Shown one piece after another: positions 1-64,000 of a stretch of DNA of 64,000 nucleotides. The first letter of the stretch is position 1. The number at the start of each line of letters is the position of its first letter. The DNA comes from an uncultured Rhodocyclaceae bacterium (lineage in GTDB: Bacteria > Pseudomonadota > Gammaproteobacteria > Burkholderiales > Rhodocyclaceae). The stretch covers positions 114,637 to 178,636 of the forward strand of contig CAJQTY010000003.1 of NCBI GenBank assembly GCA_907163075.1. The letters run 5' to 3'. A model generated the notes under the pieces. That model ran no database searches, was not told the DNA's origin, and saw only the letters and a program-made list of their open reading frames with translations. A program made the translations under genes and the position numbers.

Positions 1-1
1 G

Positions 2-121
2 CTTTCGGCGGCGATAGCTGTCGTTGCCGGACCGCATCGTATTCTGCATATCGGCGAAAGCAAACGATCCTGGGCCAATGAAGGCCGTATTGCCCAACAT
101 TCGCATCAGCCAAGACACTAA
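2..121 (+). CDS. C-terminal end of an OadG/MmdD-like small subunit (5' end outside window)
   Basis: An open frame enters from the left edge and ends at TAA 119-121, 15 bases before the biotin carrier gene. The visible tail starts with an Ala/Ile-rich hydrophobic stretch (LSAAIAVVAG) and continues with a basic, His/Ser/Trp-rich tail. This is the general look of the C-terminus of the small gamma/delta subunit of Na+-pumping decarboxylases, which anchors the carboxyltransferase subunit to the membrane. The assignment rests mostly on position directly upstream of the biotin carrier and beta subunits. Only 39 residues are visible, so it could also be an unrelated protein. Confidence 0.4.
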   Translation, partial: LSAAIAVVAGPHRILHIGESKRSWANEGRIAQHSHQPRH

Positions 122-136
122 TTAAGGAAAAACGCC

Positions 137-532
137 ATGCAAAGACTTTTCAAAATTACCGTTAATGGTACCGAGTACGACGTTGCCGTCGACGAACTTA
201 CCGATGTCACTTCACAAATCATGCCGAAATATACGGCCGGCGCACCGGTATCGCCAATCAGTCATGCGCCTGCGACCGCGCCCGCCGCATCGTCCCCGGC
301 ACCGGCCAGGGCCGCTGGAGCGGGCGACCAGTGCGCCCAGATGGGTGGCGTTGTGGCCAGCATCCTCGTCAAAGAGGGGCAAGTTGTGAATGAAGGCGAC
401 AAGATCGTCGAACTCGAAGCCATGAAGATGAAGGTTCCGGTCATAGCGAGTTGTTCCGGAAAAGTTTCGCGCATACTGGTTGCGGTTGGTGACGGCGTGG
501 AGAGCGGGCAAGTCTTGGTGACCATCGCCTAA
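137..532 (+). CDS. Biotin carboxyl carrier subunit of a sodium-translocating decarboxylase
   Basis: 131-aa biotin carrier. Residues 1-30 form the short N-terminal segment usual for methylmalonyl-CoA/oxaloacetate decarboxylase carriers, 35-65 are an Ala/Pro-rich flexible linker, and 66-131 are a biotinyl domain. The biotinylation motif is EAMKM with the acceptor at Lys97. The protein carries CO2 from the carboxyltransferase alpha subunit to the membrane beta subunit. A good ribosome site (AAGGAA) lies 8 bases before the ATG. The beta subunit follows after 86 bases. The substrate (oxaloacetate, methylmalonyl-CoA or glutaconyl-CoA) cannot be decided because the alpha subunit is outside the window. 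Confidence 0.85.
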   Translation: MQRLFKITVNGTEYDVAVDELTDVTSQIMPKYTAGAPVSPISHAPATAPAASSPAPARAAGAGDQCAQMGGVVASILVKEGQVVNEGDKIVELEAMKMKVPVIASCSGKVSRILVAVGDGVESGQVLVTIA

Positions 533-618
533 GGCTGCGCTCGCCTGCCTCCACCCGTCGCTCCGAATAAGCAACAAAAACAGGTGGCTGACGCCGCCTG
601 CATTTTGGTCTGAATCCT

Positions 619-1824
619 ATGGAAACCATCAACTTTCTCGATCTCTTTCAGGGAATCGCCACCTTGGTGGCCTCCGAGCCGAAGATCATGTTCGGTCGAA
701 TCTTTTTAATGCTTCTCGGCTTTCTTCTGATTTATCTCGGATCGCGCAACGTTCTAGAACCCCTGCTGATGATTCCCATGGGCTTGGGCATGTCGTCGAT
801 CAACGCCGGCGTCATGTTCCTTGAAGGTGGAAAGATGGGAACCCTGTTCGTCGACCCGCTGATGTCGGACCCGACCGATCTCGTGAACATCATGCAGATC
901 AACTGGCTGCAGCCGATTTACACACTGACCTTCAGCAATGGTCTGATAGCCTGCTTTGTTTTCATGGGCATCGGCGTCCTGCTTGATGTCGGATACGTCA
1001 TGGCGCGACCATTTCAGAGCATGATCATTGCGCTGTTTGCCGAACTGGGCACCATCGCCGTATTCCCGATTGCCGTCTCACTCGGGCTCACTGAGCAGGA
1101 AGCCGCCGCCGTGGCGACAATCGGCGGTGCGGACGGTCCGATGGTGCTGTTCACGTCGCTTATTCTGGCCAAGCATCTTTTTGTACCCATCACCGTCGTT
1201 GGTTACCTGTACCTGGGCCTGACTTACGGTGGCTATCCTTACCTGATCAAGTGGCTTATTCCAAGAAAGTTACGTGGAATCAACATGTCAAGCGACAGCG
1301 GTCCCAGCATCAGCAGGTCGCAAAAACTGATCTTTGCAGTGATCGTCTGCACGCTGCTCTGCCTGCTGTTTCCGGTCGCGGCTCCATTGTTTTTTTCTCT
1401 CTTTGTCGGCGTGGCGGTACGCGAAAGCGGCCTGGAAAACTTTTTCAATCTGATCGGCGAGACTTTTCTTTACGGAGCGACCTTTTTCCTTGGGCTGACA
1501 CTGGGCGTGCTTTGCGAAGCCAACACCCTGCTTGAGCCGACTGTTCTCAAACTGCTATTGCTCGGCATGCTGGCGTTGTTGATTTCCGCACTCGGCGGCA
1601 TTCTTGGCGGCTACGTGCTGTATTTCGCCACGGGGGGCAAGTTCAATCCGATGATCGGTATCGCCGGTGTCAGTTGTGTACCGACAACGGCCAAGGTTGT
1701 GCAAAAGATAGCATCCGATGTCAACCCGTCGGCGATTATCCTGCCGCAAGCCTTGGGCGCCAACATCAGTGGCGTCATCACGACCGCCATCATTGCCGGA
1801 GTTTATGTCGCCATATTGCGCTAG
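619..1824 (+). CDS. Sodium ion-translocating decarboxylase, beta subunit
   Basis: 401-aa polytopic membrane protein of the OadB/MmdB/GcdB family, near the usual family length of 375-430 aa. It decarboxylates carboxybiotin and couples this to Na+ export. Family landmarks are the GGADGP motif at residues 169-174, holding the conserved membrane aspartate (Asp172), and the C-terminal NPMIGIAGVS segment followed by a Gly/Asn-rich membrane stretch (GANISGV). Many hydrophobic segments span the length. It lies downstream of the biotin carrier in the same orientation and probably in the same transcript. The energy role is to turn a decarboxylation into a sodium gradient, for instance in propionate/succinate metabolism. 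Confidence 0.88.
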   Translation: METINFLDLFQGIATLVASEPKIMFGRIFLMLLGFLLIYLGSRNVLEPLLMIPMGLGMSSINAGVMFLEGGKMGTLFVDPLMSDPTDLVNIMQINWLQPIYTLTFSNGLIACFVFMGIGVLLDVGYVMARPFQSMIIALFAELGTIAVFPIAVSLGLTEQEAAAVATIGGADGPMVLFTSLILAKHLFVPITVVGYLYLGLTYGGYPYLIKWLIPRKLRGINMSSDSGPSISRSQKLIFAVIVCTLLCLLFPVAAPLFFSLFVGVAVRESGLENFFNLIGETFLYGATFFLGLTLGVLCEANTLLEPTVLKLLLLGMLALLISALGGILGGYVLYFATGGKFNPMIGIAGVSCVPTTAKVVQKIASDVNPSAIILPQALGANISGVITTAIIAGVYVAILR

Positions 1825-1998
1825 CCAGTCGTGTTGACCGGTTGCACCGCGGCCCGGCCCGACTCAGGTGCCGGGCTCGCATCGCCCCTTACCTAACGGT
1901 CTGGCGAAAAACTCCGCGCCATGAGCAGTGATCGCACTTTTCAGTTCCTGGCCTCACCGGCTTGCACCCGGCGCGTCGAAATTCCCCGGAATTAATTG

Positions 1999-2013
1999 AC
2001 CAATGACATTGGT
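1999..2013. promoter_or_regulatory. Perfect 15-bp palindrome, candidate operator
   Basis: ACCAATG-A-CATTGGT is a perfect 7-1-7 palindrome in the 316-bp gap between the decarboxylase beta gene and the unknown gene at 2141. A TATAAT hexamer lies at 2036-2041, but no well-spaced -35 is obvious, so a promoter under activator control is possible. The rest of the gap (1825-2140) is more AT-rich than its neighbours and shows no gene that I can support. Confidence 0.35.
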
Positions 2014-2140
2014 GCAGCGTCGCAATATAATTATCAAGTTAGCTCGTACGCACAATCAGGATTGGGCTATATTGATCTTGTTCCGATACGTTCAATTGGA
2101 TCTGACGTTAAAAATTTAATAGTGGGAAGGGTACGCTGCC

Positions 2141-2923
2141 ATGACCGTTTATCTATATTTTTCTCTCATTCCAGAAGCACTGATTGCATCCAATCTACCC
2201 CCGGAGAAATTTGGACAGTACTACGCAACCGGTAGCGGTTACAAATCCAAGGGGCAATGTATTTTCTTCGAAGTCGATCCTAACTTCCGAAATGACTATT
2301 TCGACATCAAGACGGCTATCGAGCGCTGTGTTCCCGCCGCCGACGGGACACCAAAGCACTCAGTCTACATTTCCGTGTACCGGGTGCTTGAACATCTGCC
2401 GGTCAGCGCGCTGGGCAAACTCTACCTGTCCACCTCGTACGGTCACACCCTGGGACTCAATCGTGGCGAAATGCCCAAGGAAAGAGACCCGTTCCTGCAT
2501 CTCTATCAGGATCTTGCGCCGGTCAACAGCCTGGTTGTCAGTAACCTCGAACCCGCCATGTTCTTTGACAGCGTGACTTCCAACCCGACCAAGTTCATCC
2601 GCTTCCCCGCGCTCTGTTTTGTCGAACTTGAACTGGATGAGTTGGCGAAGGATCCGGAAAACGGCCAGGCGAACGATCTGCCCTACCCGTACATTCATCA
2701 TCTGCGTGAAGCATTGATGGTCCTCAAACCGAGAACCGACGACAAGCCAAGCACCAAGGACAGCAAGATGGTGCATCGCGTGCACTCGCTTGAATTCCCC
2801 TACCGCATGATCAAGAAGGGCTTCTACGTCGGCAACGGAACCGATCTGGCGTTCTATCCCATGCTGAGCCATAAAGAACTGCGTGATGACCACAATCAGT
2901 GGTGGCGTTCAGCAAATATCTGA
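2141..2923 (+). CDS. Conserved-looking hypothetical protein, 260 aa
   Basis: Not recognised. The 260-aa product looks soluble, without a signal peptide or membrane segment. It is rich in aromatic residues, with a Tyr/Phe-rich start (MTVYLYFSLIPEAL) and a Trp-Trp near the end. Codon use resembles the neighbouring genes and a ribosome site (GGAAGG) sits 11 bases before the ATG, so I consider it real. It is monocistronic: an AT-rich 316-bp leader with a palindrome precedes it and a strong terminator follows 33 bases after the stop. No catalytic motif was identified. Confidence 0.7.
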   Translation: MTVYLYFSLIPEALIASNLPPEKFGQYYATGSGYKSKGQCIFFEVDPNFRNDYFDIKTAIERCVPAADGTPKHSVYISVYRVLEHLPVSALGKLYLSTSYGHTLGLNRGEMPKERDPFLHLYQDLAPVNSLVVSNLEPAMFFDSVTSNPTKFIRFPALCFVELELDELAKDPENGQANDLPYPYIHHLREALMVLKPRTDDKPSTKDSKMVHRVHSLEFPYRMIKKGFYVGNGTDLAFYPMLSHKELRDDHNQWWRSANI

Positions 2924-2955
2924 GATTCGATAATAAATTGACTTTTTGCAGAAGG

Positions 2956-2979
2956 CGCCGACCTCCGGGTCGGCGTTTT
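2956..2979 (+). terminator. Rho-independent terminator after the 260-aa gene
   Basis: An 8-bp perfect GC-rich stem (2956-2963 with 2968-2975), a 4-base loop and TTTT at 2976-2979. The remaining sequence up to pyruvate kinase (2980-3224) holds no gene that I can support and presumably contains the pyk promoter. Confidence 0.8.
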
Positions 2980-3224
2980 GCCGTTGGCACATGCTCAAGG
3001 TGCGACCCCTTGTGCCACCTCAGCCCGGCAAGTGCAAGCTATTCACTGCTTACACTGTGCCGCGCATCTCGCCGCGGCGACGACTGTCGCGCTGAAAGCC
3101 CGCTCACGCCATTGCCTGCCTGTCTGCTGGTTATACGTTAGAATTCGAACTTGCACACAGTCCACACCAAGCTCCAAACACCAAAAACAGCCGGTTTTCA
3201 CGGCCAAAAAGCAAAAGGAAATTT

Positions 3225-4664
3225 ATGACACGCCATACCAAAATCGTTGCCACCCTCGGGCCCGCTTCGCGCGACCCCATCGTGCTCGAAACGCTGATCC
3301 GTTCCGGCGTTGACGTCGTACGCCTCAATTTCTCGCATGGCAAGGCCGAAGACCATATCGCGCTTGCCGCCATGGTCAGGGAGATTGCGGCTCGGGTTGG
3401 CCGCCCGGTTGGCATTCTTGCCGATCTGCAGGGACCGAAGATTCGTGTCGGCAAGTTTGCCGACGGCAAGATCACCCTGGAAACCGGTGATCGCTTCATC
3501 CTTGACGCCAAGTGCGAATTGGGCAACCAGGAGCGCGTTGGTCTGGACTACAAGGATCTGCCGAGCGACGTCAGCTCCGGCAACGTCCTGTTGCTCGACG
3601 ACGGACGGATCGTTGTCGAAGTACAACGTGTCGCCGGACCGGAAATCTATACGATCGTCCGCCATGGCGGCGTTCTCTCGAACAACAAGGGCATCAATCG
3701 TCAGGGCGGCGGCTTGTCCGCCCCGGCGCTGACCGCCAAGGACATGGACGACATCAAGACCGCCGCGCAGATCGGCGCCGACTTTCTTGCCGTTTCTTTC
3801 CCGAAGAGCGCGTCCGACATGTACATGGCGCGCCAGTTGATGCTGGCCTGCGGTGGTCGCGCACTGACTATCGCCAAGATCGAACGCGTCGAAGCCGTCG
3901 CCGCGCTCGATGAAATTCTCGACGCCTCGGACGGCCTCATGGTGGCGCGCGGCGACCTCGCGGTCGAAGTCGGAGATGCCGCCGTACCGGCCCTGCAAAA
4001 GCGCATGATTGGTCTGGCGCGCGAGAAGAACAAACTGGCGATCACCGCAACGCAGATGATGGAATCGATGATTCTCGCGCCAACGCCGACCCGTGCCGAA
4101 GTCTCGGACGTCGCCAATGCCGTTCTCGACGGCACCGACGCGGTCATGCTCTCGGCCGAAACGGCGGCGGGCCACTACCCCGTACAAACGGTCGAATCGA
4201 TGGCGCGCATCTGTCTGGCTGCCGAGAAGTCGATAATGATCAAGCTTGATCGCGAATTTCTTGACCGCATCTTTACGCGCATCGACCAGTCGATCGCCAT
4301 GTCCGCGCTGTTTGCCGCCTATCACCTCAACGTCAAGGCCATCGCTGCGCTGACGTCTTCCGGTTCGACGGCACTGTGGATGAGCCGCCTGAACTGCGGG
4401 ATACCCATTTTTGCGCTGACGCAGGTGCCGGCAACGCTCACCAAGATGACGCTCTACCGCGAAGTGTTTCCGCTGCTCATGACAGAGATGAGTCAGAGCC
4501 GCGATGTCATGCGCTACGATGCCGAGCAACGGCTGATCGAAGCCGGCGTTGTCACCAAGGGTGATCTGATCGTTCTTTGCTATGGTGACCAGATGGGCTT
4601 GAGCGGCGGAACAAATACGCTGACCATCGTTCGTGTCGGCGACCAGATTCCGCCGAACGGCTGA
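3225..4664 (+). CDS. pyk: Pyruvate kinase
   Basis: 479-aa pyruvate kinase, full length. It converts phosphoenolpyruvate and ADP to pyruvate and ATP in glycolysis. Visible motifs: N-terminal TKIVATLGPASRD, the substrate-site LNFSHGK, LADLQGPKIRVG, the active-site lysine in TIAKIERVEAV, the metal-site VARGDLAVEVG, and the helix TATQMMESM followed by TRAEVSDVANAVLDGTDA. The C-terminal allosteric domain is present (about residues 345-479). The start is supported by AAAAGGAAA 4 bases before the ATG. It stands alone, with a terminator upstream and no close downstream partner. Confidence 0.97.
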   Translation: MTRHTKIVATLGPASRDPIVLETLIRSGVDVVRLNFSHGKAEDHIALAAMVREIAARVGRPVGILADLQGPKIRVGKFADGKITLETGDRFILDAKCELGNQERVGLDYKDLPSDVSSGNVLLLDDGRIVVEVQRVAGPEIYTIVRHGGVLSNNKGINRQGGGLSAPALTAKDMDDIKTAAQIGADFLAVSFPKSASDMYMARQLMLACGGRALTIAKIERVEAVAALDEILDASDGLMVARGDLAVEVGDAAVPALQKRMIGLAREKNKLAITATQMMESMILAPTPTRAEVSDVANAVLDGTDAVMLSAETAAGHYPVQTVESMARICLAAEKSIMIKLDREFLDRIFTRIDQSIAMSALFAAYHLNVKAIAALTSSGSTALWMSRLNCGIPIFALTQVPATLTKMTLYREVFPLLMTEMSQSRDVMRYDAEQRLIEAGVVTKGDLIVLCYGDQMGLSGGTNTLTIVRVGDQIPPNG

Positions 4665-4752
4665 GACATTGGCGTGCGTGTCCGTCTGCCACGTTCACCC
4701 TGGATTTGGCTTCATTGGCTGGAATGCCAGACTCTGCCAAACGAGGAAGAAT

Positions 4753-4983
4753 ATGTTTTCCGCATCCGTTCGCAGACGGCTCGACCGCGCCGCAAAGAAT
4801 CGACGACGTTCGACCGACCCGCGCCATGACCTGGCGCCCGCCCGACGTACAGCCGGAACCGTTACCCCCGCCCGGCGCAAGGCATTCGGCACGGCCGTTC
4901 CGGTCGGCCGGCTCAAGGCTGTCATTCTTGAAGCAATGCTCGATGCGCACAAGAACGGCGAACTCATCAGTACGCTTCGCTGA
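4753..4983 (+). CDS. Small basic hypothetical protein, 76 aa
   Basis: A short frame in the 400-bp gap between pyk and the DUF3422 gene. GAGGAAGA lies just before the ATG at 4753. The product is Arg-rich (MFSASVRRRLDRAAKNRRRS) and ends in a more ordered-looking helix (LKAVILEAMLDAHKNGELI). I do not recognise it. An alternative frame over the same stretch is less convincing because it lacks a ribosome site. It may be a real small gene or chance; the rest of the gap shows nothing else. Confidence 0.35.
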   Translation: MFSASVRRRLDRAAKNRRRSTDPRHDLAPARRTAGTVTPARRKAFGTAVPVGRLKAVILEAMLDAHKNGELISTLR

Positions 4984-5064
4984 CCGGGCCACCCCCTTGA
5001 ATGACTAAGCTGCGACATTCCGGGCCGGGGTGGCTGTTGCGGCTTTCATTTTTCTGGAGCGTCC

Positions 5065-6378
5065 ATGCACGCCAGATTCAACTTTACCGATATTGAAGAA
5101 CACCCGCTGCGTGAATACCTGAACAAGGAGTTCCATGCACGCGCGCCAATCCCCCTGACCAGCCCGGTGCTGGTGTCGCATCTCGCCTTTCAGCACGAGG
5201 GCTTGATGGTGCAGGAAGAACGTGAAAACGTATTGCGTCTATGCCAGACCAGTGCCTGCCGATTTATCGAAAATTCGACCACGCACCTGATGTTCGATGC
5301 TGGCGATTTTCAGATGCGCTGGGAACTGCACACCGAATATTCAAGCTATACCTTCGTTCGCCCGCTGGTCGCCGGCGAGCCGCTACACCCCGACGCCACC
5401 GCGCTTGATTCGGTATTTCCCGATTGGCTGTCGGCCATACCGGGCAAGCTGATCGTCGCCACGCACGTCGAATTGCGTTCGACCGATGACGTTTCCCCGG
5501 AATCGGTGCTGGCCGGGCTGTCGCCCACCTCCGGGCGGCAAATGGTCGTCTCGCGAATCGCCAACGGCGCCGCCTGGGTATTCACCGATTTCATGTTCGA
5601 CAACGGATTCTCGCGTTTCCTCCTGCTTGACGAAACGATGGTTGGCCGACAGCCAAGCCGGGCGGTTCAGCGCCTGTTCGAAATCGAAACCTATCGCATG
5701 ATGGCCCTGCTCGGCCTGCCGGTGGCAACCGAAGTCGGCAAGTGGCTGAGTGGCGCGGAGAGCCGCCTGGCCGAACTGATGGATCACATCGGCCAGGCCA
5801 GTTGCCCGGAAGACGAACGTGCCGTTCTTGCCGATCTTTCAAAGATGGCGGCCGAAGTCGAACATTCGGTGGCGCGCACGACCTTCCGCTTCGGCGCTTC
5901 GCGTGCCTACAACAGCCTTGTTCGTCAGCGGATCGACGAATTGCGCGAGATTCGCGTTCCCGGCTACCAGAAACTCAGTGAATTCATGCAGCGCCGTTTC
6001 CTGCCGGCGATGAATACCTGCACCGCTATGGCCGGCCGACAGGAAGATCTTTCCGGCCGCGTCGCGCGCAACAGCCAGTTGCTGCGCACGCGGGTCGATA
6101 TCGAGCTGGAGCGGCAGAACCAGGAACTGCTGGCGCAGATGAACAACCGGGCAAAAGTGCAGTTGCGCCTGCAGGAAACGGTCGAAGGACTATCGATCGC
6201 CGCCATCACCTACTATGGCTCGCAACTCGTCCAATATCTCACCAAGGGTGCCAAGTATCTGTTCCCCATCCTTTCCCCCGAGATCGCCACTGCCGTATCG
6301 ATCCCACTGATTGCCGTTTTAGCCCTGTTCGGCATCAAGCGCATGCGCAAGGCACTGGAAGCGGAAGGCAGCGATTGA
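5065..6378 (+). CDS. DUF3422 family protein
   Basis: 437 aa. The N-terminal signature EHPLREYLNKEFHARAP followed by VLVSHLAFQHEG is that of the DUF3422 family, found in alpha- and betaproteobacteria and without an assigned function. The body is mostly helical, with a likely coiled coil around residues 320-375 (long Glu/Gln/Arg runs). One or two membrane segments lie at the C-terminus (about 385-430), so a membrane-anchored cytosolic protein is probable. ATG preceded by CTGGAGCG. It is separated from purC by 66 bases. Confidence 0.8.
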   Translation: MHARFNFTDIEEHPLREYLNKEFHARAPIPLTSPVLVSHLAFQHEGLMVQEERENVLRLCQTSACRFIENSTTHLMFDAGDFQMRWELHTEYSSYTFVRPLVAGEPLHPDATALDSVFPDWLSAIPGKLIVATHVELRSTDDVSPESVLAGLSPTSGRQMVVSRIANGAAWVFTDFMFDNGFSRFLLLDETMVGRQPSRAVQRLFEIETYRMMALLGLPVATEVGKWLSGAESRLAELMDHIGQASCPEDERAVLADLSKMAAEVEHSVARTTFRFGASRAYNSLVRQRIDELREIRVPGYQKLSEFMQRRFLPAMNTCTAMAGRQEDLSGRVARNSQLLRTRVDIELERQNQELLAQMNNRAKVQLRLQETVEGLSIAAITYYGSQLVQYLTKGAKYLFPILSPEIATAVSIPLIAVLALFGIKRMRKALEAEGSD

Positions 6379-6444
6379 ACAGGCATCGATCTGACCTATA
6401 ATTTTCCCTGAACCATTCTTTCCCAACTTTCCGGATCCAGAACC

Positions 6445-7383
6445 ATGACTCAAGCCCTCTTCGAATCGACGATCAAAAGCCTGCCGCTGCTCGGCCGCGG
6501 CAAAGTGCGCGACATTTACGCCATTGACGCTGACAAGCTGCTGATCGTCACCAGCGACCGCCTCTCCGCCTTCGACGTCGTCCTTCCCGATCCGATTCCC
6601 AGCAAGGGCAAAGTGCTGACCCAGATGGCCAGCTTCTGGTTCGAGAAACTCGGATACATTTTGCCCAACCAGTTGACCGGCATCGATCCGGAAGACGTTG
6701 TCGCCACAAGCGAGCGCGACCAGGTACGCGGCCGCGCGCTGGTCGTCAAGCGCCTGAAGCCGCTGCCGATTGAAGCGGTGGTGCGCGGCTATCTGATCGG
6801 TTCCGGCTGGAAGGATTACCAGGCCACCGGCGCCGTCTGCGGCATCAGGCTGCCGGCCGGCCTCAAGCTGGCCGCCCGGCTGCCGGAGCCGATCTTCACC
6901 CCGGCCACCAAGGCCGAACAGGGCGACCACGACGAAAACATTTCATTCGAACAGGCGCAGCGCGACTGCGGCTCGGTGCTCGCCGGCGTGCTCTACGGCA
7001 CGGGCAAGAATGGCGCGCAGATTGCCACCGAAACACGCAACGCGGCCATTGCCCTGTACAGCGCCGCCGCCGACTACGCCGCCACGCGCGGCATCATCAT
7101 TGCCGATACCAAGTTCGAATTCGGCGTTGACGCCAGCGGCACCCTGCATCTGATCGACGAGGCGCTGACCCCGGACTCGTCGCGCTTCTGGCCAGCCGAT
7201 GGCTACCGCGAGGGCAGCAACCCGCCGTCCTACGACAAGCAGTTCGTGCGCGACCACCTCGAAACGCTGGACTGGAACAAGACGGCCCCCGCACCCGGCC
7301 TGCCCGCCGAAGTGGTGGCGCGCACCGAGGCCAAATATGTCGAAGCCTACGAACTGCTGACCGGGTGCAAACTCGTCGACTGA
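6445..7383 (+). CDS. purC: Phosphoribosylaminoimidazole-succinocarboxamide synthase
   Basis: 312-aa SAICAR synthetase, joining CAIR and aspartate in purine synthesis. Diagnostic stretches are [12 protein letters not shown] at residues 18-29, the ATP-site [12 protein letters not shown], the lysine-rich [17 protein letters not shown], and DTKFEFGVD near residue 215. The length fits the longer proteobacterial/yeast-like type (about 295-310 aa) rather than the 237-aa E. coli type. purH and purD lie 21-24 kb away in the same window, in a different transcript. Confidence 0.95.
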
Positions 7384-7437
7384 GAACCTTTGCCCCTCCT
7401 CTGAGTCGAAACCAGGCCACCACATAGAGGAGAGACG

Positions 7438-8211
7438 ATGAAGGATTCACCAACCCAGCTCGACCAGCACTTTGCCCTGCCGGAAGTGCGCCGCGTCGGG
7501 CTGGCTCGCCCCCTGTGCTGGCTCCGCGCCGGTGGGCGGGACTTGCTCGCCAACCCGATCGCCAGCATCGCCTACGGCCTGCTCTTTGCGATTGCCGGCG
7601 ATATCATCCTGATCTTCGCCTGGCGCAACCCCTACCTCTTTACGGCGGCTGTTTCCGGCTTCTTCCTGATCGCCCCGCTGCTCGCCGGCGGGCTGTACGA
7701 GATCAGCCGGCGCCAGGCAGTCGGTCTGCACACAACGTTTTTCGACTCGCTCGCCGGCTGGCGCCGCAATGGTCAGTCGATGGCCATGTTCGGACTGCTG
7801 TTGCTGCTCGTCGCCATCGTCTGGGAGCGCACTTCGGCGGTATTCTTCGCCCTGTTTGTTCCGGAACTGACGCCCGACCTGTGGGCCTTCGTCTCCGGCG
7901 TTCTGCTCAATGCCGACTATCGCGCGCTGACCCTGAGCTGGCTCGTTGCCGGCGGCGTTCTGGCGTCGCTCGTTTTCGCCATCAGCGCGGTTTCCATACC
8001 CATGCTGATCGACCGCAACGTCGATTTCGTCACCGCCATGATGACCAGCCTGCGTGCCGTGACCGTCAATCCCGGAACCATGCTGCTGTGGGCCGCGCTG
8101 GTCGTGGCGCTGACGCTGGCCGGTTTCGCCACGCTGCTTTTCGGACTGATCGTGCTGATGCCACTGCTGGGCCATGCCTCGTGGCACGCTTATCGCGACC
8201 TTGTAGAATAG
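7438..8211 (+). CDS. DUF2189 family integral membrane protein
   Basis: 257 aa with about six hydrophobic segments spread over residues 40-245. The short N-terminal motif ALPEVRRVGLARPLCWLRAGGRDL is characteristic of DUF2189 proteins, which are common next to respiratory genes in proteobacteria and have no proven function. GAGGAGAG precedes the ATG by about 4 bases. It is followed by a hairpin terminator, so it seems to end its transcript. No catalytic residues are recognised. Confidence 0.8.
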   Translation: MKDSPTQLDQHFALPEVRRVGLARPLCWLRAGGRDLLANPIASIAYGLLFAIAGDIILIFAWRNPYLFTAAVSGFFLIAPLLAGGLYEISRRQAVGLHTTFFDSLAGWRRNGQSMAMFGLLLLLVAIVWERTSAVFFALFVPELTPDLWAFVSGVLLNADYRALTLSWLVAGGVLASLVFAISAVSIPMLIDRNVDFVTAMMTSLRAVTVNPGTMLLWAALVVALTLAGFATLLFGLIVLMPLLGHASWHAYRDLVE

Positions 8212-8230
8212 CGGGCACGATGCTGATCGT

Positions 8231-8259
8231 GGGCGGCTGCGGCCGCCCGCTTCTTTATT
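8231..8259 (+). terminator. Hairpin terminator between the DUF2189 gene and prlC
   Basis: GGGCGGC (8231-8237) pairs with GCCGCCC (8242-8248) around a 4-base loop. A T-rich tail follows (8251-8259). It lies 16 bases before the prlC start codon, so it could also affect prlC translation. Confidence 0.6.
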
Positions 8260-8274
8260 TACCACCGGGATTCC

Positions 8275-10341
8275 ATGAAAACCAACGCCCTGCTCGATTT
8301 TTCCGGCCTGCCCCGCTTCGACGCGATTACCCCGGCGGATGTCCAGCCCGCCATCAGCGAGCTGCTCGCTCAGAATCGCACCCTGATCGAACAACTCACA
8401 TCCGACGATGTTCCGGCCACCTGGGGCGAATTCGCGGCACCGCTGACCGACAGTATCGAGCACCTCTCGCGCGCCTGGGGCATCGTCGGCCATCTGCACG
8501 CAGTCAACGACATTCCCGAATGGCGTGAGGCGTACAACGGCATGCTGCCGGAAGTCTCGCGCTTCTTTGCCGAACTCGGCCAGAATCTGCAGCTCTTCGC
8601 CAAGTACACGGCGATCCGCGACGGTGGGGACTACGCCGGCCTGTCCACCGCGCAGCGCAAGATTATCGACAACGAAGTCCGCGATTTCCGGCTGTCCGGC
8701 GCTGAGCTGCCAGAGGACAAAAAGCCCCGCTTCAAGGCCATTTCAGAAGAACTGTCGAGTCTCGCCGCCAAGTTTTCCGAAAACCTGCTTGACGCGACCA
8801 ACGCCTTCGCCGAGGTCGTTACCGACGAAAGCGAACTGGCCGGCTTACCGGAAGACGTCAAACAGGCGGCACGCGAAGCCGCCGAAAAAGATGGTACGAG
8901 CGGCTGGAAATTCACATTGCACATGCCCTCCTACCTGCCGGTCATGCAATACGCCGACAGCCGCCGCCTGCGCGCCGCGATGTATCGCGCCTACGCCACC
9001 CGCGCATCCGAATTCGGCCCGCCCGAACTCGACAACACGGCACTCATTCAGCGCATTCTCGAGTTGCGCCGCGAAGAAGCGCGACTCCTCGGTTACGAAA
9101 ATTTCGCCGAAGTCTCGCTGGTCCCCAAGATGGCCGAATCGGTTCCGCAGGTGCTGTCGTTCCTGCGCGACCTGGCGCTCAAGGCCAAGCCCTTCGCGCA
9201 GAAAGACATCGCCGAACTGCGCGACTTCGCGCGCCAGGAGCTGGGCCTCGAAGCGCTCGAATCGTGGGATATCGGCTACGCCTCGGAAAAGCTGCTGCAA
9301 GCACGCTACGCGTTCTCCGAACAGGAGGTGAAGCAGTACTTTACGGAAGACAAGGTGCTGGCCGGCCTCTTCCACGTGGTTGAAACCTTGTTCGGCGTAT
9401 GCCTGAAACCGGACAACGCCCCCATCTGGCACGAGGAAGTGCGCTTCTTCCGCATTGAAACGCCGGCCGGCGAACTGATCGGCCAGTTCTATCTCGATCT
9501 TTATGCCCGCGAGACGAAACGCGGCGGCGCCTGGATGGATGAAGCGATCGCCCGCCGACGTATTGTGCAAAATACAATCGCCGGCATCCAGAAACCGGTC
9601 GCCTACCTCAACTGCAACTTCTCGCGACCAGTCGGCGAAAAGAATGGAAAGCTACGGCCCGCCACCTTCACGCACGACGAGGTGACGACCCTTTTCCACG
9701 AAGCCGGACACGGTCTGCATCACCTGCTGACGCGTGTCGAGGAACTCGGCGTTTCGGGCATCCACGGCGTCGAGTGGGACGCCGTCGAACTACCCTCGCA
9801 GTTCTTGGAAAACTATTGCTGGGAATGGAGCGTGCTGCAGCAGATGACCGCTCACATCGACACCGGCGCCCCGCTGCCGCGCGACCTGTTCGACAAGATG
9901 CTGGCGGCGAAGAATTTCCAGAGCGGCCTGCAAAACGTGCGCCAGATAGAGTTCTCGCTGTTCGACCTGCGCCTGCACAGCGATTTCGACCCGGCGGGAC
10001 AAACCGGTGTTCGCGATCTCCTCGCCGAGGTCCGGCGCGAAGTCGCGGTCATCGTGCCGCCCGAATGGAACCGTTTTCCGAACAGTTTCTCGCACATCTT
10101 CGCCGGCGGCTACGGCGCCGGCTACTTCAGCTACAAATGGGCCGAGGTACTATCCGCCGACTGTTACGCCGCCTTCGAGGAGGCCGGCGATCCTTTCGAC
10201 CCGGCCACCGGCCGACGTTTTCTCGACGAGATCCTGTCGGCCGGCGGCACGCGCCCGGCACTCGACAACTTCCGCGCCTTCCGCGGGCGCGAGCCGCAGG
10301 TCGATGCGCTGCTCCGCCACAGTGGTATGATTTCTGCCTGA
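8275..10341 (+). CDS. prlC: Oligopeptidase A (M3 family metallopeptidase)
   Basis: 688-aa zinc peptidase of the thimet oligopeptidase family, the normal length for PrlC. It degrades short peptides, including cleaved signal peptides, in the cytosol. The zinc site HEAGH is at residues 475-479 inside TTLFHEAGHGLHHLLTRV; the third ligand is expected in the following helix around GVEWDAVELPSQ. There is no signal peptide. The downstream DUF4124/glutaredoxin gene starts 14 bases after the stop, so co-transcription is likely. Confidence 0.95.
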   Translation: MKTNALLDFSGLPRFDAITPADVQPAISELLAQNRTLIEQLTSDDVPATWGEFAAPLTDSIEHLSRAWGIVGHLHAVNDIPEWREAYNGMLPEVSRFFAELGQNLQLFAKYTAIRDGGDYAGLSTAQRKIIDNEVRDFRLSGAELPEDKKPRFKAISEELSSLAAKFSENLLDATNAFAEVVTDESELAGLPEDVKQAAREAAEKDGTSGWKFTLHMPSYLPVMQYADSRRLRAAMYRAYATRASEFGPPELDNTALIQRILELRREEARLLGYENFAEVSLVPKMAESVPQVLSFLRDLALKAKPFAQKDIAELRDFARQELGLEALESWDIGYASEKLLQARYAFSEQEVKQYFTEDKVLAGLFHVVETLFGVCLKPDNAPIWHEEVRFFRIETPAGELIGQFYLDLYARETKRGGAWMDEAIARRRIVQNTIAGIQKPVAYLNCNFSRPVGEKNGKLRPATFTHDEVTTLFHEAGHGLHHLLTRVEELGVSGIHGVEWDAVELPSQFLENYCWEWSVLQQMTAHIDTGAPLPRDLFDKMLAAKNFQSGLQNVRQIEFSLFDLRLHSDFDPAGQTGVRDLLAEVRREVAVIVPPEWNRFPNSFSHIFAGGYGAGYFSYKWAEVLSADCYAAFEEAGDPFDPATGRRFLDEILSAGGTRPALDNFRAFRGREPQVDALLRHSGMISA

Positions 10342-10355
10342 CAGAGGAGTAAGGC

Positions 10356-10865
10356 ATGCCCAAGCTGCGATTCGTTGTTCTCGGTGTGGCCCTGTTGACG
10401 GCATCGATCGCCGGCGCACAAACCACTTATCGCTGGGTCGACAAGGCAACGAAGCAAACCGTTTATTCAGACCAGCCACCGCCTCCGGGCACCCAGGGCG
10501 TGGTCAAGATCGGCGGTGACGACCGCGGAAACGAACAGCCGCTGCCCTACGCCACGCGGCAGGCGGCTGAAAAGTTCCCGGTCACGCTATACACGGCCGC
10601 CGATTGCCTCGAAAGCTGCAATCAGTCGCGCGAACTGCTCAACAGCCGCGGCATTCCGTTTACGGAAAAGATGCTGAAGACGGACCAGGAAACGGTCGAG
10701 CTCGGCAAGAAGCTTGGCGGCGAAGCCTTCATTCCCAGCCTCTTCGTCGGCCAGCAAAGCTTCAAAGGCTTTGAATCGAGCGCCTGGAACAACCTGCTCG
10801 ACCTGGCCGGCTATCCGAAATCCGCACCCTATGGCGCCCGGCCATCCGGAGTCTTCGCCAAGTGA
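10356..10865 (+). CDS. Exported DUF4124-glutaredoxin fusion protein
   Basis: 169 aa. Residues 1-21 form a Sec signal peptide ending at AGA. A DUF4124 segment follows (TYRWVDKATKQTVYSDQPPP). From about residue 72 a glutaredoxin-like domain begins (VTLYTAADCLESC), with two cysteines spaced CxxxC rather than the usual CxxC. A Thr/Pro-type cis-proline region is seen as AFIPSLFVG. Similar two-part proteins occur widely in betaproteobacteria; a periplasmic thiol role is inferred, not shown. Strong ribosome site AGAGGAGTAAGG. Its stop overlaps the GTG start of xth. Confidence 0.8.
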   Translation: MPKLRFVVLGVALLTASIAGAQTTYRWVDKATKQTVYSDQPPPPGTQGVVKIGGDDRGNEQPLPYATRQAAEKFPVTLYTAADCLESCNQSRELLNSRGIPFTEKMLKTDQETVELGKKLGGEAFIPSLFVGQQSFKGFESSAWNNLLDLAGYPKSAPYGARPSGVFAK

Positions 10866-11632
10866 GACTGGCGGCCTGGAACGTCAACTCGCTCAAGGTG
10901 CGCCTCCCGCACTTGCTCGAATGGCTGGCGGCGCGGCAACCGGATGTCGTTTGCCTGCAGGAAACCAAGCTTGAGGACCACAACTTCCCGCAGCAGGAGA
11001 TCGAAGCGGCGGGTTATCAGGTCGTCTTTTCCGGCCAGAAAACCTATAACGGCGTGGCCTTGCTGGCGCGCGAGACGCCGACTGACGTCGTCCGCGGCAA
11101 TCCGCACTATCCCGATGATCCACAGCGGCGCCTGATCGCCGCCACCGTCCGCGGCGTGCGCGTCGTCGGCGCGTACATCCCGAACGGGCAGGCGGTCGGC
11201 AGCGACAAATACGTCTACAAGCTGGCCTGGCTGGCGGCGCTCGAAACATGGCTCGGCGAACAACTGACCGCCTGCCCGCAACTGGCGCTGGCCGGCGACT
11301 TCAACATCGCGCCGGAAGACCGCGACGTGCATGACCCGAAAGCGTGGAGCGGCCAGATCCTGTGTTCCGAGCCGGAACGGGCCGCTTTCCAGCGCCTCCT
11401 GGCACTTGGCCTGAAAGACAGCTTCCGCCTGTTCGCGCAGCCGGAAAAAAGCTTCTCGTGGTGGGATTACCGGATGCTCGGCTTCCAGAAGAACCAGGGG
11501 CTGCGCATCGATCACATCCTGCTCTCCACCCCATTGGCCGAACGCTGCATTGCCGCCGGCATCGACCGCGAGATGCGCAAGCGCGAACGGCCTTCGGACC
11601 ATGCGCCGGTCACCGCCGACCTGGCGGACTGA
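10862..11632 (+). CDS. xth: Exodeoxyribonuclease III
   Basis: 256-aa Xth/ExoA-type AP endonuclease of the EEP fold. It cuts at abasic sites and removes 3' blocking groups in base-excision repair. Motifs: AAWNVNSL at the N terminus, CLQETKL with the metal-binding Glu, GDFNIAPEDRDVHDP, and LRIDHILLS followed by RPSDHAPV at the C terminus, all catalytically complete. It begins with GTG in a GTGA overlap with the upstream gene and ends in a TGATG overlap with the regulator downstream, indicating translational coupling through all three genes. Confidence 0.95.
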   Translation: MRLAAWNVNSLKVRLPHLLEWLAARQPDVVCLQETKLEDHNFPQQEIEAAGYQVVFSGQKTYNGVALLARETPTDVVRGNPHYPDDPQRRLIAATVRGVRVVGAYIPNGQAVGSDKYVYKLAWLAALETWLGEQLTACPQLALAGDFNIAPEDRDVHDPKAWSGQILCSEPERAAFQRLLALGLKDSFRLFAQPEKSFSWWDYRMLGFQKNQGLRIDHILLSTPLAERCIAAGIDREMRKRERPSDHAPVTADLAD

Positions 11633-12309
11633 TGGACGGCAGCCCGGCCTTCTCGCCGACCGATCTGCTCGCGCTTTATCCCGCTCTCGGTGGGCTGGCG
11701 CACGACGAACTTGCCTCGCTATGCCAGCCCGAAGTAATCGCCAGACTCCCCAAAGGCACCGAACTCTTTGTCGAACGGCAGGCCTGCCGCGGCTTTCCGC
11801 TGCTCATCTCCGGCCGCATCAAGGTCGTCAAGAACACCGCGGGCGGACGCGAGATGCTGCTCTATCACGTCGAGCCGGGCAGCTCCTGCGTCATAAGCTC
11901 GAGTTGCCTGCTCGGCCACACGGCCTACACCGCGCGCGGTGTTGCCGAAACGCCGCTACGCCTGCTGATCCTCCCGACGGCACTGTTTGAAAGGCTGATC
12001 GCCGGGAATGCAAGTTTCCGCGACTACGTTTTTCACCTGCTCGCCGAGCGTATTGCCGAATTGATGCAACTGGTCGAAGAAGTCGCCTTCCACCGCCTGG
12101 ACCAGCGGCTGGCCAAGTTGCTGCTCGGCAAGCCCGAGCCGATCCAGGCCTCGCATCAGGCGCTGGCCGACGAACTGGGCAGCGTCAGGGAAATCGTCAG
12201 CCGCCTGCTCAAGGGTTTTGCGGACCAAGGTCTTGTCGCGCTCGGGCGCGAGCGGATCGAGCTGCTCGATCGTGCCGGGCTCGGGCAGCTGGCGGGAACC
12301 GCTCGCTAG
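11632..12309 (+). CDS. Crp/Fnr family transcriptional regulator
   Basis: 225 aa with an N-terminal cyclic-nucleotide-binding-type beta barrel (about residues 20-130) and a C-terminal helix-turn-helix (about 165-215; SHQALADELGSVREIVSRLLKGF). One-base TGATG overlap with xth fixes the start. The sensor domain has cysteines at CQPEV, RQACRGF and SSCVISSSCLLG. These do not form the classic Fnr four-cysteine pattern at the extreme N terminus, so the signal (redox, NO or a metabolite) is open. It could be a regulator for the Crp/Fnr-like boxes seen at 13.7, 42.1 and 44.9 kb, but no direct link is shown. Confidence 0.88.
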   Translation: MDGSPAFSPTDLLALYPALGGLAHDELASLCQPEVIARLPKGTELFVERQACRGFPLLISGRIKVVKNTAGGREMLLYHVEPGSSCVISSSCLLGHTAYTARGVAETPLRLLILPTALFERLIAGNASFRDYVFHLLAERIAELMQLVEEVAFHRLDQRLAKLLLGKPEPIQASHQALADELGSVREIVSRLLKGFADQGLVALGRERIELLDRAGLGQLAGTAR

Positions 12310-12624
12310 TGTAGTGATGCGATCTTGATGGCGCTTATTTGTGGCGCTTATTTGAAAGCTACGCCGGTTCGGCTTTAAGCTGCGGAAAAGCGCTACGCAT
12401 TCCGACGCCGTGTTTGCGCTACCTCCACCGCCGAATGTCGGAAGGCGCCTTCGGCTTTTCCGACCTACACCAGACTCCGGGCGAACGGGTCCTGCGCCCA
12501 AGTGCAGTGCCGTAGGGCGGATGAGCGTAGCGTCATCCGCCGAATGGCGCTCGGACGGCGAAAGGCGCTGCGCTTTTCTGCCCGACCAGCCGTTGCTATA
12601 AGTTCCAGGCAGCGTGCGACACTA
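12310..12624 (+). repeat. ~300-bp dispersed repeat, copy 1 (MITE/REP-like)
   Basis: This 315-bp stretch reappears as its reverse complement at 62813-63114, with obvious identity over almost the whole length. The ends carry short inverted TAGTG/CACTA termini. Inside is a REP-like palindrome, GGCGGATGA and TCATCCGCC around an 8-base centre (12516-12541). Copy 1 carries a ~13-bp tandem duplication around GCGCTTATTTG near 12331-12352 that copy 2 lacks. It starts directly at the stop codon of the Crp/Fnr gene. The remaining 12625-12774 shows nothing I can name. Confidence 0.85.
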
Positions 12625-12774
12625 CGCGAGTCAGCAAAACACGGGCCGGACGGCAGCCCGGAAAGATCAACCGAGTTCACCGGCCGTGCGGGCCCGCCAA
12701 TAATGCTCATGCCGCACCACCGGCAGGCCACGCCAGTGTGGCCTAGCGAAGACGCGGTGGGTGATGCCGATGCT

Positions 12775-13638
12775 TCAATCCTTCGGGAAATCGGCTGCCC
12801 GCGCCACCGCTTCCCACGCCGAAAACTCCTGGCGCAGTTCTTCGAGCTTTAAGGCGGCGAGATCGAAGGCAGCGTTGCCCAACAGCAAATGACGCGGCGG
12901 GTTCACGGACTCGACCGCTTTGACGATGGCGTGCGCGGCACGCACCGGATCACCCGGCTGCTTGCCCGAGTAAGCACGTATCTGGCGGCGCCGCGCGCCC
13001 GCCGTCGCGACGTAGTCGTCAATCCGTTGCGGGCTTTCAGCGGCTGAACGCCCGGCCCAATCGGTACGGAAGCCGCTCGGCTCGACGACCATCACCTTGA
13101 TGCCGAGGGGTTCGACCTCTTGCCAGAGTGCATCCGACAAGCCTTCGACGGCAAATTTCGTCGCGTTGTAGTAGCCGAGCCCCGGGAAGGCGCGGATACC
13201 GCCGATCGACGAAATGTTAACGATGAAACCCCTGCGCCGCTTGCGCATTCCGGGCAGCACGGCGCGAATCATGCGCCCCAGTCCGAACACGTTGACCTCG
13301 AACATCCAGCGCACCTGCGCGTCCTCGCTTTCTTCAACCGCCCCGAAATAGCCGATGCCCGCGTTGTTGACTAGGACATCGATGCGGCCGAATTTTTCCT
13401 CGGCGGACTTGACGGCAGCGTCGACCTGCTGCTGATCGGTAACGTCGAGCTGGAGCAGCAAAGCCTCGCCCGTGCCGGCCAGATCCTTTAGATCGTCAGG
13501 ATTGCGCGCGCTGACCACCGTGCGGTAGCCCGCTTCCAGCAGATGTCTGGCCAGTTCGCGGCCGAAGCCGGTCGAGCAACCGGTGATGAACCAGACGGGC
13601 TTGTTGTTGGGTACTGAACTGCTGTTTGTCGAAGTCAT
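12775..13638 (-). CDS. Short-chain dehydrogenase/reductase
   Basis: 287-aa classical SDR. The cofactor motif TGCSTGFG is at residues 19-26, NNAG at 91-94, the catalytic serine in NISSIGG (Ser143/144), and Tyr157-xxx-Lys161 in YYNATK. All key residues are present, so it is likely an active NAD(P)-dependent oxidoreductase; the substrate is unknown. Basic residues after the first beta strand (SARN) suggest an NADP preference. It is divergent from the DUF2892 gene and shares with it a 122-bp intergenic region with two Crp/Fnr-like sites. Confidence 0.9.
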   Translation of the reverse strand: MTSTNSSSVPNNKPVWFITGCSTGFGRELARHLLEAGYRTVVSARNPDDLKDLAGTGEALLLQLDVTDQQQVDAAVKSAEEKFGRIDVLVNNAGIGYFGAVEESEDAQVRWMFEVNVFGLGRMIRAVLPGMRKRRRGFIVNISSIGGIRAFPGLGYYNATKFAVEGLSDALWQEVEPLGIKVMVVEPSGFRTDWAGRSAAESPQRIDDYVATAGARRRQIRAYSGKQPGDPVRAAHAIVKAVESVNPPRHLLLGNAAFDLAALKLEELRQEFSAWEAVARAADFPKD

Positions 13639-13683
13639 GGCTTTTTCTCCAAGAAATTTGCGGGATCAGGGACGGGGCGCTCT

Positions 13684-13725
13684 GTGACCTGGGTTACATA
13701 CAGTGATCCAGGTCACGAATAGACT
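13684..13725 (+). promoter_or_regulatory. Two Crp/Fnr-type operators and a -10 box
   Basis: Two GTGA-N6-TNAC sites lie in tandem: GTGACCTGGGTTAC (13684-13697) and the perfectly matched GTGATCCAGGTCAC (13703-13716), centres 19 bp apart. A -10-like TAGACT at 13720-13725 lies exactly where a promoter activated from a site centred at -41.5 (the upstream one) would have it. The downstream site then overlaps the promoter core. The outer arms also form a perfect 9-bp inverted repeat (13684-13692 with 13708-13716). It serves the DUF2892 gene, the SDR gene or both. Confidence 0.5.
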
Positions 13726-13760
13726 TCCGCTGTCGTTCACAACCCTAAAGGAGACACATC

Positions 13761-13958
13761 ATGAATGCAAATGTTGGTGGAATCGATCGAATCCTGCGTA
13801 TCGTCGCCGGGCTGGTGCTGGTCGTGCTGGCCGTAACCGGCACCGTCGGCGCCTGGGGCTGGATCGGCGTCGTGCCGCTGCTGACCGGCTTAATCGGCTG
13901 GTGCCCGGCCTACCCGCTGCTCGGCATGAACACCTGCCCGCTGAAGAAGAACACCTGA
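13761..13958 (+). CDS. DUF2892 (YgaP-like transmembrane) small inner-membrane protein
   Basis: 65 aa. It begins with NVGGIDRILRIVAGL and has two membrane segments, a Trp-rich turn and the conserved GWCPAYPLLGMNTC tail with two cysteines. This matches stand-alone DUF2892 proteins, homologous to the membrane part of the rhodanese YgaP, which are often linked to sulfur or redox stress. Strong ribosome site AAAGGAGA. Convergent with rsmA. Function unproven. Confidence 0.85.
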   Translation: MNANVGGIDRILRIVAGLVLVVLAVTGTVGAWGWIGVVPLLTGLIGWCPAYPLLGMNTCPLKKNT

Positions 13959-14009
13959 GCACCAACGCTCCGCAAGCAGCCAGGGCGTGCCATTGCGGCG
14001 CGCCCTGTT

Positions 14010-14792
14010 TTACGGCAGGGCGTTGGCAATGCGGATGTAGTCTTCGACGGACAGGGTTTCCGCCCGCGCCGTCGGGGCGATTCCAAGCTGTTCGAAGCCG
14101 GCGTCGTCGAGAATTCCCTTGAGATTGTTGCGCAGCATCTTGCGCCTTTGCGCGAAGGCCGCCAATACCAGCGCCGCAAAGCGGGCTTCATCCCTGACCG
14201 CCAGTTCTTCTGGCGGACGTGGAATCAGGCGGACGACGGCCGAGTCCACTTTTGGCGGCGGCGCGAAGCACTCAGGCGGCACGTCGAGCAGCCAGTCCAT
14301 GACAAAGCGATACTGGAGCATCACCGACAGGCGGCCAAAATCAGACGTTCCCGGTTCGGCAACCAGGCGCTCGACCACCTCTTTCTGCAGCATGAAATGC
14401 ATGTCTGCCACCTGTCCGGCAAAGCCGGCCAGATGGAAAAGCAGGGGCGTCGAGATGTTGTAGGGCAGGTTGCCGACGATGTGCAGGCCGCCGCCGGAGG
14501 CCGCCGGCGCCAGCGCAGCGAAATCGAAGGCCAGCGCGTCGCCCTCGTGGATGCTGAGTTGGTCGGGCGAATAGAGCTTCTTCAATCGGGCAACGATGTC
14601 GCGGTCGATCTCGACCACATGCAGATGATCCAGCCGCGCGAGCAAAGGCCCGGTTAACGCGCCAAGCCCGGGACCGATCTCGACCACGCAATCATCGCGT
14701 TTCGGCGCAACGGCGTTGACGATATCGGCGATCACCTGCCGATCGATCAGGAAATTCTGCCCAAATCTTTTACGTGCGACATGCGCGCTCAT
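14010..14792 (-). CDS. rsmA: 16S rRNA (adenine1518/1519-N6) dimethyltransferase
   Basis: 260-aa KsgA/RsmA. It dimethylates two adjacent adenines in helix 45 of 16S rRNA during 30S maturation. The start at [15 protein letters not shown] is chosen because RKRFGQNFL is the normal N terminus; an upstream in-frame start would add 27 unrelated residues inside pdxA. SAM-binding motif I is [13 protein letters not shown], and the catalytic motif is NLPYNIS. Four bases separate it from pdxA, forming the common lptD-surA-pdxA-rsmA operon. Confidence 0.95.
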
Positions 14793-14796
14793 CGAA

Positions 14797-15795
14797 TCAC
14801 GGACTCGGCCGGGCGCGCTGCGCCATCTCGATGGCCTGTTCGACGGCAACAAAGAGGCTGCCGGGATCGGCACGGCCGCTACCGGCCAGTTCGAGAGCCG
14901 TGCCGTGGTCGACCGAGGTGCGGATGATGGGCAGGCCGAGCGTGACGTTGATGCCGTGGCCGAAGCTGGCGTACTTGAGCGCCGTCAGCCCCTGGTCGTG
15001 GTACATGGCCAGCACGCAATCGCCCCTGGCCAGCATCGGCGGCGTAAACATCGTATCAGCCGGCAACGGACCGATCAGCGTCATGCCCTCGCCGCGCAGG
15101 CTTTCGAGCACCGGCGCAATGACATCGATCTCCTCGCGCCCGAGATAGCCGCCTTCGCCGGCGTGCGGGTTGAGCCCGGCGACCAGGATGCGCGGTGCGG
15201 CGATGCCGTATTTGCGGCCCATGTCGGCATGCAGAATGCGCAGAGTCTGTTCAAGTGCCTCCGCCGTCACCGCGGCCGCAACGTCCTTGAGGGGCAGATG
15301 GGTGGTCACCAGCGCCACGCGCAGGCCGCCGCCGGCAAGCATCATCACCACGCGCGGGGTACCCGTCTTCTCGGCCAGATACTCGGTATGGCCGGTGAAG
15401 GCGACGCCGGCGTCGTTGATCACGCCCTTGTGCACCGGCGCCGTGACCATTGCGGCAAATTCGCCGGTGCGGCATCCATGCAGCGCCCGGTCAAGTAACT
15501 GCAGCACGTAGGGCGAGTTGGCCGGATCGAGTTTGCCGGCTTGCGACGCGAGCGCCAGTGGAACATGCAGAACGTCGAGTAAGCCGGCCGATGACGGCAC
15601 GCCCAGCGTCCAGTCGCGCAGCACAACGGGGAAATCGAGCGCCTGAGCCCGTTCGGCGATCAGGTGGCGGTCGGCAAGAATGACGATATGCGCGGCTGGC
15701 GATTTCGCCGCGAATTCGACCAGGCGCAGACAGATCTCCGGGCCGATTCCGGCTGGCTCACCCGAGGTAACGGCAATGACAGGAAAATCGGGCAT
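14797..15795 (-). CDS. pdxA: 4-hydroxythreonine-4-phosphate dehydrogenase
   Basis: 332 aa. It oxidises 4-phosphohydroxy-threonine in the DXP-dependent pyridoxal phosphate pathway. The N-terminal signature is [15 protein letters not shown], followed by the metal-site His in TAPVHKG and later [16 protein letters not shown] and [11 protein letters not shown]. Length and motifs are normal. Three bases lie between surA's stop and its ATG, so it belongs to the lptD-surA-pdxA-rsmA transcript. Confidence 0.96.
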
Positions 15796-15798
15796 GGT

Positions 15799-17109
15799 TC
15801 AGCGCTCCTCAAGCCGCAGTTCGACGTAGGCGCTGTCACGCACCTGCCGCAGCCAGTCCTGGTAGGCCTCATCCATCTTGCGCTCGCGCAGTACCTGACG
15901 CGCCGCCATGCGCTGACGATCCGCCGACACGTCCTGCACGCGCCGTTCAAGCACCTGGATCAGGTGAAAACCAAAGGGCGATTGCACCGGCTGACTGACC
16001 TGGTTTGGCTGCAGCTGGTTCATCGCCCGTTCGAAATCCGGCACGGTATCACCCGGGTAGACCCAGCCGAGGTCGCCGCCCTTGGACGCCGAACCGTCCT
16101 GCGAAAACAGCTTGGCCAGTTCCGCGAAGCTGGCACCGTGCGTGATCCGCTCATACAGATCGTTCAGTTTGTGCCTGGCGTCGGTCTCGGAAACGACTTC
16201 GTTAACCTTGATCAGGATATGCCGGACGTGCGTTTGCTGAACCGCCGGCACCGCCGCTCCGCCGCGTTTCGACACCAGCTTGACGATATGGAAGCCATTG
16301 GGGCTGCGCAGGATTGGCGCCACCTCGCCGGGATTTAGCCTGGTCACGGCTTCTGAAAAAATGGCGGGCAATCGGTCCAGCGGACGCATGCCCAGGTTCC
16401 CGCCCTTCAACCCGTCGGGCGCATCCGAATAGGCCGCGGCAAGCTGACCAAAGTCTTCGCCCTTCCGCAAGCGCTCGAAGACCTCTTCGGTCTTCGCCTT
16501 GAGCCTCTGTATCTGCTCCGGGCTGGCCGATTCAGGGGCGCGCAAAAGGATATGCGCGACTTCGTATTCTTCAGCCGATACGCCCTTCGCCGATTCTCCG
16601 CTCAGGTAGTTGTCGATCTCGCCTTCGGAAATGGCGATCTTGCTCTCAACCTCGCGCTCACGAATGCGCGCCAGAGTGATCTCCTCTCGGATCTCCTCGC
16701 GAAATTTCGCAAACGGAATGCCATCCTTCTGCAACGCCTCGCGGAACTGGGCGAGTGACATCTTGTTGTTGGCGGCGATACGCTGCAGAGCCTGTTCGAG
16801 CTGTGCATCGTCGACTTTCAAGCCGGTGTCGCGTGCGTGTTGCAGCTGTATCTTGTCCATCACCAGGCGCTCAAGCATCTGCTTCTCCAGCACATCGCGC
16901 GGAGGCAGCGGGGTACCCTGCTTTTTCAACTGGGTCAGCGCAAGATCGAGGCGGGTGCGCAGTTCGTAGTGGGTGATCACCTCGTCATTGACGACGGCAA
17001 CGATACGATCGGCCGGCTGGGGTTCGCTGGCCGGTCGCCGCTGCACTTGCGCCGAGACCGCGCCGACGAGACACAGTAACAGAACAAACATGCGAAGCAT
17101 TTGAGTCAT
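15799..17109 (-). CDS. surA: Periplasmic peptidyl-prolyl isomerase/chaperone SurA
   Basis: 436 aa from the ATG at 17109. This start is preferred over a GTG nine bases upstream because AGAGGG is then 8 bases away and a signal peptide (MTQMLRMFVLLLCLVGAVSA) follows. Domain order: N-terminal chaperone domain (IVAVVNDEVITHYEL), then two parvulin-type PPIase domains (about 175-275 and 285-385; HILLRAPE and HILIKVNE), then a C-terminal helix. It escorts outer-membrane proteins, classically including LptD, whose gene lies 12 bases upstream. Confidence 0.95.
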   Translation of the reverse strand: MTQMLRMFVLLLCLVGAVSAQVQRRPASEPQPADRIVAVVNDEVITHYELRTRLDLALTQLKKQGTPLPPRDVLEKQMLERLVMDKIQLQHARDTGLKVDDAQLEQALQRIAANNKMSLAQFREALQKDGIPFAKFREEIREEITLARIREREVESKIAISEGEIDNYLSGESAKGVSAEEYEVAHILLRAPESASPEQIQRLKAKTEEVFERLRKGEDFGQLAAAYSDAPDGLKGGNLGMRPLDRLPAIFSEAVTRLNPGEVAPILRSPNGFHIVKLVSKRGGAAVPAVQQTHVRHILIKVNEVVSETDARHKLNDLYERITHGASFAELAKLFSQDGSASKGGDLGWVYPGDTVPDFERAMNQLQPNQVSQPVQSPFGFHLIQVLERRVQDVSADRQRMAARQVLRERKMDEAYQDWLRQVRDSAYVELRLEER

Positions 17110-17121
17110 GTGTAGCACCCT

Positions 17122-20100
17122 CTATTCACCTAGAACAGCATCCATCGCCGGCTGATTGATCAGACTGTAGCCCTGAATATTGCGTTTGAGAAGATTTAGC
17201 GGATTCGAGCCGATACGCGAGAAATCGCTCAGTTCGAGCTGAATGAAGAATGACGTGGTCGCCGTGTCCTGGGTCAGCGCCAGCCGCTGCACGACGCCCC
17301 GCACAATCCAGCAGCCGCCGTTGTATTCCAGGCCAGCGATGGCCTGAATCACCCGCCCGCCCTGCGTGCTGCTCCCCGTATTGGTGCCATCGTCCTGGAA
17401 CGAGTAGTTGTACCGGCCGACCGCATACAAACGCCCCGTAATCGGCCACTGCCCGGAAAAATCCACCTGATCGATCGGGGCGCTTGCATCGCGGTTGTAG
17501 CGGTACGCCGCGTTCAGCACCTTGCCGGGCTCCGGCTGGTAGCGGGTGCCCAGTGAAAAGCGCTTGACCTGTGCATCGGCGACGTTGTACTGCAGCGCGG
17601 AGTCGGCGTAGACCTTCGGCAGGATCTGCCCGCTGAAGGCGGCCAGAACATCGGACCGGTCCCATCTGCCGTCGCTGGACGTGGTGTTGGTGCCGGGTGT
17701 CAGCGCCACCTTGTTTTTGCTGAAGTAGAAGCGCTCGCCGACCATCGCGCGCATGATTTCATTGCCGGTCGCCGGCTCCAGCAGACGGGTCGTTACCGCC
17801 GCCGTCAACTGGTTGGCGTTGCTGATGCGATCCCAGCCCGAGAACTGATTCTCGGAGAAAATCTGCGCGAAGTTGAAGTCGGCGAGACCCGTGTCGAAAA
17901 GCGGAATTTGGTCCTGATTCTTGTACGGGACGTTCAGGTAATAGAGACGCGGCTCGAGGGTCTGCGTGTAATCCCGCCCGAACCAGTTGCTCGTGCGCTC
18001 GAAGGTCATTCCTGAATCGACACTGACAATCGGCAGTGTCGTGCTGAGCGAACCCGGCGTTCCTGCCGCCTGCCCAGAAAGCGCATAGTTGCGGAAATTG
18101 ACGCCGAGTTTCGGCGTGATGTACCAGCCCGGCGTCACGTAAGGCAGCGCCACCTGGGGATAAAGCACCGTTCGCTGCCCGTCGGGATAGATCGTCCCGT
18201 TCTGTACGCGCTCATTGATGGTGAAATTGGTGTATTGGCCGAGGAAACTGCTGTCGGTCATGAACAGATCGGGCTTGCGGGCATTGACCGTGATCTGCGG
18301 CAACAACTTGTACGGAATACTTACCGGATTAGCCGAATCCGGCTGCAGCGTCTGGTACTGCTGGACGTTGGCCGTCGCCGTCCACCAGCCGCCAGCGCCG
18401 TAGCTGAGCGAGCCTTGCTGCAACAACTGCGTCTGCGACGTTTGCGCAATACCGCTCGACAGATCGGTAAAGTAATTGTCGTCCGACACCTTGTTGTAAT
18501 TGACCTGGCCGCTAAAGCCATTAGCCGTCGTCTGCTGATGCCGCAAGGAGAGGCCCCAGCGGTCCTCGTCACGCACTTTGTCGCCGGGCAGGTACTCGGC
18601 ACGCGCCTGTCCGCGGAACAAACCACCGTACGCGGTATTGAGATAGCGGAACTCGGTACCGAACTGCGTACCGCGTTTGGTCATGATGCGCGGCGTGATC
18701 GTAGCGTCCATGTTCGGAGCGATATTCCAGTAGTACGGCAATGCAAGTTCGATACCGCTGTCGCTGGTCGTACCAAAACTTGGCGCCAGCAAACCCGACT
18801 TGCGCTCATTGTTGAGCGAGAACGACAACCACGGCGAGTAAAGAATCGGCACCCCGAGAAAATACACCGCCCCGTCGGTCCCGTCAGCCACTTCGCGGTC
18901 GTAGTCGAGCTTGAGGCTGCTGGCCTTGGCGTACCAGTCGTCGTTGCCGGGCTCGCAGGTCGTGTAGGTGCTGTTCGTCATGCGCACCTGGTTCTCGCCC
19001 TCGAAATCGATGCGATCCGCCTCGCCTCGCCCTTCCGTCATCGTCGACCGCATCTTTGTGGAATCTTCGGCTCTTGTCTGACCCGGCTTGATGTCGAGCA
19101 CACGCGGCGTCGCAAAACCGGAATTCAGCCAGGAGTCGCCGCCGGCCTGCCCTTCCGGGCTCGCCGCGAAGGCCTTGTCGGCAGCCGCCTTGCTGCCAGG
19201 CAGCGGCTGCCGCTTGATGGTGTACGAAGGCTGCTCGAAATATCCCACCTGATCTTCTATTTTCAGGCGCATCTTCGGACCGGTAATCACATCTTCGCCC
19301 TGTTCCAGGCGCACATTCCCTTCGGCCTGGATCTCATCGTCGATCGGCCAGTAGGTCAGGCGATCGGCATTTACGGTCGTCCCGATCTTGCGCAGTTCGG
19401 CGTCCTCCTCGGCGATAAACTCCCGATCGATCTCCCCGGCCATGCGCTGCGCGTTGAGAAAGACGGGGCGCGGAACCGTGCTGTCCTTGGCCAGCGGCTC
19501 CATCGTTCTCGACATCCGCAAGGCCAGCGCCGGCGACGCATCGGGCACCGCCTCCTCGTCGCGTGAGCCGGCCGCCGAAACGAGCGGCGGGACGTTTGCC
19601 GACGGCGCCACCACGCCTGCCTCCGTGCCGCCTGCTGCCGTGGGGCCGTAGGGCACGCGCCGAACCGCTAGCGGCATCGCCGCGCCAACGCCGGTAGTGG
19701 CGACCTGGACCGGCTCCGGCGGTGCCGGACGCGCCGGCGTGCCGATGGCCTCGCCGGTCTTGCCCAGTTCCCACTTGGCCCAGATAAAAATGACGTTGCC
19801 GGCATCCTGGCCACCGGGAGGAATGTAAGTTCCTTCCAGACTGAAGTTCTTGTAGGACACAGAGGCCAACGGCACGATGATCGGAAAGGGAACATAGCCA
19901 AGGATGTCCGAGCGCGACATCAGCCCGGCAAGGAAACCCAAGCCCACACGCACGTCCTCCGCCGGACGCCAGATGGCTTTCCAGCCGTAACCTGCCGTGT
20001 AAGAAGGCTTGAAGTGCGAATCCTGGAAAGCCATCGCATAAACACCCTCCCAGTTTCCCTTCTCGTTGTACAAGCCGCGGCCGACGCCGAAACCGAGAGG

Positions 20101-21078
20101 CTGTTCCTGATAGGAGGCGATCTGTTCTGCGGAATACGTGCTGCGCGAATGGTAGGTTTCGAGCGGGAGATAAAACTCGAGCGCGCCGTTGTCGTAGGCG
20201 TTGGCCACCGGATCCCAGATTCGGCGGAACCACGATTTCCCGGCGCCGGCCGTTGCTGTCGTCGTTGCCGCTGTCTTCGCCTTGGCCGGCGGCGCAGGCG
20301 TTTCTCCAGCAACCGGTGCCGAGCTCGGCACGCCCCCCGCGACCCGGCTTCCCGTCGCGGCCGCCGCCGGAACCGGAGCCGCAGTCGGTGGCGCGGCAAC
20401 GGAAGGCGCGGCGAGCAGCGCCGGATCGACACGCAATGGCGCCACCGTGGCAACCGGCGTCGCGGCCACGGCGGGCGAAGCCGCGACAGCGGGCGCCGGA
20501 GCCGACCTCGCTTGCGTCTGGACGGCCGGTACTGCCGCCTGCGGCACCGGTTCCGGCTGCTTCACCGTCTGCGTTTCGGGGCCAACGGGAGCGGCCTGGC
20601 GCGCCTCTTCACGCGGGTCGCGCGCCGGTGCGGCGACGACCGGAGAAACGGCGGCGGCTGAAGCCGGCGACGGCTCTGGCGCAGCAACGGGTGGCGGCTC
20701 CTGCGGCGCCACGGTGCGCGCCGGAATTTCCTGCGCCGCGGCCTTGGCGGGCTTGCTGTCCCTGGCAACCCCGGCCGGCCTGCTTTTCTCCGTTGCGACC
20801 GCCGCGGGCTGCGCCTCGACCGTAACCGGGCGCGCCTCGACCACGTCGGGTTCGACCGGCTTGACTTCGACGCTTGCCTTTTCGGCAGGAAGCGGGGCCG
20901 GGGCCGGAGCCGGAGCTTGCGCCGGCGTTATCGGCGGCAGGCCGAGCAATGCCGGGTCGACGCGCAGCGGCGCAGGCGCCTGCGCTTGCGCCTCGCCGGC
21001 ATGGCCGCCGACGAGAACGCTCGCAAAACCGTAACAGAAGAGCAGCGCGATTGGTTTGCGCCGTGCACAAGAAGTCAT
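17122..21078 (-). CDS. lptD: PagP-LptD fusion: lipid A palmitoyltransferase-like domain joined to LPS transport barrel
   Basis: 1318 aa, about 500 residues longer than typical LptD. Residues 1-33 are a signal peptide. Residues 34-280 form an Ala/Pro-rich linker with APLRVDPALL repeated at 36-45 and 213-222. Residues 282-440 match PagP: WDP start, YLPLETYHSRSTY, EKGNWEGVYAMAFQDS and GLGFLAGLMSR. The PagP catalytic residues are kept as His310, Asp353 and Ser354, with the same 43/44-residue spacing as E. coli His33/Asp76/Ser77. A second linker runs 441-535. An LptA/OstA-like domain follows (about 540-625), then the LptD beta barrel (about 690-1318; YYWNIAPNMDATITPRIM). Cys708 and the Cys in GGCWIVRG could form the single disulfide. 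LptD inserts LPS into the outer leaflet; the fused domain would palmitoylate lipid A there. One open frame with no sign of readthrough. Confidence 0.9.
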   Translation of the reverse strand: MTSCARRKPIALLFCYGFASVLVGGHAGEAQAQAPAPLRVDPALLGLPPITPAQAPAPAPAPLPAEKASVEVKPVEPDVVEARPVTVEAQPAAVATEKSRPAGVARDSKPAKAAAQEIPARTVAPQEPPPVAAPEPSPASAAAVSPVVAAPARDPREEARQAAPVGPETQTVKQPEPVPQAAVPAVQTQARSAPAPAVAASPAVAATPVATVAPLRVDPALLAAPSVAAPPTAAPVPAAAATGSRVAGGVPSSAPVAGETPAPPAKAKTAATTTATAGAGKSWFRRIWDPVANAYDNGALEFYLPLETYHSRSTYSAEQIASYQEQPLGFGVGRGLYNEKGNWEGVYAMAFQDSHFKPSYTAGYGWKAIWRPAEDVRVGLGFLAGLMSRSDILGYVPFPIIVPLASVSYKNFSLEGTYIPPGGQDAGNVIFIWAKWELGKTGEAIGTPARPAPPEPVQVATTGVGAAMPLAVRRVPYGPTAAGGTEAGVVAPSANVPPLVSAAGSRDEEAVPDASPALALRMSRTMEPLAKDSTVPRPVFLNAQRMAGEIDREFIAEEDAELRKIGTTVNADRLTYWPIDDEIQAEGNVRLEQGEDVITGPKMRLKIEDQVGYFEQPSYTIKRQPLPGSKAAADKAFAASPEGQAGGDSWLNSGFATPRVLDIKPGQTRAEDSTKMRSTMTEGRGEADRIDFEGENQVRMTNSTYTTCEPGNDDWYAKASSLKLDYDREVADGTDGAVYFLGVPILYSPWLSFSLNNERKSGLLAPSFGTTSDSGIELALPYYWNIAPNMDATITPRIMTKRGTQFGTEFRYLNTAYGGLFRGQARAEYLPGDKVRDEDRWGLSLRHQQTTANGFSGQVNYNKVSDDNYFTDLSSGIAQTSQTQLLQQGSLSYGAGGWWTATANVQQYQTLQPDSANPVSIPYKLLPQITVNARKPDLFMTDSSFLGQYTNFTINERVQNGTIYPDGQRTVLYPQVALPYVTPGWYITPKLGVNFRNYALSGQAAGTPGSLSTTLPIVSVDSGMTFERTSNWFGRDYTQTLEPRLYYLNVPYKNQDQIPLFDTGLADFNFAQIFSENQFSGWDRISNANQLTAAVTTRLLEPATGNEIMRAMVGERFYFSKNKVALTPGTNTTSSDGRWDRSDVLAAFSGQILPKVYADSALQYNVADAQVKRFSLGTRYQPEPGKVLNAAYRYNRDASAPIDQVDFSGQWPITGRLYAVGRYNYSFQDDGTNTGSSTQGGRVIQAIAGLEYNGGCWIVRGVVQRLALTQDTATTSFFIQLELSDFSRIGSNPLNLLKRNIQGYSLINQPAMDAVLGE

Positions 21079-21192
21079 CCAGAGATATCAGTAAAAGATG
21101 CAGCAGGCTCGAGTCGCTTCCGTCGGTGCGGCGACCGGCGGCACGAGTGTTAAAATCGCGGTATTTTAGCATCATAGGTTAAGGAGAGCGGC

Positions 21193-22224
21193 ATGCCGCG
21201 TACCATCCTGCTGCGCGACTGGCTTGAGCGCCTCTTTGCGCGCCAGCACCCCGATCAGCCGTTCGCGCTGGAGCCGGCTTCAGCCGATGCCAGTTTCCGG
21301 CGTTACTTCCGCGTCACGCTGGCCGACGGCAGCACCCGCATCGTCATGGATGCGCCGCCCGAACTCGAGGATTGCCGCCCGTTTCTGAAGGTCGCCGCGC
21401 TCTTCCGCGAGTCCGCCGTGCACGTTCCCGAGGTTTTCGCCGAAGATCTGGCGCAGGGCTTCCTGCTCCTCTCGGACCTCGGCAGCACGACCTATCTCGA
21501 CGTGCTCGATGCCACAACGGCCCCCCGGCTCTACCGCGACGCCAACGCCGCGCTGGTCGGCATCCAGCGCAGCAGCCGTCGCGGCGTTCTTCCCGAGTAC
21601 GACCGTGCGCTGCTTGCGCGCGAACTCGACCTGTTCCCCGACTGGTATGTCGCCCGCCACCTCGGCCTGACGCTCGACGCCAGCCAAGCGGCCACGCTAC
21701 GCACGGTGTTCGATAAAATCCTCGACAACAACCTGGCGCAGCCGCAGGTTTTCGTGCACCGCGACTACCATTCGCGCAACCTGATGGTTTGTGGTGACGA
21801 CGACGGTTGCACATTCCCCACAAATCCCGGCATCATCGACTTTCAGGACGCCGTGTTCGGCCCGATCACCTACGATCTCGCCTCGCTCTACCGCGATGCC
21901 TATATCCAATGGGACGAAGGCGTCGAACTCGACTTCGTCATCCGCTACTGGGAGATGGCGCGCCAGGCCGGGTTGCCGGTGCATGCCGACTTCCACGACT
22001 TCTACCGCGACTACGAGTGGATGGGCGTCCAGCGCCAGATCAAGGTGCTCGGCATCTTCGCCCGCCTCTGCTACCGCGACGGCAAGGACGGCTACCTGAA
22101 GGACATGCCGCGCGTGATGAGCTACCTGCGCCAGACCTGCGAGCGCTACCTCGAATTGCGGCCACTGTCGCGGCTCCTCGACCAGCTCGAAAACAAGCCG
22201 GTCGACGTCGGCTATACCTTCTGA
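21193..22224 (+). CDS. amgK: N-acetylmuramate/N-acetylglucosamine 1-kinase
   Basis: 343-aa APH-fold sugar kinase. The phosphotransferase loop reads VHRDYHSRNLM and the metal site IDFQDAVFGPITYDLASL. The one-base TGATG overlap with murU identifies it as AmgK: together they convert recycled MurNAc to UDP-MurNAc, bypassing MurA. It is divergent from lptD across 114 bp; AAGGAGAG precedes the ATG. The older annotation 'aminoglycoside phosphotransferase' would be misleading here. Confidence 0.92.
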   Translation: MPRTILLRDWLERLFARQHPDQPFALEPASADASFRRYFRVTLADGSTRIVMDAPPELEDCRPFLKVAALFRESAVHVPEVFAEDLAQGFLLLSDLGSTTYLDVLDATTAPRLYRDANAALVGIQRSSRRGVLPEYDRALLARELDLFPDWYVARHLGLTLDASQAATLRTVFDKILDNNLAQPQVFVHRDYHSRNLMVCGDDDGCTFPTNPGIIDFQDAVFGPITYDLASLYRDAYIQWDEGVELDFVIRYWEMARQAGLPVHADFHDFYRDYEWMGVQRQIKVLGIFARLCYRDGKDGYLKDMPRVMSYLRQTCERYLELRPLSRLLDQLENKPVDVGYTF

Positions 22225-22913
22225 TGAAAGCCTTCATTCTGGCTGCGGGGCGCGGCGAACGCATGCGCCCGCTCACCGACACGACACCCAAGCCGCTGCT
22301 GATGGCCGGCGGCAAGCCGCTGATCGTCTGGCACCTGGAACGGCTGGCGGCCTGCGGCTTCCGCGACGTCGTCATCAACCACGCCCACCTCGGCGAGCAG
22401 ATCGAGGCCGCACTCGGCGACGGCCGCCAGTTCGGTCTGCACATCGCCTACTCGCCGGAACCGCCGGGCGCCCTGGAAACCGCAGGCGGCATCGCCAGGG
22501 CCTTGCCCCTGCTCGGCAGCGAGCCGTTCCTGGTGGTCAATGGCGACGTCTGGTGCGACTGGGATTTCCGGCGTGCGCACGCGCTCGCCGGACGCCGCGC
22601 CCATCTCGTTTTTGTCGACAATCCGCCGCAGCATGCCGGCGGCGATTTCTGCCTCGACGGCGAAACCGTCCGCTACGCCAGCGCCGGCATCGGGCCAACG
22701 CTGACTTACGCCGGCACCGGCGTCTTCGCGCCGGACTTTTTCGCCGATGTACCGGCTGGCGCGATCATGAAAATGCGCCCCTTGCTCGACGCCGCCATCG
22801 CGCTCGGCATCGTAACCGGCGAACGCCACGGCGGCCAGTGGGTCGACGTCGGCACACCGGAACGCCTGGCGGAACTCGACCGGCAATTGACCGCAAATCG
22901 ACCCACAACTTGA
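22224..22913 (+). CDS. murU: N-acetylmuramate alpha-1-phosphate uridylyltransferase
   Basis: 229-aa nucleotidyltransferase. The start overlaps the amgK stop by one base, and the signature AAGRGERMRPLTDTTPKPLL follows at residues 7-26. VVNGDVWCDWDF provides the metal-binding Asp. It makes UDP-MurNAc from MurNAc-1-P in cell-wall recycling, a route known to lower fosfomycin sensitivity in bacteria that have it. No membrane parts. pepP begins 28 bases downstream. Confidence 0.92.
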   Translation: MKAFILAAGRGERMRPLTDTTPKPLLMAGGKPLIVWHLERLAACGFRDVVINHAHLGEQIEAALGDGRQFGLHIAYSPEPPGALETAGGIARALPLLGSEPFLVVNGDVWCDWDFRRAHALAGRRAHLVFVDNPPQHAGGDFCLDGETVRYASAGIGPTLTYAGTGVFAPDFFADVPAGAIMKMRPLLDAAIALGIVTGERHGGQWVDVGTPERLAELDRQLTANRPTT

Positions 22914-22941
22914 CCCAAGGACAGGCTCGACGCCAGCCAAC

Positions 22942-24240
22942 ATGAAACACGAACCCCACTCGACGCGCCGCAGCGCACTGCTCGGGCAACTCGGCGACGG
23001 CGTCGCCGTCATTCCGACGGCACCGGAGCGCGTGCGCAATCGCGACTCGCATCACCCCTACCGTTTCGACAGCTATTTCTGGCACCTCAGCGGTTTTCCC
23101 GAACCCGAAGCCGTCATCGTCCTGGTCGGCGGCAAGGAACCGCGCTCCATCCTGTTTTGCCGCGAGAAGAACGAGGAACGCGAAGTCTGGGACGGTTTTC
23201 GTTACGGACCGCAGGCCGCGCGCGACGCCTTCGGTTTTGACGAAGCCTTTGCCTTCGGCGAGTTCGAGCAGAAGCTCCCCGAACTGCTGGCCAATCGCAG
23301 CACGCTGTGGCATGCGCTCGGCCACGATGCCGCGTGGGACGCCAGGATCGTCGCCGCGCTCAACACGGTGCGTGCGCAAACCCGCGCCGGCAAGCACGCC
23401 CCCGGAGAAATACGCGACCTGCGCGACGTCCTCGACCGCATGCGGCTGATCAAGGACGCCCACGAAACCGGAATCATGCGCCGCGCCGCCGCCATTGCCT
23501 CGGCCGGGCACGCCCGCGCCATGCGCGCCTGCCGCCCGGACATGGCCGAATACGAGCTCGAAGCCGAACTGTCCTACGAATTCCGCAAACGCGGCGCCGA
23601 TGGTCACGCCTATTCGCCGATCGTCGCCGGCGGCCGCAACGCCTGCGTCCTGCACTACGTCGAAAATAACAGGCTGCTTGGCGAGCACGCGCTGGTCCTC
23701 ATCGACGCCGGCTGCGAAGTGGAGGGCTACGCCTCCGACATCACCCGCACCTTCCCGGTCAACGGCCGGTTTGCAGGTGTACAGCGCGAGGCATATGAAA
23801 TCGTCCTCGCGGCGCAAAACGCAGCGCTTGCCGCCGTCCGCCCCGGCGTCCCGTTCATGGCCTACCACGATGCGGCGCTGCGCGTTCTGACGCAAGGCAT
23901 GATCGACCTCGGGCTGCTGGCAGGCAGCCTTGACGGCCTGATCGAAAGCGAGGCCTACAAGCCCTTCTACATGCACCGCACCGGGCACTGGCTCGGGCTC
24001 GACGTGCACGATGCCGGCGACTACAAATCCGGCGACGACTGGGTAACGCTGGCTCCCGGCATGGCACTGACCGTCGAACCCGGCCTCTACATCCGCCCGG
24101 CGGCCAACGTGCCCGAGCACCTGCACGGCATCGGCATCCGCATCGAGGACGACGTGTTCGTCACTGCTGACGGCGGCGAGGTGTACACCAGCGCGCCGAA
24201 GTCGATTGCCGATATCGAAGAGGTGATGCGCCGTGACTGA
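22942..24240 (+). CDS. pepP: Xaa-Pro aminopeptidase
   Basis: 432-aa M24B 'pita-bread' metallopeptidase that removes N-terminal residues preceding proline. Metal ligands are visible in order: Asp in LIDAGCEVEGYASD and DITRTFPVNG, His in HRTGHWLGLDVHD, Glu in VEPGLYI and Glu in GIRIEDD. An N-terminal creatinase-like domain precedes (about 1-170). The last 8 bases overlap ubiH, the common pepP-ubiH arrangement. Confidence 0.95.
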   Translation: MKHEPHSTRRSALLGQLGDGVAVIPTAPERVRNRDSHHPYRFDSYFWHLSGFPEPEAVIVLVGGKEPRSILFCREKNEEREVWDGFRYGPQAARDAFGFDEAFAFGEFEQKLPELLANRSTLWHALGHDAAWDARIVAALNTVRAQTRAGKHAPGEIRDLRDVLDRMRLIKDAHETGIMRRAAAIASAGHARAMRACRPDMAEYELEAELSYEFRKRGADGHAYSPIVAGGRNACVLHYVENNRLLGEHALVLIDAGCEVEGYASDITRTFPVNGRFAGVQREAYEIVLAAQNAALAAVRPGVPFMAYHDAALRVLTQGMIDLGLLAGSLDGLIESEAYKPFYMHRTGHWLGLDVHDAGDYKSGDDWVTLAPGMALTVEPGLYIRPAANVPEHLHGIGIRIEDDVFVTADGGEVYTSAPKSIADIEEVMRRD

Positions 24241-25387
24241 CGACGCGACGCTGCGCGTGGACGTGCTGATCGTCGGCGCCGGCCCGGTCGGCATGACGCT
24301 CGCGCTGGCGCTGGCCGCCAGCCCCCTGCGCGTGCTGCTGATCGACAGCCGCCAGCGCGCGGCGTGGGCCGACGACCCGCGTGCGCTGGCCCTGGCGCAC
24401 GGCAGCCGGCAACTGCTCGAACGGCTGCAGGCCTGGAATGCAGGTGCGGCAACGGCAATTCGCGAAATCCACGTATCGCAGCGCGGCGGTTTCGGGCGCA
24501 CGATGATAAACAGCGACGACTACGGCACGCCGGCGCTCGGCTACGTCATGCGTTACCGTGACCTCGCCGCCGCCCTCGATGCACGGCTAAGGGACGGTCA
24601 GCTCATCGACCAGTGCCGCGTCGAGCGCATCGCGACCCATGCCGAAGGCGTGTCGGTCAGCGTCACGCAGGGCGGAATACGCCGCGACATCGTCGCGCAA
24701 CTCGTCGTGCACGCCGAAGGCACGCCGCTCGACGACCCCGACATCAAGGTCCGCGATTACGGCCAGGAGGCCATCGTGGCCGAAGTCCGCCCACGTCCAG
24801 CGCACAAGAATCGCGCCTGGGAACGTTTCACGCCGGATGGGCCACTGGCGCTGCTGCCACTCGGCGAGGACTACTCGGTGGTGTTCACCGTTCCGTGTGA
24901 CAAGGCGGCGCGGCTGCTCGAACTCGACGACGACCAGTTCCTCTCCGCCCTGCGCGGCCAGTTCGGCCAACGTCTGGACTTCATCGCCAGCGGCCCGCGC
25001 GCCAGCTTCCCGCTCGCCCTGCGCGTGCGGCCACAGGTCACACGGGAGCGCCAGGCGTGGATCGGCAATACGGCACAAACCCTGCACCCGGTGTCCGGCC
25101 AGGGCTTCAATCTCGGCTTGCGCGACGCCTGGGAACTCGCCGAAGCACTGCTCGACCACCCGGGCGATGCCGGCCACCCGGCCGCGCTGGCGGCCTACGC
25201 ACGCGGCCGCCAGATCGACCGGCGCGGCAGCATGGCCTTCACCGATGGCATCGTGCGTCTGTTCTCCAACGATCTGCCGCCGCTCAGGGTGGCGCGCGGA
25301 CTCGGCCTGCTGGCGCTCGATCTCTACCCGCCGTTGCGCCATTTCGTCGCCAGGCGCATGATCTGGGGCGCCCGCGCGTGGCCGTGA
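24233..25387 (+). CDS. ubiH: UbiH/UbiF/VisC-type FAD-dependent hydroxylase (ubiquinone biosynthesis)
   Basis: 384 aa. The Rossmann FAD motif is VLIVGAGPVGMTLALALA at residues 9-26. The second FAD motif near 275-300 reads IGNTAQTLHPVSGQGFNLGLRD, slightly divergent from the usual GDAAH form but typical for UbiH. It hydroxylates an octaprenyl-phenol ring intermediate. Coupling to pepP by an 8-bp overlap supports UbiH, but the exact ring position cannot be assigned from sequence alone; UbiF- or UbiL-like activity remains possible. Confidence 0.88.
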   Translation: MTDDATLRVDVLIVGAGPVGMTLALALAASPLRVLLIDSRQRAAWADDPRALALAHGSRQLLERLQAWNAGAATAIREIHVSQRGGFGRTMINSDDYGTPALGYVMRYRDLAAALDARLRDGQLIDQCRVERIATHAEGVSVSVTQGGIRRDIVAQLVVHAEGTPLDDPDIKVRDYGQEAIVAEVRPRPAHKNRAWERFTPDGPLALLPLGEDYSVVFTVPCDKAARLLELDDDQFLSALRGQFGQRLDFIASGPRASFPLALRVRPQVTRERQAWIGNTAQTLHPVSGQGFNLGLRDAWELAEALLDHPGDAGHPAALAAYARGRQIDRRGSMAFTDGIVRLFSNDLPPLRVARGLGLLALDLYPPLRHFVARRMIWGARAWP

Positions 25388-25512
25388 GCGCGCTGCGCCG
25401 ACGTGCACCGGCGTACACATTCCGGCTTCCATTTCATTTTTTGCGCGGACTCGGCTAGACTCTGCCGCTTTTCCAGCCCCTGCCGCGCACTCGCGATCGC
25501 CACGAAAAACCC

Positions 25513-26319
25513 ATGCCCCGAGCACAAAAGAAGACTCAACTGATCGAATTTAAGGGAAACTCGCTTCCCGTCATCGCCGTTACGCTACGCACGCTGCAGC
25601 CCGAGCAACTGGCCAAGGCGGCCAGCGCACTGTTCGGCGACGAGGCGTTCTTCGACGGCGATGCGGCCCTGATCGAACTCAACCAGATCGACGAGGCCGC
25701 GCCCGTCAACTGGGCCGCCGTGCGCACTATTCTTGACAACCATGGCCTGCACGTCATCGGCGTCCGCGGCGGCAGCCCCGAGCTGCAGCAGAGCGCCGCC
25801 AGCGCCGGCCTGCCGAGCTTCGCCAGCATCGAACGGACAGCACGGGCGGCCACACCGGCTCCGGAAGCGGCCGTGCCGGAGACGCCCGAACCGGCAGCAG
25901 TTGTCGCCGCACCACCCGCACCACCTGCACCACAACCTCCCCCGGTGGTGGCAAGCACCGGCACGCCGACGCTGGTCATCGACCGTCCGCTGCGTTCGGG
26001 CCAGCAGATTTATGCGCGCGGCGGCGACCTGGTGGTGCTCGCCGCCGTCAACTCCGGCGCCGAAGTCATCGCCGACGGCAGCATCCACATCTATGCCCCG
26101 CTACGCGGCCGTGCCCTGGCGGGAGCCAGTGGCGCCACGAGCGCGCGCATCTTCACCACCCGCTTCGAAGCCGAACTGGTTTCGATCGCCGGTGTTTACC
26201 GGACTTTCGATACCGGCGTGCCCGATCAGCTCGCCGGCCAGCCGGTCCAGGTGCAGCTTTCCGAGACTCCCGGCGAAACCAGCAGCCGGCTTTCGATCGA
26301 GGCGCTGAAGACAAATTGA
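25513..26319 (+). CDS. minC: Septum site-determining protein MinC
   Basis: 268 aa. The N-terminal FtsZ-inhibiting domain covers residues 1-105, an Ala/Pro/Val-rich linker 110-155, and the C-terminal beta-helix about 160-260 ([25 protein letters not shown], MinD-binding and dimerisation). It blocks FtsZ rings away from midcell together with MinD. First gene of minCDE; 125 bases separate it from ubiH. Confidence 0.94.
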
Positions 26320-26395
26320 ACACCGCGCTTGCCGTGACGCGGCAAGAAATCCGATCCACAGGTAAAATCAATCTTTTTTAGACGGAGACTCATCC

Positions 26396-27217
26396 GTGAC
26401 TCGTATCGTCGTCGTAACCTCCGGCAAGGGTGGCGTGGGCAAAACCACCACCAGCGCCAGTTTTTCCTCGGGCCTCGCCCTGCGCGGTTTCAAGACCGCC
26501 GTCATCGACTTCGACGTCGGCCTGCGCAACCTCGACCTAATCATGGGCTGCGAGCGCCGCGTCGTCTATGACCTGGTCAACGTCCTCAACGGCGAGGCGA
26601 CGCTGACGCAGGCGCTGATCAAGGACAAGCATTGCAGCAATGACAACCTCTTCGTGTTGCCCGCCTCGCAAACCCGCGACAAGGACGCACTGACCGAAGA
26701 AGGCGTCGAGAAGGTGCTCAAGGAACTCGAGCACATGGGCTTCGACTATGTCGTCTGCGATTCGCCGGCCGGCATCGAACGCGGCGCGGTGATGGCGCTG
26801 ACCTTCGCCGACGAAGCGATCGTCGTCACCAATCCGGAGGTTTCGTCGGTGCGCGACTCCGACCGCATTCTCGGCATCATCCAGGCCAAGTCGCGCCGCG
26901 CCATCGCCGGCGGCGAGCCGGTCAAGGAACACCTGCTGATCACCCGCTACTCGTCGAAACGCGTCGAGGATGGCGAAATGCTGTCGTACAAGGACGTGCA
27001 GGAAATCCTGCGCGTGCCGATCATCGGCGTCATCCCCGAATCCGAGATCGTGCTGCAGTCGTCCAACCAGGGCTCGCCCGCCGTGCACCTCACGGGCAGC
27101 GACGTCTCCGAAGCCTATCTCGACGTCGTCGGCCGCTTCCTTGGCGAAACCAAGCCACTGCGCTTCGTCGATTACGAGAAACCCGGCCTCTTCAAGCGAC
27201 TGTTCGGGGGGAAATAA
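26396..27217 (+). CDS. minD: Septum site-determining ATPase MinD
   Basis: 273-aa ParA/MinD-type ATPase. The deviant Walker A motif GKGGVGKTT is at residues 11-19; [11 protein letters not shown] and [11 protein letters not shown] are switch and Walker B regions. The C-terminal amphipathic membrane-targeting helix is seen as [12 protein letters not shown]. It starts with GTG, preceded by GACGGAGAC. It recruits MinC to the membrane and oscillates under MinE control. Confidence 0.97.
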
Positions 27218-27219
27218 GG

Positions 27220-27486
27220 ATGTCCCTGTTCTCACTGATCTTCGGCAACAAACAGAAAACGGCCACCATCGCCAAGGAACGCCTGCAACTGATCATTGCC
27301 CACGAACGCAACGGCCAGAACAGCAAACCCGACTTCCTGCCGGCGCTGCAACAGGAACTGATTGCCGTGATTTCGAAGTATGTCGCGGTCAAGCCCGACG
27401 ACATCAAGGTGTCGATGGAAAAACAGGGCAACTACGAAGTGCTGGAAGTCAATATCGTGCTGCCGGATCCCGCCAGCACGCGCTGA
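27220..27486 (+). CDS. minE: Cell division topological specificity factor MinE
   Basis: 88 aa, the usual length. The N-terminal part ([24 protein letters not shown]) contains the membrane-targeting and anti-MinCD segment, and the C-terminal half is the topological domain. The ATG follows minD's stop by two bases with AAGGA in front. It stimulates MinD ATPase. The 182-bp gap to dusB (27487-27668) contains no gene. Confidence 0.96.
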
Positions 27487-27668
27487 ACGCGCCCGGCAAG
27501 ACCGGCACCCGATACTCCAGGCCGTATCGCCGGGCATCGGGCTGTGCCTTTCCGTCGCCCAGGCGGATGTTTTATTTCCACGCACCAGCGCGAATATTGA
27601 CTATTTCTTAGGCAGCGATCGGGGTAGAATCGCTCCCTTCCCCTGCCCCACCCCTGCACGCTACCACC

Positions 27669-28703
27669 ATGGAATTCGTCGGCTTTTCGCTCAGAAACAA
27701 CCTCTTTGTTGCGCCCATGGCTGGCGTAACCGACCGTCCTTTCCGCCAGTTGTGCAAGAAGATGGGCGCCGGACTGGCCGTCTCCGAAATGGTCACCTCC
27801 AACTCGCTGCTCTACGGCAGCGCCAAGACGCAGCGGCGCGCCAACCACGATGGCGAGGTGGCGCCGATCGCCGTGCAGATCGCCGGCGCGGCGCCGGCGA
27901 TGATGGCCGATGCGGCGCGCCACAACGTGGACCGCGGAGCGCAAATCATCGACATCAACATGGGCTGCCCGGCCAAGAAAATCTGCAACGTCATGGCCGG
28001 CTCGGCCCTGCTCAAGGACGAACCGCTGGTCGGAAAGATTCTCTCAGCGGTCGTCGATGCCGTGCCCGGAACGCCGGTCACGCTGAAGATCCGCACCGGC
28101 TGGGACAAGACCACCCGCAACGCGCTGAGCATCCTGAAGATCGCCGAGCAATCAGGCATCCGCGCCCTGGCCATGCACGGACGCACGCGGGCCTGCGGCT
28201 ACACCGGAACGGCGGAGTACGAGACGATCGCCGCAGTCAAGGCCGAAGCGCGCATTCCGGTCATCGCCAACGGCGACATCACCTCGCCGGAGAAGGCGAA
28301 GTTCGTGCTCGAAACGACCGGCGCCGACGCGCTGATGATCGGCCGCGCGGCGCAGGGCCGTCCGTGGCTGTTTCGCGAGATCGAGCACTTTCTGCAGACC
28401 GGCACGCACCTGCTGCCGCCGCGCGTTGCCGAGATCCACGACATTCTGTTGGCGCATCTCGAAGACCTTTACGACTTCTACGGGGCCGAGACCGGCGTGC
28501 GCGTGGCACGCAAACACATTTCCTGGTACACCCGGGGACTGGCCGGATCGGCCGCCTTCCGCCACGCGATGAACCAGTTGCCGGACATCGCCGAGCAGCA
28601 GCGGGCGGTCAACGACTTTTTCTTCGCGCTCGCCGAACACGGCGAACACCTGAGCTACGCCCAGCCAGAAAACAACGATGACCGTGAGGGACTTGCCGCA
28701 TGA
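27669..28703 (+). CDS. dusB: tRNA-dihydrouridine synthase B
   Basis: 344-aa flavoprotein. Residues 11-20 (FVAPMAGVTD) form the FMN-binding start. The catalytic cysteine is in MGCPAKKICNVMAGSALL, and MHGRTRACGYTG and ANGDITSPE are further family motifs. It reduces uridines in the tRNA D-loop. Its stop overlaps fis by four bases (ATGA), the classic dusB-fis pair. Confidence 0.95.
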   Translation: MEFVGFSLRNNLFVAPMAGVTDRPFRQLCKKMGAGLAVSEMVTSNSLLYGSAKTQRRANHDGEVAPIAVQIAGAAPAMMADAARHNVDRGAQIIDINMGCPAKKICNVMAGSALLKDEPLVGKILSAVVDAVPGTPVTLKIRTGWDKTTRNALSILKIAEQSGIRALAMHGRTRACGYTGTAEYETIAAVKAEARIPVIANGDITSPEKAKFVLETTGADALMIGRAAQGRPWLFREIEHFLQTGTHLLPPRVAEIHDILLAHLEDLYDFYGAETGVRVARKHISWYTRGLAGSAAFRHAMNQLPDIAEQQRAVNDFFFALAEHGEHLSYAQPENNDDREGLAA

Positions 28704-28936
28704 AACAAGAGAACGATATTGCGGCCTGCATCTACGGCGCGCTGAATACCTACTTCGATGACCTCGACGGCGAAATGCCGGCCCCCATCTACGATATGGT
28801 CCTGCGGAGCGTCGAGCGCCCGATGCTCGAAGTGGTGCTCGAGCGGGCCAGGGGAAACCAGACGCTGGCCTCCCAGATGCTGGGCATCAACCGCAATACC
28901 TTGCGCAAGAAACTCGTTGATTACAAGCTCGTTTGA
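28700..28936 (+). CDS. fis: DNA-binding protein Fis
   Basis: 78-aa nucleoid protein. The C-terminal helix-turn-helix is clear ([20 protein letters not shown], residues 50-69). It is shorter than the 98-aa enterobacterial Fis, as is usual in betaproteobacteria. ATGA overlap with dusB; purH begins 30 bases downstream. It bends DNA and modulates rRNA, recombination and growth-phase genes. Confidence 0.93.
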
Positions 28937-28965
28937 CCCACTTTCGGACCCGAGAGACGCCCATC

Positions 28966-30540
28966 ATGAAAATCCGCCAAGCCCTGATCAGCCTTTCCGA
29001 TAAACGCGGTGCGCTCGAATTCGCCCAGGGCCTCGCCGCCCACGGAGTGAAGCTGCTGTCCACCGGCGGCACCGCCAAACTGCTGCACGACGCCGGACTC
29101 GCCGTGACCGAAATCGGTGATTACACCGGCTTCCCGGAAATGCTCGACGGCCGCGTCAAAACCTTGCATCCGAAAGTGCATGGCGGCATTCTCGCCCGCC
29201 GCGACCTGGCCGAACATCTGGCGACTATCGAAGCGCACGGCATCCCGATGATCGACCTGGTGTGCGTCAATCTCTACCCCTTCCGCGAAACTGTTGCCAG
29301 GTCCGACGTCACGCTCGAAGAGGCGATCGAGAACATCGACATCGGCGGCCCGGCAATGGTCCGCTCGGCGGCAAAGAACTACGCCGCCGTGGCGGTCGTC
29401 ACCGATCCCGAAGACTACGCTTCGCTGCTCTCCGAGATGCAGGCCAACGCCGGCGCACTGACGCTGGCCACGCGCTTCGGCCTGGCCAAAAAGGCGTTCA
29501 CGCACACCGCGCGCTATGACGCAGCGATCGCCAACTGGCTGACGGCGCTCGACGAAACGAACAACCCGCAGGCGCTGACGCCTTTCCCGCAGAAGCTGCA
29601 ACTCGCCTTCGACCGCGTCGAAACGCTGCGTTACGGCGAAAATCCGCACCAGAGCGCTGCCTTCTACCGCGACCCGATCGCGACGCCGGGCACCATCGCC
29701 GCCTACCGGCAACTGCAGGGCAAGGAACTCTCGTACAACAACATCGCCGACGCCGACGCCGCCTGGGAATGCGTCAAGACCTTCAGCGCCCCGGCCTGCG
29801 TCATCATCAAGCACGCCAACCCGTGCGGCGTGGCCGTCGCCGCTGGCCTGCTGCCGGCCTATGAAAAAGCCTTCCAGACCGATTCAACCTCGGCTTTCGG
29901 CGGCATCATCGCCTTCAACGGCACGGTCGATACCGACATCGTCGCCGCCATGAACGAGCGCAAGCACTTCGTCGAAGTCCTGATCGCCCCGGCCTACACT
30001 GCGGCCGCCAGGGACATGCTGGCCAGCAAGCAGAACCTGCGCGTGCTCGAACTGCCGCTGTCCAATAACTACCACGCCTTCGAGATGAAGCGCGTCGGCG
30101 GCGGCCTGCTGGTGCAGACGCCGGACACGTTCAACGTCCAGTCCTCCGATCTCAGGGTGGTGACCCGGCTGGCGCCGACCGCGGCACAGATCGAAGACCT
30201 GCTCTTCGCCTACCGCGTGGCCAAGTTCGTCAAATCCAACGCCATCGTATTCTGTGGCGGCGGCATGACGCTCGGCGTCGGCGCCGGCCAGATGAGCCGC
30301 GTCGACTCGACGAAGATCGCCGTGATCAAGGCGCACAATGCCGGCCTGGCGCTGGCCGGCGCCTGCGTCGCCTCGGACGCCTTCTTCCCCTTCCGCGACG
30401 GCCTCGACGTTCTCGCCGAAGCCGGCGCCAAGTCGGTCATCCAGCCCGGCGGCTCGATGCGCGACGAAGAAGTCATCGCTGCGGCGGACGAACACGGAAT
30501 CGCCATGGTATTTACCGGCGCCCGTCATTTCAGACATTAA
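28966..30540 (+). CDS. purH: Bifunctional AICAR formyltransferase/IMP cyclohydrolase
   Basis: 524 aa. The start at [15 protein letters not shown] is chosen because this is the normal PurH beginning; an upstream in-frame codon would add 11 odd residues and overlap fis. The N-terminal IMP cyclohydrolase domain (1-200) contains [10 protein letters not shown] and [13 protein letters not shown]. The C-terminal formyltransferase domain holds [11 protein letters not shown]. It catalyses the last two steps of IMP synthesis. Confidence 0.97.
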
Positions 30541-30569
30541 GCCGCTGGGCGAAGAGCGAGGAGAGGGGT

Positions 30570-30622
30570 TGAGGAGTAAAATGATGCCATTACATTTCCA
30601 ACTACCGACTCTTCACTCCTCA
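30570..30622. repeat. Short inverted repeat between purH and purD
   Basis: TGAGGAGT (30570-30577) and ACTCCTCA (30615-30622) form an 8-bp stem around a 37-base AT-richer loop in the 90-bp gap. There is no T-run, so terminator function is doubtful. Confidence 0.4.
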
Positions 30623-30630
30623 CTTACACT

Positions 30631-31911
30631 ATGAAATTACTCGTCATTGGTTCCGGCGGCCGCGAACACGCGCTGGCCTGGCATCTGGCCAGAACATCCG
30701 GCATCCAGAAAGTCTACGTGGCGCCCGGCAACGCGGGCACAGCGCGCGAACCCGAACTGGAAAACGTCAACGTCACCGACCCGGCGGAACTTGCCGAGTT
30801 CGCCGAGCAAAAGGGCGTTCACCTGACGGTCGTCGGCCCGGAAGCCCCTCTCGCGGCGGGCGTCGTCAACCTCTTTCGTGCGCGCGGGCTGAAGATTTTC
30901 GGACCGACCCGCGAAGCCGCGCAACTCGAAAGCTCGAAGGATTTTGCCAAGCGCTTCATGACCCGGCACAAGATCCCGACAGCCGCCTTCGAAACATTCT
31001 CCGATCGTGCCGCCGCGCACGCCTACGTCGACACGCAGGGCGCACCCATCGTCATCAAGGCCGACGGCCTGGCCGCCGGCAAGGGCGTCGTCGTCGCCAT
31101 GACGCTGGACGACGCACATGGCGCCATCGACGACATGCTTTCCGACGGCAAGCCGGGCGTGGTGAACACGGCGTCCGGTGCTCGCGTCGTCATCGAGGAA
31201 TTCCTCGACGGCGAGGAGGCCAGCTTCATCGTCATGGTCGACGGCAAGAACGTGCTGCCGCTCGCCTCCAGCCAGGATCACAAGCGCATCGGCGACGGCG
31301 ACAACGGCCCCAACACCGGCGGCATGGGCGCCTACTCGCCGGCCCCGGTGGTCACCCCGGCGATCCACGCCAAGGCCATGCGCGAGATCATCCTGCCGAC
31401 GGTGCGCGGCATGGCCGCCGACGGTATCCCCTACACCGGCTTTCTTTATGCCGGCCTGATGATCGGCAAGGACGGTTCGGTGAAGACGGTGGAATTCAAC
31501 TGCCGCATGGGCGACCCGGAAACGCAGCCGATCCTGATGCGCCTCAAATCCGACCTGCTCATGCTGGTCGAACACGCGCTTGCCGGCAAGCTCGATCAGA
31601 TCGAGGCCGAATGGGACCGGCGCGTGGCCCTCGGCGTTGTGCTGGCGGCGGCCAACTACCCCGGCACCCCGCGCCAGGGCGATGTGATCAGCGGCCTGCC
31701 GGAAGAGAGCGAAGACGTCCACGTATTCCATGCCGGGACCGAGGAACGAAACGGCAAGATCGTCACCGCGGGCGGCCGCGTGCTGTGCGTCACGGCGCTC
31801 GGCGACAACGTCAAGCAGGCGCAGAAACGCGCCTACGACGCCCTCGTCGGCATCCATTTCGACGGCATGCAATACCGCCGCGATATCGGGCACCGGGCGA
31901 TTTCGCGCTGA
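30631..31911 (+). CDS. purD: Phosphoribosylamine-glycine ligase
   Basis: 426-aa ATP-grasp enzyme, joining glycine and phosphoribosylamine in purine synthesis. It starts with LLVIGSGGREHALAW and includes VVGPEAPLAAGVV, SSKDFAKRFMTRHKIPTA and PNTGGMGAYSPAP, followed by EFNCRMGDPETQ, all diagnostic. Full length. It is downstream of purH, with a 90-bp hairpin-containing gap. Confidence 0.97.
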   Translation: MKLLVIGSGGREHALAWHLARTSGIQKVYVAPGNAGTAREPELENVNVTDPAELAEFAEQKGVHLTVVGPEAPLAAGVVNLFRARGLKIFGPTREAAQLESSKDFAKRFMTRHKIPTAAFETFSDRAAAHAYVDTQGAPIVIKADGLAAGKGVVVAMTLDDAHGAIDDMLSDGKPGVVNTASGARVVIEEFLDGEEASFIVMVDGKNVLPLASSQDHKRIGDGDNGPNTGGMGAYSPAPVVTPAIHAKAMREIILPTVRGMAADGIPYTGFLYAGLMIGKDGSVKTVEFNCRMGDPETQPILMRLKSDLLMLVEHALAGKLDQIEAEWDRRVALGVVLAAANYPGTPRQGDVISGLPEESEDVHVFHAGTEERNGKIVTAGGRVLCVTALGDNVKQAQKRAYDALVGIHFDGMQYRRDIGHRAISR

Positions 31912-31964
31912 CGAGAAGATGCGTCACCGCCAAGGCAGCAGGACAAAATGCTTTACTACCGAGG

Positions 31965-32022
31965 CACCAAGGCTCACCAAGGAAAACCCTTGAAATACCT
32001 GGTGCTGGATGGTGCCTTGGTG
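31965..32022. repeat. Imperfect inverted repeat between purD and hemF
   Basis: CACCAAGGC (31965-31973) and GCCTTGGTG (32014-32022) form a 9-bp core stem, with further CACCAAGG-like copies next to it. The 141-bp gap also holds the hemF leader. Similar short CACCAAGG-rich intergenic repeats occur in other proteobacteria. Confidence 0.5.
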
Positions 32023-32052
32023 GTTCACTTTTCCCTCTAAGCCCGCCGCACA

Positions 32053-32988
32053 ATGATCCCCGCCGAAACGCTCAAGGCCTACTTCACCGGTCTGCAGGCG
32101 CATCTCGTGACCGCCATCGAAGCGCTGGAGGGCGATGACGGCGGGCGCTTTCGCGCCGACCCGTGGCGCAAGGAGACCGGCCAGCCGCTCGGCGGCAACG
32201 GGCTGACCTGCATCATCGAGGGCGGTCGCGTCTTCGAACGCGGCGGCGTGGCCTTCTCGCACGTCAGCGGCGCCGCCCTGCCCGCCTCGGCTACCGCCAA
32301 GCGCCCCGAACTGGCCGGTCGCGCCTTCGAGGCCATGGGCGTTTCGCTGGTCCTGCACCCGGAGAACCCCTACTGCCCGACGGCGCACATGAACGTGCGC
32401 GCGCTGGTCGCCAGCAAGCCGGGCGCCGAGCCGGTCGGCTGGTTTGGCGGCGGCATGGACCTGACGCCCTACTATCCCTGCGAAGACGACATCCGCCACT
32501 TCCACGCCACCTGCAAGCAGGCGCTGGCGCCCTTCGGCGACGACGTTCATGCGCGCTACAAGAAATGGTGCGACGAGTATTTCTTCCTCAAGCACCGCAA
32601 CGAGCCGCGCGGTGTCGGCGGCATCTTTTTCGACGACCTGAGCGAAGGTGACGCGGGCTGGAACGATCCTTTCCAGCGCAGTTTCGCGCTGACGCAAGCC
32701 GTCGGCGACGCATTTGCCGCCGCCTACCTGCCGATCATCGAAAAACGCCAAAACACGCCTTACGGCGAACGCGAACGCGAGTTCCAGGCCTACCGGCGCG
32801 GCCGCTACGTCGAGTTCAACCTGGTCTGGGACCGCGGCACGCTGTTCGGCCTGCAATCGGGCGGACGCACCGAATCCATCCTCATGTCGCTGCCACCGGT
32901 CGTCAAATGGCGCTACGACTGGCAACCGGAAGCGGGAACGCCAGAAGCGGCGCTCTACGACGTGCTGCCGCCGCGCGACTGGGTCTGA
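32053..32988 (+). CDS. hemF: Oxygen-dependent coproporphyrinogen-III oxidase
   Basis: 311 aa. It decarboxylates coproporphyrinogen III in heme synthesis using O2. Motifs: [15 protein letters not shown], then the active-site region [22 protein letters not shown], and the C-terminal [20 protein letters not shown]. Full length. Divergent orientation relative to hemC/hemD, which lie 3 kb away on the other strand. Convergent with the patatin gene. Confidence 0.97.
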
Positions 32989-33028
32989 TCCGCGCGGGTT
33001 CGCTGGCCAAGGCCGGCGGATCGGTCGG

Positions 33029-35230
33029 TCACGGGGTTCCCAGGAACAGGTAGAAGCTGGACGCGCCGCTGTCGGAGCGTCCATAGCCCAGGTAAATCGG
33101 CCCGAGCGGCGTTTCGCCGCCAAGATAGATCGAGGCCGAGTTCATCCACCCCTTGAGCCGGGTTTCGGAATAGGGTTTTCCGACCTTGCCGGTTTCCAGT
33201 GAAACACCGGCACGCATGTCGCCGCGCAGCCCCATCGGCAAGCGGCCGATGATTTTCTCGATGCGCACTCCGGCGTAACGGATGTCATCGCCGATCAGTT
33301 GATCCTTGGCGAAGCCGGACAGATTGTTCAAACCGCCCACGGTAGCTGCATCGTAGGCTGGCAAAACGCCCCGCGGAGAGCCTTGATAGCTGACTCTCGC
33401 GTTCAGCACGTAATCACCGAAGGAATGGGCGCCCATCAACTGGGCAAAAACCTTGCTGTAATCTTCGCCCGCCGCGTTGAAGTAAGCCAGTCTGGAAGAC
33501 CAGCCCTTGGTCGGAAAATACAGGCGATCCATCTGGTCGAAATCGAGCCCGGCGTACGCACCGCTAAACGAATGCTTTGAATTGGCCGGAAACACGGGGG
33601 ATGGCACCCCGGTTTCCAGGCTCGCGTCGAGCCAGGTCCGTCGCCAGCCGGCACGCAATTGCCCAAGCAGGCCGACATTGACCCCGGCGCCAAAGGACAC
33701 GAGACCTTGCGTTCTGCCGTAATCCGCCAGCTTGCGGTTGTCTTGGTAGACGCCGTGGTTGTCGGTTCCGTAAGACAGCGAACTCTCGACAAAATAGCGC
33801 TGGCTGGCCTCCAGCGGCTGATACAAATCGGCCACCACCGCGTTTCTTCGACCAACTTCACCAGCGACCAGCAGCTGTCCGCCGAGCGAATTCAGCCAGG
33901 TCTTGTCGTAGGCAGCACGCAGGGTAAAGGACGAATCCTGCTTGAAGTCGGAGTAGAGGCTCACGCCAAGGCGCAGATAGTCCGGCCCCCAGCTCTTTTC
34001 CACCGGCAACACGCGCAGGATGTTGCGATCCCGTTCCGTCAGCACCGAGTAGTCGACCGTCTCATACCAGCCGTCGCCGTAGACGCGCAATATGTCCTGG
34101 TTGAGCCGAGCATCGTCGACGGAGTCGCCGGGCTTGACCCGCAAATGGCGTTCAACGGCGGCCGGGTTGACCGTCTTGAGCTGGGCGACCTGTATTTCGT
34201 CGATCGCGCGCGCCGATTGCCGGGCATAGGCGATCTTTTTCGACCAGGCCGCGTAACTTTCTTCGCTCACCGAAAACGCCTTCAAGCGGTCTGCCACCGC
34301 CTCGGCGGCTGTTTTGCCGCGATCGGCCGTTTCCGAACTCCTGTGGAAATCGCCGGCCGTTATTCCTTCCAGATCGGGCTTGATGTAGACGTCGGTCGCC
34401 TTGAGCGAGGCCAGCGAGCGGGTGACATTCTGTTCGGTCAGGATATTGACCATCTGCACCGCCACGGTGAGCAGGGAACCGACGTCTTCCGCCTTCATCA
34501 GCGGTGAGCCAACATTGACGGCGATCACGATATCGGCCTGGCAACGCTCGCGCGCTTCGGCGATCGGGACGTTGTCGACCAGCCCGCCATCGACCAGTTT
34601 GTGCCCCTGATGATCGATCGGCGCCATCAGGCCGGGCACCGACATGCTGGCGCGCATGGCCCTGGTCAGGCTGCCCTCGCGAAAAACGACCTTATCGCCG
34701 TTGCCGATGTCGGTGGCGATGATCGACAGCGGCAAAGGCAGCGATTCGATGTTGCGCTCGCCCAGATCGGAACTCACCAGGCGGTTGAAGAACAGCTTGA
34801 TCTTTTCCCCCGCAACGACCCCGCCCTGATAGGTGGCGCCTTTCTCCGTCACGCCCAGTTCCGAGCCCGGCATGAAGCGCGTTGAAATCGCCTTGTTGCG
34901 GTAATTGATCTCCGAATACGTCGGGTTGTCCTGGAACATGTCGTTCCAGTCGGCCTTCGCCAGTTCGGTACGCATCACGGCGGGCGACAGGCCGGAGGCG
35001 TAAGCGCCGGATACCAGCGCGCCCATGCTGGTGCCGGCCACGCAATCGACCGGTACGCGCAGCTTTTCCAGCACTTCCAGCACACCGATGTGCGCCGCGC
35101 CGCGCGCGCCGCCGCCGCCGAGGACCAGTCCGATGCGCGGACGCGACCCGCCTTCCGCGGCAAACGCCAGTGCGGCAACGAAAAACAGGCCGAGAACCGC
35201 CAGCTTTTGAAAAGTAGAAGACGTATTCAT
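33029..35230 (-). CDS. Patatin-like phospholipase with C-terminal outer-membrane barrel (PlpD/RssA-like)
   Basis: 733 aa from the ATG at 35230, preferred over a TTG five codons upstream because GGAG lies about 10 bases before the ATG. Residues 1-25 are a signal peptide. The patatin domain spans about 30-310 with oxyanion GGGGARG (38-44), nucleophile Ser68 in GTSMG and Asp214 in DGGLVDN. A POTRA-like segment (about 345-430) and an Omp85/D15-type barrel (about 430-733) follow. This matches type Vd secreted lipases such as PlpD, so an enzyme displayed at or released from the outer membrane is expected. Substrate unproven. Confidence 0.88.
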   Translation of the reverse strand: MNTSSTFQKLAVLGLFFVAALAFAAEGGSRPRIGLVLGGGGARGAAHIGVLEVLEKLRVPVDCVAGTSMGALVSGAYASGLSPAVMRTELAKADWNDMFQDNPTYSEINYRNKAISTRFMPGSELGVTEKGATYQGGVVAGEKIKLFFNRLVSSDLGERNIESLPLPLSIIATDIGNGDKVVFREGSLTRAMRASMSVPGLMAPIDHQGHKLVDGGLVDNVPIAEARERCQADIVIAVNVGSPLMKAEDVGSLLTVAVQMVNILTEQNVTRSLASLKATDVYIKPDLEGITAGDFHRSSETADRGKTAAEAVADRLKAFSVSEESYAAWSKKIAYARQSARAIDEIQVAQLKTVNPAAVERHLRVKPGDSVDDARLNQDILRVYGDGWYETVDYSVLTERDRNILRVLPVEKSWGPDYLRLGVSLYSDFKQDSSFTLRAAYDKTWLNSLGGQLLVAGEVGRRNAVVADLYQPLEASQRYFVESSLSYGTDNHGVYQDNRKLADYGRTQGLVSFGAGVNVGLLGQLRAGWRRTWLDASLETGVPSPVFPANSKHSFSGAYAGLDFDQMDRLYFPTKGWSSRLAYFNAAGEDYSKVFAQLMGAHSFGDYVLNARVSYQGSPRGVLPAYDAATVGGLNNLSGFAKDQLIGDDIRYAGVRIEKIIGRLPMGLRGDMRAGVSLETGKVGKPYSETRLKGWMNSASIYLGGETPLGPIYLGYGRSDSGASSFYLFLGTP

Positions 35231-35445
35231 GCGGCAGCACTCCAATTAGAGTTTGGTCGATCAGGATTCATGCGCGTACACCAACGGCAAGCGCGTCGGA
35301 CGGCGGCAATCCCGCAAGAATCCTACCAGATATGGAAACCGCCCATCCGCCTCATTGACAAGCTTTTGTGCCGTTTCGAACACGCCGCGCACAGGCGTGA
35401 AACCGGGCAGAGGAATCATCCAAAAAACCTCAATTGAAACCGCTT

Positions 35446-35575
35446 TCAACGCAAAAATCGCAGAGCCGCAGAGGAAGCAGGGGAAAAATCGGTTTCGCCC
35501 TCCGGGTGAGCCGTCTCATTCGCATAAGCCTTTGCGTTCCCCTGGCTTTTCTCCGCGCCCTCTGCGTTAAATGCG
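35446..35575. repeat. Long imperfect inverted repeat upstream of hemD's 3' end
   Basis: Arms of roughly 45 bp: the left arm (AACGCAAAAATCGCAGAG and GCAGAGG, 35449-35475) mirrors the right arm (CCTCTGCGTTAAATGCGATT, 35559-35578) with mismatches. It lies in the 355-bp gap between the patatin gene start and the hemD end. CGCAGAG-type hairpins of this kind are scattered intergenically in many bacteria. The rest of the gap (35231-35445) presumably carries the patatin promoter; no gene is supported. Confidence 0.5.
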
Positions 35576-35585
35576 ATTTCCAGGA

Positions 35586-36365
35586 TCATTCATGCCGAAG
35601 CCAATCGTGTGCGCACAGGCCTTCGACGATACCGGAATCCGCCGGCCCGGTCAGGATCAGCTTGCGCAGGCCAAGCCCGGCGCCCACTTCGGCAATTCGC
35701 TGATGTGGAACGAAGACCGGCAAGGCGCGCAAACGCTCACAGCCTTCGCTATCGAGCAAGGCCAGAAGCGTGCGCAAACCCTCGCTGGAGGAAATCGTCA
35801 ACGCATCGAGCGAGCCGTCGCGCAGCCGCGCTACGATCGTGCTGCCGTCGGCCGGCGCCGAGCGCTGGTAACAGCTCACGCGGTCGACCTCGGCACCGCG
35901 TTCGAGCAAGGTTTCGGCAAGCAGCTCGCGGCCACCGTTGCCGCGCAAGATCAGCACTTTGCGGCCGCCAACGCGTTCGGCCTGGAACTCGGGCAGTTCG
36001 AGCAGCGCCTCGGAATCGAAGCGCTCCAGTGGCGCGATGACCGGCCCGATGCCGCGGGCGGCAAGCTGCGCCGCGCCGCTCTGGCCGATTGCCGCCGCCC
36101 GCAGCGTGGCCGGCCAGGCGCGGCGGGCCAGAATGGCCGGCACGCTGAAGTCGACCGCATTGGGGCTGATGAAAACGGCGATAGCATAGTCGTCGAGCCG
36201 CGCGATGGCCTGCTGCAAGGACGCCGGATCGTCCGCCGGGCCGATTTCGAGCAGAGGGAAGAGCACCGCTTCGCCACCCAGCGCGGCGATCATCGCCGCC
36301 AGCTTGCCGGCCTGGGCGGCCGGGCGCGTCACCAGGATGCGCCGGCCCTGCAGGGGGGGAGACAT
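35586..36365 (-). CDS. hemD: Uroporphyrinogen-III synthase
   Basis: 259 aa. It closes and inverts ring D of hydroxymethylbilane. HemD is poorly conserved, but the start (RILVTRPAAQAGKLAAMIAA), the mid-region ISPNAVDF and the late TISSSEGLRTLL are characteristic. Its ATG overlaps the hemC stop by one base, so hemC-hemD are translationally coupled. Confidence 0.92.
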   Translation of the reverse strand: MSPPLQGRRILVTRPAAQAGKLAAMIAALGGEAVLFPLLEIGPADDPASLQQAIARLDDYAIAVFISPNAVDFSVPAILARRAWPATLRAAAIGQSGAAQLAARGIGPVIAPLERFDSEALLELPEFQAERVGGRKVLILRGNGGRELLAETLLERGAEVDRVSCYQRSAPADGSTIVARLRDGSLDALTISSSEGLRTLLALLDSEGCERLRALPVFVPHQRIAEVGAGLGLRKLILTGPADSGIVEGLCAHDWLRHE

Positions 36366-37309
36366 TACCCGGCGGCGAGGCAGGCCAGAATGGCGTCGGC
36401 GCCCTGCTCGCGCAACTGCTGCGCCAAGCGCCGGCCGATCGCTTCGTCGTCATCCGGCGCGCCGCGCAGCTCGCCACTGACCACCTGCCGGCCGTCCGGC
36501 GTGGCAACGAAGCCGCGCAGCCAGAGCTCACCGCCTTCAAACACGGCGTAGCCGCCGAGCGGTAGCTGGCAACTGCCGCCGAGCGCGCGCGAGAACGCCC
36601 GCTCGGCGCGCACGCAATGCGCGGTTTCCGGATCGTTGAGCGGCGCAATCCAGGCCGCGGCGTCAGCGCGAGCGGCGAGCACCTCGATGCCGAGCGCGCC
36701 CTGCCCCGGCGCCGGCAGCGATTGCTCGGGCGTCAGCAGTGTCCTGATGCGTTCCGTCAAACCCAGCCGGATCAGCCCCGCGGCGGCCAGAATGATGGCG
36801 TCGTACTGCCCCTCGTCGAGCTTGCGCAGGCGGGTGTCGAGGTTGCCGCGCAAGGCCTCGATGCGCAATTGCGGGTACCTGGCGCGCAGGATCGATTCGC
36901 GGCGCAGACTGGAGGTTCCCACCACGGCGCCCGCCGGCAAAGCGTCGAGCCCGTCGTAGGTGTTGGAAACGAAGGCATCGCGCGGATTCTCGCGGGCCGT
37001 GATGGCGGTCAGCGAAAAGCCTTCGGGCATTTCCATCGGCACGTCCTTGAGCGAGTGCACGGCAAGGTCGGCGCGGCCGTCCTGCATGGCGACTTCGAGT
37101 TCCTTGATGAACAGCCCCTTGCCGCCGATCTGCGACAGCGGGCGATCGACGATCTGGTCACCGCGGGTCGTCATGGACAGAATCTCAACCCGGCTTTGCG
37201 CATGCAGTTCAGATAAACGCGTCTGCACATGCACGGCCTGCCACATGGCCAGGCGGGATTCGCGCGAAGCGATGACGATGCGCGGCGGGGCGGATCTGGA
37301 GGAGTTCAA
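36365..37309 (-). CDS. hemC: Hydroxymethylbilane synthase (porphobilinogen deaminase)
   Basis: 314 aa. It polymerises four porphobilinogens. Key features: [13 protein letters not shown] start, TRGDQI, the catalytic Asp89 in [18 protein letters not shown], and the cofactor-attachment Cys247 in GGSCQLPLG. Full length and intact. It is divergent from the cyclic-nucleotide-binding protein gene, 183 bp away. Confidence 0.97.
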
Positions 37310-37492
37310 GGCGATATCCCGGTCTCTGGTCAGTCGGAGGGAACAATCCTAACATGCCTGCGTACCCGGCTGGATCGGGCGGTAACTCCAATTGATCACT
37401 CTTAAAGAAGGCCGTGCTCGAAATTCATGACACGGGCGCACGATACGGATATTTTCCGGAAATTCTGGAAATTCTCTGCTTTACTTTGCCTT

Positions 37493-37909
37493 ATGAGCGA
37501 TGTCTTTCATTTTTTGACCAGCGGCGATCTGCGGCTCCTGGCTGAAAAGGCCAAGCGGGTCACTTATGACGCCGGCGAGATCGTCTTGTGCGAAGGGCGT
37601 GAGGCGAAGGGAATCTTTGTGCTTCGCTCGGGTCGGGTGAAGATCGAGAAACGCTTCTCGAAGGCGCCGTATACGATCGCCACGCTCGGTCCGGGAGAAG
37701 TTTTCGGCGAGGTATCGTTCATCGACAGCCGGTTGGCCAGCGCCTCCGTCCTGGCGGTCGAGGCGTCGGAAGCGGATATTCTCGAAAAAGCCGAGGTATT
37801 CTCGCTGCTCGCCTCGGTGCCCCGCCTATCGAGCCGTTTCTATCAATCGCTGGCGCTCAAGCTTTCGGAAAGACTGCGCGCAACGACGGACAATCTGGCC
37901 GGGATTTAG
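37493..37909 (+). CDS. Stand-alone cyclic-nucleotide-binding domain protein
   Basis: 138 aa from the ATG at 37493. The domain shows the usual glycine pattern: DAGEIVLCEGREAKGIFVLRSGRVKI and IATLGPGEVFGEVSFIDSRLAS. Unlike Crp it has no helix-turn-helix; after the barrel there is only one long helix. It may bind a nucleotide or act as a partner-binding module. An upstream start at 37427 is possible; neither has a convincing ribosome site. Convergent with the small 2TM-like gene. Confidence 0.7.
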   Translation: MSDVFHFLTSGDLRLLAEKAKRVTYDAGEIVLCEGREAKGIFVLRSGRVKIEKRFSKAPYTIATLGPGEVFGEVSFIDSRLASASVLAVEASEADILEKAEVFSLLASVPRLSSRFYQSLALKLSERLRATTDNLAGI

Positions 37910-38001
37910 GCTTCGACAAAGCTTGACCGGCGCGGGAGATTGTGGATTTTTTGCCCCGCCTCGCGACGAGAGCTTGCCTGCTCCTGGCCTTCGGGTCTGT
38001 G

Positions 38002-38226
38002 TCAAAGCGGCCGCCCTCGCCGTTTTTCAACCTGCTGACGCTCCCATTGAGGGCCGAGGAACCAGTCGGGCCGAAAGACGCGGAAAGCATGCATCGGAAC
38101 ACCAAACCCCCAACCGCCCATAACCCAGAAAACCCACATTTTGTGCGGCGTAAGTATCGAATTTACCGCAAATAAAATGAGCACGACGATAATGTACCGA
38201 AACAAATGCAGGTAAAAGCCGCGCAA
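38002..38226 (-). CDS. 2TM-domain-like small membrane protein, 5' end next to IS element
   Basis: About 74 aa, read from a TTG at 38226. Two membrane segments (YLHLFRYIIVVLILFAVN and MWVFWVMGGWGFGVPMHAF) match the 2TM-domain pattern, in which a short basic Glu/Arg-rich N-terminal helix precedes FYxHL. In this frame the helix continues upstream (KEAEAFKFVRK) to an in-frame TGA at 38269-38271, three bases from the IS terminal repeat, without any ATG. The native start was therefore probably lost or rearranged by the insertion. Function unknown; it may be a pseudogene. Confidence 0.5.
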   Translation of the reverse strand: MRGFYLHLFRYIIVVLILFAVNSILTPHKMWVFWVMGGWGFGVPMHAFRVFRPDWFLGPQWERQQVEKRRGRPL

Positions 38227-38325
38227 CTTGCGGACGAACTTGAACGCCTCCGCTTCTTTCCCCCTGCGTCAGAATAGTTGTCGCCTCAATAGAATCTCAA
38301 CAATGGGCGGCAATAAAGGATGGAA

Positions 38326-38799
38326 ATGGCAAGGTACTCAGAGAAATTCAAAGGTAGAGTGGTAGCGCGATTGCTGCCGCCAGAAAGTGCGGCGTTGGAC
38401 ATGGTGGCTCGTGAAGTTGGCATTGGTACAGGCACGCTCGAACGTTGGCGAGATGACGTGCTGTCCATGCCCGCCCGAGGGCGGGCATGGACAGCGGCGG
38501 CGCGGCTGGAGGCCGTGATCGTCACGGCAGCGCTGGACGAAGCCGGCCAGAGCGCATGGTGTCGCGAACACGGCGTCTATCCGGACGAACTGCTCCAATG
38601 GCGGAGCAGTGCGACCACCGCACTGGCCGAGCCGGAAGAACTCAGAGCCAGCCCACAAGCCACCCGGCAAGACAAGAAACGTATCAAGGAACTCGAACGC
38701 GAGTTGCTGCGCAAGGACCGGGCACTCGCCGAAACGGCAGCCCTGCTGGTGCTCTCAAAAAAAGTCGCGGCGATCTTCAACAAGGGAGAGGACGAATGA
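38326..38799 (+). CDS. IS3-family transposase OrfA
   Basis: 157 aa from the ATG at 38326, with AAAGGA five bases upstream. An N-terminal helix-turn-helix (residues 1-45, DMVAREVGIGTGTLERWRDD) binds DNA, and a leucine-zipper-like helix near the end (IKELERELLRKDRAL) should mediate oligomerisation. A run of seven A at 38757-38763 (A AAA AAA G in its frame) is a good slippery site for -1 frameshifting into orfB, whose frame is open from 38487. It also ends in an ATGA overlap with the orfB start. Confidence 0.9.
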   Translation: MARYSEKFKGRVVARLLPPESAALDMVAREVGIGTGTLERWRDDVLSMPARGRAWTAAARLEAVIVTAALDEAGQSAWCREHGVYPDELLQWRSSATTALAEPEELRASPQATRQDKKRIKELERELLRKDRALAETAALLVLSKKVAAIFNKGEDE

Positions 38800-39887
38800 T
38801 CGGCCTCGAAGACCGCCAGGCGCTGGTCCGAGATATCCATGCTGCCCATGCGGCCGGGGCACGGCTCAAACCGGCCTGCGCAATGGCGGGCATCGACCTG
38901 CGCACCCTCCAGCGCTGGCAGGCAAGCGCTGGGCTGATCGGCGGCGATCGCCGGCCACAGGCCGTTCGCCCGCCCTCCGGTCACGCCCTGACCACGGCCG
39001 AGCGGGCGCACGTGCTGGCCGTGGCCAACGAACCTCGCTTTGCGGCCGTGCCGCCGGCACGCATTGTGCCGATACTGGCGGATGAAGGCATTTACCTGGC
39101 CAGCGAATCCACCTTCAACCGGGTACTCAAGGCCCACGGCCAAACCACCCACCGTGGGCGCGCCAAGGCGCCGAAGCAACGGCGACCGCCGACCACGCAT
39201 ATCGCTACCGAACCGCGCCAGGTGTGGTGCTGGGACATGACCTATCTGCCAGCCCAGGTGCAGGGTCGATGGTTTCACCTCTACCTCATCCTCGACCTGT
39301 ATAGCCGCAAGATTGTCGGCTGGGAGGTGCATGACAGCGATCACGCCGATCATGCGGCGCATCTGGTGCGCCGTACGGCGCTGGCCGAGGGTATTGCCGC
39401 GCTGAACAGCAAGCCCGTCTTGCACGGTGACAACGGCGCGACGCTCAAGGCGACGACGGTGCTGGCGATGCTCAACTGGTTGGGTGTCAATCCCTCGTAT
39501 TCGCGGCCCCGGGTCAGCGATGACAACGCTTACGCCGAGTCGCTGTTTCGCACCGCCAAATACCGCCCTGAGTTTCCTGCCAAAGGCTTTGCCGAGCTCG
39601 ACGATGCCCGTGCCTGGGCGGTCAGCTTCGTGCATTGGTACAACGTCGAGCATCGCCACAGTGGCATTCGTTACGTCAGCCCGGCCCAGCGCCATGCCGG
39701 CGAGGATCGGGCAATACTGGCGGCCCGCCATTCCTTGTATGCCTCGGCACGCGAACTCAACCCCGCACGCTGGTCAGGGAAAACGCGAAGCTGGACGCCC
39801 GTCGGTGCCGTGACACTCAATCCCGAACGCGATTGCATCGCCAACGCGCGTTCGGAAGACAAGCATATTCAGCCGTTGGCTGCATGA
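38796..39887 (+). CDS. IS3-family transposase OrfB (DDE catalytic subunit)
   Basis: 363 aa. Catalytic triad Asp147 (WDMTYL), Asp212 (HGDNGA) and Glu248 (NAYAESLF), with 35 residues between the last two, plus Lys seven residues after the Glu: the DD(35)E pattern of IS3 elements. The N-terminal part carries an extra DNA-binding region. Apparently intact, so the element could still be active. Confidence 0.93.
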   Translation: MIGLEDRQALVRDIHAAHAAGARLKPACAMAGIDLRTLQRWQASAGLIGGDRRPQAVRPPSGHALTTAERAHVLAVANEPRFAAVPPARIVPILADEGIYLASESTFNRVLKAHGQTTHRGRAKAPKQRRPPTTHIATEPRQVWCWDMTYLPAQVQGRWFHLYLILDLYSRKIVGWEVHDSDHADHAAHLVRRTALAEGIAALNSKPVLHGDNGATLKATTVLAMLNWLGVNPSYSRPRVSDDNAYAESLFRTAKYRPEFPAKGFAELDDARAWAVSFVHWYNVEHRHSGIRYVSPAQRHAGEDRAILAARHSLYASARELNPARWSGKTRSWTPVGAVTLNPERDCIANARSEDKHIQPLAA

Positions 39888-40035
39888 CCGAGGCGACAAC
39901 TACCTTGACGCGCGCCGGGTTTGGCATAGTAACTGTTAAACTATTTGCCATGGTCAATGCATGAACGCGCAATAAACGCGGTTCGCCGTCAATTGGCATC
40001 GTGGCACCAATCGCCTAGATGCGGAGGTGGAAACA

Positions 40036-41319
40036 GTGAAAGTCCTGATCGTCGAGCCATCGGCCTTCGTCGGCGCAGTTCTGAGCAACCTTTGCCGCAA
40101 GTACGGGCTGATACCACAAATCGCGGCGTCGGGCACAGCGGGGTTGGAAATGCTTCGCGCAGTCAGCCCTGATTTGATCGTCATGTCCTACGAGTTGAGC
40201 GACATGAACGGGAGCCAATTCTTCAGCCGCGCGAGGGCGGTTCGCAATGTCCGTGGCGTACCGGGGGTCATGTTCTCCTGCAACGAAAAACGGTCGGTCA
40301 TCATGGAGGCGCTTAGCGCCGGAATCACCGACTGTTTTTCGAAAAACGACATGCGGCGCCTCGAAGATTTCCTGAAACATTTTGCCGAAGCCGCGACCGC
40401 CCGCTTCAGCGGCCGGGTGATGCTGGTCGAAGACAGCGAAACCGCGGCAATATTTGCCCGCGGCGTGCTTGAAGAAATGGGCTTGCAAATCGACACCTTC
40501 GCTTCGGCTGAACAGGCCGTCCGCGCATTCGCTCAGCGAAATTACGACCTGATACTCTGCGATTACATACTTTCAGGCTCGATGTCGGGCCTCGGGGTCA
40601 TTCGTGCGGTACGCGATACCGTCGGGCGCAAGGCATTGACACCAATTCTGGCCATGTCTTCGCTGGTCGATACGACACGCAAGGTGGAGATTCTTCGCAA
40701 TGGCGCCAGCGACTTCGTCTTCAAGCCGGTCGTCCCGGAAGAATTGCGCGTTCGTATCAGCAATCTGCTTAACGCCCAAATATTGATGCGGCAACTTGAG
40801 GCGCAGCGCCAGGCGATGAAGGACATGGCCATGCACGATCAGCTGACAAGCCTTTTCAATCGGCACTATCTACAGGAGGCACTGCCGGGAATGCTCGTCG
40901 ATGCGGACAAGCACGGCGGGTCGCTTTGTCTGGCCATTGTCGATATCGACCATTTCAAGGAAGTTAACGATATTCATGGTCACGACGTCGGCGACAAAGT
41001 TTTGATCGAAGTGGCACACACATTGATGGAATTCGCCGGCTGCGACGATATTGTCGCCCGCTACGGTGGTGAAGAGTTCGTGCTGATCATGCGCGATGAC
41101 GTCCTCGATGCCGCCTACGATCGTCTCGATGCAATCAGACGCGCAATCGCGGCCAGAAATCCGGCCGGCATACCGCTGAAGATCAGCGCTGGCCTGGCCG
41201 CGCGACAGATCGGGGAAAGCTACGGCTCCCTGTTTCGCCGTGCTGACAAAGCCGTTTATCAGGCCAAAGCGAGCGGTCGGAATCGGATCGAGATCAACCG
41301 CGACAAACACGAGTGCTGA
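40036..41319 (+). CDS. Diguanylate cyclase with two receiver domains (first degenerate)
   Basis: 427 aa from GTG at 40036; GGAGG lies 8 bases upstream, favouring it over a GTG nine bases earlier. Receiver 1 (1-120) has Ser51 where the phospho-aspartate is expected (LIVMSYELSDMNG) and lacks the acidic pair, so it is probably not phosphorylated. Receiver 2 (127-245) has the acidic pair in LVEDS and Asp176 in ILCDYIL, so it should be functional. The GGDEF domain has GGEEF at 344-348 and the metal Asp in IVDIDHFK. There is no RxxD inhibitory site. It makes c-di-GMP. Orphan regulator; no kinase nearby. Confidence 0.92.
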   Translation: MKVLIVEPSAFVGAVLSNLCRKYGLIPQIAASGTAGLEMLRAVSPDLIVMSYELSDMNGSQFFSRARAVRNVRGVPGVMFSCNEKRSVIMEALSAGITDCFSKNDMRRLEDFLKHFAEAATARFSGRVMLVEDSETAAIFARGVLEEMGLQIDTFASAEQAVRAFAQRNYDLILCDYILSGSMSGLGVIRAVRDTVGRKALTPILAMSSLVDTTRKVEILRNGASDFVFKPVVPEELRVRISNLLNAQILMRQLEAQRQAMKDMAMHDQLTSLFNRHYLQEALPGMLVDADKHGGSLCLAIVDIDHFKEVNDIHGHDVGDKVLIEVAHTLMEFAGCDDIVARYGGEEFVLIMRDDVLDAAYDRLDAIRRAIAARNPAGIPLKISAGLAARQIGESYGSLFRRADKAVYQAKASGRNRIEINRDKHEC

Positions 41320-41354
41320 ACCCGGCCGAGCACCACCGGATAGCGCACGGCCGG

Positions 41355-41975
41355 CTATTTCCCTGAAGCCAGCGCCTTGTTGATCGCGGCGGTGATGCTT
41401 GCCGGCGGACTACCGTGCTGCAGCATGTCGACCAGTTTGCCGTCCGCGGCGATGATATAGGTGATCGACGAGTGGTCGACGGCATAGTTGCCGTCCGCGT
41501 CCTTCGGATGCTTGCGGTAGCTTGAACCATACATCCGGGCGACCGACGCGACCTGCTCGGGTGTTCCCGTGGCGCCAAGCAGGCGCGGATGGAAGAAGGG
41601 AACGTAGTCCGCCAGGCGCTGCGGTGTATCGCGCTCCGGATCGACCGAGACGAACAAGCCCTGCACCTTCTGCAACGCTGCCGCGTCGAGCGCGGAAAGG
41701 CCTTGCGCGATCAGCGACAGTGAGGTCAGGCAGACATCCGGGCAGTAGGTATAGCCGAAATACATCACGACGACCTTGCCGCGGAAATCGGCCAGTGCCA
41801 CGGGGCCGTCGCTCCCGGCCAGGACGAAATCGCCGCCGCTCGGCTGGCTGGCCAGGGCCAGGCGCTGGCCCGGTTGCGGCACGGCTGTGTTGTCCGGCTG
41901 CCAGACAAAAAGCATCCAGACCAGTATTCCGGCAAGAACGAGGGCAAGGGCGGCGAGGATGGTTTTGCTGTTCAT
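41355..41975 (-). CDS. SCO1/SenC-type copper chaperone
   Basis: 206 aa with an N-terminal membrane anchor (residues 5-25) and a thioredoxin fold. The copper ligands are Cys78 and Cys82 (TYCPDVC) and His168 (DHSSITY). SCO proteins deliver copper to the CuA centre of cytochrome oxidase; next to nosZ, which also has a CuA site, delivery to NosZ is a reasonable inference. It is divergent from nosZ and shares the 197-bp intergenic region with the Fnr/Dnr-type box. Confidence 0.9.
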   Translation of the reverse strand: MNSKTILAALALVLAGILVWMLFVWQPDNTAVPQPGQRLALASQPSGGDFVLAGSDGPVALADFRGKVVVMYFGYTYCPDVCLTSLSLIAQGLSALDAAALQKVQGLFVSVDPERDTPQRLADYVPFFHPRLLGATGTPEQVASVARMYGSSYRKHPKDADGNYAVDHSSITYIIAADGKLVDMLQHGSPPASITAAINKALASGK

Positions 41976-42055
41976 TGGTAAACGTCTCGTGCACCTCCAG
42001 GAAGCCGGCGGTGCGTTTGAAGGGAGGATTCGGCAACTTCCGTGCCGAGCGAAAC

Positions 42056-42097
42056 TTGATACAGGTCAAAGATTGTACCGGTCGGCAGTGCCATGCT
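42056..42097 (+). promoter_or_regulatory. Fnr/Dnr-type box and -10 region of the nosZ promoter
   Basis: TTGAT-ACAG-GTCAA (42056-42069) matches the Fnr/Dnr consensus TTGAT-N4-ATCAA with one mismatch. A weak -10 (CATGCT, 42092-42097) sits at the offset expected for a class II activated promoter with the box centred at -41.5. Transcription would start near 42104 and leave a ~70-base leader before nosZ. The same box may act on the divergent SCO gene. Confidence 0.65.
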
Positions 42098-42172
42098 CCG
42101 CGACATATTGCCGCAGTGGCATTTTGCCGCATGGGCGATCGGGGTTCCCCACAAAAAATCGGGAGGGTCGTT

Positions 42173-44473
42173 ATGAAAATGCATTTGAAACAGACGGTAT
42201 CCGTACTGCTGGTCGCAGGACTCGGCCTGGCGGCGACCGGAGCCGCGTACTCCGCGGAGTCGCTGCAGGACGTCATGAAACGCCGCAACCTGTCGCAGCA
42301 GGATCTGCTGGCCGCATCGAAGACCTATGTGCCGACGGGCAAGCGTGATGAATTCGTGGCTTTCAGTTCCGGCGGCCAATCCGGACAGGTCATTGTGTAT
42401 GGCGTTCCGTCCATGCGCATTCTCAAGTACATCGCCGTGTTCACACCCGAGCCGTGGCAAGGCTACGGTTTTGACGAAGAATCGAAAGCCGTCCTGCGTC
42501 AAGGCAACATCGACGGCAAGGAAATCAACTGGGGCGACACGCACCACCCGGCGATTTCCGAGACCGACGGCAAATACGACGGCCAGTTCCTGTTCATCAA
42601 CGACAAGGCCAATCCGCGTCTGGCCTTGCTTGACCTGCGCGACTTCGAAACCAAGCAGATCGTCGTTAACCCGATCTTCAAATCCGAACACGGTGGCGCT
42701 TTTGTCACGCCGAACACCGAATACGTGATTGAAGCCGCACAGTACGCGACGCCGCTCGAGAACAAGAAGTTCTACCCGCTCGAAGAGTTCAACGACAAGT
42801 ATCGCGGCGGCATCACCTACTGGAAGTTCGACCGCAAGGAAGGCCGCCTCGATCCGTCGAAGTCGTTCTCGCTCGAATTGCCGCCCTACTCGCAGGATTT
42901 GTCGGATGCTGGCAAGGGCCCGTCGGATGGCTGGTCATTTACCAATTCCTTCTGTTCCGAACGCTACGTCGGCGGCATCGAGAAGGGTCGTCCGCCCTAT
43001 GAAGCGGGCTGTTCCGCCAAGGACACCGACTATCTGCACGTCATCAACTGGAAAAAAGCCGCTGAACTTGTTGCCGCCGGCAAGGCCAAAAAGATCAACG
43101 GCCACAACGTCCTGATGATGGAAACGGCGATCAAGGAAGGCATCCTCTTCCTGATTCCGGAACCAAAGTCACCGCACGGCGTTGATGTCACACCGGACGG
43201 CAAGTTGCTGGTCGTTGCCGGCAAGCTCGACACCCACGTATCCGTCTTCTCCTTTGAAAAGATCATGGCGGCCATCAAGGCCGGCAAGTTCGAATCCAAG
43301 GATCCCTACGGCATCCCGGTGATCGCCATGAAGGACGCCCTGCACACCCAGGTGGAGCTGGGTCTTGGCCCGCTGCATACCCAGTACGATTCAAAGCCCT
43401 GTATCGCCTATACGTCACTGTACGTGGACAGCCAGGTCGCCAAGTGGAACTACTGTGAAGGCAAGGTTCTCGACAAACTGAGCATTCACTACAACATTGG
43501 TCACCTGATGACCATGGAAGGCGACTCGACTGATCCGAAAGGTCGCTATCTGGTGGCGCTGAACAAGCTGTCGATCGACCGATTCAACCCGGTCGGCCCG
43601 CTGCATCCGCAGAACCACCAGTTGATCGACATCAGCAATGACAAGATGCAGCTTCTCTACGATATGCCTCTGCCACTCGGTGAACCGCACTACGTGGTCG
43701 CCATCGAAGCCGCCAAGCTGAAACCGGCTGTACGTTACAAGGTCGGCACCAACAGCCGTACTGACCAGCCGAACCCGGGTGCAGTGCGGGCCGGTGAGGA
43801 ACATACCGACAAGAAGGGCAACAAGGTTGAAGTCTTCGGCACTCTGATCCGCTCGCACATCACGCCGGAAACGATCGAAGTTGAAGTTGGCGACGAAGTA
43901 ACGATCCACCTGACCAACCTGGAGCGTGCGCAGGACGAAACCCACGGTTTCACCGTATCGACCTACAACGTGCATGCGTCAGTTGAGCCGGGCAAGACCG
44001 TTACGGTCAAGTTCAAGGCCGACAAGGAAGGTGTGTACCCGTACTACTGCACGGAGTTCTGTTCGGCGCTGCACCTTGAAATGCAGGGTTACCTGCTGGT
44101 CAAGCCGAAGGGCTGGAAGCCGGGCAAGACGGCGGCAAGCAGTGCCGGTGCCACCTACACCGAAACCGACTACAAGGCGCAGCTGAAGAAGGTTGCCGAT
44201 ACGCAGGCGGTGATCGATTCTGTTGTCGGCTACATCACCAGCACCAACTTCAAGGACTTCCCGGATGTCGTGAACCTGGTCGACGATGCCACCGACCAAC
44301 TGGGCAAGATCAAGGAGGCCAAGGCCAAGGCGGACGAAGCGGCAGCCAAGAAGGACTGGAACCAGGCAACCTTGTGGACCGAGCAGATCTGGCAATACCA
44401 GGTCAAGGCGGCTGACATCGGTCTGCGAGCCAAAACTTTCCTTGAGCAGAACGGTGCCAAGAAGATCAAGTAA
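42173..44473 (+). CDS. nosZ: Nitrous oxide reductase, clade II (Sec-exported)
   Basis: 766 aa from the ATG at 42173 (GGGAGGG ahead). Residues 1-28 are a Sec signal peptide without twin arginines, a clade II hallmark. The beta-propeller holds the probable CuZ histidines: His124/125 (DTHHP), 173 (SEHGG), 335 (SPHGVD), 402 (GPLHTQ), 482 (HPQNHQL) and 506 (EPHYVV). The cupredoxin domain has the CuA set His591, Cys626, Cys630, His634 and Met637 (CTEFCSALHLEMQG). A helical C-terminal extension (about 660-766) is also typical of clade II. It reduces N2O to N2 in the periplasm. All ligands are intact. Confidence 0.97.
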   Translation: MKMHLKQTVSVLLVAGLGLAATGAAYSAESLQDVMKRRNLSQQDLLAASKTYVPTGKRDEFVAFSSGGQSGQVIVYGVPSMRILKYIAVFTPEPWQGYGFDEESKAVLRQGNIDGKEINWGDTHHPAISETDGKYDGQFLFINDKANPRLALLDLRDFETKQIVVNPIFKSEHGGAFVTPNTEYVIEAAQYATPLENKKFYPLEEFNDKYRGGITYWKFDRKEGRLDPSKSFSLELPPYSQDLSDAGKGPSDGWSFTNSFCSERYVGGIEKGRPPYEAGCSAKDTDYLHVINWKKAAELVAAGKAKKINGHNVLMMETAIKEGILFLIPEPKSPHGVDVTPDGKLLVVAGKLDTHVSVFSFEKIMAAIKAGKFESKDPYGIPVIAMKDALHTQVELGLGPLHTQYDSKPCIAYTSLYVDSQVAKWNYCEGKVLDKLSIHYNIGHLMTMEGDSTDPKGRYLVALNKLSIDRFNPVGPLHPQNHQLIDISNDKMQLLYDMPLPLGEPHYVVAIEAAKLKPAVRYKVGTNSRTDQPNPGAVRAGEEHTDKKGNKVEVFGTLIRSHITPETIEVEVGDEVTIHLTNLERAQDETHGFTVSTYNVHASVEPGKTVTVKFKADKEGVYPYYCTEFCSALHLEMQGYLLVKPKGWKPGKTAASSAGATYTETDYKAQLKKVADTQAVIDSVVGYITSTNFKDFPDVVNLVDDATDQLGKIKEAKAKADEAAAKKDWNQATLWTEQIWQYQVKAADIGLRAKTFLEQNGAKKIK

Positions 44474-44503
44474 GCCGCTCTTGACCTAACACAAAGAAAT
44501 TTG

Positions 44504-44530
44504 CGGGGAGCGGCGTTAGCCTGTTCCCCG
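44504..44530 (+). terminator. Hairpin after nosZ, possible attenuator
   Basis: CGGGGA and TCCCCG arms with additional inner pairing, followed by a pyrimidine-rich GTTTCTTCATTT. Only 26 bases further the nosC1 gene starts, so partial termination or protection of the nosZ transcript end is more likely than a full stop. Confidence 0.5.
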
Positions 44531-44555
44531 TTTCTTCATTTAGAAGGGAAATAGC

Positions 44556-44864
44556 ATGAAAAAGATAATGACATTTGTTGCCCTCGCGACTCTTGCTTCG
44601 ATGTCCGCGATGGCCGCCGACGGAGCCAAGCTGTATGCGGAAAAAACCTGCATAGCCTGTCACGGGAAGGATGGAAACAAGCCGCTGATGCCCGACTATC
44701 CGAAGATTGCCGGCCAGAACAAGGCTTATGCTGAAAAGCAGATGAAAGACATCAAGAGCGGGGCGCGTGCCAATGGCAACAGCGCCGCGATGAAGGGAGT
44801 GATGGCAATCGTTAACGACGAGGAAATCAAGGCACTCGCCGAATTCGTTTCGCAAATGAAATGA
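44556..44864 (+). CDS. nosC1: Monoheme cytochrome c (NosC1-type)
   Basis: 102 aa. A Sec signal peptide ends at AMA (residue 21), then a single heme site CIACH and a probable axial Met in the C-terminal half (AAMKGVM). Class I c-type, c553-like. In clade II nos clusters two small cytochromes accompany nosZ and are thought to pass electrons to it; the symbol is given by position. Good ribosome site AGAAGGGAAA. Confidence 0.85.
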   Translation: MKKIMTFVALATLASMSAMAADGAKLYAEKTCIACHGKDGNKPLMPDYPKIAGQNKAYAEKQMKDIKSGARANGNSAAMKGVMAIVNDEEIKALAEFVSQMK

Positions 44865-44909
44865 GACTGATCCGAGCCGCGCACATGCGGTCTGTGGTGA
44901 GTGTTCTGC

Positions 44910-44951
44910 TTGATGCGCGTCAAATCAATATCAATGTATGGGTGCTAGATT
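44910..44951 (+). promoter_or_regulatory. Second Fnr/Dnr-type box with -10, upstream of nosC2
   Basis: TTGAT-GCGC-GTCAA (44910-44923) has exactly the same half-sites as the nosZ box. TAGATT at 44946-44951 is a good -10 at the same 29.5-bp offset from the box centre. This predicts an internal promoter with transcription starting near 44958, 30 bases before nosC2, so nosC2 and the downstream genes could be expressed separately from nosZ. Confidence 0.65.
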
Positions 44952-44987
44952 GACCTTACCGAATTTCTCAAAGGCCAAGGATTTCCA

Positions 44988-45764
44988 ATGAAAAAACTGA
45001 TCATCGCCGCTTCTCTTGCCATAATCGCCATCGGCGCCGCCCACGCAGCCCCTCCCGCCGCCAAGAAAGAGGGGATCGAGAGCAAGGATTACAAGTGGAA
45101 CGCCCAGGAAGGCGAAAAGATTGAAGCGCTGACCAAGAAAGGTGACAAAAAGAATGGCGAGGAGGCCTATGAGGTCTGTGGCGCCTGCCACTTGCCTTCT
45201 GGCGCCGGGCGTACGGACGGTACATTTCCGCAACTCGCCGGGCAGCATTCAACCGTGCTGATCAAGCAAATGGCTGATATCCGCGCCGGTCTGCGTGACA
45301 ACCCGACGATGTATCCGTTTGCCGCTACGCTGACCGATGCACAGGAATTGGCCGACGTTTCAGCCTACATCGAATCGCTGTGCATCCCGGTCGATCATGG
45401 CAAGTACGACTCCAAACCTCTGGATAGCGCCAAGGACTGGAAGGCGCCTGCGGATACTGCGCAGCAACTGGCACAAGGCAGGGAGCTGTACGAGAAAGAG
45501 TGCAAGACCTGCCACGGTGCAAACGGTGAAGGCGTCAAGGACAAGTTCTACCCGGTAATCGCCGGTCAGCACTACAAGTACCTGCTGCGTCAAATGACCG
45601 AGATTCGCGATGGCAAGCGTCGTAACGCCAACCCGGACATGGTCTCGATCATCAAGAAATACGACGACAAGCAACTGGTTGCCATTTCTGCATACCAGTC
45701 GAGCCTGGTCATGCCGGGCAATATGTGCAAGCCAAAGGCCGGGGCACCGGCCAAAAAGAAGTAG
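44988..45764 (+). CDS. nosC2: Diheme cytochrome c (NosC2-type, c4-like)
   Basis: 258 aa with a signal peptide (cleavage near AHA, residue 20) and two heme motifs, CGACH (about residue 65) and CKTCH (about 168), in two homologous halves as in cytochrome c4. A Lys-rich C-terminal tail follows. Probable periplasmic electron carrier between the quinol side and NosZ. It has its own Fnr/Dnr-type promoter. Confidence 0.87.
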   Translation: MKKLIIAASLAIIAIGAAHAAPPAAKKEGIESKDYKWNAQEGEKIEALTKKGDKKNGEEAYEVCGACHLPSGAGRTDGTFPQLAGQHSTVLIKQMADIRAGLRDNPTMYPFAATLTDAQELADVSAYIESLCIPVDHGKYDSKPLDSAKDWKAPADTAQQLAQGRELYEKECKTCHGANGEGVKDKFYPVIAGQHYKYLLRQMTEIRDGKRRNANPDMVSIIKKYDDKQLVAISAYQSSLVMPGNMCKPKAGAPAKKK

Positions 45765-45781
45765 CGATCCTGATGCAACCA

Positions 45782-45813
45782 CCCTGGGCCTCGGCTTGAC
45801 CGGAGGCTCAGGG
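45782..45813 (+). other. Strong hairpin between nosC2 and nosB
   Basis: CCCTGGGCCTC (45782-45792) pairs with GAGGCTCAGGG (45803-45813), 11 bp with one G-T pair and a 10-base loop. No T-run follows, so it is more likely an mRNA-stabilising or processing element than a terminator. Confidence 0.5.
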
Positions 45814-45860
45814 GCCAATTATTAAGCCACGGGTTAAAAACCGCGAGCGCAGAGAATGAT

Positions 45861-46847
45861 ATGCCTGACCAAAAGAAACAGAATCTGCTGATCACCGGGT
45901 TAACCCTGGTGGCCTTGATAGCGTTGATCGTCGCCTACTTTTCGCCAATCTGGTGGGTTTCGCTGACGGCGCCGAACTACCCCAAGGACGCCTTTCCGGA
46001 CGGCATCCGCATCCACTTTCATTTCGATGCCGTCTACAACGGCTGCAGCGCCGCCGCAGCCGGCACGCGCATGAGCAACGAAATCCTGCAGAAGGATCTC
46101 GACAGCACCGTCGAACGCTACAACCCCATCCTCGACGCCCAGAAGAACGTCAACAAGGATGCCCAGGGGCTGGACTGCGTGCATGAGATGAATACCATCA
46201 ACCATTACGTCGGCATGTTCCCGATCGAAACCGGCGCGCCGGTCGAGCGGCCGCTGGCCAAGTTCTTCTTCGCCATGTTCACGGTCATGCTGCTCGGCTT
46301 TATCGCGCCCGAGGGACGCCGCCGCATAGCGATTCTGGCGCTGGGTTTCATCGCCGTCGCCGCCTGGATGCTGGTCGATCAATACGTCCTGGGCCATCTG
46401 GAAAGCCAGGTCGCAACCTACGTCCAGCGGGCCGGAACCTTCTTCAAGGAGCCCGGAAAGATCAATGCCTGGGGCGACAACGTGCGTAGCATCACCAACG
46501 CAACCATCGTCGGCATCATCCTGGCGATGGCCGTCATCGTTGCCGGCGTCGCCAGGATCCGCAGTTTCTCGCTGATACTGGCGCTGATTCCGGCCATGAT
46601 GCCGTTTGGCTTCGTCGCCGAGTACGCTGGCTGGCTGTGGTTCTTCGGCCACAACATGCACCCGTGGGGGGCGTTCACTCTGAAGCCGTTCATGCCGACC
46701 GTGTTCGGCGAAGGCAAGGTCGCGCAGTTTTCGACCTACTCCTACCCGCACTGGGGCTTTGCCCTGCTGCTCATCGTCTTCTTCTGCCTGATGCTGGCGC
46801 TTCTGCTCCGGCGCAAACAGTTGCGCACCGGCCAGGAAACGGTCTGA
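45861..46847 (+). CDS. nosB: NosB-like membrane protein of clade II nos clusters
   Basis: 328 aa. One membrane anchor lies at residues 9-28. A periplasmic loop follows (about 30-135) with FHFDAVYNGCSAAA and two cysteines, then five or so membrane segments (about 140-320). NosB is found only with clade II NosZ and its role is unknown; the position between the cytochromes and nosD is the usual one. His/Trp-rich membrane loops (WLWFFGHNMHPWGAF) could bind a cofactor, which is speculation. Confidence 0.8.
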   Translation: MPDQKKQNLLITGLTLVALIALIVAYFSPIWWVSLTAPNYPKDAFPDGIRIHFHFDAVYNGCSAAAAGTRMSNEILQKDLDSTVERYNPILDAQKNVNKDAQGLDCVHEMNTINHYVGMFPIETGAPVERPLAKFFFAMFTVMLLGFIAPEGRRRIAILALGFIAVAAWMLVDQYVLGHLESQVATYVQRAGTFFKEPGKINAWGDNVRSITNATIVGIILAMAVIVAGVARIRSFSLILALIPAMMPFGFVAEYAGWLWFFGHNMHPWGAFTLKPFMPTVFGEGKVAQFSTYSYPHWGFALLLIVFFCLMLALLLRRKQLRTGQETV

Positions 46848-46860
46848 GGACGTCTGACCC

Positions 46861-48237
46861 TTGAATATCCTGCACAAGCTGGCTTTGCTGTCGGCCGTGT
46901 TGCTGGCTTCCACATCGTCCGGCATCACGCCGGATGAGGTGCAAGGCCCGGCGGCGAAAGGCAGTGCCGCCGACTTTTCGAACGCGCCGCGGGTCAATGT
47001 CGACCGGCCGGTCGAGCTGATCCCGCTGTACCTGCGCGACAAGCGTATCCACGGCCTCAAACCCCTGCAGGCGCTGGTCGACGCGGCGCCGGAAGGCAGT
47101 GTCCTGACGCTGCCGGCGGGCCGCTATGCCGGGCCGGTGCTGCTCGACAAGGCGCTGACCATCGTCGGCGAAGGCAGGGTGATCATCGATGGCGGCGACA
47201 AGGGAACGGTGTTCGTCGTCCAGACCAACGGCGCCGTGCTGCGCAATCTCACCATCACCGGTTCCGGCGAATCGCACGACTCGGACGACGCCTGTCTGAA
47301 CGTGCGTGGCCACCGCAACACTTTCGAACAACTGAACATCGATAGTTGCCTGTTCGGCATCGACCTCAAGCAGTCGAATCACAACGTCGTGCGCGGCAAC
47401 ACGATACGCTCGAAGCCATTCGACCTGGGCGTGCGCGGCGACGGCATACGGCTGTGGTACAGCAACCACAACCTGATCGAGAGCAACCGCGTGACTGATT
47501 CGCGCGACATGGTCGCCTGGTACTCGCACAACAACATCTACCGCGGCAACGAGGGGCGGCGCAGCCGCTATTCGATCCACTTCATGTTCGCCAACAACAA
47601 CATCATCGAAGACAACCGCTTCTACAACAACGCCGTCGGCATTTACTTCATGTACACGGAAGGCGGTGTCGCGCGCCGCAACGTCATCTCGCACGCCACC
47701 GGCGCCACCGGCATGGCGCTCGGCTTCAAGGAATCGTCCGATATCCTGATCGAAGACAACGACATCATCTACAGCGCGGTCGGCGTCGGTTCGGACTTGT
47801 CGCCCTTCCAGCCGGACATGACGATCCGCTTCAACCGTAACCGCTTCGCCTACAACGGCATCGCCGTGCAACTGACCAGCGAACTGGGCGGCAACCTGTT
47901 GCGCGACAACGCGTTCGAAGGCAACCTGACCGACGTCTTCCAGGGCGGCCGCGGCGACGGCAACAAGAACAGTTGGGAAGGCAACTATTTCGACACCTAC
48001 CAGGGCTTCGACCGCAACCACGACGGCTATGGCGATACCCCGCACGAAGACTACGCCTACGCCGACCGGATATGGATGGAACTGCCTGCGGCGCGTTTCT
48101 TCAAGACCTCGCCCGTGCTCGAACTGCTTGATTTTTTGGAACGGCTGGCTCCGTTCTCGTCGCCCGAGCTGCAGGCCCGGGATGCACGGCCGCGCATTGC
48201 CAGGCCGGACTTCGCCGCCAACCGGAGGGCGCCATGA
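46861..48237 (+). CDS. nosD: NosD, periplasmic copper-site maturation protein
   Basis: 458 aa. It most likely starts at TTG 46861: the signal peptide (NILHKLALLSAVLLAS) follows directly and TGAGGA lies about 10 bases upstream. The rest is a right-handed parallel beta-helix with many Asn-rich turns (repeat units such as NNNIIEDNRFYNN). NosD is needed to build the CuZ centre with the NosFY ABC transporter. The stop overlaps nosG by four bases. Confidence 0.92.
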   Translation: MNILHKLALLSAVLLASTSSGITPDEVQGPAAKGSAADFSNAPRVNVDRPVELIPLYLRDKRIHGLKPLQALVDAAPEGSVLTLPAGRYAGPVLLDKALTIVGEGRVIIDGGDKGTVFVVQTNGAVLRNLTITGSGESHDSDDACLNVRGHRNTFEQLNIDSCLFGIDLKQSNHNVVRGNTIRSKPFDLGVRGDGIRLWYSNHNLIESNRVTDSRDMVAWYSHNNIYRGNEGRRSRYSIHFMFANNNIIEDNRFYNNAVGIYFMYTEGGVARRNVISHATGATGMALGFKESSDILIEDNDIIYSAVGVGSDLSPFQPDMTIRFNRNRFAYNGIAVQLTSELGGNLLRDNAFEGNLTDVFQGGRGDGNKNSWEGNYFDTYQGFDRNHDGYGDTPHEDYAYADRIWMELPAARFFKTSPVLELLDFLERLAPFSSPELQARDARPRIARPDFAANRRAP

Positions 48238-49124
48238 GCGAGCAAAAGGACCCAAGCGACCTGCCCGAGCCCGCCGGGAAACCGAAGCTAGCGCGTTCCG
48301 ACGGCCCCGTTCCGCTCTCAATCAGTCGCCGGCAGCAGGCGCGCCGACGTATCCTGCGCACCATCCTGCTCAGCGGCGGCGTGCTCGGCGCGGCGGCTTC
48401 CGGCTATCTTCCCGTCGTTTACGCGCAGAAGCAGCGCCTGCGCCCGCCCGGCGCGCTCGACGAGAAGGATTTCCTGTCCTCGTGCATCAAGTGCGGTCAG
48501 TGCGTCCAGGTCTGCCCGGTGCAGGCCATCAAGCTGGCCGATCTGCTCGACGGCTTCGGCGTCGGCACGCCTTATATCGACCCGCGCGAGCAGGCATGTG
48601 ATTTTTCCTGCGATGCCGTGCAATGCATCCTGGCCTGCCCGACCGGCTCGCTGACCTATGAGAAGCCCGACTTCCTCGGCGTGCGCCCCGGCGCCGCCCT
48701 GGCCGCGAAACCGATCCTGCTGGCCAAGGAGAAGGACGCCGAGCCGACGCTCAATTTCCGCGAACGCATCGGCGTCGCGCGCCTGACACGCCCCGAATCG
48801 TGCCTGGCGATCAAGGGCAAGGGCTTCAAGGGACAAGCGCGCGGCGCCGAATTCAAGGGCCGGATGCGCTACATGGCGGTCGACCGCTGGAAGCCGATCA
48901 GCATCGCCGACCACCCCTACGATGTCGCCGAATGTGACCTGTGCGCACGCGAGTGCCCGATCAAGGGGGCGATCAGCATCGAGACGGTGAGCGCGCCCGA
49001 CGGATCGAAGCGCAAGCAGCCCGTCGTCCACGAACACTGCGTCGGCTGCGGCGTTTGCGAAATGATCTGCCCGGTCGAGCCGACCTGCATCGAAATCGTC
49101 CCGCGCGAGGTCTGGAGAGCATGA
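48234..49124 (+). CDS. nosG: NosG, NapG-like 4x[4Fe-4S] ferredoxin
   Basis: 296 aa. A basic N-terminus with one hydrophobic segment at residues 42-61 may be an anchor or export signal. Four iron-sulfur motifs follow: CIKCGQCVQVCP, CDFSCDAVQCILACP, CDLCARECP and CVGCGVCEMICP. NosG with NosH is thought to carry electrons from menaquinol or ubiquinol towards NosZ. ATGA overlaps with nosD and nosH at both ends. Confidence 0.9.
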   Translation: MSEQKDPSDLPEPAGKPKLARSDGPVPLSISRRQQARRRILRTILLSGGVLGAAASGYLPVVYAQKQRLRPPGALDEKDFLSSCIKCGQCVQVCPVQAIKLADLLDGFGVGTPYIDPREQACDFSCDAVQCILACPTGSLTYEKPDFLGVRPGAALAAKPILLAKEKDAEPTLNFRERIGVARLTRPESCLAIKGKGFKGQARGAEFKGRMRYMAVDRWKPISIADHPYDVAECDLCARECPIKGAISIETVSAPDGSKRKQPVVHEHCVGCGVCEMICPVEPTCIEIVPREVWRA

Positions 49125-50094
49125 AACCGGTCATGAGACGCCGCTTTGTGGACCAGATCATGGTGATGTTCGGCAGCGCGCCGAAAAAGCCCGAAACGAT
49201 CGATCCGGCGGCACAGAAGATCCACTTTTACAAGCGCGGCAACCGTGACCTGATCGCCGAAAAGCTGCACGCCCGCGCCCATGCGCTGCATACCAACAAA
49301 TGGCGCAACCGGCGCTGGGCCACCTTGATCGTGGTCAACCTGCTGTTCTATGTTTCATTCCACTTCGACATCCAGCTGCTCGAAGGCGCCCTCACCGCCT
49401 CGCGCCTTGCCGGCTTCCACCTGATCGACCTCAATTCCGCGTTGCAGGTGATGCTTGCGCACAAGAACTTAGCCCATCGGGCTCCGAGCGACGCACCTTA
49501 TGCTCCTGGGTGTGCCCCCTAACACTGCAGACGAATGGCACGAATCGCTGCATCATCTACATTAGTCTGTGCGGTCAACAAGATAGCTGTCGTGACAGGA
49601 CCAGAACGATGGAACGGAGGTATTGAGCGGACGCGATTTAGCGGTGTTTCTTTTATTATTCGGTGGATTCATCTTTTGGCTAGGTTTCTTCGGTTACTTT
49701 GCAACAGGCTAAACGGTATTCGAAGCGTAGTATCTAAAAACACAGCTTGATACGCGCGGAGTGGGCCCTCGCCATAGTGGTCGTGGTTAATGGTCGATAG
49801 ATATCTTTTTCTCCGGTTCCCGCTAATGAGTGCAGATTGCTCTGACCTACCGGAGTTAGTAGGCATACTTTGCAACGCGTGCGCATCAAGTACACGCTCG
49901 ACGGCTGCTTCCATGAAGGCGATTGCCGCAAGGTCTGCCTGGTGCCGCACGTCCTCGATACGGTAATCAAGGGGCGCGCCGTCAATACCGAAATTCCGAT
50001 CGGCCCGGACTGCACGCGTTGCGGCCTGTGTGTCGACACCTGTCCGACCGGATCGCTTAAATTCGATATCAAGGGACTGTCGAAACTGTTATAA
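49121..50094 (+). pseudogene. nosH: NosH (NapH-like), disrupted in the middle
   Basis: The N-terminal part (49121-49468, 116 aa; basic start and first membrane segment) and the C-terminal part (from about 49875; CFHEGDCRKVCL and CTRCGLCVDTCPTGSL) are clean and high-GC but lie in different frames. Between them, about 49469-49875 is AT-rich (about 46% GC over 49621-49860 versus about 67% in the flank) and full of stops. It still shows NosH pieces in changing frames: RRTLCSWVCP, DEWHESLHHL, FGYFATG-stop-TVFEA, SKNTA, IRAEWALAIVVV and CRLL-stop-PTGV. At least five frame breaks or stops are needed. This is either a decayed or recombined gene or a local assembly error. Confidence 0.8.
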
Positions 50095-50133
50095 GCAGCA
50101 CTTGCCGAAAACCACAATAAGCCCGACAAGCCC

Positions 50134-51003
50134 ATGATCCTTTTCGAGAACGTCAACAAATCCTTCCGTAGCGTGCGCGTCCTTGACGGCATCAGCCTGG
50201 AAATTGGCCTCGGCGAGCGCGTGGCGCTGATCGGCTCGAACGGCGCCGGCAAGACGACGCTGATCCGCTGCCTGCTTGGCGAATACACCTTCGACGGCAA
50301 GGTCAGCATCGCGGGACGCAGCCCGCGCAACGAGCGCACGCGGGTGCTCGGCAGCATCGGCTTCGTGCCGCAGTTGCCGCCGCCGCTGAAAATGCCGGTC
50401 GGCCAGTTGATCCACTTTGCCGCCGACCTGTGCGGCACCGACGCGAAGCGCATTTTCGACCTGACCGGCACGCTGGGGCTGGACATCAAACCGATCATCG
50501 ACCGCCAGTTCGTCCGCCTCTCCGGCGGCATGAAGCAGAAGCTGCTGATCGCCATTGCCCTCGGGCGCGAGGCCAAAGTGCTGGTGATGGACGAGCCGGC
50601 CGCAAACCTCGATCCGGAGGCGCGCAAGATTTTCTTCGAACTGCTCGCCGAACGCGCACAAAGCGCGACCATGCTGATTTCCAGCCACCGGCTCAACGAA
50701 GTATCGGCGCTCGTCAATCGCGTCGTCGAACTCGACCTGGGCAAGGTGGTGCTCGACGACCGCGTCGCCGACGACGTCTCGCTGACCGGGAAACTGAGCT
50801 GCCGCATTTCTGTCAAGCGTTGCGAAGCGGCACTAAGCAAAGCGCTCGGCGGCTGGAATTTCGCCGACATCAGCGACGTACAGGGCGCCGGACTGGAGTG
50901 GCAAGGCCTCATTGCGGGCCCCGATCGCCTGCGTTTCCTCGGCATGATTTCGCGCTACGTGGCGCTCGTCAGCAACATCACCATTGCCGAGATTGAACAA
51001 TGA
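50134..51003 (+). CDS. nosF: NosF, ABC transporter ATPase
   Basis: 289 aa. Walker A GSNGAGKTT at residues 34-42, signature LSGGMKQK and Walker B VLVMDEPAANLD. A C-terminal extension of about 80 residues follows the ATPase core. It works with NosY and NosD to supply a sulfur or copper component for CuZ. ATGA overlap with nosL. Confidence 0.93.
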   Translation: MILFENVNKSFRSVRVLDGISLEIGLGERVALIGSNGAGKTTLIRCLLGEYTFDGKVSIAGRSPRNERTRVLGSIGFVPQLPPPLKMPVGQLIHFAADLCGTDAKRIFDLTGTLGLDIKPIIDRQFVRLSGGMKQKLLIAIALGREAKVLVMDEPAANLDPEARKIFFELLAERAQSATMLISSHRLNEVSALVNRVVELDLGKVVLDDRVADDVSLTGKLSCRISVKRCEAALSKALGGWNFADISDVQGAGLEWQGLIAGPDRLRFLGMISRYVALVSNITIAEIEQ

Positions 51004-51467
51004 ACCGACGCAAATTCATCAGCCTGGGCCTGCTCATGACACCGCTGGCCGCCGCCCTTGCCGCCTGCGCCAGGAACGACGGCCTGCCCGAAGGCATGCA
51101 GGCCATCGTCTGGGACCGCGATACCTGCGCGCGCTGCAGCATGGTCATTTCCGACCGCCGCTTCGGCGCCGAAATGCTCGGCGGACCGAAGAATACCGTG
51201 TTCAAGTTCGACGACATCGGCTGCGCCATCACCTGGATGCGCGACAAGATTGCCGCGTATCCGTGGATGAAGGACGCCGCCACCCGGCTGTGGGTCGCCG
51301 ACCTCGGCAGCCGCGGCAACGAGGTCAAATGGCTGGAAGCCCGCGCGGTGCACTACATCACCAGGACCTCGCCGATGGGCTACAACCAGGGCGCGATCGC
51401 CCAGCCCCAGGCCGGTTCGATGGATTTTGCCGGCATGAGCGAGCATGTGCTGGCAAAAGGCTACTAA
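51000..51467 (+). CDS. nosL: NosL copper-binding lipoprotein
   Basis: 155 aa. N terminus NRRKFISLGLLM is Tat-like, and the lipobox LAAC is at about residues 19-22, so an outer-membrane or inner-membrane lipoprotein is expected. The NosL metal motif is CARCSMVISD, with downstream Met residues. It is a copper chaperone for NosZ. Located between nosF and nosY. Confidence 0.92.
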   Translation: MNRRKFISLGLLMTPLAAALAACARNDGLPEGMQAIVWDRDTCARCSMVISDRRFGAEMLGGPKNTVFKFDDIGCAITWMRDKIAAYPWMKDAATRLWVADLGSRGNEVKWLEARAVHYITRTSPMGYNQGAIAQPQAGSMDFAGMSEHVLAKGY

Positions 51468-51476
51468 GGAAAACAA

Positions 51477-52304
51477 ATGAAACAACTGTGGCTGACCGCC
51501 CGGCTGGACATCGTCGAGTCGCTGCGGGCGCGCTGGTTCATGATCTACAGCGTGGTCTTCGGCGGCATCGTCGTGCTGCTCTTCGCCTTCGGCCTGACCG
51601 AATCGCGCGTGCTCGGCTTCATCGGGCTGTCGCGCCTGCTGGTCACCTACATCCAGTTGACCATGGCCATCCTGCCGATCTTCGTGCTGATCACCACCGT
51701 GCGCTCGGTGGCCGGCGACCGCGAAGCCGGCGTCTTCGAATACCTGCTCTCGCTGCCCGTCGGCCTCGCCGCGTGGTTCTGGGGCAAGATCATCGGCCGC
51801 TACGTCACCGTCTTTCTGCCGGTCTTCGTGGCCATGCTCGGTGCCGCGCTGTGGGGCACGCTGCAAGGCATCGACGTGCCGTGGGACATGTTCCTCTACT
51901 ACACCGCCCTGCTCGCCGCGATGGGTTGGTGCTTCCTCGGCCTGGCCATGCTCATCTCGACGCTGGCGCGCTCGACCGACGTCGCCCAGGGCGCCGCCTT
52001 CATGCTGTGGCTGACCCTGCTGCTCTTCCTCGACCTGATCCTGCTCGGCGTCATGATCCAGGGCCGGATCGCGCCGGAAATCGCCGTGACCATCGCCCTG
52101 ATCAACCCCTTGCAGGTTTTCCGGGTCGCCGCGCTGGCGCTCTTCGATACGCAACTGATCGTCCTCGGACCGTCGGCCTACGTCATCCTTGATCTCTTCG
52201 GAATCACCGGTTTCAAGGCCTACGCGCTGGCCTACCCGGTGCTGCTCGGCACCCTCGCCGCCGCGATCGGCTTCTTCAACTTCAAAAACAGCGACCTGCC
52301 CTGA
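51477..52304 (+). CDS. nosY: NosY, ABC transporter permease
   Basis: 275 aa with six hydrophobic segments (around residues 20-45, 58-80, 103-130, 140-165, 178-200 and 245-268). The motif VAGDREAGVFEYLLSLP is the ABC-2-type permease signature seen in NosY. Partner of NosF. Ribosome site AAGGAAA; nine bases after nosL. Confidence 0.93.
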   Translation: MKQLWLTARLDIVESLRARWFMIYSVVFGGIVVLLFAFGLTESRVLGFIGLSRLLVTYIQLTMAILPIFVLITTVRSVAGDREAGVFEYLLSLPVGLAAWFWGKIIGRYVTVFLPVFVAMLGAALWGTLQGIDVPWDMFLYYTALLAAMGWCFLGLAMLISTLARSTDVAQGAAFMLWLTLLLFLDLILLGVMIQGRIAPEIAVTIALINPLQVFRVAALALFDTQLIVLGPSAYVILDLFGITGFKAYALAYPVLLGTLAAAIGFFNFKNSDLP

Positions 52305-52317
52305 CCGAGAGCACGTG

Positions 52318-52833
52318 ATGCCCCCCCTCCTGCGCTTCTTGCGCTCCCTCCCGATCCTGCTCGCCGCCCTGCTGCCGCTTACTCTCCTTGCCGAAACACC
52401 GGCGGCACCCCTCTTCGAGTTTGTTGCCGCCGACGCCGCCGGAAAGCCGGTCAGCCTTGCCAGTCTGCGCGGCACGCCGCTCCTGGTTAACTTCTGGGCA
52501 CGCTGGTGCGGACCGTGCCGCAAGGAGATTCCCGACCTCGTGACGATCGACACGAACTATCGCGGCCAGGGCCTCGTCATTCTCGGACTGGCCGTCGAGG
52601 ACACGCAATACGGCGCGGCGGTGCGCGATTTCGCCGCCGCCTACGAGGTCGATTACCGCGTCCTGCTGACCGGCACCGGTCCGGGCGTCGAACTGATGCA
52701 GGCGCTCGGCAACGACAAGTCGGGGCTGCCGTTCACCGTGATCATCGACCGCCAGGGCAAGCTGGTGACCAGGAAGCTCGGCGCCATGAGCAAGTCCGAG
52801 ATGGATGCGGCCATCAAAACGGTCCTCAAATAG
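52318..52833 (+). CDS. TlpA/ResA-like periplasmic thioredoxin
   Basis: 171 aa. It starts at 52318, 13 bases after nosY. The signal peptide covers residues 1-24, then a TlpA-type fold with the redox-active WARWCGPCRKE (CxxC) and a cis-Pro segment (GLPFTVIIDRQG). In this context it may keep copper-binding cysteines of NosL, NosZ or SCO reduced; that is inference from position. It could equally serve cytochrome c maturation. Confidence 0.88.
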   Translation: MPPLLRFLRSLPILLAALLPLTLLAETPAAPLFEFVAADAAGKPVSLASLRGTPLLVNFWARWCGPCRKEIPDLVTIDTNYRGQGLVILGLAVEDTQYGAAVRDFAAAYEVDYRVLLTGTGPGVELMQALGNDKSGLPFTVIIDRQGKLVTRKLGAMSKSEMDAAIKTVLK

Positions 52834-52857
52834 GGACCACGACTTGGAAAGCAAGCC

Positions 52858-53808
52858 ATGACCAAACCGCTGGAACCGACCCTGCAGGCTCTGCCGAACA
52901 GCTTTTTGCGCTACTTCGCGGCGACGCGGCCGGCGTTTCTCTCCGTGACCTTCGTCGGCTGCCTGCTCGGCCTCGCCGCCGCGGCTTATTCCGGCGTTGC
53001 CATCGGCCCGGCGCTGGCCACGGTAACGCTCTTCTTCGCCCTCGTCGCACATGCCGGCGCCAACGTCATCAACGACTACTACGACGCACTTTCGGGCTGC
53101 GACGGCGCCAACAGCGAACGGCAGTTTCCCTTCACCGGCGGCAGCCGCTTCATCCAGAACGGCGTCATCTCGCTGCGCGCCACCGGCGTCTTCGGCTATG
53201 CGCTGCTGGCCGCCGTCGTTCCCGCCGGACTCTGGCTAACCGCCGTCAGCGGCGCAGGACTGCTGCTCATCGGCCTGGCCGGCCTGGTCGTCGGCTGGTC
53301 GTACTCGGCGCCGCCGCTCAAGCTGCAGAGCCGCGGCCTGGGCGAATACGCGATCACCGCCGGCTGGCTGCTCGTCGTCGTCGGCAGCGACTTCGTGCAA
53401 CGCCACGGTTTTTCCTTCGTGCCGGTCGCCGCCGGTCTCGGCTTTGCGCTACTCGTCGCCAACGTGCTCTACATCAACCAGTTTCCCGACGTCAAAGCCG
53501 ATGCCGGCGCCGGCAAGCACACGCTGGTGGTGCGGCTGGGCCTGGCCAAAGCGCGCTGGGGTTACGTGCTGATTGCCGCGCTGGCCTACGGCTGGCTACC
53601 GCTGATGGTTAGCCTTGGCCAGTTGCCGCCGCTGGCCCTGATCGGCCTGCTGCCGGCCGCAGCCAGCTTCGTTGCGGCGCGCCAGTTGTGGTCGCGCGCC
53701 GGACGGCCGGCCGAACTCACCCCGGCGCTGAAACTGACCATTGTGGCGGCGAGCAGCCACGGCCTGCTGCTGGCGATCGTCCTCTGCGTGCACAGCGCGC
53801 TGGCCTGA
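52858..53808 (+). CDS. UbiA/MenA-type prenyltransferase
   Basis: 316-aa membrane enzyme with about eight hydrophobic segments. The first Asp motif is NVINDYYDALSGCD and the second is FPDVKADAGAGKHTLVVRLG, both closer to MenA (1,4-dihydroxy-2-naphthoate prenyltransferase) than to UbiA. It lies inside the nos region, between a TlpA-like protein and the second NosD. A role in making a quinone used for N2O respiration is suggested by context only. Confidence 0.85.
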   Translation: MTKPLEPTLQALPNSFLRYFAATRPAFLSVTFVGCLLGLAAAAYSGVAIGPALATVTLFFALVAHAGANVINDYYDALSGCDGANSERQFPFTGGSRFIQNGVISLRATGVFGYALLAAVVPAGLWLTAVSGAGLLLIGLAGLVVGWSYSAPPLKLQSRGLGEYAITAGWLLVVVGSDFVQRHGFSFVPVAAGLGFALLVANVLYINQFPDVKADAGAGKHTLVVRLGLAKARWGYVLIAALAYGWLPLMVSLGQLPPLALIGLLPAAASFVAARQLWSRAGRPAELTPALKLTIVAASSHGLLLAIVLCVHSALA

Positions 53809-53828
53809 AGCCGACGCCGCTGCCGAAC

Positions 53829-55070
53829 ATGCGCTACACCTGGGCAGGCGGCGCGCGGCGGTGGCTGCTGGCCTGCCTGGTCTGCCTGATGCTGCCGGCG
53901 CTGGCGGCAGAAACACCGTCTCCGCTCACGCCGCTACAGCCCCTGATCGACGCCACGCCGTCCGGCGCTACGCTGCATCTTGCGCCCGGCAACTACGCCG
54001 GCCCGGCAACGATCAGCCGGCCGCTGACCATTGAAGGCGGCGGCCAGGCGACGATCATTGGCGACGGCCGCAGCACCGTGCTCTCCGTCAGCGGCCGCCA
54101 CGTCACCCTGCGCGGCCTGCGCCTGGCCGGCAGCGGTGAATCGCACGACCGGATCGATGCCGGGATTCTTCTCGAAGGCGACGAGCATCGTGTCGAAAAC
54201 AACGAGATCGAAGACACGCTGTTCGGCGTCCACCTCAAGCAGGTCAACGCCTCGCGCATCGTCGGCAACCGCGTCACCGGCAAGAATCTCCCGCCCGGCC
54301 TGCGCGGTGACGCCATCCGGCTGTGGTACAGCCGGGACAACGTCATCGTAGGCAATCGCTTCCGGCGCGCCCGCGATCTGACGCTGACCAACTCGCCGGA
54401 TAACAGGATTTCCGACAACCAGTTCAGCGATGGCCGCTATGGCATGCAGATCATCTTTTCGCCCCGCCTGCGAGTCGAGAACAACCGGATTTCGGGCACC
54501 AGCACCGGCATTGTCGTGCTCTATTCGCCGAACTTGATTCTGCGCGGGAACTACATCGCGCATGCGCTTTCGGGCGGCGGAGGCGGCATCGTCTTCAAGG
54601 AAAGCAACGACGCGCTGGTCGAAAACAATGAGGTGCTGCACTGCTCGGTCGGCCTCAAGGTCGATGCGCCGCCGCAGGCGGAGGGTACGCTGGTGGTCAG
54701 GAACAACCGCTTTGCGCACAACATCATCGGCGCCTTCTTCTACGGCGAGGACGGCGGTCATCGCTTCATCGACAACCGTTTCGAGAAAAACCTCACCGCG
54801 GTAGCGATCAGTGCCGCCGGCACCGCCCGGGCCAACGTCTGGCGCGGCAATTTCTGGGATGAATACCAGGGTTTCGACCGCGACGGCAACGGCATCGGCG
54901 ACACGCCGTACGAAGCCTACCTGTTTGCCGACCGCATCTGGATGGAAACACCGATGGCAACCTTCTTCCGCAACTCGCCCGCATTCGAACTGCTCGACTT
55001 CCTCGAACGCCTGGCCCCCTTCTCGCTGCCCTACCGCGTGTTCCAGGATGCACAGCCGCGCATGCGGTGA
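53829..55070 (+). CDS. Second NosD-like beta-helix protein
   Basis: 413 aa from the ATG at 53829. A signal peptide (residues 10-26) precedes a parallel beta-helix of the NosD type. It shares many blocks with NosD at 46861: GSGESHD, GDAIRLWYS, EYQGFDRDGNG and DRIWMETPM. Clearly a paralogue rather than a duplicate copy, since the two differ throughout. It may assemble a different copper site or act with the FtsX-type transporter encoded next door. Convergent with the NosL-like genes. Confidence 0.88.
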   Translation: MRYTWAGGARRWLLACLVCLMLPALAAETPSPLTPLQPLIDATPSGATLHLAPGNYAGPATISRPLTIEGGGQATIIGDGRSTVLSVSGRHVTLRGLRLAGSGESHDRIDAGILLEGDEHRVENNEIEDTLFGVHLKQVNASRIVGNRVTGKNLPPGLRGDAIRLWYSRDNVIVGNRFRRARDLTLTNSPDNRISDNQFSDGRYGMQIIFSPRLRVENNRISGTSTGIVVLYSPNLILRGNYIAHALSGGGGGIVFKESNDALVENNEVLHCSVGLKVDAPPQAEGTLVVRNNRFAHNIIGAFFYGEDGGHRFIDNRFEKNLTAVAISAAGTARANVWRGNFWDEYQGFDRDGNGIGDTPYEAYLFADRIWMETPMATFFRNSPAFELLDFLERLAPFSLPYRVFQDAQPRMR

Positions 55071-55191
55071 CGGACGCCGATGAGCGTCGAAAAATTGCCG
55101 GAACCGCTTTCAGCATGGAAACGCGGAAACATGGATTCCGGGCTGCGCCGGATCACCGGGATTGACGCGGCCGCCCGCTGCGCTACTCGAT

Positions 55192-55683
55192 TTATTCCTT
55201 GTCGAGCTTGCCGAGAATCTCGGGCGTGACCTGGTCGAAGGTGAGCAAGCGCCGGCCCCGGTGTTCCTTGAGGAAATCGCGGGCATCGGCCTCGCTTTCG
55301 AGCGGCACGAGTTCATGACCCATCGGGCCGAGGACGTCGGAGCCGATGACGAAATACGCCCGACGCGCGTCGATGCGCGTCAGTCCGTAGAACTCGGTGA
55401 CCCACAGCGCCGCCAGCGCGTCGCTGCGATGGGTGGTGTCGTACTTCTGCGGTGCCGCGATGAACTTGAAAAAGTCCTTGGCACCGTCGAAAAAATGCGC
55501 GTGGCCATCCTTGTAGACGACCACGGCAAGCCAGTTCGGATATTTTGAAACGAGCATCCCGCACACCGGGCACAGATCCATGGCCCCCGGTTTCGGGACA
55601 AGCGGCGGCGCTGCCAAAGCCAGTGGCAGCCACATCACGGCGGCCAGTGTCTGCAGCAGTCGTCGCCGGAACACGCGGCTCAT
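55192..55683 (-). CDS. NosL-like exported protein (B)
   Basis: 163 aa. An N-terminal export signal with Arg run (FRRRLLQTLAAVMWLPLA), then the NosL metal motif CPVCGMLVSK and a typical NosL core (AHFFDGAKDFFKFI). It starts in an ATGA overlap with NosL-like A. No lipobox is seen. Likely binds Cu(I); partner unknown. ORF boundaries are clean. Confidence 0.85.
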   Translation of the reverse strand: MSRVFRRRLLQTLAAVMWLPLALAAPPLVPKPGAMDLCPVCGMLVSKYPNWLAVVVYKDGHAHFFDGAKDFFKFIAAPQKYDTTHRSDALAALWVTEFYGLTRIDARRAYFVIGSDVLGPMGHELVPLESEADARDFLKEHRGRRLLTFDQVTPEILGKLDKE

Positions 55684-56282
55684 CCCTTGTGCTGCATCAT
55701 CGCGCGCTGGCGACGCTCTTCGCGGTTCTTGCGCACCATCGCGGCATCCTGCGCCATGTCGGTATAGGCCGCCAGCAAGGCCGTATCGAAATTGCCGAGT
55801 TCGCCGCCATTGGCCGCCTGCGCCGCCCTGGCCGCCTCTTCGCTGGCGTAGGCGACCTTGCTGCGTTTGCTCATCACGCCCCTGATCTTGCTGCCGATCA
55901 GGAAAGTCGCCTTGTCGACTTCGACCAGCGGCTTGATCTCGGCGGCCGCGGCATTGTCGCCGACCCAGATCGCCTTCGGCTCGCGGTCGATGTTCACGGC
56001 CAGGCTGATCGACGCGCAGTGCAGCGAGCAGGTGCCGTCCGGCAGATCGTCGCTGTAATGGACCAGCATGCGCGCGTGGTGGAACATCCGGCGATCCATA
56101 CCGCAGTACGGGCATTTCGGGAACTTCTCGATATCGTTTTCGTGCGCTTTGGCGTCCGCTGCCTTCTTGGGGATGAACTGCGCCGGTGTGCCGTCGGCCG
56201 AACAGTTATCGTTGGCGTGAACAGAGGTGGCTGCCAGGCCGCCGGCGGCGAGTGAAAGCTTGAGCAGATCGCGACGTTTCAT
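55680..56282 (-). CDS. NosL-like Tat-exported protein (A)
   Basis: 200 aa. A Tat signal (MKRRDLLKLSLAAGG) is followed by CPYCGMDRRMFHHARML, a Cys/His/Met-rich NosL motif, and CSLHC further on, giving more possible copper ligands than ordinary NosL. The C-terminal third is Ala/Arg-rich and ends in MMQHKG. First gene of a two-gene NosL-like pair. A 166-bp gap (56283-56448) separates it from the membrane protein gene upstream in transcription. Confidence 0.85.
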   Translation of the reverse strand: MKRRDLLKLSLAAGGLAATSVHANDNCSADGTPAQFIPKKAADAKAHENDIEKFPKCPYCGMDRRMFHHARMLVHYSDDLPDGTCSLHCASISLAVNIDREPKAIWVGDNAAAAEIKPLVEVDKATFLIGSKIRGVMSKRSKVAYASEEAARAAQAANGGELGNFDTALLAAYTDMAQDAAMVRKNREERRQRAMMQHKG

Positions 56283-56448
56283 GGGCGCTCCAGAGGGTTG
56301 GGAAGGGAATCAGGCGGCAAACCCCGCCGCCCGCATCCCGGCAATAGTAGGTGCTCCGCATGAAGCTGTCGTGCGGCGAATTGTCGCAGCCCAGGCTCGG
56401 AACTATTCGGCGTCACGGCGACCTCCACGTCGAAAGCGGTCAAGAAAC

Positions 56449-57447
56449 TCAGCCCAGTAGCACCAGCCGCGAACGGGCGATCATCACGCTGGCGATCAGT
56501 GCAAAAAGCAGGAACATTCCCGCCGCGAATCCCGCCAGCCTACGCGACAGTCGCGGCACCCGTTCGCTCAGCCCCGGGCGGGCGGCAAAAGGCTGCAGCG
56601 CGCCGATGCCCAGGCCCGCCGCCGTCGCCGAAAAGAGCGGCAGATAAAGCCAGTAGCCGCCGTAACCGTATTCCGGCTTGAGCACGCAGAACGGGCAATG
56701 GTGGTTCGGATGCTCGTAGATGTAGAGCGACAGGAAGGACAGGATGCCGACGATGGCGGCAACAAAGGCCAGCGCCGACAGCGCCGCCACGACGTAGGCG
56801 CCTGTCCCCCGCCAGCGGTAATAGAGCGGCGCCAGGATGGCCAGCGCCAGTGTGGAATAAAAACCGATCATCGCCGGCCGCACGGGAACGGACGCCAGCG
56901 CGCCACCCAGTTTTTCGTTCTCTTCGGAGAACAGGCTGCCGCAGCACGAGGTGATGACGTCGGCCTTGATGCCGAGGAAAAAACGGAACTGCAGGGCGGC
57001 CATCACCAATACCAGCGGCAGGAGCAGGAGCAGCAGCACGTACTTCGTCCGCAGCAGCGGATAGTCTGGCGAGCGCTCGTCGACGTGGTTGATGATCAGC
57101 CAGCAGACGGCGGCGAAGAAGAGGACGATCTGGCTGATCAGCGCCGGGAATCCAAAGTTATTCACGCTCAGCGTGCCGACCGCGCACATGGCGCCGACGA
57201 TCATCGCCGCCATCCTGTCGGCGTTGAACACGAAGAGCAGCAGCGCGACGACCTGCGTCGCAAAGACAAAGCTGGCGACGGTGGACAACAGGTAGGTACG
57301 ACGCTCCAGCGCAAGCTGCCGTTCACTGCCGCTGCGCAGGTCCCAGAAGCGGATGATTTCGAGCGCGTAAGGCGCCGCCCCGGCGAGCAGTGCCGCCGAC
57401 ACCAGCGAGGCCAGCAGCAGCGCGATGATCGCCGGCTGGAAGATCAT
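56449..57447 (-). CDS. Membrane protein with HHCPFC motif, encoded in the NosL/FtsX module
   Basis: 332 aa with about eight membrane segments and no family that I recognise. Two cysteine sites stand out: SCCGS in a loop around residue 167 and HPNHHCPFCVLKPEYG near residue 250, a CxxC preceded by two His. These could bind copper or heme or form a redox disulfide. It overlaps the ABC ATPase gene by four bases, so it is made together with the transporter. Longer upstream frames run into the ATPase gene and were not used. Confidence 0.75.
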   Translation of the reverse strand: MIFQPAIIALLLASLVSAALLAGAAPYALEIIRFWDLRSGSERQLALERRTYLLSTVASFVFATQVVALLLFVFNADRMAAMIVGAMCAVGTLSVNNFGFPALISQIVLFFAAVCWLIINHVDERSPDYPLLRTKYVLLLLLLPLVLVMAALQFRFFLGIKADVITSCCGSLFSEENEKLGGALASVPVRPAMIGFYSTLALAILAPLYYRWRGTGAYVVAALSALAFVAAIVGILSFLSLYIYEHPNHHCPFCVLKPEYGYGGYWLYLPLFSATAAGLGIGALQPFAARPGLSERVPRLSRRLAGFAAGMFLLFALIASVMIARSRLVLLG

Positions 57448-58196
57448 GCCGTTTCCACGTAAACGTGCGGAACGATGCGCCCGTCGCGCATCTCGACGAC
57501 GCGCTGCACCAGCGACGACCCGACGACCAGCGGGTCGTGGCTGGTGAGCAGCACCGTCTTGCCGTCGTCGACGAGTTTTTCCAGGATGCCCATGAATTCC
57601 AGCGAGAGGGCGGTATCGAGATTGGCCGTCGGTTCGTCGGCGATGATCACATCCGGCGCGTTGATCAGGGCGCGGGCGATGGCGACGCGCTGCTGCTCGC
57701 CGCCGGAAAGCCATTCGACACGCGCCGCACTGCGATGCCCCAGTTTCAGCTCGGCGAGCAGACGTTCGGCGGCGTCACGCAGTTGCCGCCAGTCGCCGCC
57801 CAGCGGATAGGCCGGCAGCATCACGTTTTCCAGCGCCGACATGCCCTTGATCAGGTTGAACTGCTGGAAAACAAAGCCGAAGGTGCGGCGCCGGATGTCG
57901 GTGAGAAAACGCTCCGGCAAGCCCGAGATATCGCGCCCGCGCAGCCGCACCCGCCCGCTGGTCGGACGCGACAGGCAGCCGATGATCGACAGCAGCGATG
58001 TCTTGCCCGAACCGCTCGGCCCGCACAGCACCGTCACCTGCTTTTCAGGCAGTTCAAGGTCGATCCCCTTGAGCGCCCGGAATTCGTTGTGCTGCCCCTG
58101 GTTAAAGGCCTTGTGGATGTCCTTCAGTTCGATCATCGGGGCCGTCTCGCGCACAGCGGTATTGACGGTTTTCATGGCTGGCAGCGCTCCGCTCAT
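57444..58196 (-). CDS. ABC transporter ATPase (LolD/MacB-type)
   Basis: 250 aa. Walker [13 protein letters not shown]-loop FVFQQFNL, signature LSGGEQQR and Walker [13 protein letters not shown], all intact. The type pairs with FtsX-like permeases, as with the gene that overlaps its start by four bases. Initiation at a later Met ([11 protein letters not shown]) is possible; the first ATG is kept because of the overlap. Confidence 0.92.
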
Positions 58197-59332
58197 CGCA
58201 TCACCGCATCCGGATCGGTGATCGCCGCGCGCCAGATCGGCACCAGCGTCGCGGCGGCATACGGAAACACAGTGAAGAAAAACAGCGTGGCGACCTGCAA
58301 GCCGTCGATCACCGGCGACAGTTTGAAGCGCGGATAGAGTACGGCCCAGCCCTTGAGTACCGGCGCAAACAAGGCCGACGCGAGGTGGAAAACGTGCACG
58401 TACGCCGCCAGATACCCGATCAGGAAGGCAAACACCGAGATCAGCGCCGCTTCCCAGAATTTCATCCGGATCACGTCGCCGGTTTCCCAGCCGATCGCTT
58501 TCAGGATGCCGATTTCGCGTTTCTCATCGGCGGCCAGCCCGGACGCCTTGTCCCAGGCGAAGATGACGAAAGCCAGCACCGCCAGCGACGAGAGCAGCAG
58601 CACGATGCCCTCGCGCCAGTTGAAGATCGACTCGTAGGTGCGCAGGATCTCCTCGCGCAGGATCGGCCGGCTGTCCGGGAACTGCGCCGCCAGCTTGGCG
58701 GCGACGTTGCGTACCTCCTGCGGGTTGGCCACGCGCAGCGCAATGTCGGTGAAATGACCGGCCGGCATGTCGAAAAAGCTGCGGAAATCGTCGGACGACA
58801 TCAGCACCAGATCGGCGCTGACCAGTTCCGAGTCCTGCGGCAAAATGCGCGCGACGGTGAAGCGCGTGAGTTTGCCGGTGTAGGCCCGCAGGGTCAGCAC
58901 ATCGCCCGCCGCCAGCCCGCGCACGCGCGCCATCGCCGGCCCGACGACGATGTTACCGGGCGCGATCGCCTCCGCCTCAGTATTGGGCGCCATGAAGGTG
59001 TAGTTGGCCTTGACCACCGAATCGTAGTAATAACCCCACAGCCGCCCTTCCTGGCTCTGCACGCCCCGGATGCGCCCGAGCCGTTCGAGATAGCCCGGCG
59101 GAATCAGGTCGTGGCGCCCCGCCACCATGCGCTGCAGAACGACTTCCGGCGCGCCCTCGAGCACCGTCCGCGCCTCATGCCGCAGGGCATGCGTGAACAG
59201 CATGACCGAGGCCAGCACGAAGACCAGCACGGAGTAAACGACGAGCAGACCGGCGTTCTTCACCTTGCGTCGCGCCAGCGAGGCCAGCGTGTAGTCAATC
59301 AGATACTTCTGTTTTTCGATCCAGATTTTCAT
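58193..59332 (-). CDS. FtsX-like ABC permease
   Basis: 379 aa. One membrane segment near residues 27-47, then a large periplasmic MacB-like domain (about 50-235) and three more segments (about 240-262, 293-318, 345-368). This MacB/LolC-type topology usually moves lipoproteins, peptides or mechanical signals instead of importing small solutes. Encoded together with its ATPase and the HHCPFC membrane protein. Confidence 0.88.
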   Translation of the reverse strand: MKIWIEKQKYLIDYTLASLARRKVKNAGLLVVYSVLVFVLASVMLFTHALRHEARTVLEGAPEVVLQRMVAGRHDLIPPGYLERLGRIRGVQSQEGRLWGYYYDSVVKANYTFMAPNTEAEAIAPGNIVVGPAMARVRGLAAGDVLTLRAYTGKLTRFTVARILPQDSELVSADLVLMSSDDFRSFFDMPAGHFTDIALRVANPQEVRNVAAKLAAQFPDSRPILREEILRTYESIFNWREGIVLLLSSLAVLAFVIFAWDKASGLAADEKREIGILKAIGWETGDVIRMKFWEAALISVFAFLIGYLAAYVHVFHLASALFAPVLKGWAVLYPRFKLSPVIDGLQVATLFFFTVFPYAAATLVPIWRAAITDPDAVMR

Positions 59333-59630
59333 AGGCTTTTAGCAGGGCGGCCGGTGGAGGAACCAGCGATCCGGTCGGGAAATGCTCGAAAGCGAGCGGA
59401 TGATCCATAAACGCCGAATGCAGGTCCGCCTGCGACGGATGACGCGTGTAGCGCGCCTCGGTGAACAGGCACAGGTCGGTCAGTTGCAGGCGGCTGACGA
59501 GCTCAAGCTTGTCCGCCAGCGCCGATGCCTGGCGCGCGCGCATGCGTGCCGCATCGACAAAGGAGAGCGCCAGGGCGGCGCATCCGAAGATGCTGAGGAT
59601 GGCAATCAATGTGCTGCGGCGTGGCGGCAT
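59295..59630 (-). CDS. Small membrane-anchored protein at the head of the FtsX module
   Basis: 111 aa, with one N-terminal membrane segment or signal (TLIAILSIFGCAALALSF) and a soluble domain containing two or three His. It overlaps the FtsX gene by 38 bp, which supports coupled translation. Not recognised. It could be the periplasmic partner of the transporter. The upstream gap 59631-59791 has nothing else that I can name. Confidence 0.6.
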   Translation of the reverse strand: MPPRRSTLIAILSIFGCAALALSFVDAARMRARQASALADKLELVSRLQLTDLCLFTEARYTRHPSQADLHSAFMDHPLAFEHFPTGSLVPPPAALLKAYENLDRKTEVSD

Positions 59631-59791
59631 CGGATGTTGTCGGGTAAAGATATTTCCTGGGCGGCAATGACCAGCCGCGAGTTCAAATTCGGAGTGCGTC
59701 CCGCACGCTCAGTCCGTCCGGCGGCAGGCCAATGTCCGATTTTCGCTCAAAACGCGCCCGCTGGCTCGGGAATGACGGCGGCGGACGCATT

Positions 59792-60700
59792 TCAATCCAG
59801 TCTGAACAGCCCTTTCAACCAGCGGCAAAAAGCCTTCGCCGCCTCTGGCTCGGTCGTCCGCGGATTGATATACGCCTTGTAGCTCCCGCTACCGCGCACG
59901 GCGGGCGTTACCGCTTCCATCAGATGGCCTTGCCGCAGCGACTCCATGGCCAAGAGGCGCGGAATCACCAGGTAGCCCATGCCGCTGATGGCCGCCGGAA
60001 GCGCCAGAAAATAGTGCTCGAAGGTGGCGATGACGCGAACGCCGGGCGCAGCGATCGCTTGTCGCATCGTCTGTTGGTTCAACCATACCGGAAGAACGTC
60101 CGGACGCGATCTCGTCGCGAGGAACGGCCAGCCGTCCATCGGCTTGGCGGAAAACTCGCGATGCAGCACCGGTGCGGCCACGCAGGCCAGTTCCTCGGTC
60201 GCCAGCAACCAGTGCTCCTCATCGCCGAGCGCCAGATCGCGCGTCAGCAGGACGTCGTAAACGTCGTCGAAGGCTGGCGGGGACAGCGAAGTCACGACCT
60301 CGACCGAAACCGCTGGCGAAGCGCGAAAGTCCGGCAACATCGGGATCAGAAAGGTCGTCGCCAAGGTCGGGAGCGAGGTGCGGACCAGCAGCCGCCCGGA
60401 ACCGATCCGGCGCCTGCTGAATTGGCGCGTGGACAACTCGATGGTGGCGACGGCTTCCTGTACCGTCTCGAAGTATTGCCGGCCGGCGTCGCTCAGTTCG
60501 ATGGACGACCCGATGCGGGCAAAGAGCGAGGCCCCGAGATGGTTTTCCAGCGCGCGGACATGGTGGCTAACGCCACTCTGCGTCATGCCGAGCGTCAGTG
60601 CGGCACGGCTGAAACTGAGCTGGCGTGCGGCGGCGACGAAGACGCGTATCGAATTGAGCGGGAGCGGGCTGCGGCCGGCTCCGGTATCAGTTTTACTCAT
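59792..60700 (-). CDS. LysR family transcriptional regulator
   Basis: 302 aa. N-terminal winged helix (PLPLNSIRVFVAAARQLSFS, then ALTLGMTQSGVSHHVRALE) and a two-lobed effector domain. It is divergent from the HIT-like gene, 109 bp away, so control of that operon and of itself is likely. The effector is unknown. Confidence 0.93.
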   Translation of the reverse strand: MSKTDTGAGRSPLPLNSIRVFVAAARQLSFSRAALTLGMTQSGVSHHVRALENHLGASLFARIGSSIELSDAGRQYFETVQEAVATIELSTRQFSRRRIGSGRLLVRTSLPTLATTFLIPMLPDFRASPAVSVEVVTSLSPPAFDDVYDVLLTRDLALGDEEHWLLATEELACVAAPVLHREFSAKPMDGWPFLATRSRPDVLPVWLNQQTMRQAIAAPGVRVIATFEHYFLALPAAISGMGYLVIPRLLAMESLRQGHLMEAVTPAVRGSGSYKAYINPRTTEPEAAKAFCRWLKGLFRLD

Positions 60701-60809
60701 CGCCGCTACCAGTTCTGCTCATGGTGTGTCCGGATTTCGTGTGAATCTGGTTGATGATTGTCATTGTATACACGTGATCTGGATCGCTCTTAACAAAAGA
60801 AAGCTCAAA

Positions 60810-61355
60810 ATGTCAGAGGTATCGGAAATATCGGGAATGTCGAATGTGATTCATGCGTGCGCCGGCGGCACCGTCGTTTTGCCAGGGAAGGTCCTGTGCG
60901 ACAGACGCGATGGCGGCCACTTGCTCGTCAATCCGCCGCGGCCGGTGTGGGAACGCAGTTGCCTCAAGCCGGATGAACTGGCGCGCTGGTCACTGCTGGT
61001 GGCCGCCACCGGGCGCGCGATGCTGGACGTATTGCCGGTTTTGCGCGGTGGCTGCCTGAATTATTGGGAAGCCGGCAATTGGGCGCTCAACGCGCAGGCC
61101 GAACCGCCGGGGCCGAAAGAAGTCGAAGCCCACCGCCATGTCCACCTGCACGTGTTCGGCCGCAGCCGGAACGCCAGCGATCCCGACTGGCGCTGGGGTG
61201 AATCGCCGCGCTTCCCCGATTATGCACAGTCGTTACGCTGGTCGAGCCGTTTCGCGCCTCTATCCGCCGCCGAATGCGACGCTGTCGCGCAACGCCTCGT
61301 GGTCTTGCTGGAAACGATCTTCCACCTGCCGCAAACCTGGGATGACAGGCCATGA
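60810..61355 (+). CDS. HIT-like protein
   Basis: 181 aa. The segment AHRHVHLHVFGRS carries the HxHxH motif of histidine-triad nucleotide hydrolases, here with an additional His in front. The rest resembles HIT proteins less clearly, and the size is larger than Hint (about 115 aa). The ATG at 60810 has GAAAG in front; an alternative start is 60837. ATGA overlap with the EamA transporter. The activity is a guess. Confidence 0.6.
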   Translation: MSEVSEISGMSNVIHACAGGTVVLPGKVLCDRRDGGHLLVNPPRPVWERSCLKPDELARWSLLVAATGRAMLDVLPVLRGGCLNYWEAGNWALNAQAEPPGPKEVEAHRHVHLHVFGRSRNASDPDWRWGESPRFPDYAQSLRWSSRFAPLSAAECDAVAQRLVVLLETIFHLPQTWDDRP

Positions 61356-62221
61356 GCACGGGCGCGCTATTGCTCGTTCTGGCCGGCGCCATCTGCCACG
61401 CGGGGTGGAATATCGTGGCTAAAAAAGCTGGCGGCGGGATGGCTTTCGTCTGGCTGTTCGGCGTCGTCAGCGTGGTAGCGGCCATACCGGTGACGGCCTG
61501 GGCCTGGACGGAGCGTCCGCAGAACTTCGACGTCCTGATGTGGTTTGCCGCGCTCGCCAGCGCGCTGGTCCATGTGGCGTACTCGCTCGTGCTCCAGAAA
61601 GCCTATCAGGAAAGCGATTTTTCGATCGTCTATCCGGTGGCGCGCGGCACCGGACCGATGCTCTCGGTGCTGATCGCCATCGCTGTGCTCGGCGAAAAGC
61701 CAAGCCCGCTCGGCGCGTTGGCCATTGCCGCCATTCTCCTCGGTGTCTTCGTATCGGCCGGCGGGATTGACATTTTCCGCGGCCGCGACCTGCGCCGGCG
61801 GCATCTCGGTGTTCTTTGGGGAACGGCTACCGGCGGCTTCATTGCCACCTACACGGTTCTCGACGGCTGGGCCATCCAGGCACTGGGCATGGCGCCGATC
61901 CTCTTTTACGCCGCCGGGCTGGTATTTCGCACGCTCGCGCTGGCGCCGTTCGCGTTGCGCCGGACCGACTTGCTGCGCCGCCAGTGGCAGGAACAAAAGC
62001 GGGCCATCGTCATCGTCGGCCTGCTATCGCCGGCAGCCTACACGCTCGTCCTGCTGGCGCTCCAGCTGGCCCCCCTGAGCTATGTCGCTCCGGCGCGCGA
62101 AGTCTCGATGCTGGTCGGCACCTTCATCGGCGCCAGCCTGCTGCGCGAATCGGTAAAGCCCTCGCAGGTCGCCGGTGCCGCCATCATGCTGCTCGGCGTG
62201 ATCGGGCTGGTATGGGCTTGA
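61352..62221 (+). CDS. EamA/DMT-family transporter
   Basis: 289 aa with ten hydrophobic segments in two EamA repeats (about 5-135 and 150-285; SFIVYPVARGTGP-like and YVAPAREVSMLVG stretches). Drug/metabolite transporter superfamily; the substrate cannot be told. Overlaps the HIT-like gene by four bases, so the two probably act in one process under the LysR regulator. Confidence 0.88.
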   Translation: MSTGALLLVLAGAICHAGWNIVAKKAGGGMAFVWLFGVVSVVAAIPVTAWAWTERPQNFDVLMWFAALASALVHVAYSLVLQKAYQESDFSIVYPVARGTGPMLSVLIAIAVLGEKPSPLGALAIAAILLGVFVSAGGIDIFRGRDLRRRHLGVLWGTATGGFIATYTVLDGWAIQALGMAPILFYAAGLVFRTLALAPFALRRTDLLRRQWQEQKRAIVIVGLLSPAAYTLVLLALQLAPLSYVAPAREVSMLVGTFIGASLLRESVKPSQVAGAAIMLLGVIGLVWA

Positions 62222-62242
62222 ACGCGGACGCTCGGACCCGTT

Positions 62243-62731
62243 ATGCTTGTCGCTATGCGCATTCCATTTTCCCTTGCCGACCTCGCTATCATCCTGGCGC
62301 TGGCCATCGTCGCCGTGGTCGGCTACAAGTATTCTCCCCTGCTCCTGCCCAAGGCCGATCTGACGGTCGAACCGGCGGCCGGCTGCGATCTGCACAAACA
62401 GGCCTGCCATGCGGACCTGCCCGGCGGCGGCCATGTCGAACTGAGCATTACGCCGCATCCGATTCCGGTCGTGCAGCCGTTAAAGGTCAGCGCCATCGTT
62501 TCGGGCGTCGCCGCCGACACGCTTGAAATCGACTTTGCCGGCGTCAGCATGAACATGGGCTTCAACCGCAAGACCCTCGTCGCCGGAAGCGACGGACGCC
62601 ATACCGCCGACGCGATGCTGCCCGTCTGCGTCACCGGCCGCATGGCCTGGCGGGCAACGCTGGTGGTCGAAACCAGGCGCCAGCGGATTGCCATTCCCTT
62701 CCTCTTCGAAGCACCGATCGCGGCACACTGA
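62243..62731 (+). CDS. Membrane-anchored periplasmic protein of unknown function
   Basis: 162 aa, with one N-terminal anchor (LADLAIILALAIVAVVGYKY) and a beta-rich soluble domain. Possible metal ligands: CDLHKQACH and VSMNMGFN. The pattern is faintly like FixH/YtkA-type copper-related proteins, but I cannot assign it. No good ribosome site for the first ATG; 62255 is an alternative. It lies 21 bases after the transporter gene. Confidence 0.6.
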   Translation: MLVAMRIPFSLADLAIILALAIVAVVGYKYSPLLLPKADLTVEPAAGCDLHKQACHADLPGGGHVELSITPHPIPVVQPLKVSAIVSGVAADTLEIDFAGVSMNMGFNRKTLVAGSDGRHTADAMLPVCVTGRMAWRATLVVETRRQRIAIPFLFEAPIAAH

Positions 62732-62812
62732 GGCTTGGCGCCACCAATCCAGCGGCCGCTTGCGGGAAGCACTACCTGATTGACGGCCGGTTCGGAGGAG
62801 CGGCGGCTGGTC

Positions 62813-63114
62813 TAGTGTTGCACGCTGCCTGGAACTTATACCAGCGGCCGGTAGGGCGGAAAAGCGCAGCGCCTTCCGCCGTATAAGCCCCATTCGGCGG
62901 ATGACGCTACGCTCATCCGCCCTACGGCATTGCACTTGGGCGCAGGACCCGTTCGCCCGGAGTTTGGTGTAGGTCGGAAAAGCCGAAGGCACCTTCCGAC
63001 ATTCGGCGGTGGAGGTAGCGCAAACACGGCGGCGGAATGCGCAGCGCTTTTCCGCAGCTTAAAGCCGAGCCGGCGTAGCTTTCAAATAAGCGCCATCAAG
63101 ATCGCATCACTACA
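62813..63114 (-). repeat. ~300-bp dispersed repeat, copy 2 (inverted)
   Basis: Reverse complement of 12310-12624, with some 85-90% identity by eye. The REP-like palindrome lies at 62896-62921. It begins with TAGTG and ends with CACTACA, so the same ends are kept as in copy 1. No coding gene is supported inside. Confidence 0.85.
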
Positions 63115-63200
63115 GCGACAAAGGGATCGGCTGTTGCCGTTCTGAATGCCGCAGCAATCTGCTGCCCTGGCCATTCTTGCCGTGTTGCCAACGCCGTGCT

Positions 63201-64000
63201 TCAAACGCTTTTGGCGCGTCGCAGCCGCTCCATGTTCGGCACGGGCAAGGTTCGCCGCAAAACCGATTCGCCCAGCCAGTCGGCGGCGCGCCTGGCCCGG
63301 TCGGCGATCACTCCGGAAGGCATCTGCAGGTAGTCGCTGTTGTACACGTCGAAACTGTAGTCGCCGAAATAGCCAATCTCCTCGAGCTTGAGGATGAACT
63401 TCGCGATCTGTTCGCTGTGCGCGCCCTCGCCGGGAAAAACCCGGAAATGCGCTGCCGTAGCGTTCTGTTCTTCGGTCGACTGGATTTCCTGCAACATGAA
63501 ATCGGAAAGCTGAACGAGAAAAATCTGCTGCGGGAAGATTACGTCGAGATCGCCCATCGGAACCCCGGCGGCAATCACGTCGAAGGCATCGATCGCCAGT
63601 CCGAGGTTCGGGCAGTTGGCCAGCGAAACGATTTCCGCCGCCGCGGCGAAATTCTTGACCGTGCGGCTCCATGACAAGCCCTTGAACGCGATGCGGATTC
63701 CCATCGGCAGCGCAAGAAGGGCCAGCTTGCGCAGGTCTCGGGCAATCTTGTCGGCGTCGATATCGGCATGCACCGAGGCGGAGGCCTCGGTAAGCAGCAA
63801 GCGTCCGCCGATACGACTGCACAGGTCGAGCATCGACTTGGCGACGTCGATCTTGTAGTCGTGCATCTTGCCGGTCAGCCCTTCGAAATCGCGCAAAGCC
63901 TCGAGGCCGGTCACCCGCAGGCCGCTCTCGCGGATCGCTTTCACCGCGGCGTCAGTGTTTTCCGGATGGCCGACGATATCGGTGGCGGAAATCATTACCT
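63201..64000 (-). CDS. Sugar phosphate isomerase/epimerase-like TIM barrel (5' end outside window)
   Basis: At least 265 residues of a xylose-isomerase-like TIM barrel. The frame stays open through the right edge and the N-terminal barrel strand is missing. Seen motifs: metal-site LLLTEAS, then LGLAIDAFDVI, VQLSDFML and HFRVFPGEGAH. The last is similar to 3-dehydroshikimate dehydratases (AsbF/QuiC type), which make protocatechuate, but the family also includes many isomerases, so the product is left open. The ATG at 63995 is not the true start. Confidence 0.75.
   Translation of the reverse strand, partial: VMISATDIVGHPENTDAAVKAIRESGLRVTGLEALRDFEGLTGKMHDYKIDVAKSMLDLCSRIGGRLLLTEASASVHADIDADKIARDLRKLALLALPMGIRIAFKGLSWSRTVKNFAAAAEIVSLANCPNLGLAIDAFDVIAAGVPMGDLDVIFPQQIFLVQLSDFMLQEIQSTEEQNATAAHFRVFPGEGAHSEQIAKFILKLEEIGYFGDYSFDVYNSDYLQMPSGVIADRARRAADWLGESVLRRTLPVPNMERLRRAKSV

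Follow-up and report, generated by a model that had tools for sequence, protein, structure and literature searches.

The window, a stretch of 64,000 nucleotides from an uncultured Rhodocyclaceae bacterium, contains a gene in which PagP, a lipid A acyltransferase in other bacteria, is encoded in one frame with the lipopolysaccharide transporter LptD. The original prediction named no strand; the coding strand of 17122-21078 is the minus strand, and the plus-strand frame there is broken by 8 stops. As had been predicted, the frame is single and uninterrupted: 1318 amino acids are translated without a stop, and none in the sequence separates the PagP and LptD parts. The full-length protein is estimated at about 140 kDa. 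The features of the gene, its neighbours and a second relevant site are as follows.

17122..21078, minus strand: lptD-pagP fusion gene, 1318 codons and a stop (open reading frame scan and Pfam)
20980..21078, minus strand: signal peptide, residues 1-33, judged by eye from its positive start, hydrophobic core and AxA-type end
20239..20979, minus strand: Ala/Pro-rich linker, residues 34-280 (weak conservation in the alignment)
20932..20967, minus strand: first LRVDPALLGLPP motif, residues 38-49
20407..20436, minus strand: second copy of the motif, LRVDPALLAA, residues 215-224
19759..20238, minus strand: PagP domain, residues 281-440, with the Pfam match at 291-435 (Pfam, NCBIfam, alignment)
20149..20151, minus strand: catalytic His310, E. 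coli H33 (alignment to E. coli PagP)
20017..20022, minus strand: catalytic Asp353-Ser354, E. coli D76-S77 (alignment to E. coli PagP)
19468..19758, minus strand: second linker, residues 441-537 (alignment)
18895..19374, minus strand: LptA-like domain (PF03968), residues 569-728, including Cys708, E. coli C173 (Pfam, alignment)
17431..18567, minus strand: LptD barrel (PF04453), residues 838-1216 (Pfam)
17311-17313, minus strand: Cys1256, E. coli C725, outside the PF04453 match (alignment)
15799..17118, minus strand: surA-like gene adjoining lptD (best NCBIfam match SurA, 326, below the cut-off of 394)
14797..15795, minus strand: pdxA
14010..14873, minus strand: rsmA (ksgA)
28933..30540, plus strand: purH, on the left of the site that a stand-alone pagP usually occupies in relatives
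30541..30630, no strand: 90 bp separating purH from purD, an empty site that in many relatives holds a stand-alone pagP
30631..31911, plus strand: purD, right neighbour of that site

The PagP profile PF07017 covers residues 291-435 almost from end to end (profile positions 2-144 of 144) with 171.2 bits against a gathering score of 24 (E 1.1e-50), so that the segment 282-440 proposed originally lies above, not below, the threshold. The NCBIfam PagP equivalog NF008271 is passed as well (184.1, cut-off 155). H33, D76 and S77, the catalytic residues of E. coli K-12 PagP, align with His310, Asp353 and Ser354, confirming the residues and the E. coli spacing claimed for them. All three occur in each of the 14 fused domains and 31 stand-alone rows, and R114 and the prolines P28, P50, P127 and P144 of the E. 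coli protein are likewise present in every fused domain. The last PagP strand retains its pattern despite its internal, no longer C-terminal, position. Both ends of the domain run into linkers. In PagP as a separate barrel both ends are periplasmic, and linkers at either end suit this topology.

Other positions are less constant. D61, H67 and Y147 of E. coli PagP are not retained in the window's domain. E. coli G88, the acyl-chain ruler, corresponds to Gly365; glycine here marks the choice of palmitate, not membership in the family. It is found in 9 of 14 fused domains and in 21 of 31 stand-alone rows. The remaining 5 of 14 fused domains have A, T, S or Q, and thus the added chain may not be palmitate there. 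Variation of the ruler and of the positions of D61 and H67 would agree with a PagP part that is a structural or sensing module rather than an enzyme, for example an anchor or an assembly aid for the long LptD. However, invariant catalytic H, D and S are not expected of a scaffold, and we consider such a role very improbable.

The part after the second linker is LptD. The barrel profile PF04453 matches residues 838-1216 (profile positions 1-383 of 384; 342.7 bits against 22.4), the LptD_2 profile scores 50.4 bits against 22.5, and PF03968 (LptD_N) matches residues 569-728 with 30.4 bits against 20.4. Thus the LptD barrel and the LptA-like domain, both proposed before, lie above their gathering scores; PF03968 reaches E 0.001 in 4 of the 8 fused proteins scanned. 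Two NCBIfam LptD equivalogs fall below their cut-offs (NF002997, 368.3 against 683; NF003358, 350.9 against 944), but these seem to be models of particular clades, and we do not take the low scores as a reason to deny the protein the name LptD in a wide sense. Of the long-range disulfide cysteines of E. coli LptD, C173 and C725 are kept as C708 and C1256 and are invariant in 8 aligned proteins; C31 and C724 are not kept in the fusion. A single LptE match (65 bits against 23) was found in the window's genome, G000.

The fusion shares with E. coli K-12 LptD (b0054) the LptA-like domain, the barrel, C173 and C725, and the gene order lptD-surA-pdxA, with 211 of 662 aligned positions identical. It differs in length (1318 against 784 residues), the N-terminal linker and PagP being extra. 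With stand-alone PagP (PF07017; for E. coli, the structures PDB 1mm4, 1thq and 3gp6) it has in common the whole domain, the catalytic residues and their spacing, the four prolines and the last-strand pattern. In contrast to the stand-alone form, the fused PagP is internal, lacks its own signal peptide and free C terminus, and is necessarily made together with LptD. Unfused LptD proteins of the same genus (e.g. G588, G589, G141) have a similar N-terminal Ala/Pro region with LRVDPALLG motifs, and that of G588 has a segment resembling the one that follows PagP in the fusion, but no PagP lies between these linkers. A search for the VDPALLG pattern returned both copies in the fusion gene and two places elsewhere.

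The fusion was observed in 14 species-level genomes of betaproteobacteria from at least three genera, comprising Propionivibrio and allies, three Rhodocyclus species and a groundwater MAG. Named strains with the fusion are Rhodocyclus tenuis 2761, R. gracilis DSM 110, R. purpureus DSM 168 and Propionivibrio dicarboxylicus DSM 5885; the lipid A of R. tenuis 2761 has been the subject of earlier chemical studies. PagP was matched above the cut-off in all 8 fused proteins scanned (E <=0.001). An artefact of assembly or of frame joining two genes is rejected, as far as sequence can do so, by the recurrence of the arrangement in 14 genomes, P. dicarboxylicus DSM 5885 and strains from three Rhodocyclus species among them, and has a negligible probability. 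A chance match is likewise excluded, because of the E-values and because 14 fused genomes keep all the catalytic residues. A search of genome G000 (98% complete) yielded no second copy of PagP or LptD. In agreement with the original prediction, which knew of no such fusion among the characterised LptD proteins, we found no report of one in the open-licence literature.

Of the 36 family-sample genomes that have PagP, 28 do not carry it in one frame with LptD. PagP occurs in 58 of 399 genomes of the order sample and 15 of 369 of the class sample; among the matches listed for the latter two, no PagP frame other than the window's exceeds 539 aa. PagP frames of 371-593 aa also occur in the family and order samples. 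The gene with the 593-aa frame (G031) lies between purH and purD, as do other stand-alone copies. This is the position of the stand-alone pagP in 16 of 24 loci. In the window, and in 9 of the 11 further fused genomes in which this site was checked, purH and purD are adjacent and pagP is missing. Since the site is empty in most of the fused genomes checked, it seems that pagP was relocated into lptD, perhaps a single time and with later losses.

The phylogenetic trees do not agree on a single event. A single clade of fused proteins is rejected for LptD (47 rows, p-AU 4.4e-6) and not rejected for the PagP domain (45 rows, p-AU 0.45). The LptD tree was built from 48 chosen rows, its unfused rows including 18 from other genera of the family sample, mostly with long frames. 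The PagP tree omits the duplicate rows L072, L074 and L101 and those six of the 36 family genomes whose locus was not fetched. On the best PagP tree 2 changes are required, whereas 1 suffices on 24% of the bootstrap trees. The LptD tree requires 6 changes, or 5 once L113 (G594), which is truncated at the end of a contig, is omitted. We read the five changes as a single fusion followed by four losses; a history of several fusions, or of transfer of the fused gene, may apply instead.

Judging by nine pairs of genes, purifying selection on PagP (dN/dS 0.03-0.28) is about equal to that on the LptD barrel (0.07-0.22), and the linkers drift (0.13-0.73). In one pair, G109-G144, the PagP value of 0.277 slightly exceeds that of the first linker, 0.255. 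A degenerate PagP was ruled out by these ratios together with the conserved residues of the 14 fused domains. Thus profile, equivalog, residue-level, comparative and selection evidence all support the original claim of a complete PagP in LptD.

The second linker, measured between the last residue of PagP and the start of the conserved LptD part, varies from 48 to 140 residues in 12 genes. Being long and variable, it would make a loose tether and could be cut. One possibility is that it is cut after export, giving two ordinary separate barrels, so that the fusion would set only a shared level of expression. The linkers are indeed long and rich in Ala and Pro, and differ between genes both in sequence and in length. 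However, no conserved cleavage motif was noticed in them by eye. In the second linker conservation is strongest in RVPYGP...RDEEEVPD; this stretch is almost fully retained in the unfused G588 and hence is not specific to fused forms. We think cleavage quite unlikely.

The reading that we regard as probable from the sequences is a two-barrel protein in which an active lipid A acyltransferase is tethered to the exit of lipopolysaccharide. A single exported polypeptide would be folded by SurA and BAM into an eight-strand PagP barrel and a large LptD barrel in the outer membrane, with periplasmic linkers and the LptA-like domain connecting the two. The PagP part would be catalytically intact, with an outer-leaflet phospholipid as the acyl donor. 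Made 1:1 with the transporter and held near the gate by which new lipopolysaccharide enters the outer leaflet, it would acylate this at or near the point of arrival. We infer the folding of both barrels, the activity, the survival as one chain and the coupling of the two steps; coupled delivery and acylation, as proposed originally, would be in keeping with the topology and with purifying selection on PagP.

LptD, an essential protein, is seen as a transporter, and PagP as a separate enzyme, latent until the asymmetry of the outer membrane fails. A bolder version of the tethering model, to which we give slightly less than an even chance, is an acylate-on-arrival machine: pagP would have moved from the purH-purD site, some 7-9 kb away, into the lptD linker, and the acyltransferase fixed at the exit could remodel each new lipopolysaccharide constitutively as it leaves LptD, not only when asymmetry fails.

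PagP is absent from 18 of 28 genomes of the window's genus, and LptD also occurs free of it in several sister lineages; thus the coupling is dispensable. The PagP-free LptD of sister lineages, and the family genomes with PagP outside the LptD frame, would also fit a PagP that is folded and active but gains nothing from proximity to the exit, a neutral relocation kept after loss of pagP elsewhere. The presence of the fusion in three or more genera, with PagP under selection, argues weakly against this explanation, and we consider it unlikely; it shares all but the last step with the tethering model, so the probabilities of the two do not sum to one. Rhodocyclus has been reported to have C16-rich fatty acids, and its lipopolysaccharide sugars have been described (PMC8954225); the term LptD is absent from that article, and its passages on these subjects do not mention the acyl chains of lipid A.

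The occurrence in nature of such a fusion, under selection, suggests that PagP and LptD act close together. It offers a ready-made system for the question of where and when PagP meets lipopolysaccharide, and it puts BAM to a natural test, that of a single chain with two barrels of which one is internal. The named strains that carry it make the question of LptD and PagP testable.

The subject is a single gene without internal stop codons:

17122-21078, minus strand: lptD-pagP fusion gene, 1318 residues

The uninterrupted frame of 1318 codons described in the original prediction was confirmed, and its coding strand is the minus strand. The claim of a complete PagP within the LptD chain held in the profile search, where PagP matched residues 291-435 over the whole profile length (171.2 bits, cut-off 24), followed by LptD_N (residues 569-728) and the LptD barrel (residues 838-1216). 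The NCBI equivalog model of PagP was passed (184.1, cut-off 155); both LptD equivalog models were matched with scores below their cut-offs. The PagP domain also matched the PDB sequences of E. coli PagP, 1mm4 and 3gp6 (E 2.5e-34 and 3.6e-34).

Alignment with PagP of E. coli K-12 bore out the predicted catalytic residues: H310, D353 and S354 of the fusion correspond to H33, D76 and S77, which we take to be catalytic, as we take G88 to be the acyl-chain ruler. G88, R114, P28, P50, P127 and P144 are kept as well, whereas D61, H67 and Y147 are not. The last PagP strand retains the E. coli pattern (GNVIFIWAKWEL versus GNVYFAWMRFQF), with a hydrophobic residue where the E. coli chain ends. His, Asp, Ser, R114 and the four prolines are present in all 14 fused PagP domains. 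The ruler residue is Gly in nine of these domains; the other five have A, T, S or Q, so some members may add a chain of another length.

The order lptD-surA-pdxA is common to E. coli and the window, where rsmA is next; surA was named here by its best match, which scores below the cut-off of the SurA model. C173 and C725 of E. coli LptD correspond to C708 and C1256 of the fusion, whereas C31 and C724 have no counterpart. One LptD, one PagP and one LptE were found in this genome (assembly given as 98% complete). Since the sole LptD found is the fused one and LptE accompanies it, the fused protein very probably does the job of LptD.

PagP was matched in 36 of the 199 genomes of the family sample (35 above the cut-off), and in eight of these, the window's included, it shares a frame with LptD. 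Within the window's genus, LptD was matched in 26 of 28 genomes and PagP in ten, always within or beside an LptD-sized frame. Eight of the ten PagP frames have 1153-1341 aa, among them that of genome G587, which starts at a contig end; the frame of G607 (928 aa) is cut by one, and the gene of G586 is split over two contigs, the second having most of PagP joined to LptD in a 1000-aa frame. Together, the family sample and the genus contain 14 genomes with the fusion. A scan of named genomes gave 24 loci. PagP and LptD share one frame in 11 of them (L052-L059, L061-L063), L060 has most of PagP in frame with LptD, a contig end lies inside the gene in L051, and the remaining 11 have PagP in a frame without LptD. 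The fused named loci appear to represent 12 of those 14 genomes and carry the titles Candidatus Propionivibrio aalborgensis (L051, L060), P. dicarboxylicus DSM 5885, three Propionivibrio MAGs, Rhodocyclus tenuis 2761, R. gracilis DSM 110, R. purpureus DSM 168, an Accumulibacter-labelled MAG, and soil, groundwater and other MAGs. The order and class samples have PagP in 58 of 399 and 15 of 369 genomes, respectively; among the frames listed there, none except the window's exceeds 539 aa. No description of a PagP-LptD fusion was found in searches of the open-licence papers in PubMed Central.

In the order survey, seven genomes of one other family (G217, G344, G306, G439, G524, G550, G263) have PagP in open frames of 389-539 aa, possibly other extensions of PagP.

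Gene-by-gene comparison with three relatives (G113, G127, G031) located a stand-alone pagP between purH and purD, with approximately 7-9 kb separating it from the lptD start. The genes between pagP and lptD keep the window's order, two window genes of this interval being unmatched there in G113 and G127. We considered 24 stand-alone loci (L038-L050, L064-L074), 13 chosen from the 28 unfused PagP-bearing family genomes and 11 named (L072 repeats L038). Both purH and purD flank pagP in 16 of them; in one other, purD lies at a contig end, and in seven neither gene is present. In the window the purH-purD gap is 90 bp, and the two genes are adjacent, 14-109 bp apart, in nine of the 11 that were tested among the 13 other fused genomes, gaps of minus-strand loci being computed by hand; purH was not found within the 1.5 kb examined in G025 and G144. 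They are also adjacent in six of eight tested genomes without PagP in LptD. No PagP match was found at this site in any of these 19 loci. Thus pagP is absent from its apparent former place. The stand-alone pagP and lptD diverge, whereas the fused parts lie on one strand, so a simple deletion would not have joined them; an insertion or inversion would have been needed.

The LptD tree places all 14 fused proteins inside one 33-row set (SH-aLRT 99) that includes unfused ones, and they do not form one clade. The fused PagP domains are separate from 22 stand-alone ones that make up a supported set (99/99), and a single clade of fused domains is not rejected by the PagP tree. Both trees would suit one fusion followed by several losses, but transfers or repeated fusion may also have occurred. 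Judged by eye, the PagP-free LptD of G588 has the pre-PagP motif and a segment resembling the post-PagP one (LKVDPALLGLPP ... RRPYG ... RDEEEVPD). With the flanks kept, PagP appears to act as a module between shared linkers, and we infer a loss rather than a gain in G588.

The unfused LptD of G031 (L085) lies near the fused LptD of G025 in the tree; the stand-alone pagP of G031, at the purH-purD site, belongs to the other PagP set.

Most LptD N-terminal linkers inspected in Rhodocyclaceae, with or without PagP, contain LRVDPALLGLPP or a close variant of it in one to three copies, as judged by eye and with a simple pattern (L075-L094, L131-L147). The copies in the window are:

20932-20967: linker motif
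20407-20436: linker motif

The motif resembles CMLGVP, with which mature E. coli LptD begins, and may be a binding peptide.

Selection was estimated by simple Nei-Gojobori counts for nine pairs out of the 66 that 12 fused genes allow, with synonymous sites close to saturation in many pairs. The dN/dS ratio of PagP ranged from 0.03 to 0.28 and that of the LptD barrel from 0.07 to 0.22; the LptA-like part gave 0.04-0.39 and the two linkers 0.13-0.73. PagP was below both linkers in eight pairs, the exception being G109-G144 (0.277 versus 0.255 for the first linker). In the closest pair, G105 and G587, PagP had a value of 0.026 and the linkers had 0.22-0.32.

Both ends of the PagP barrel are periplasmic, so it would fit between two periplasmic linkers. 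The PagP part would be folded separately by BAM, with which the kept last strand and hydrophobic residue agree. According to PMC8954225, C16 dominates among Rhodocyclus fatty acids, and a palmitate donor is therefore plausible. Judging from sequence, we think that the fusion protein probably works as an active acyltransferase, tethered where LPS leaves LptD.
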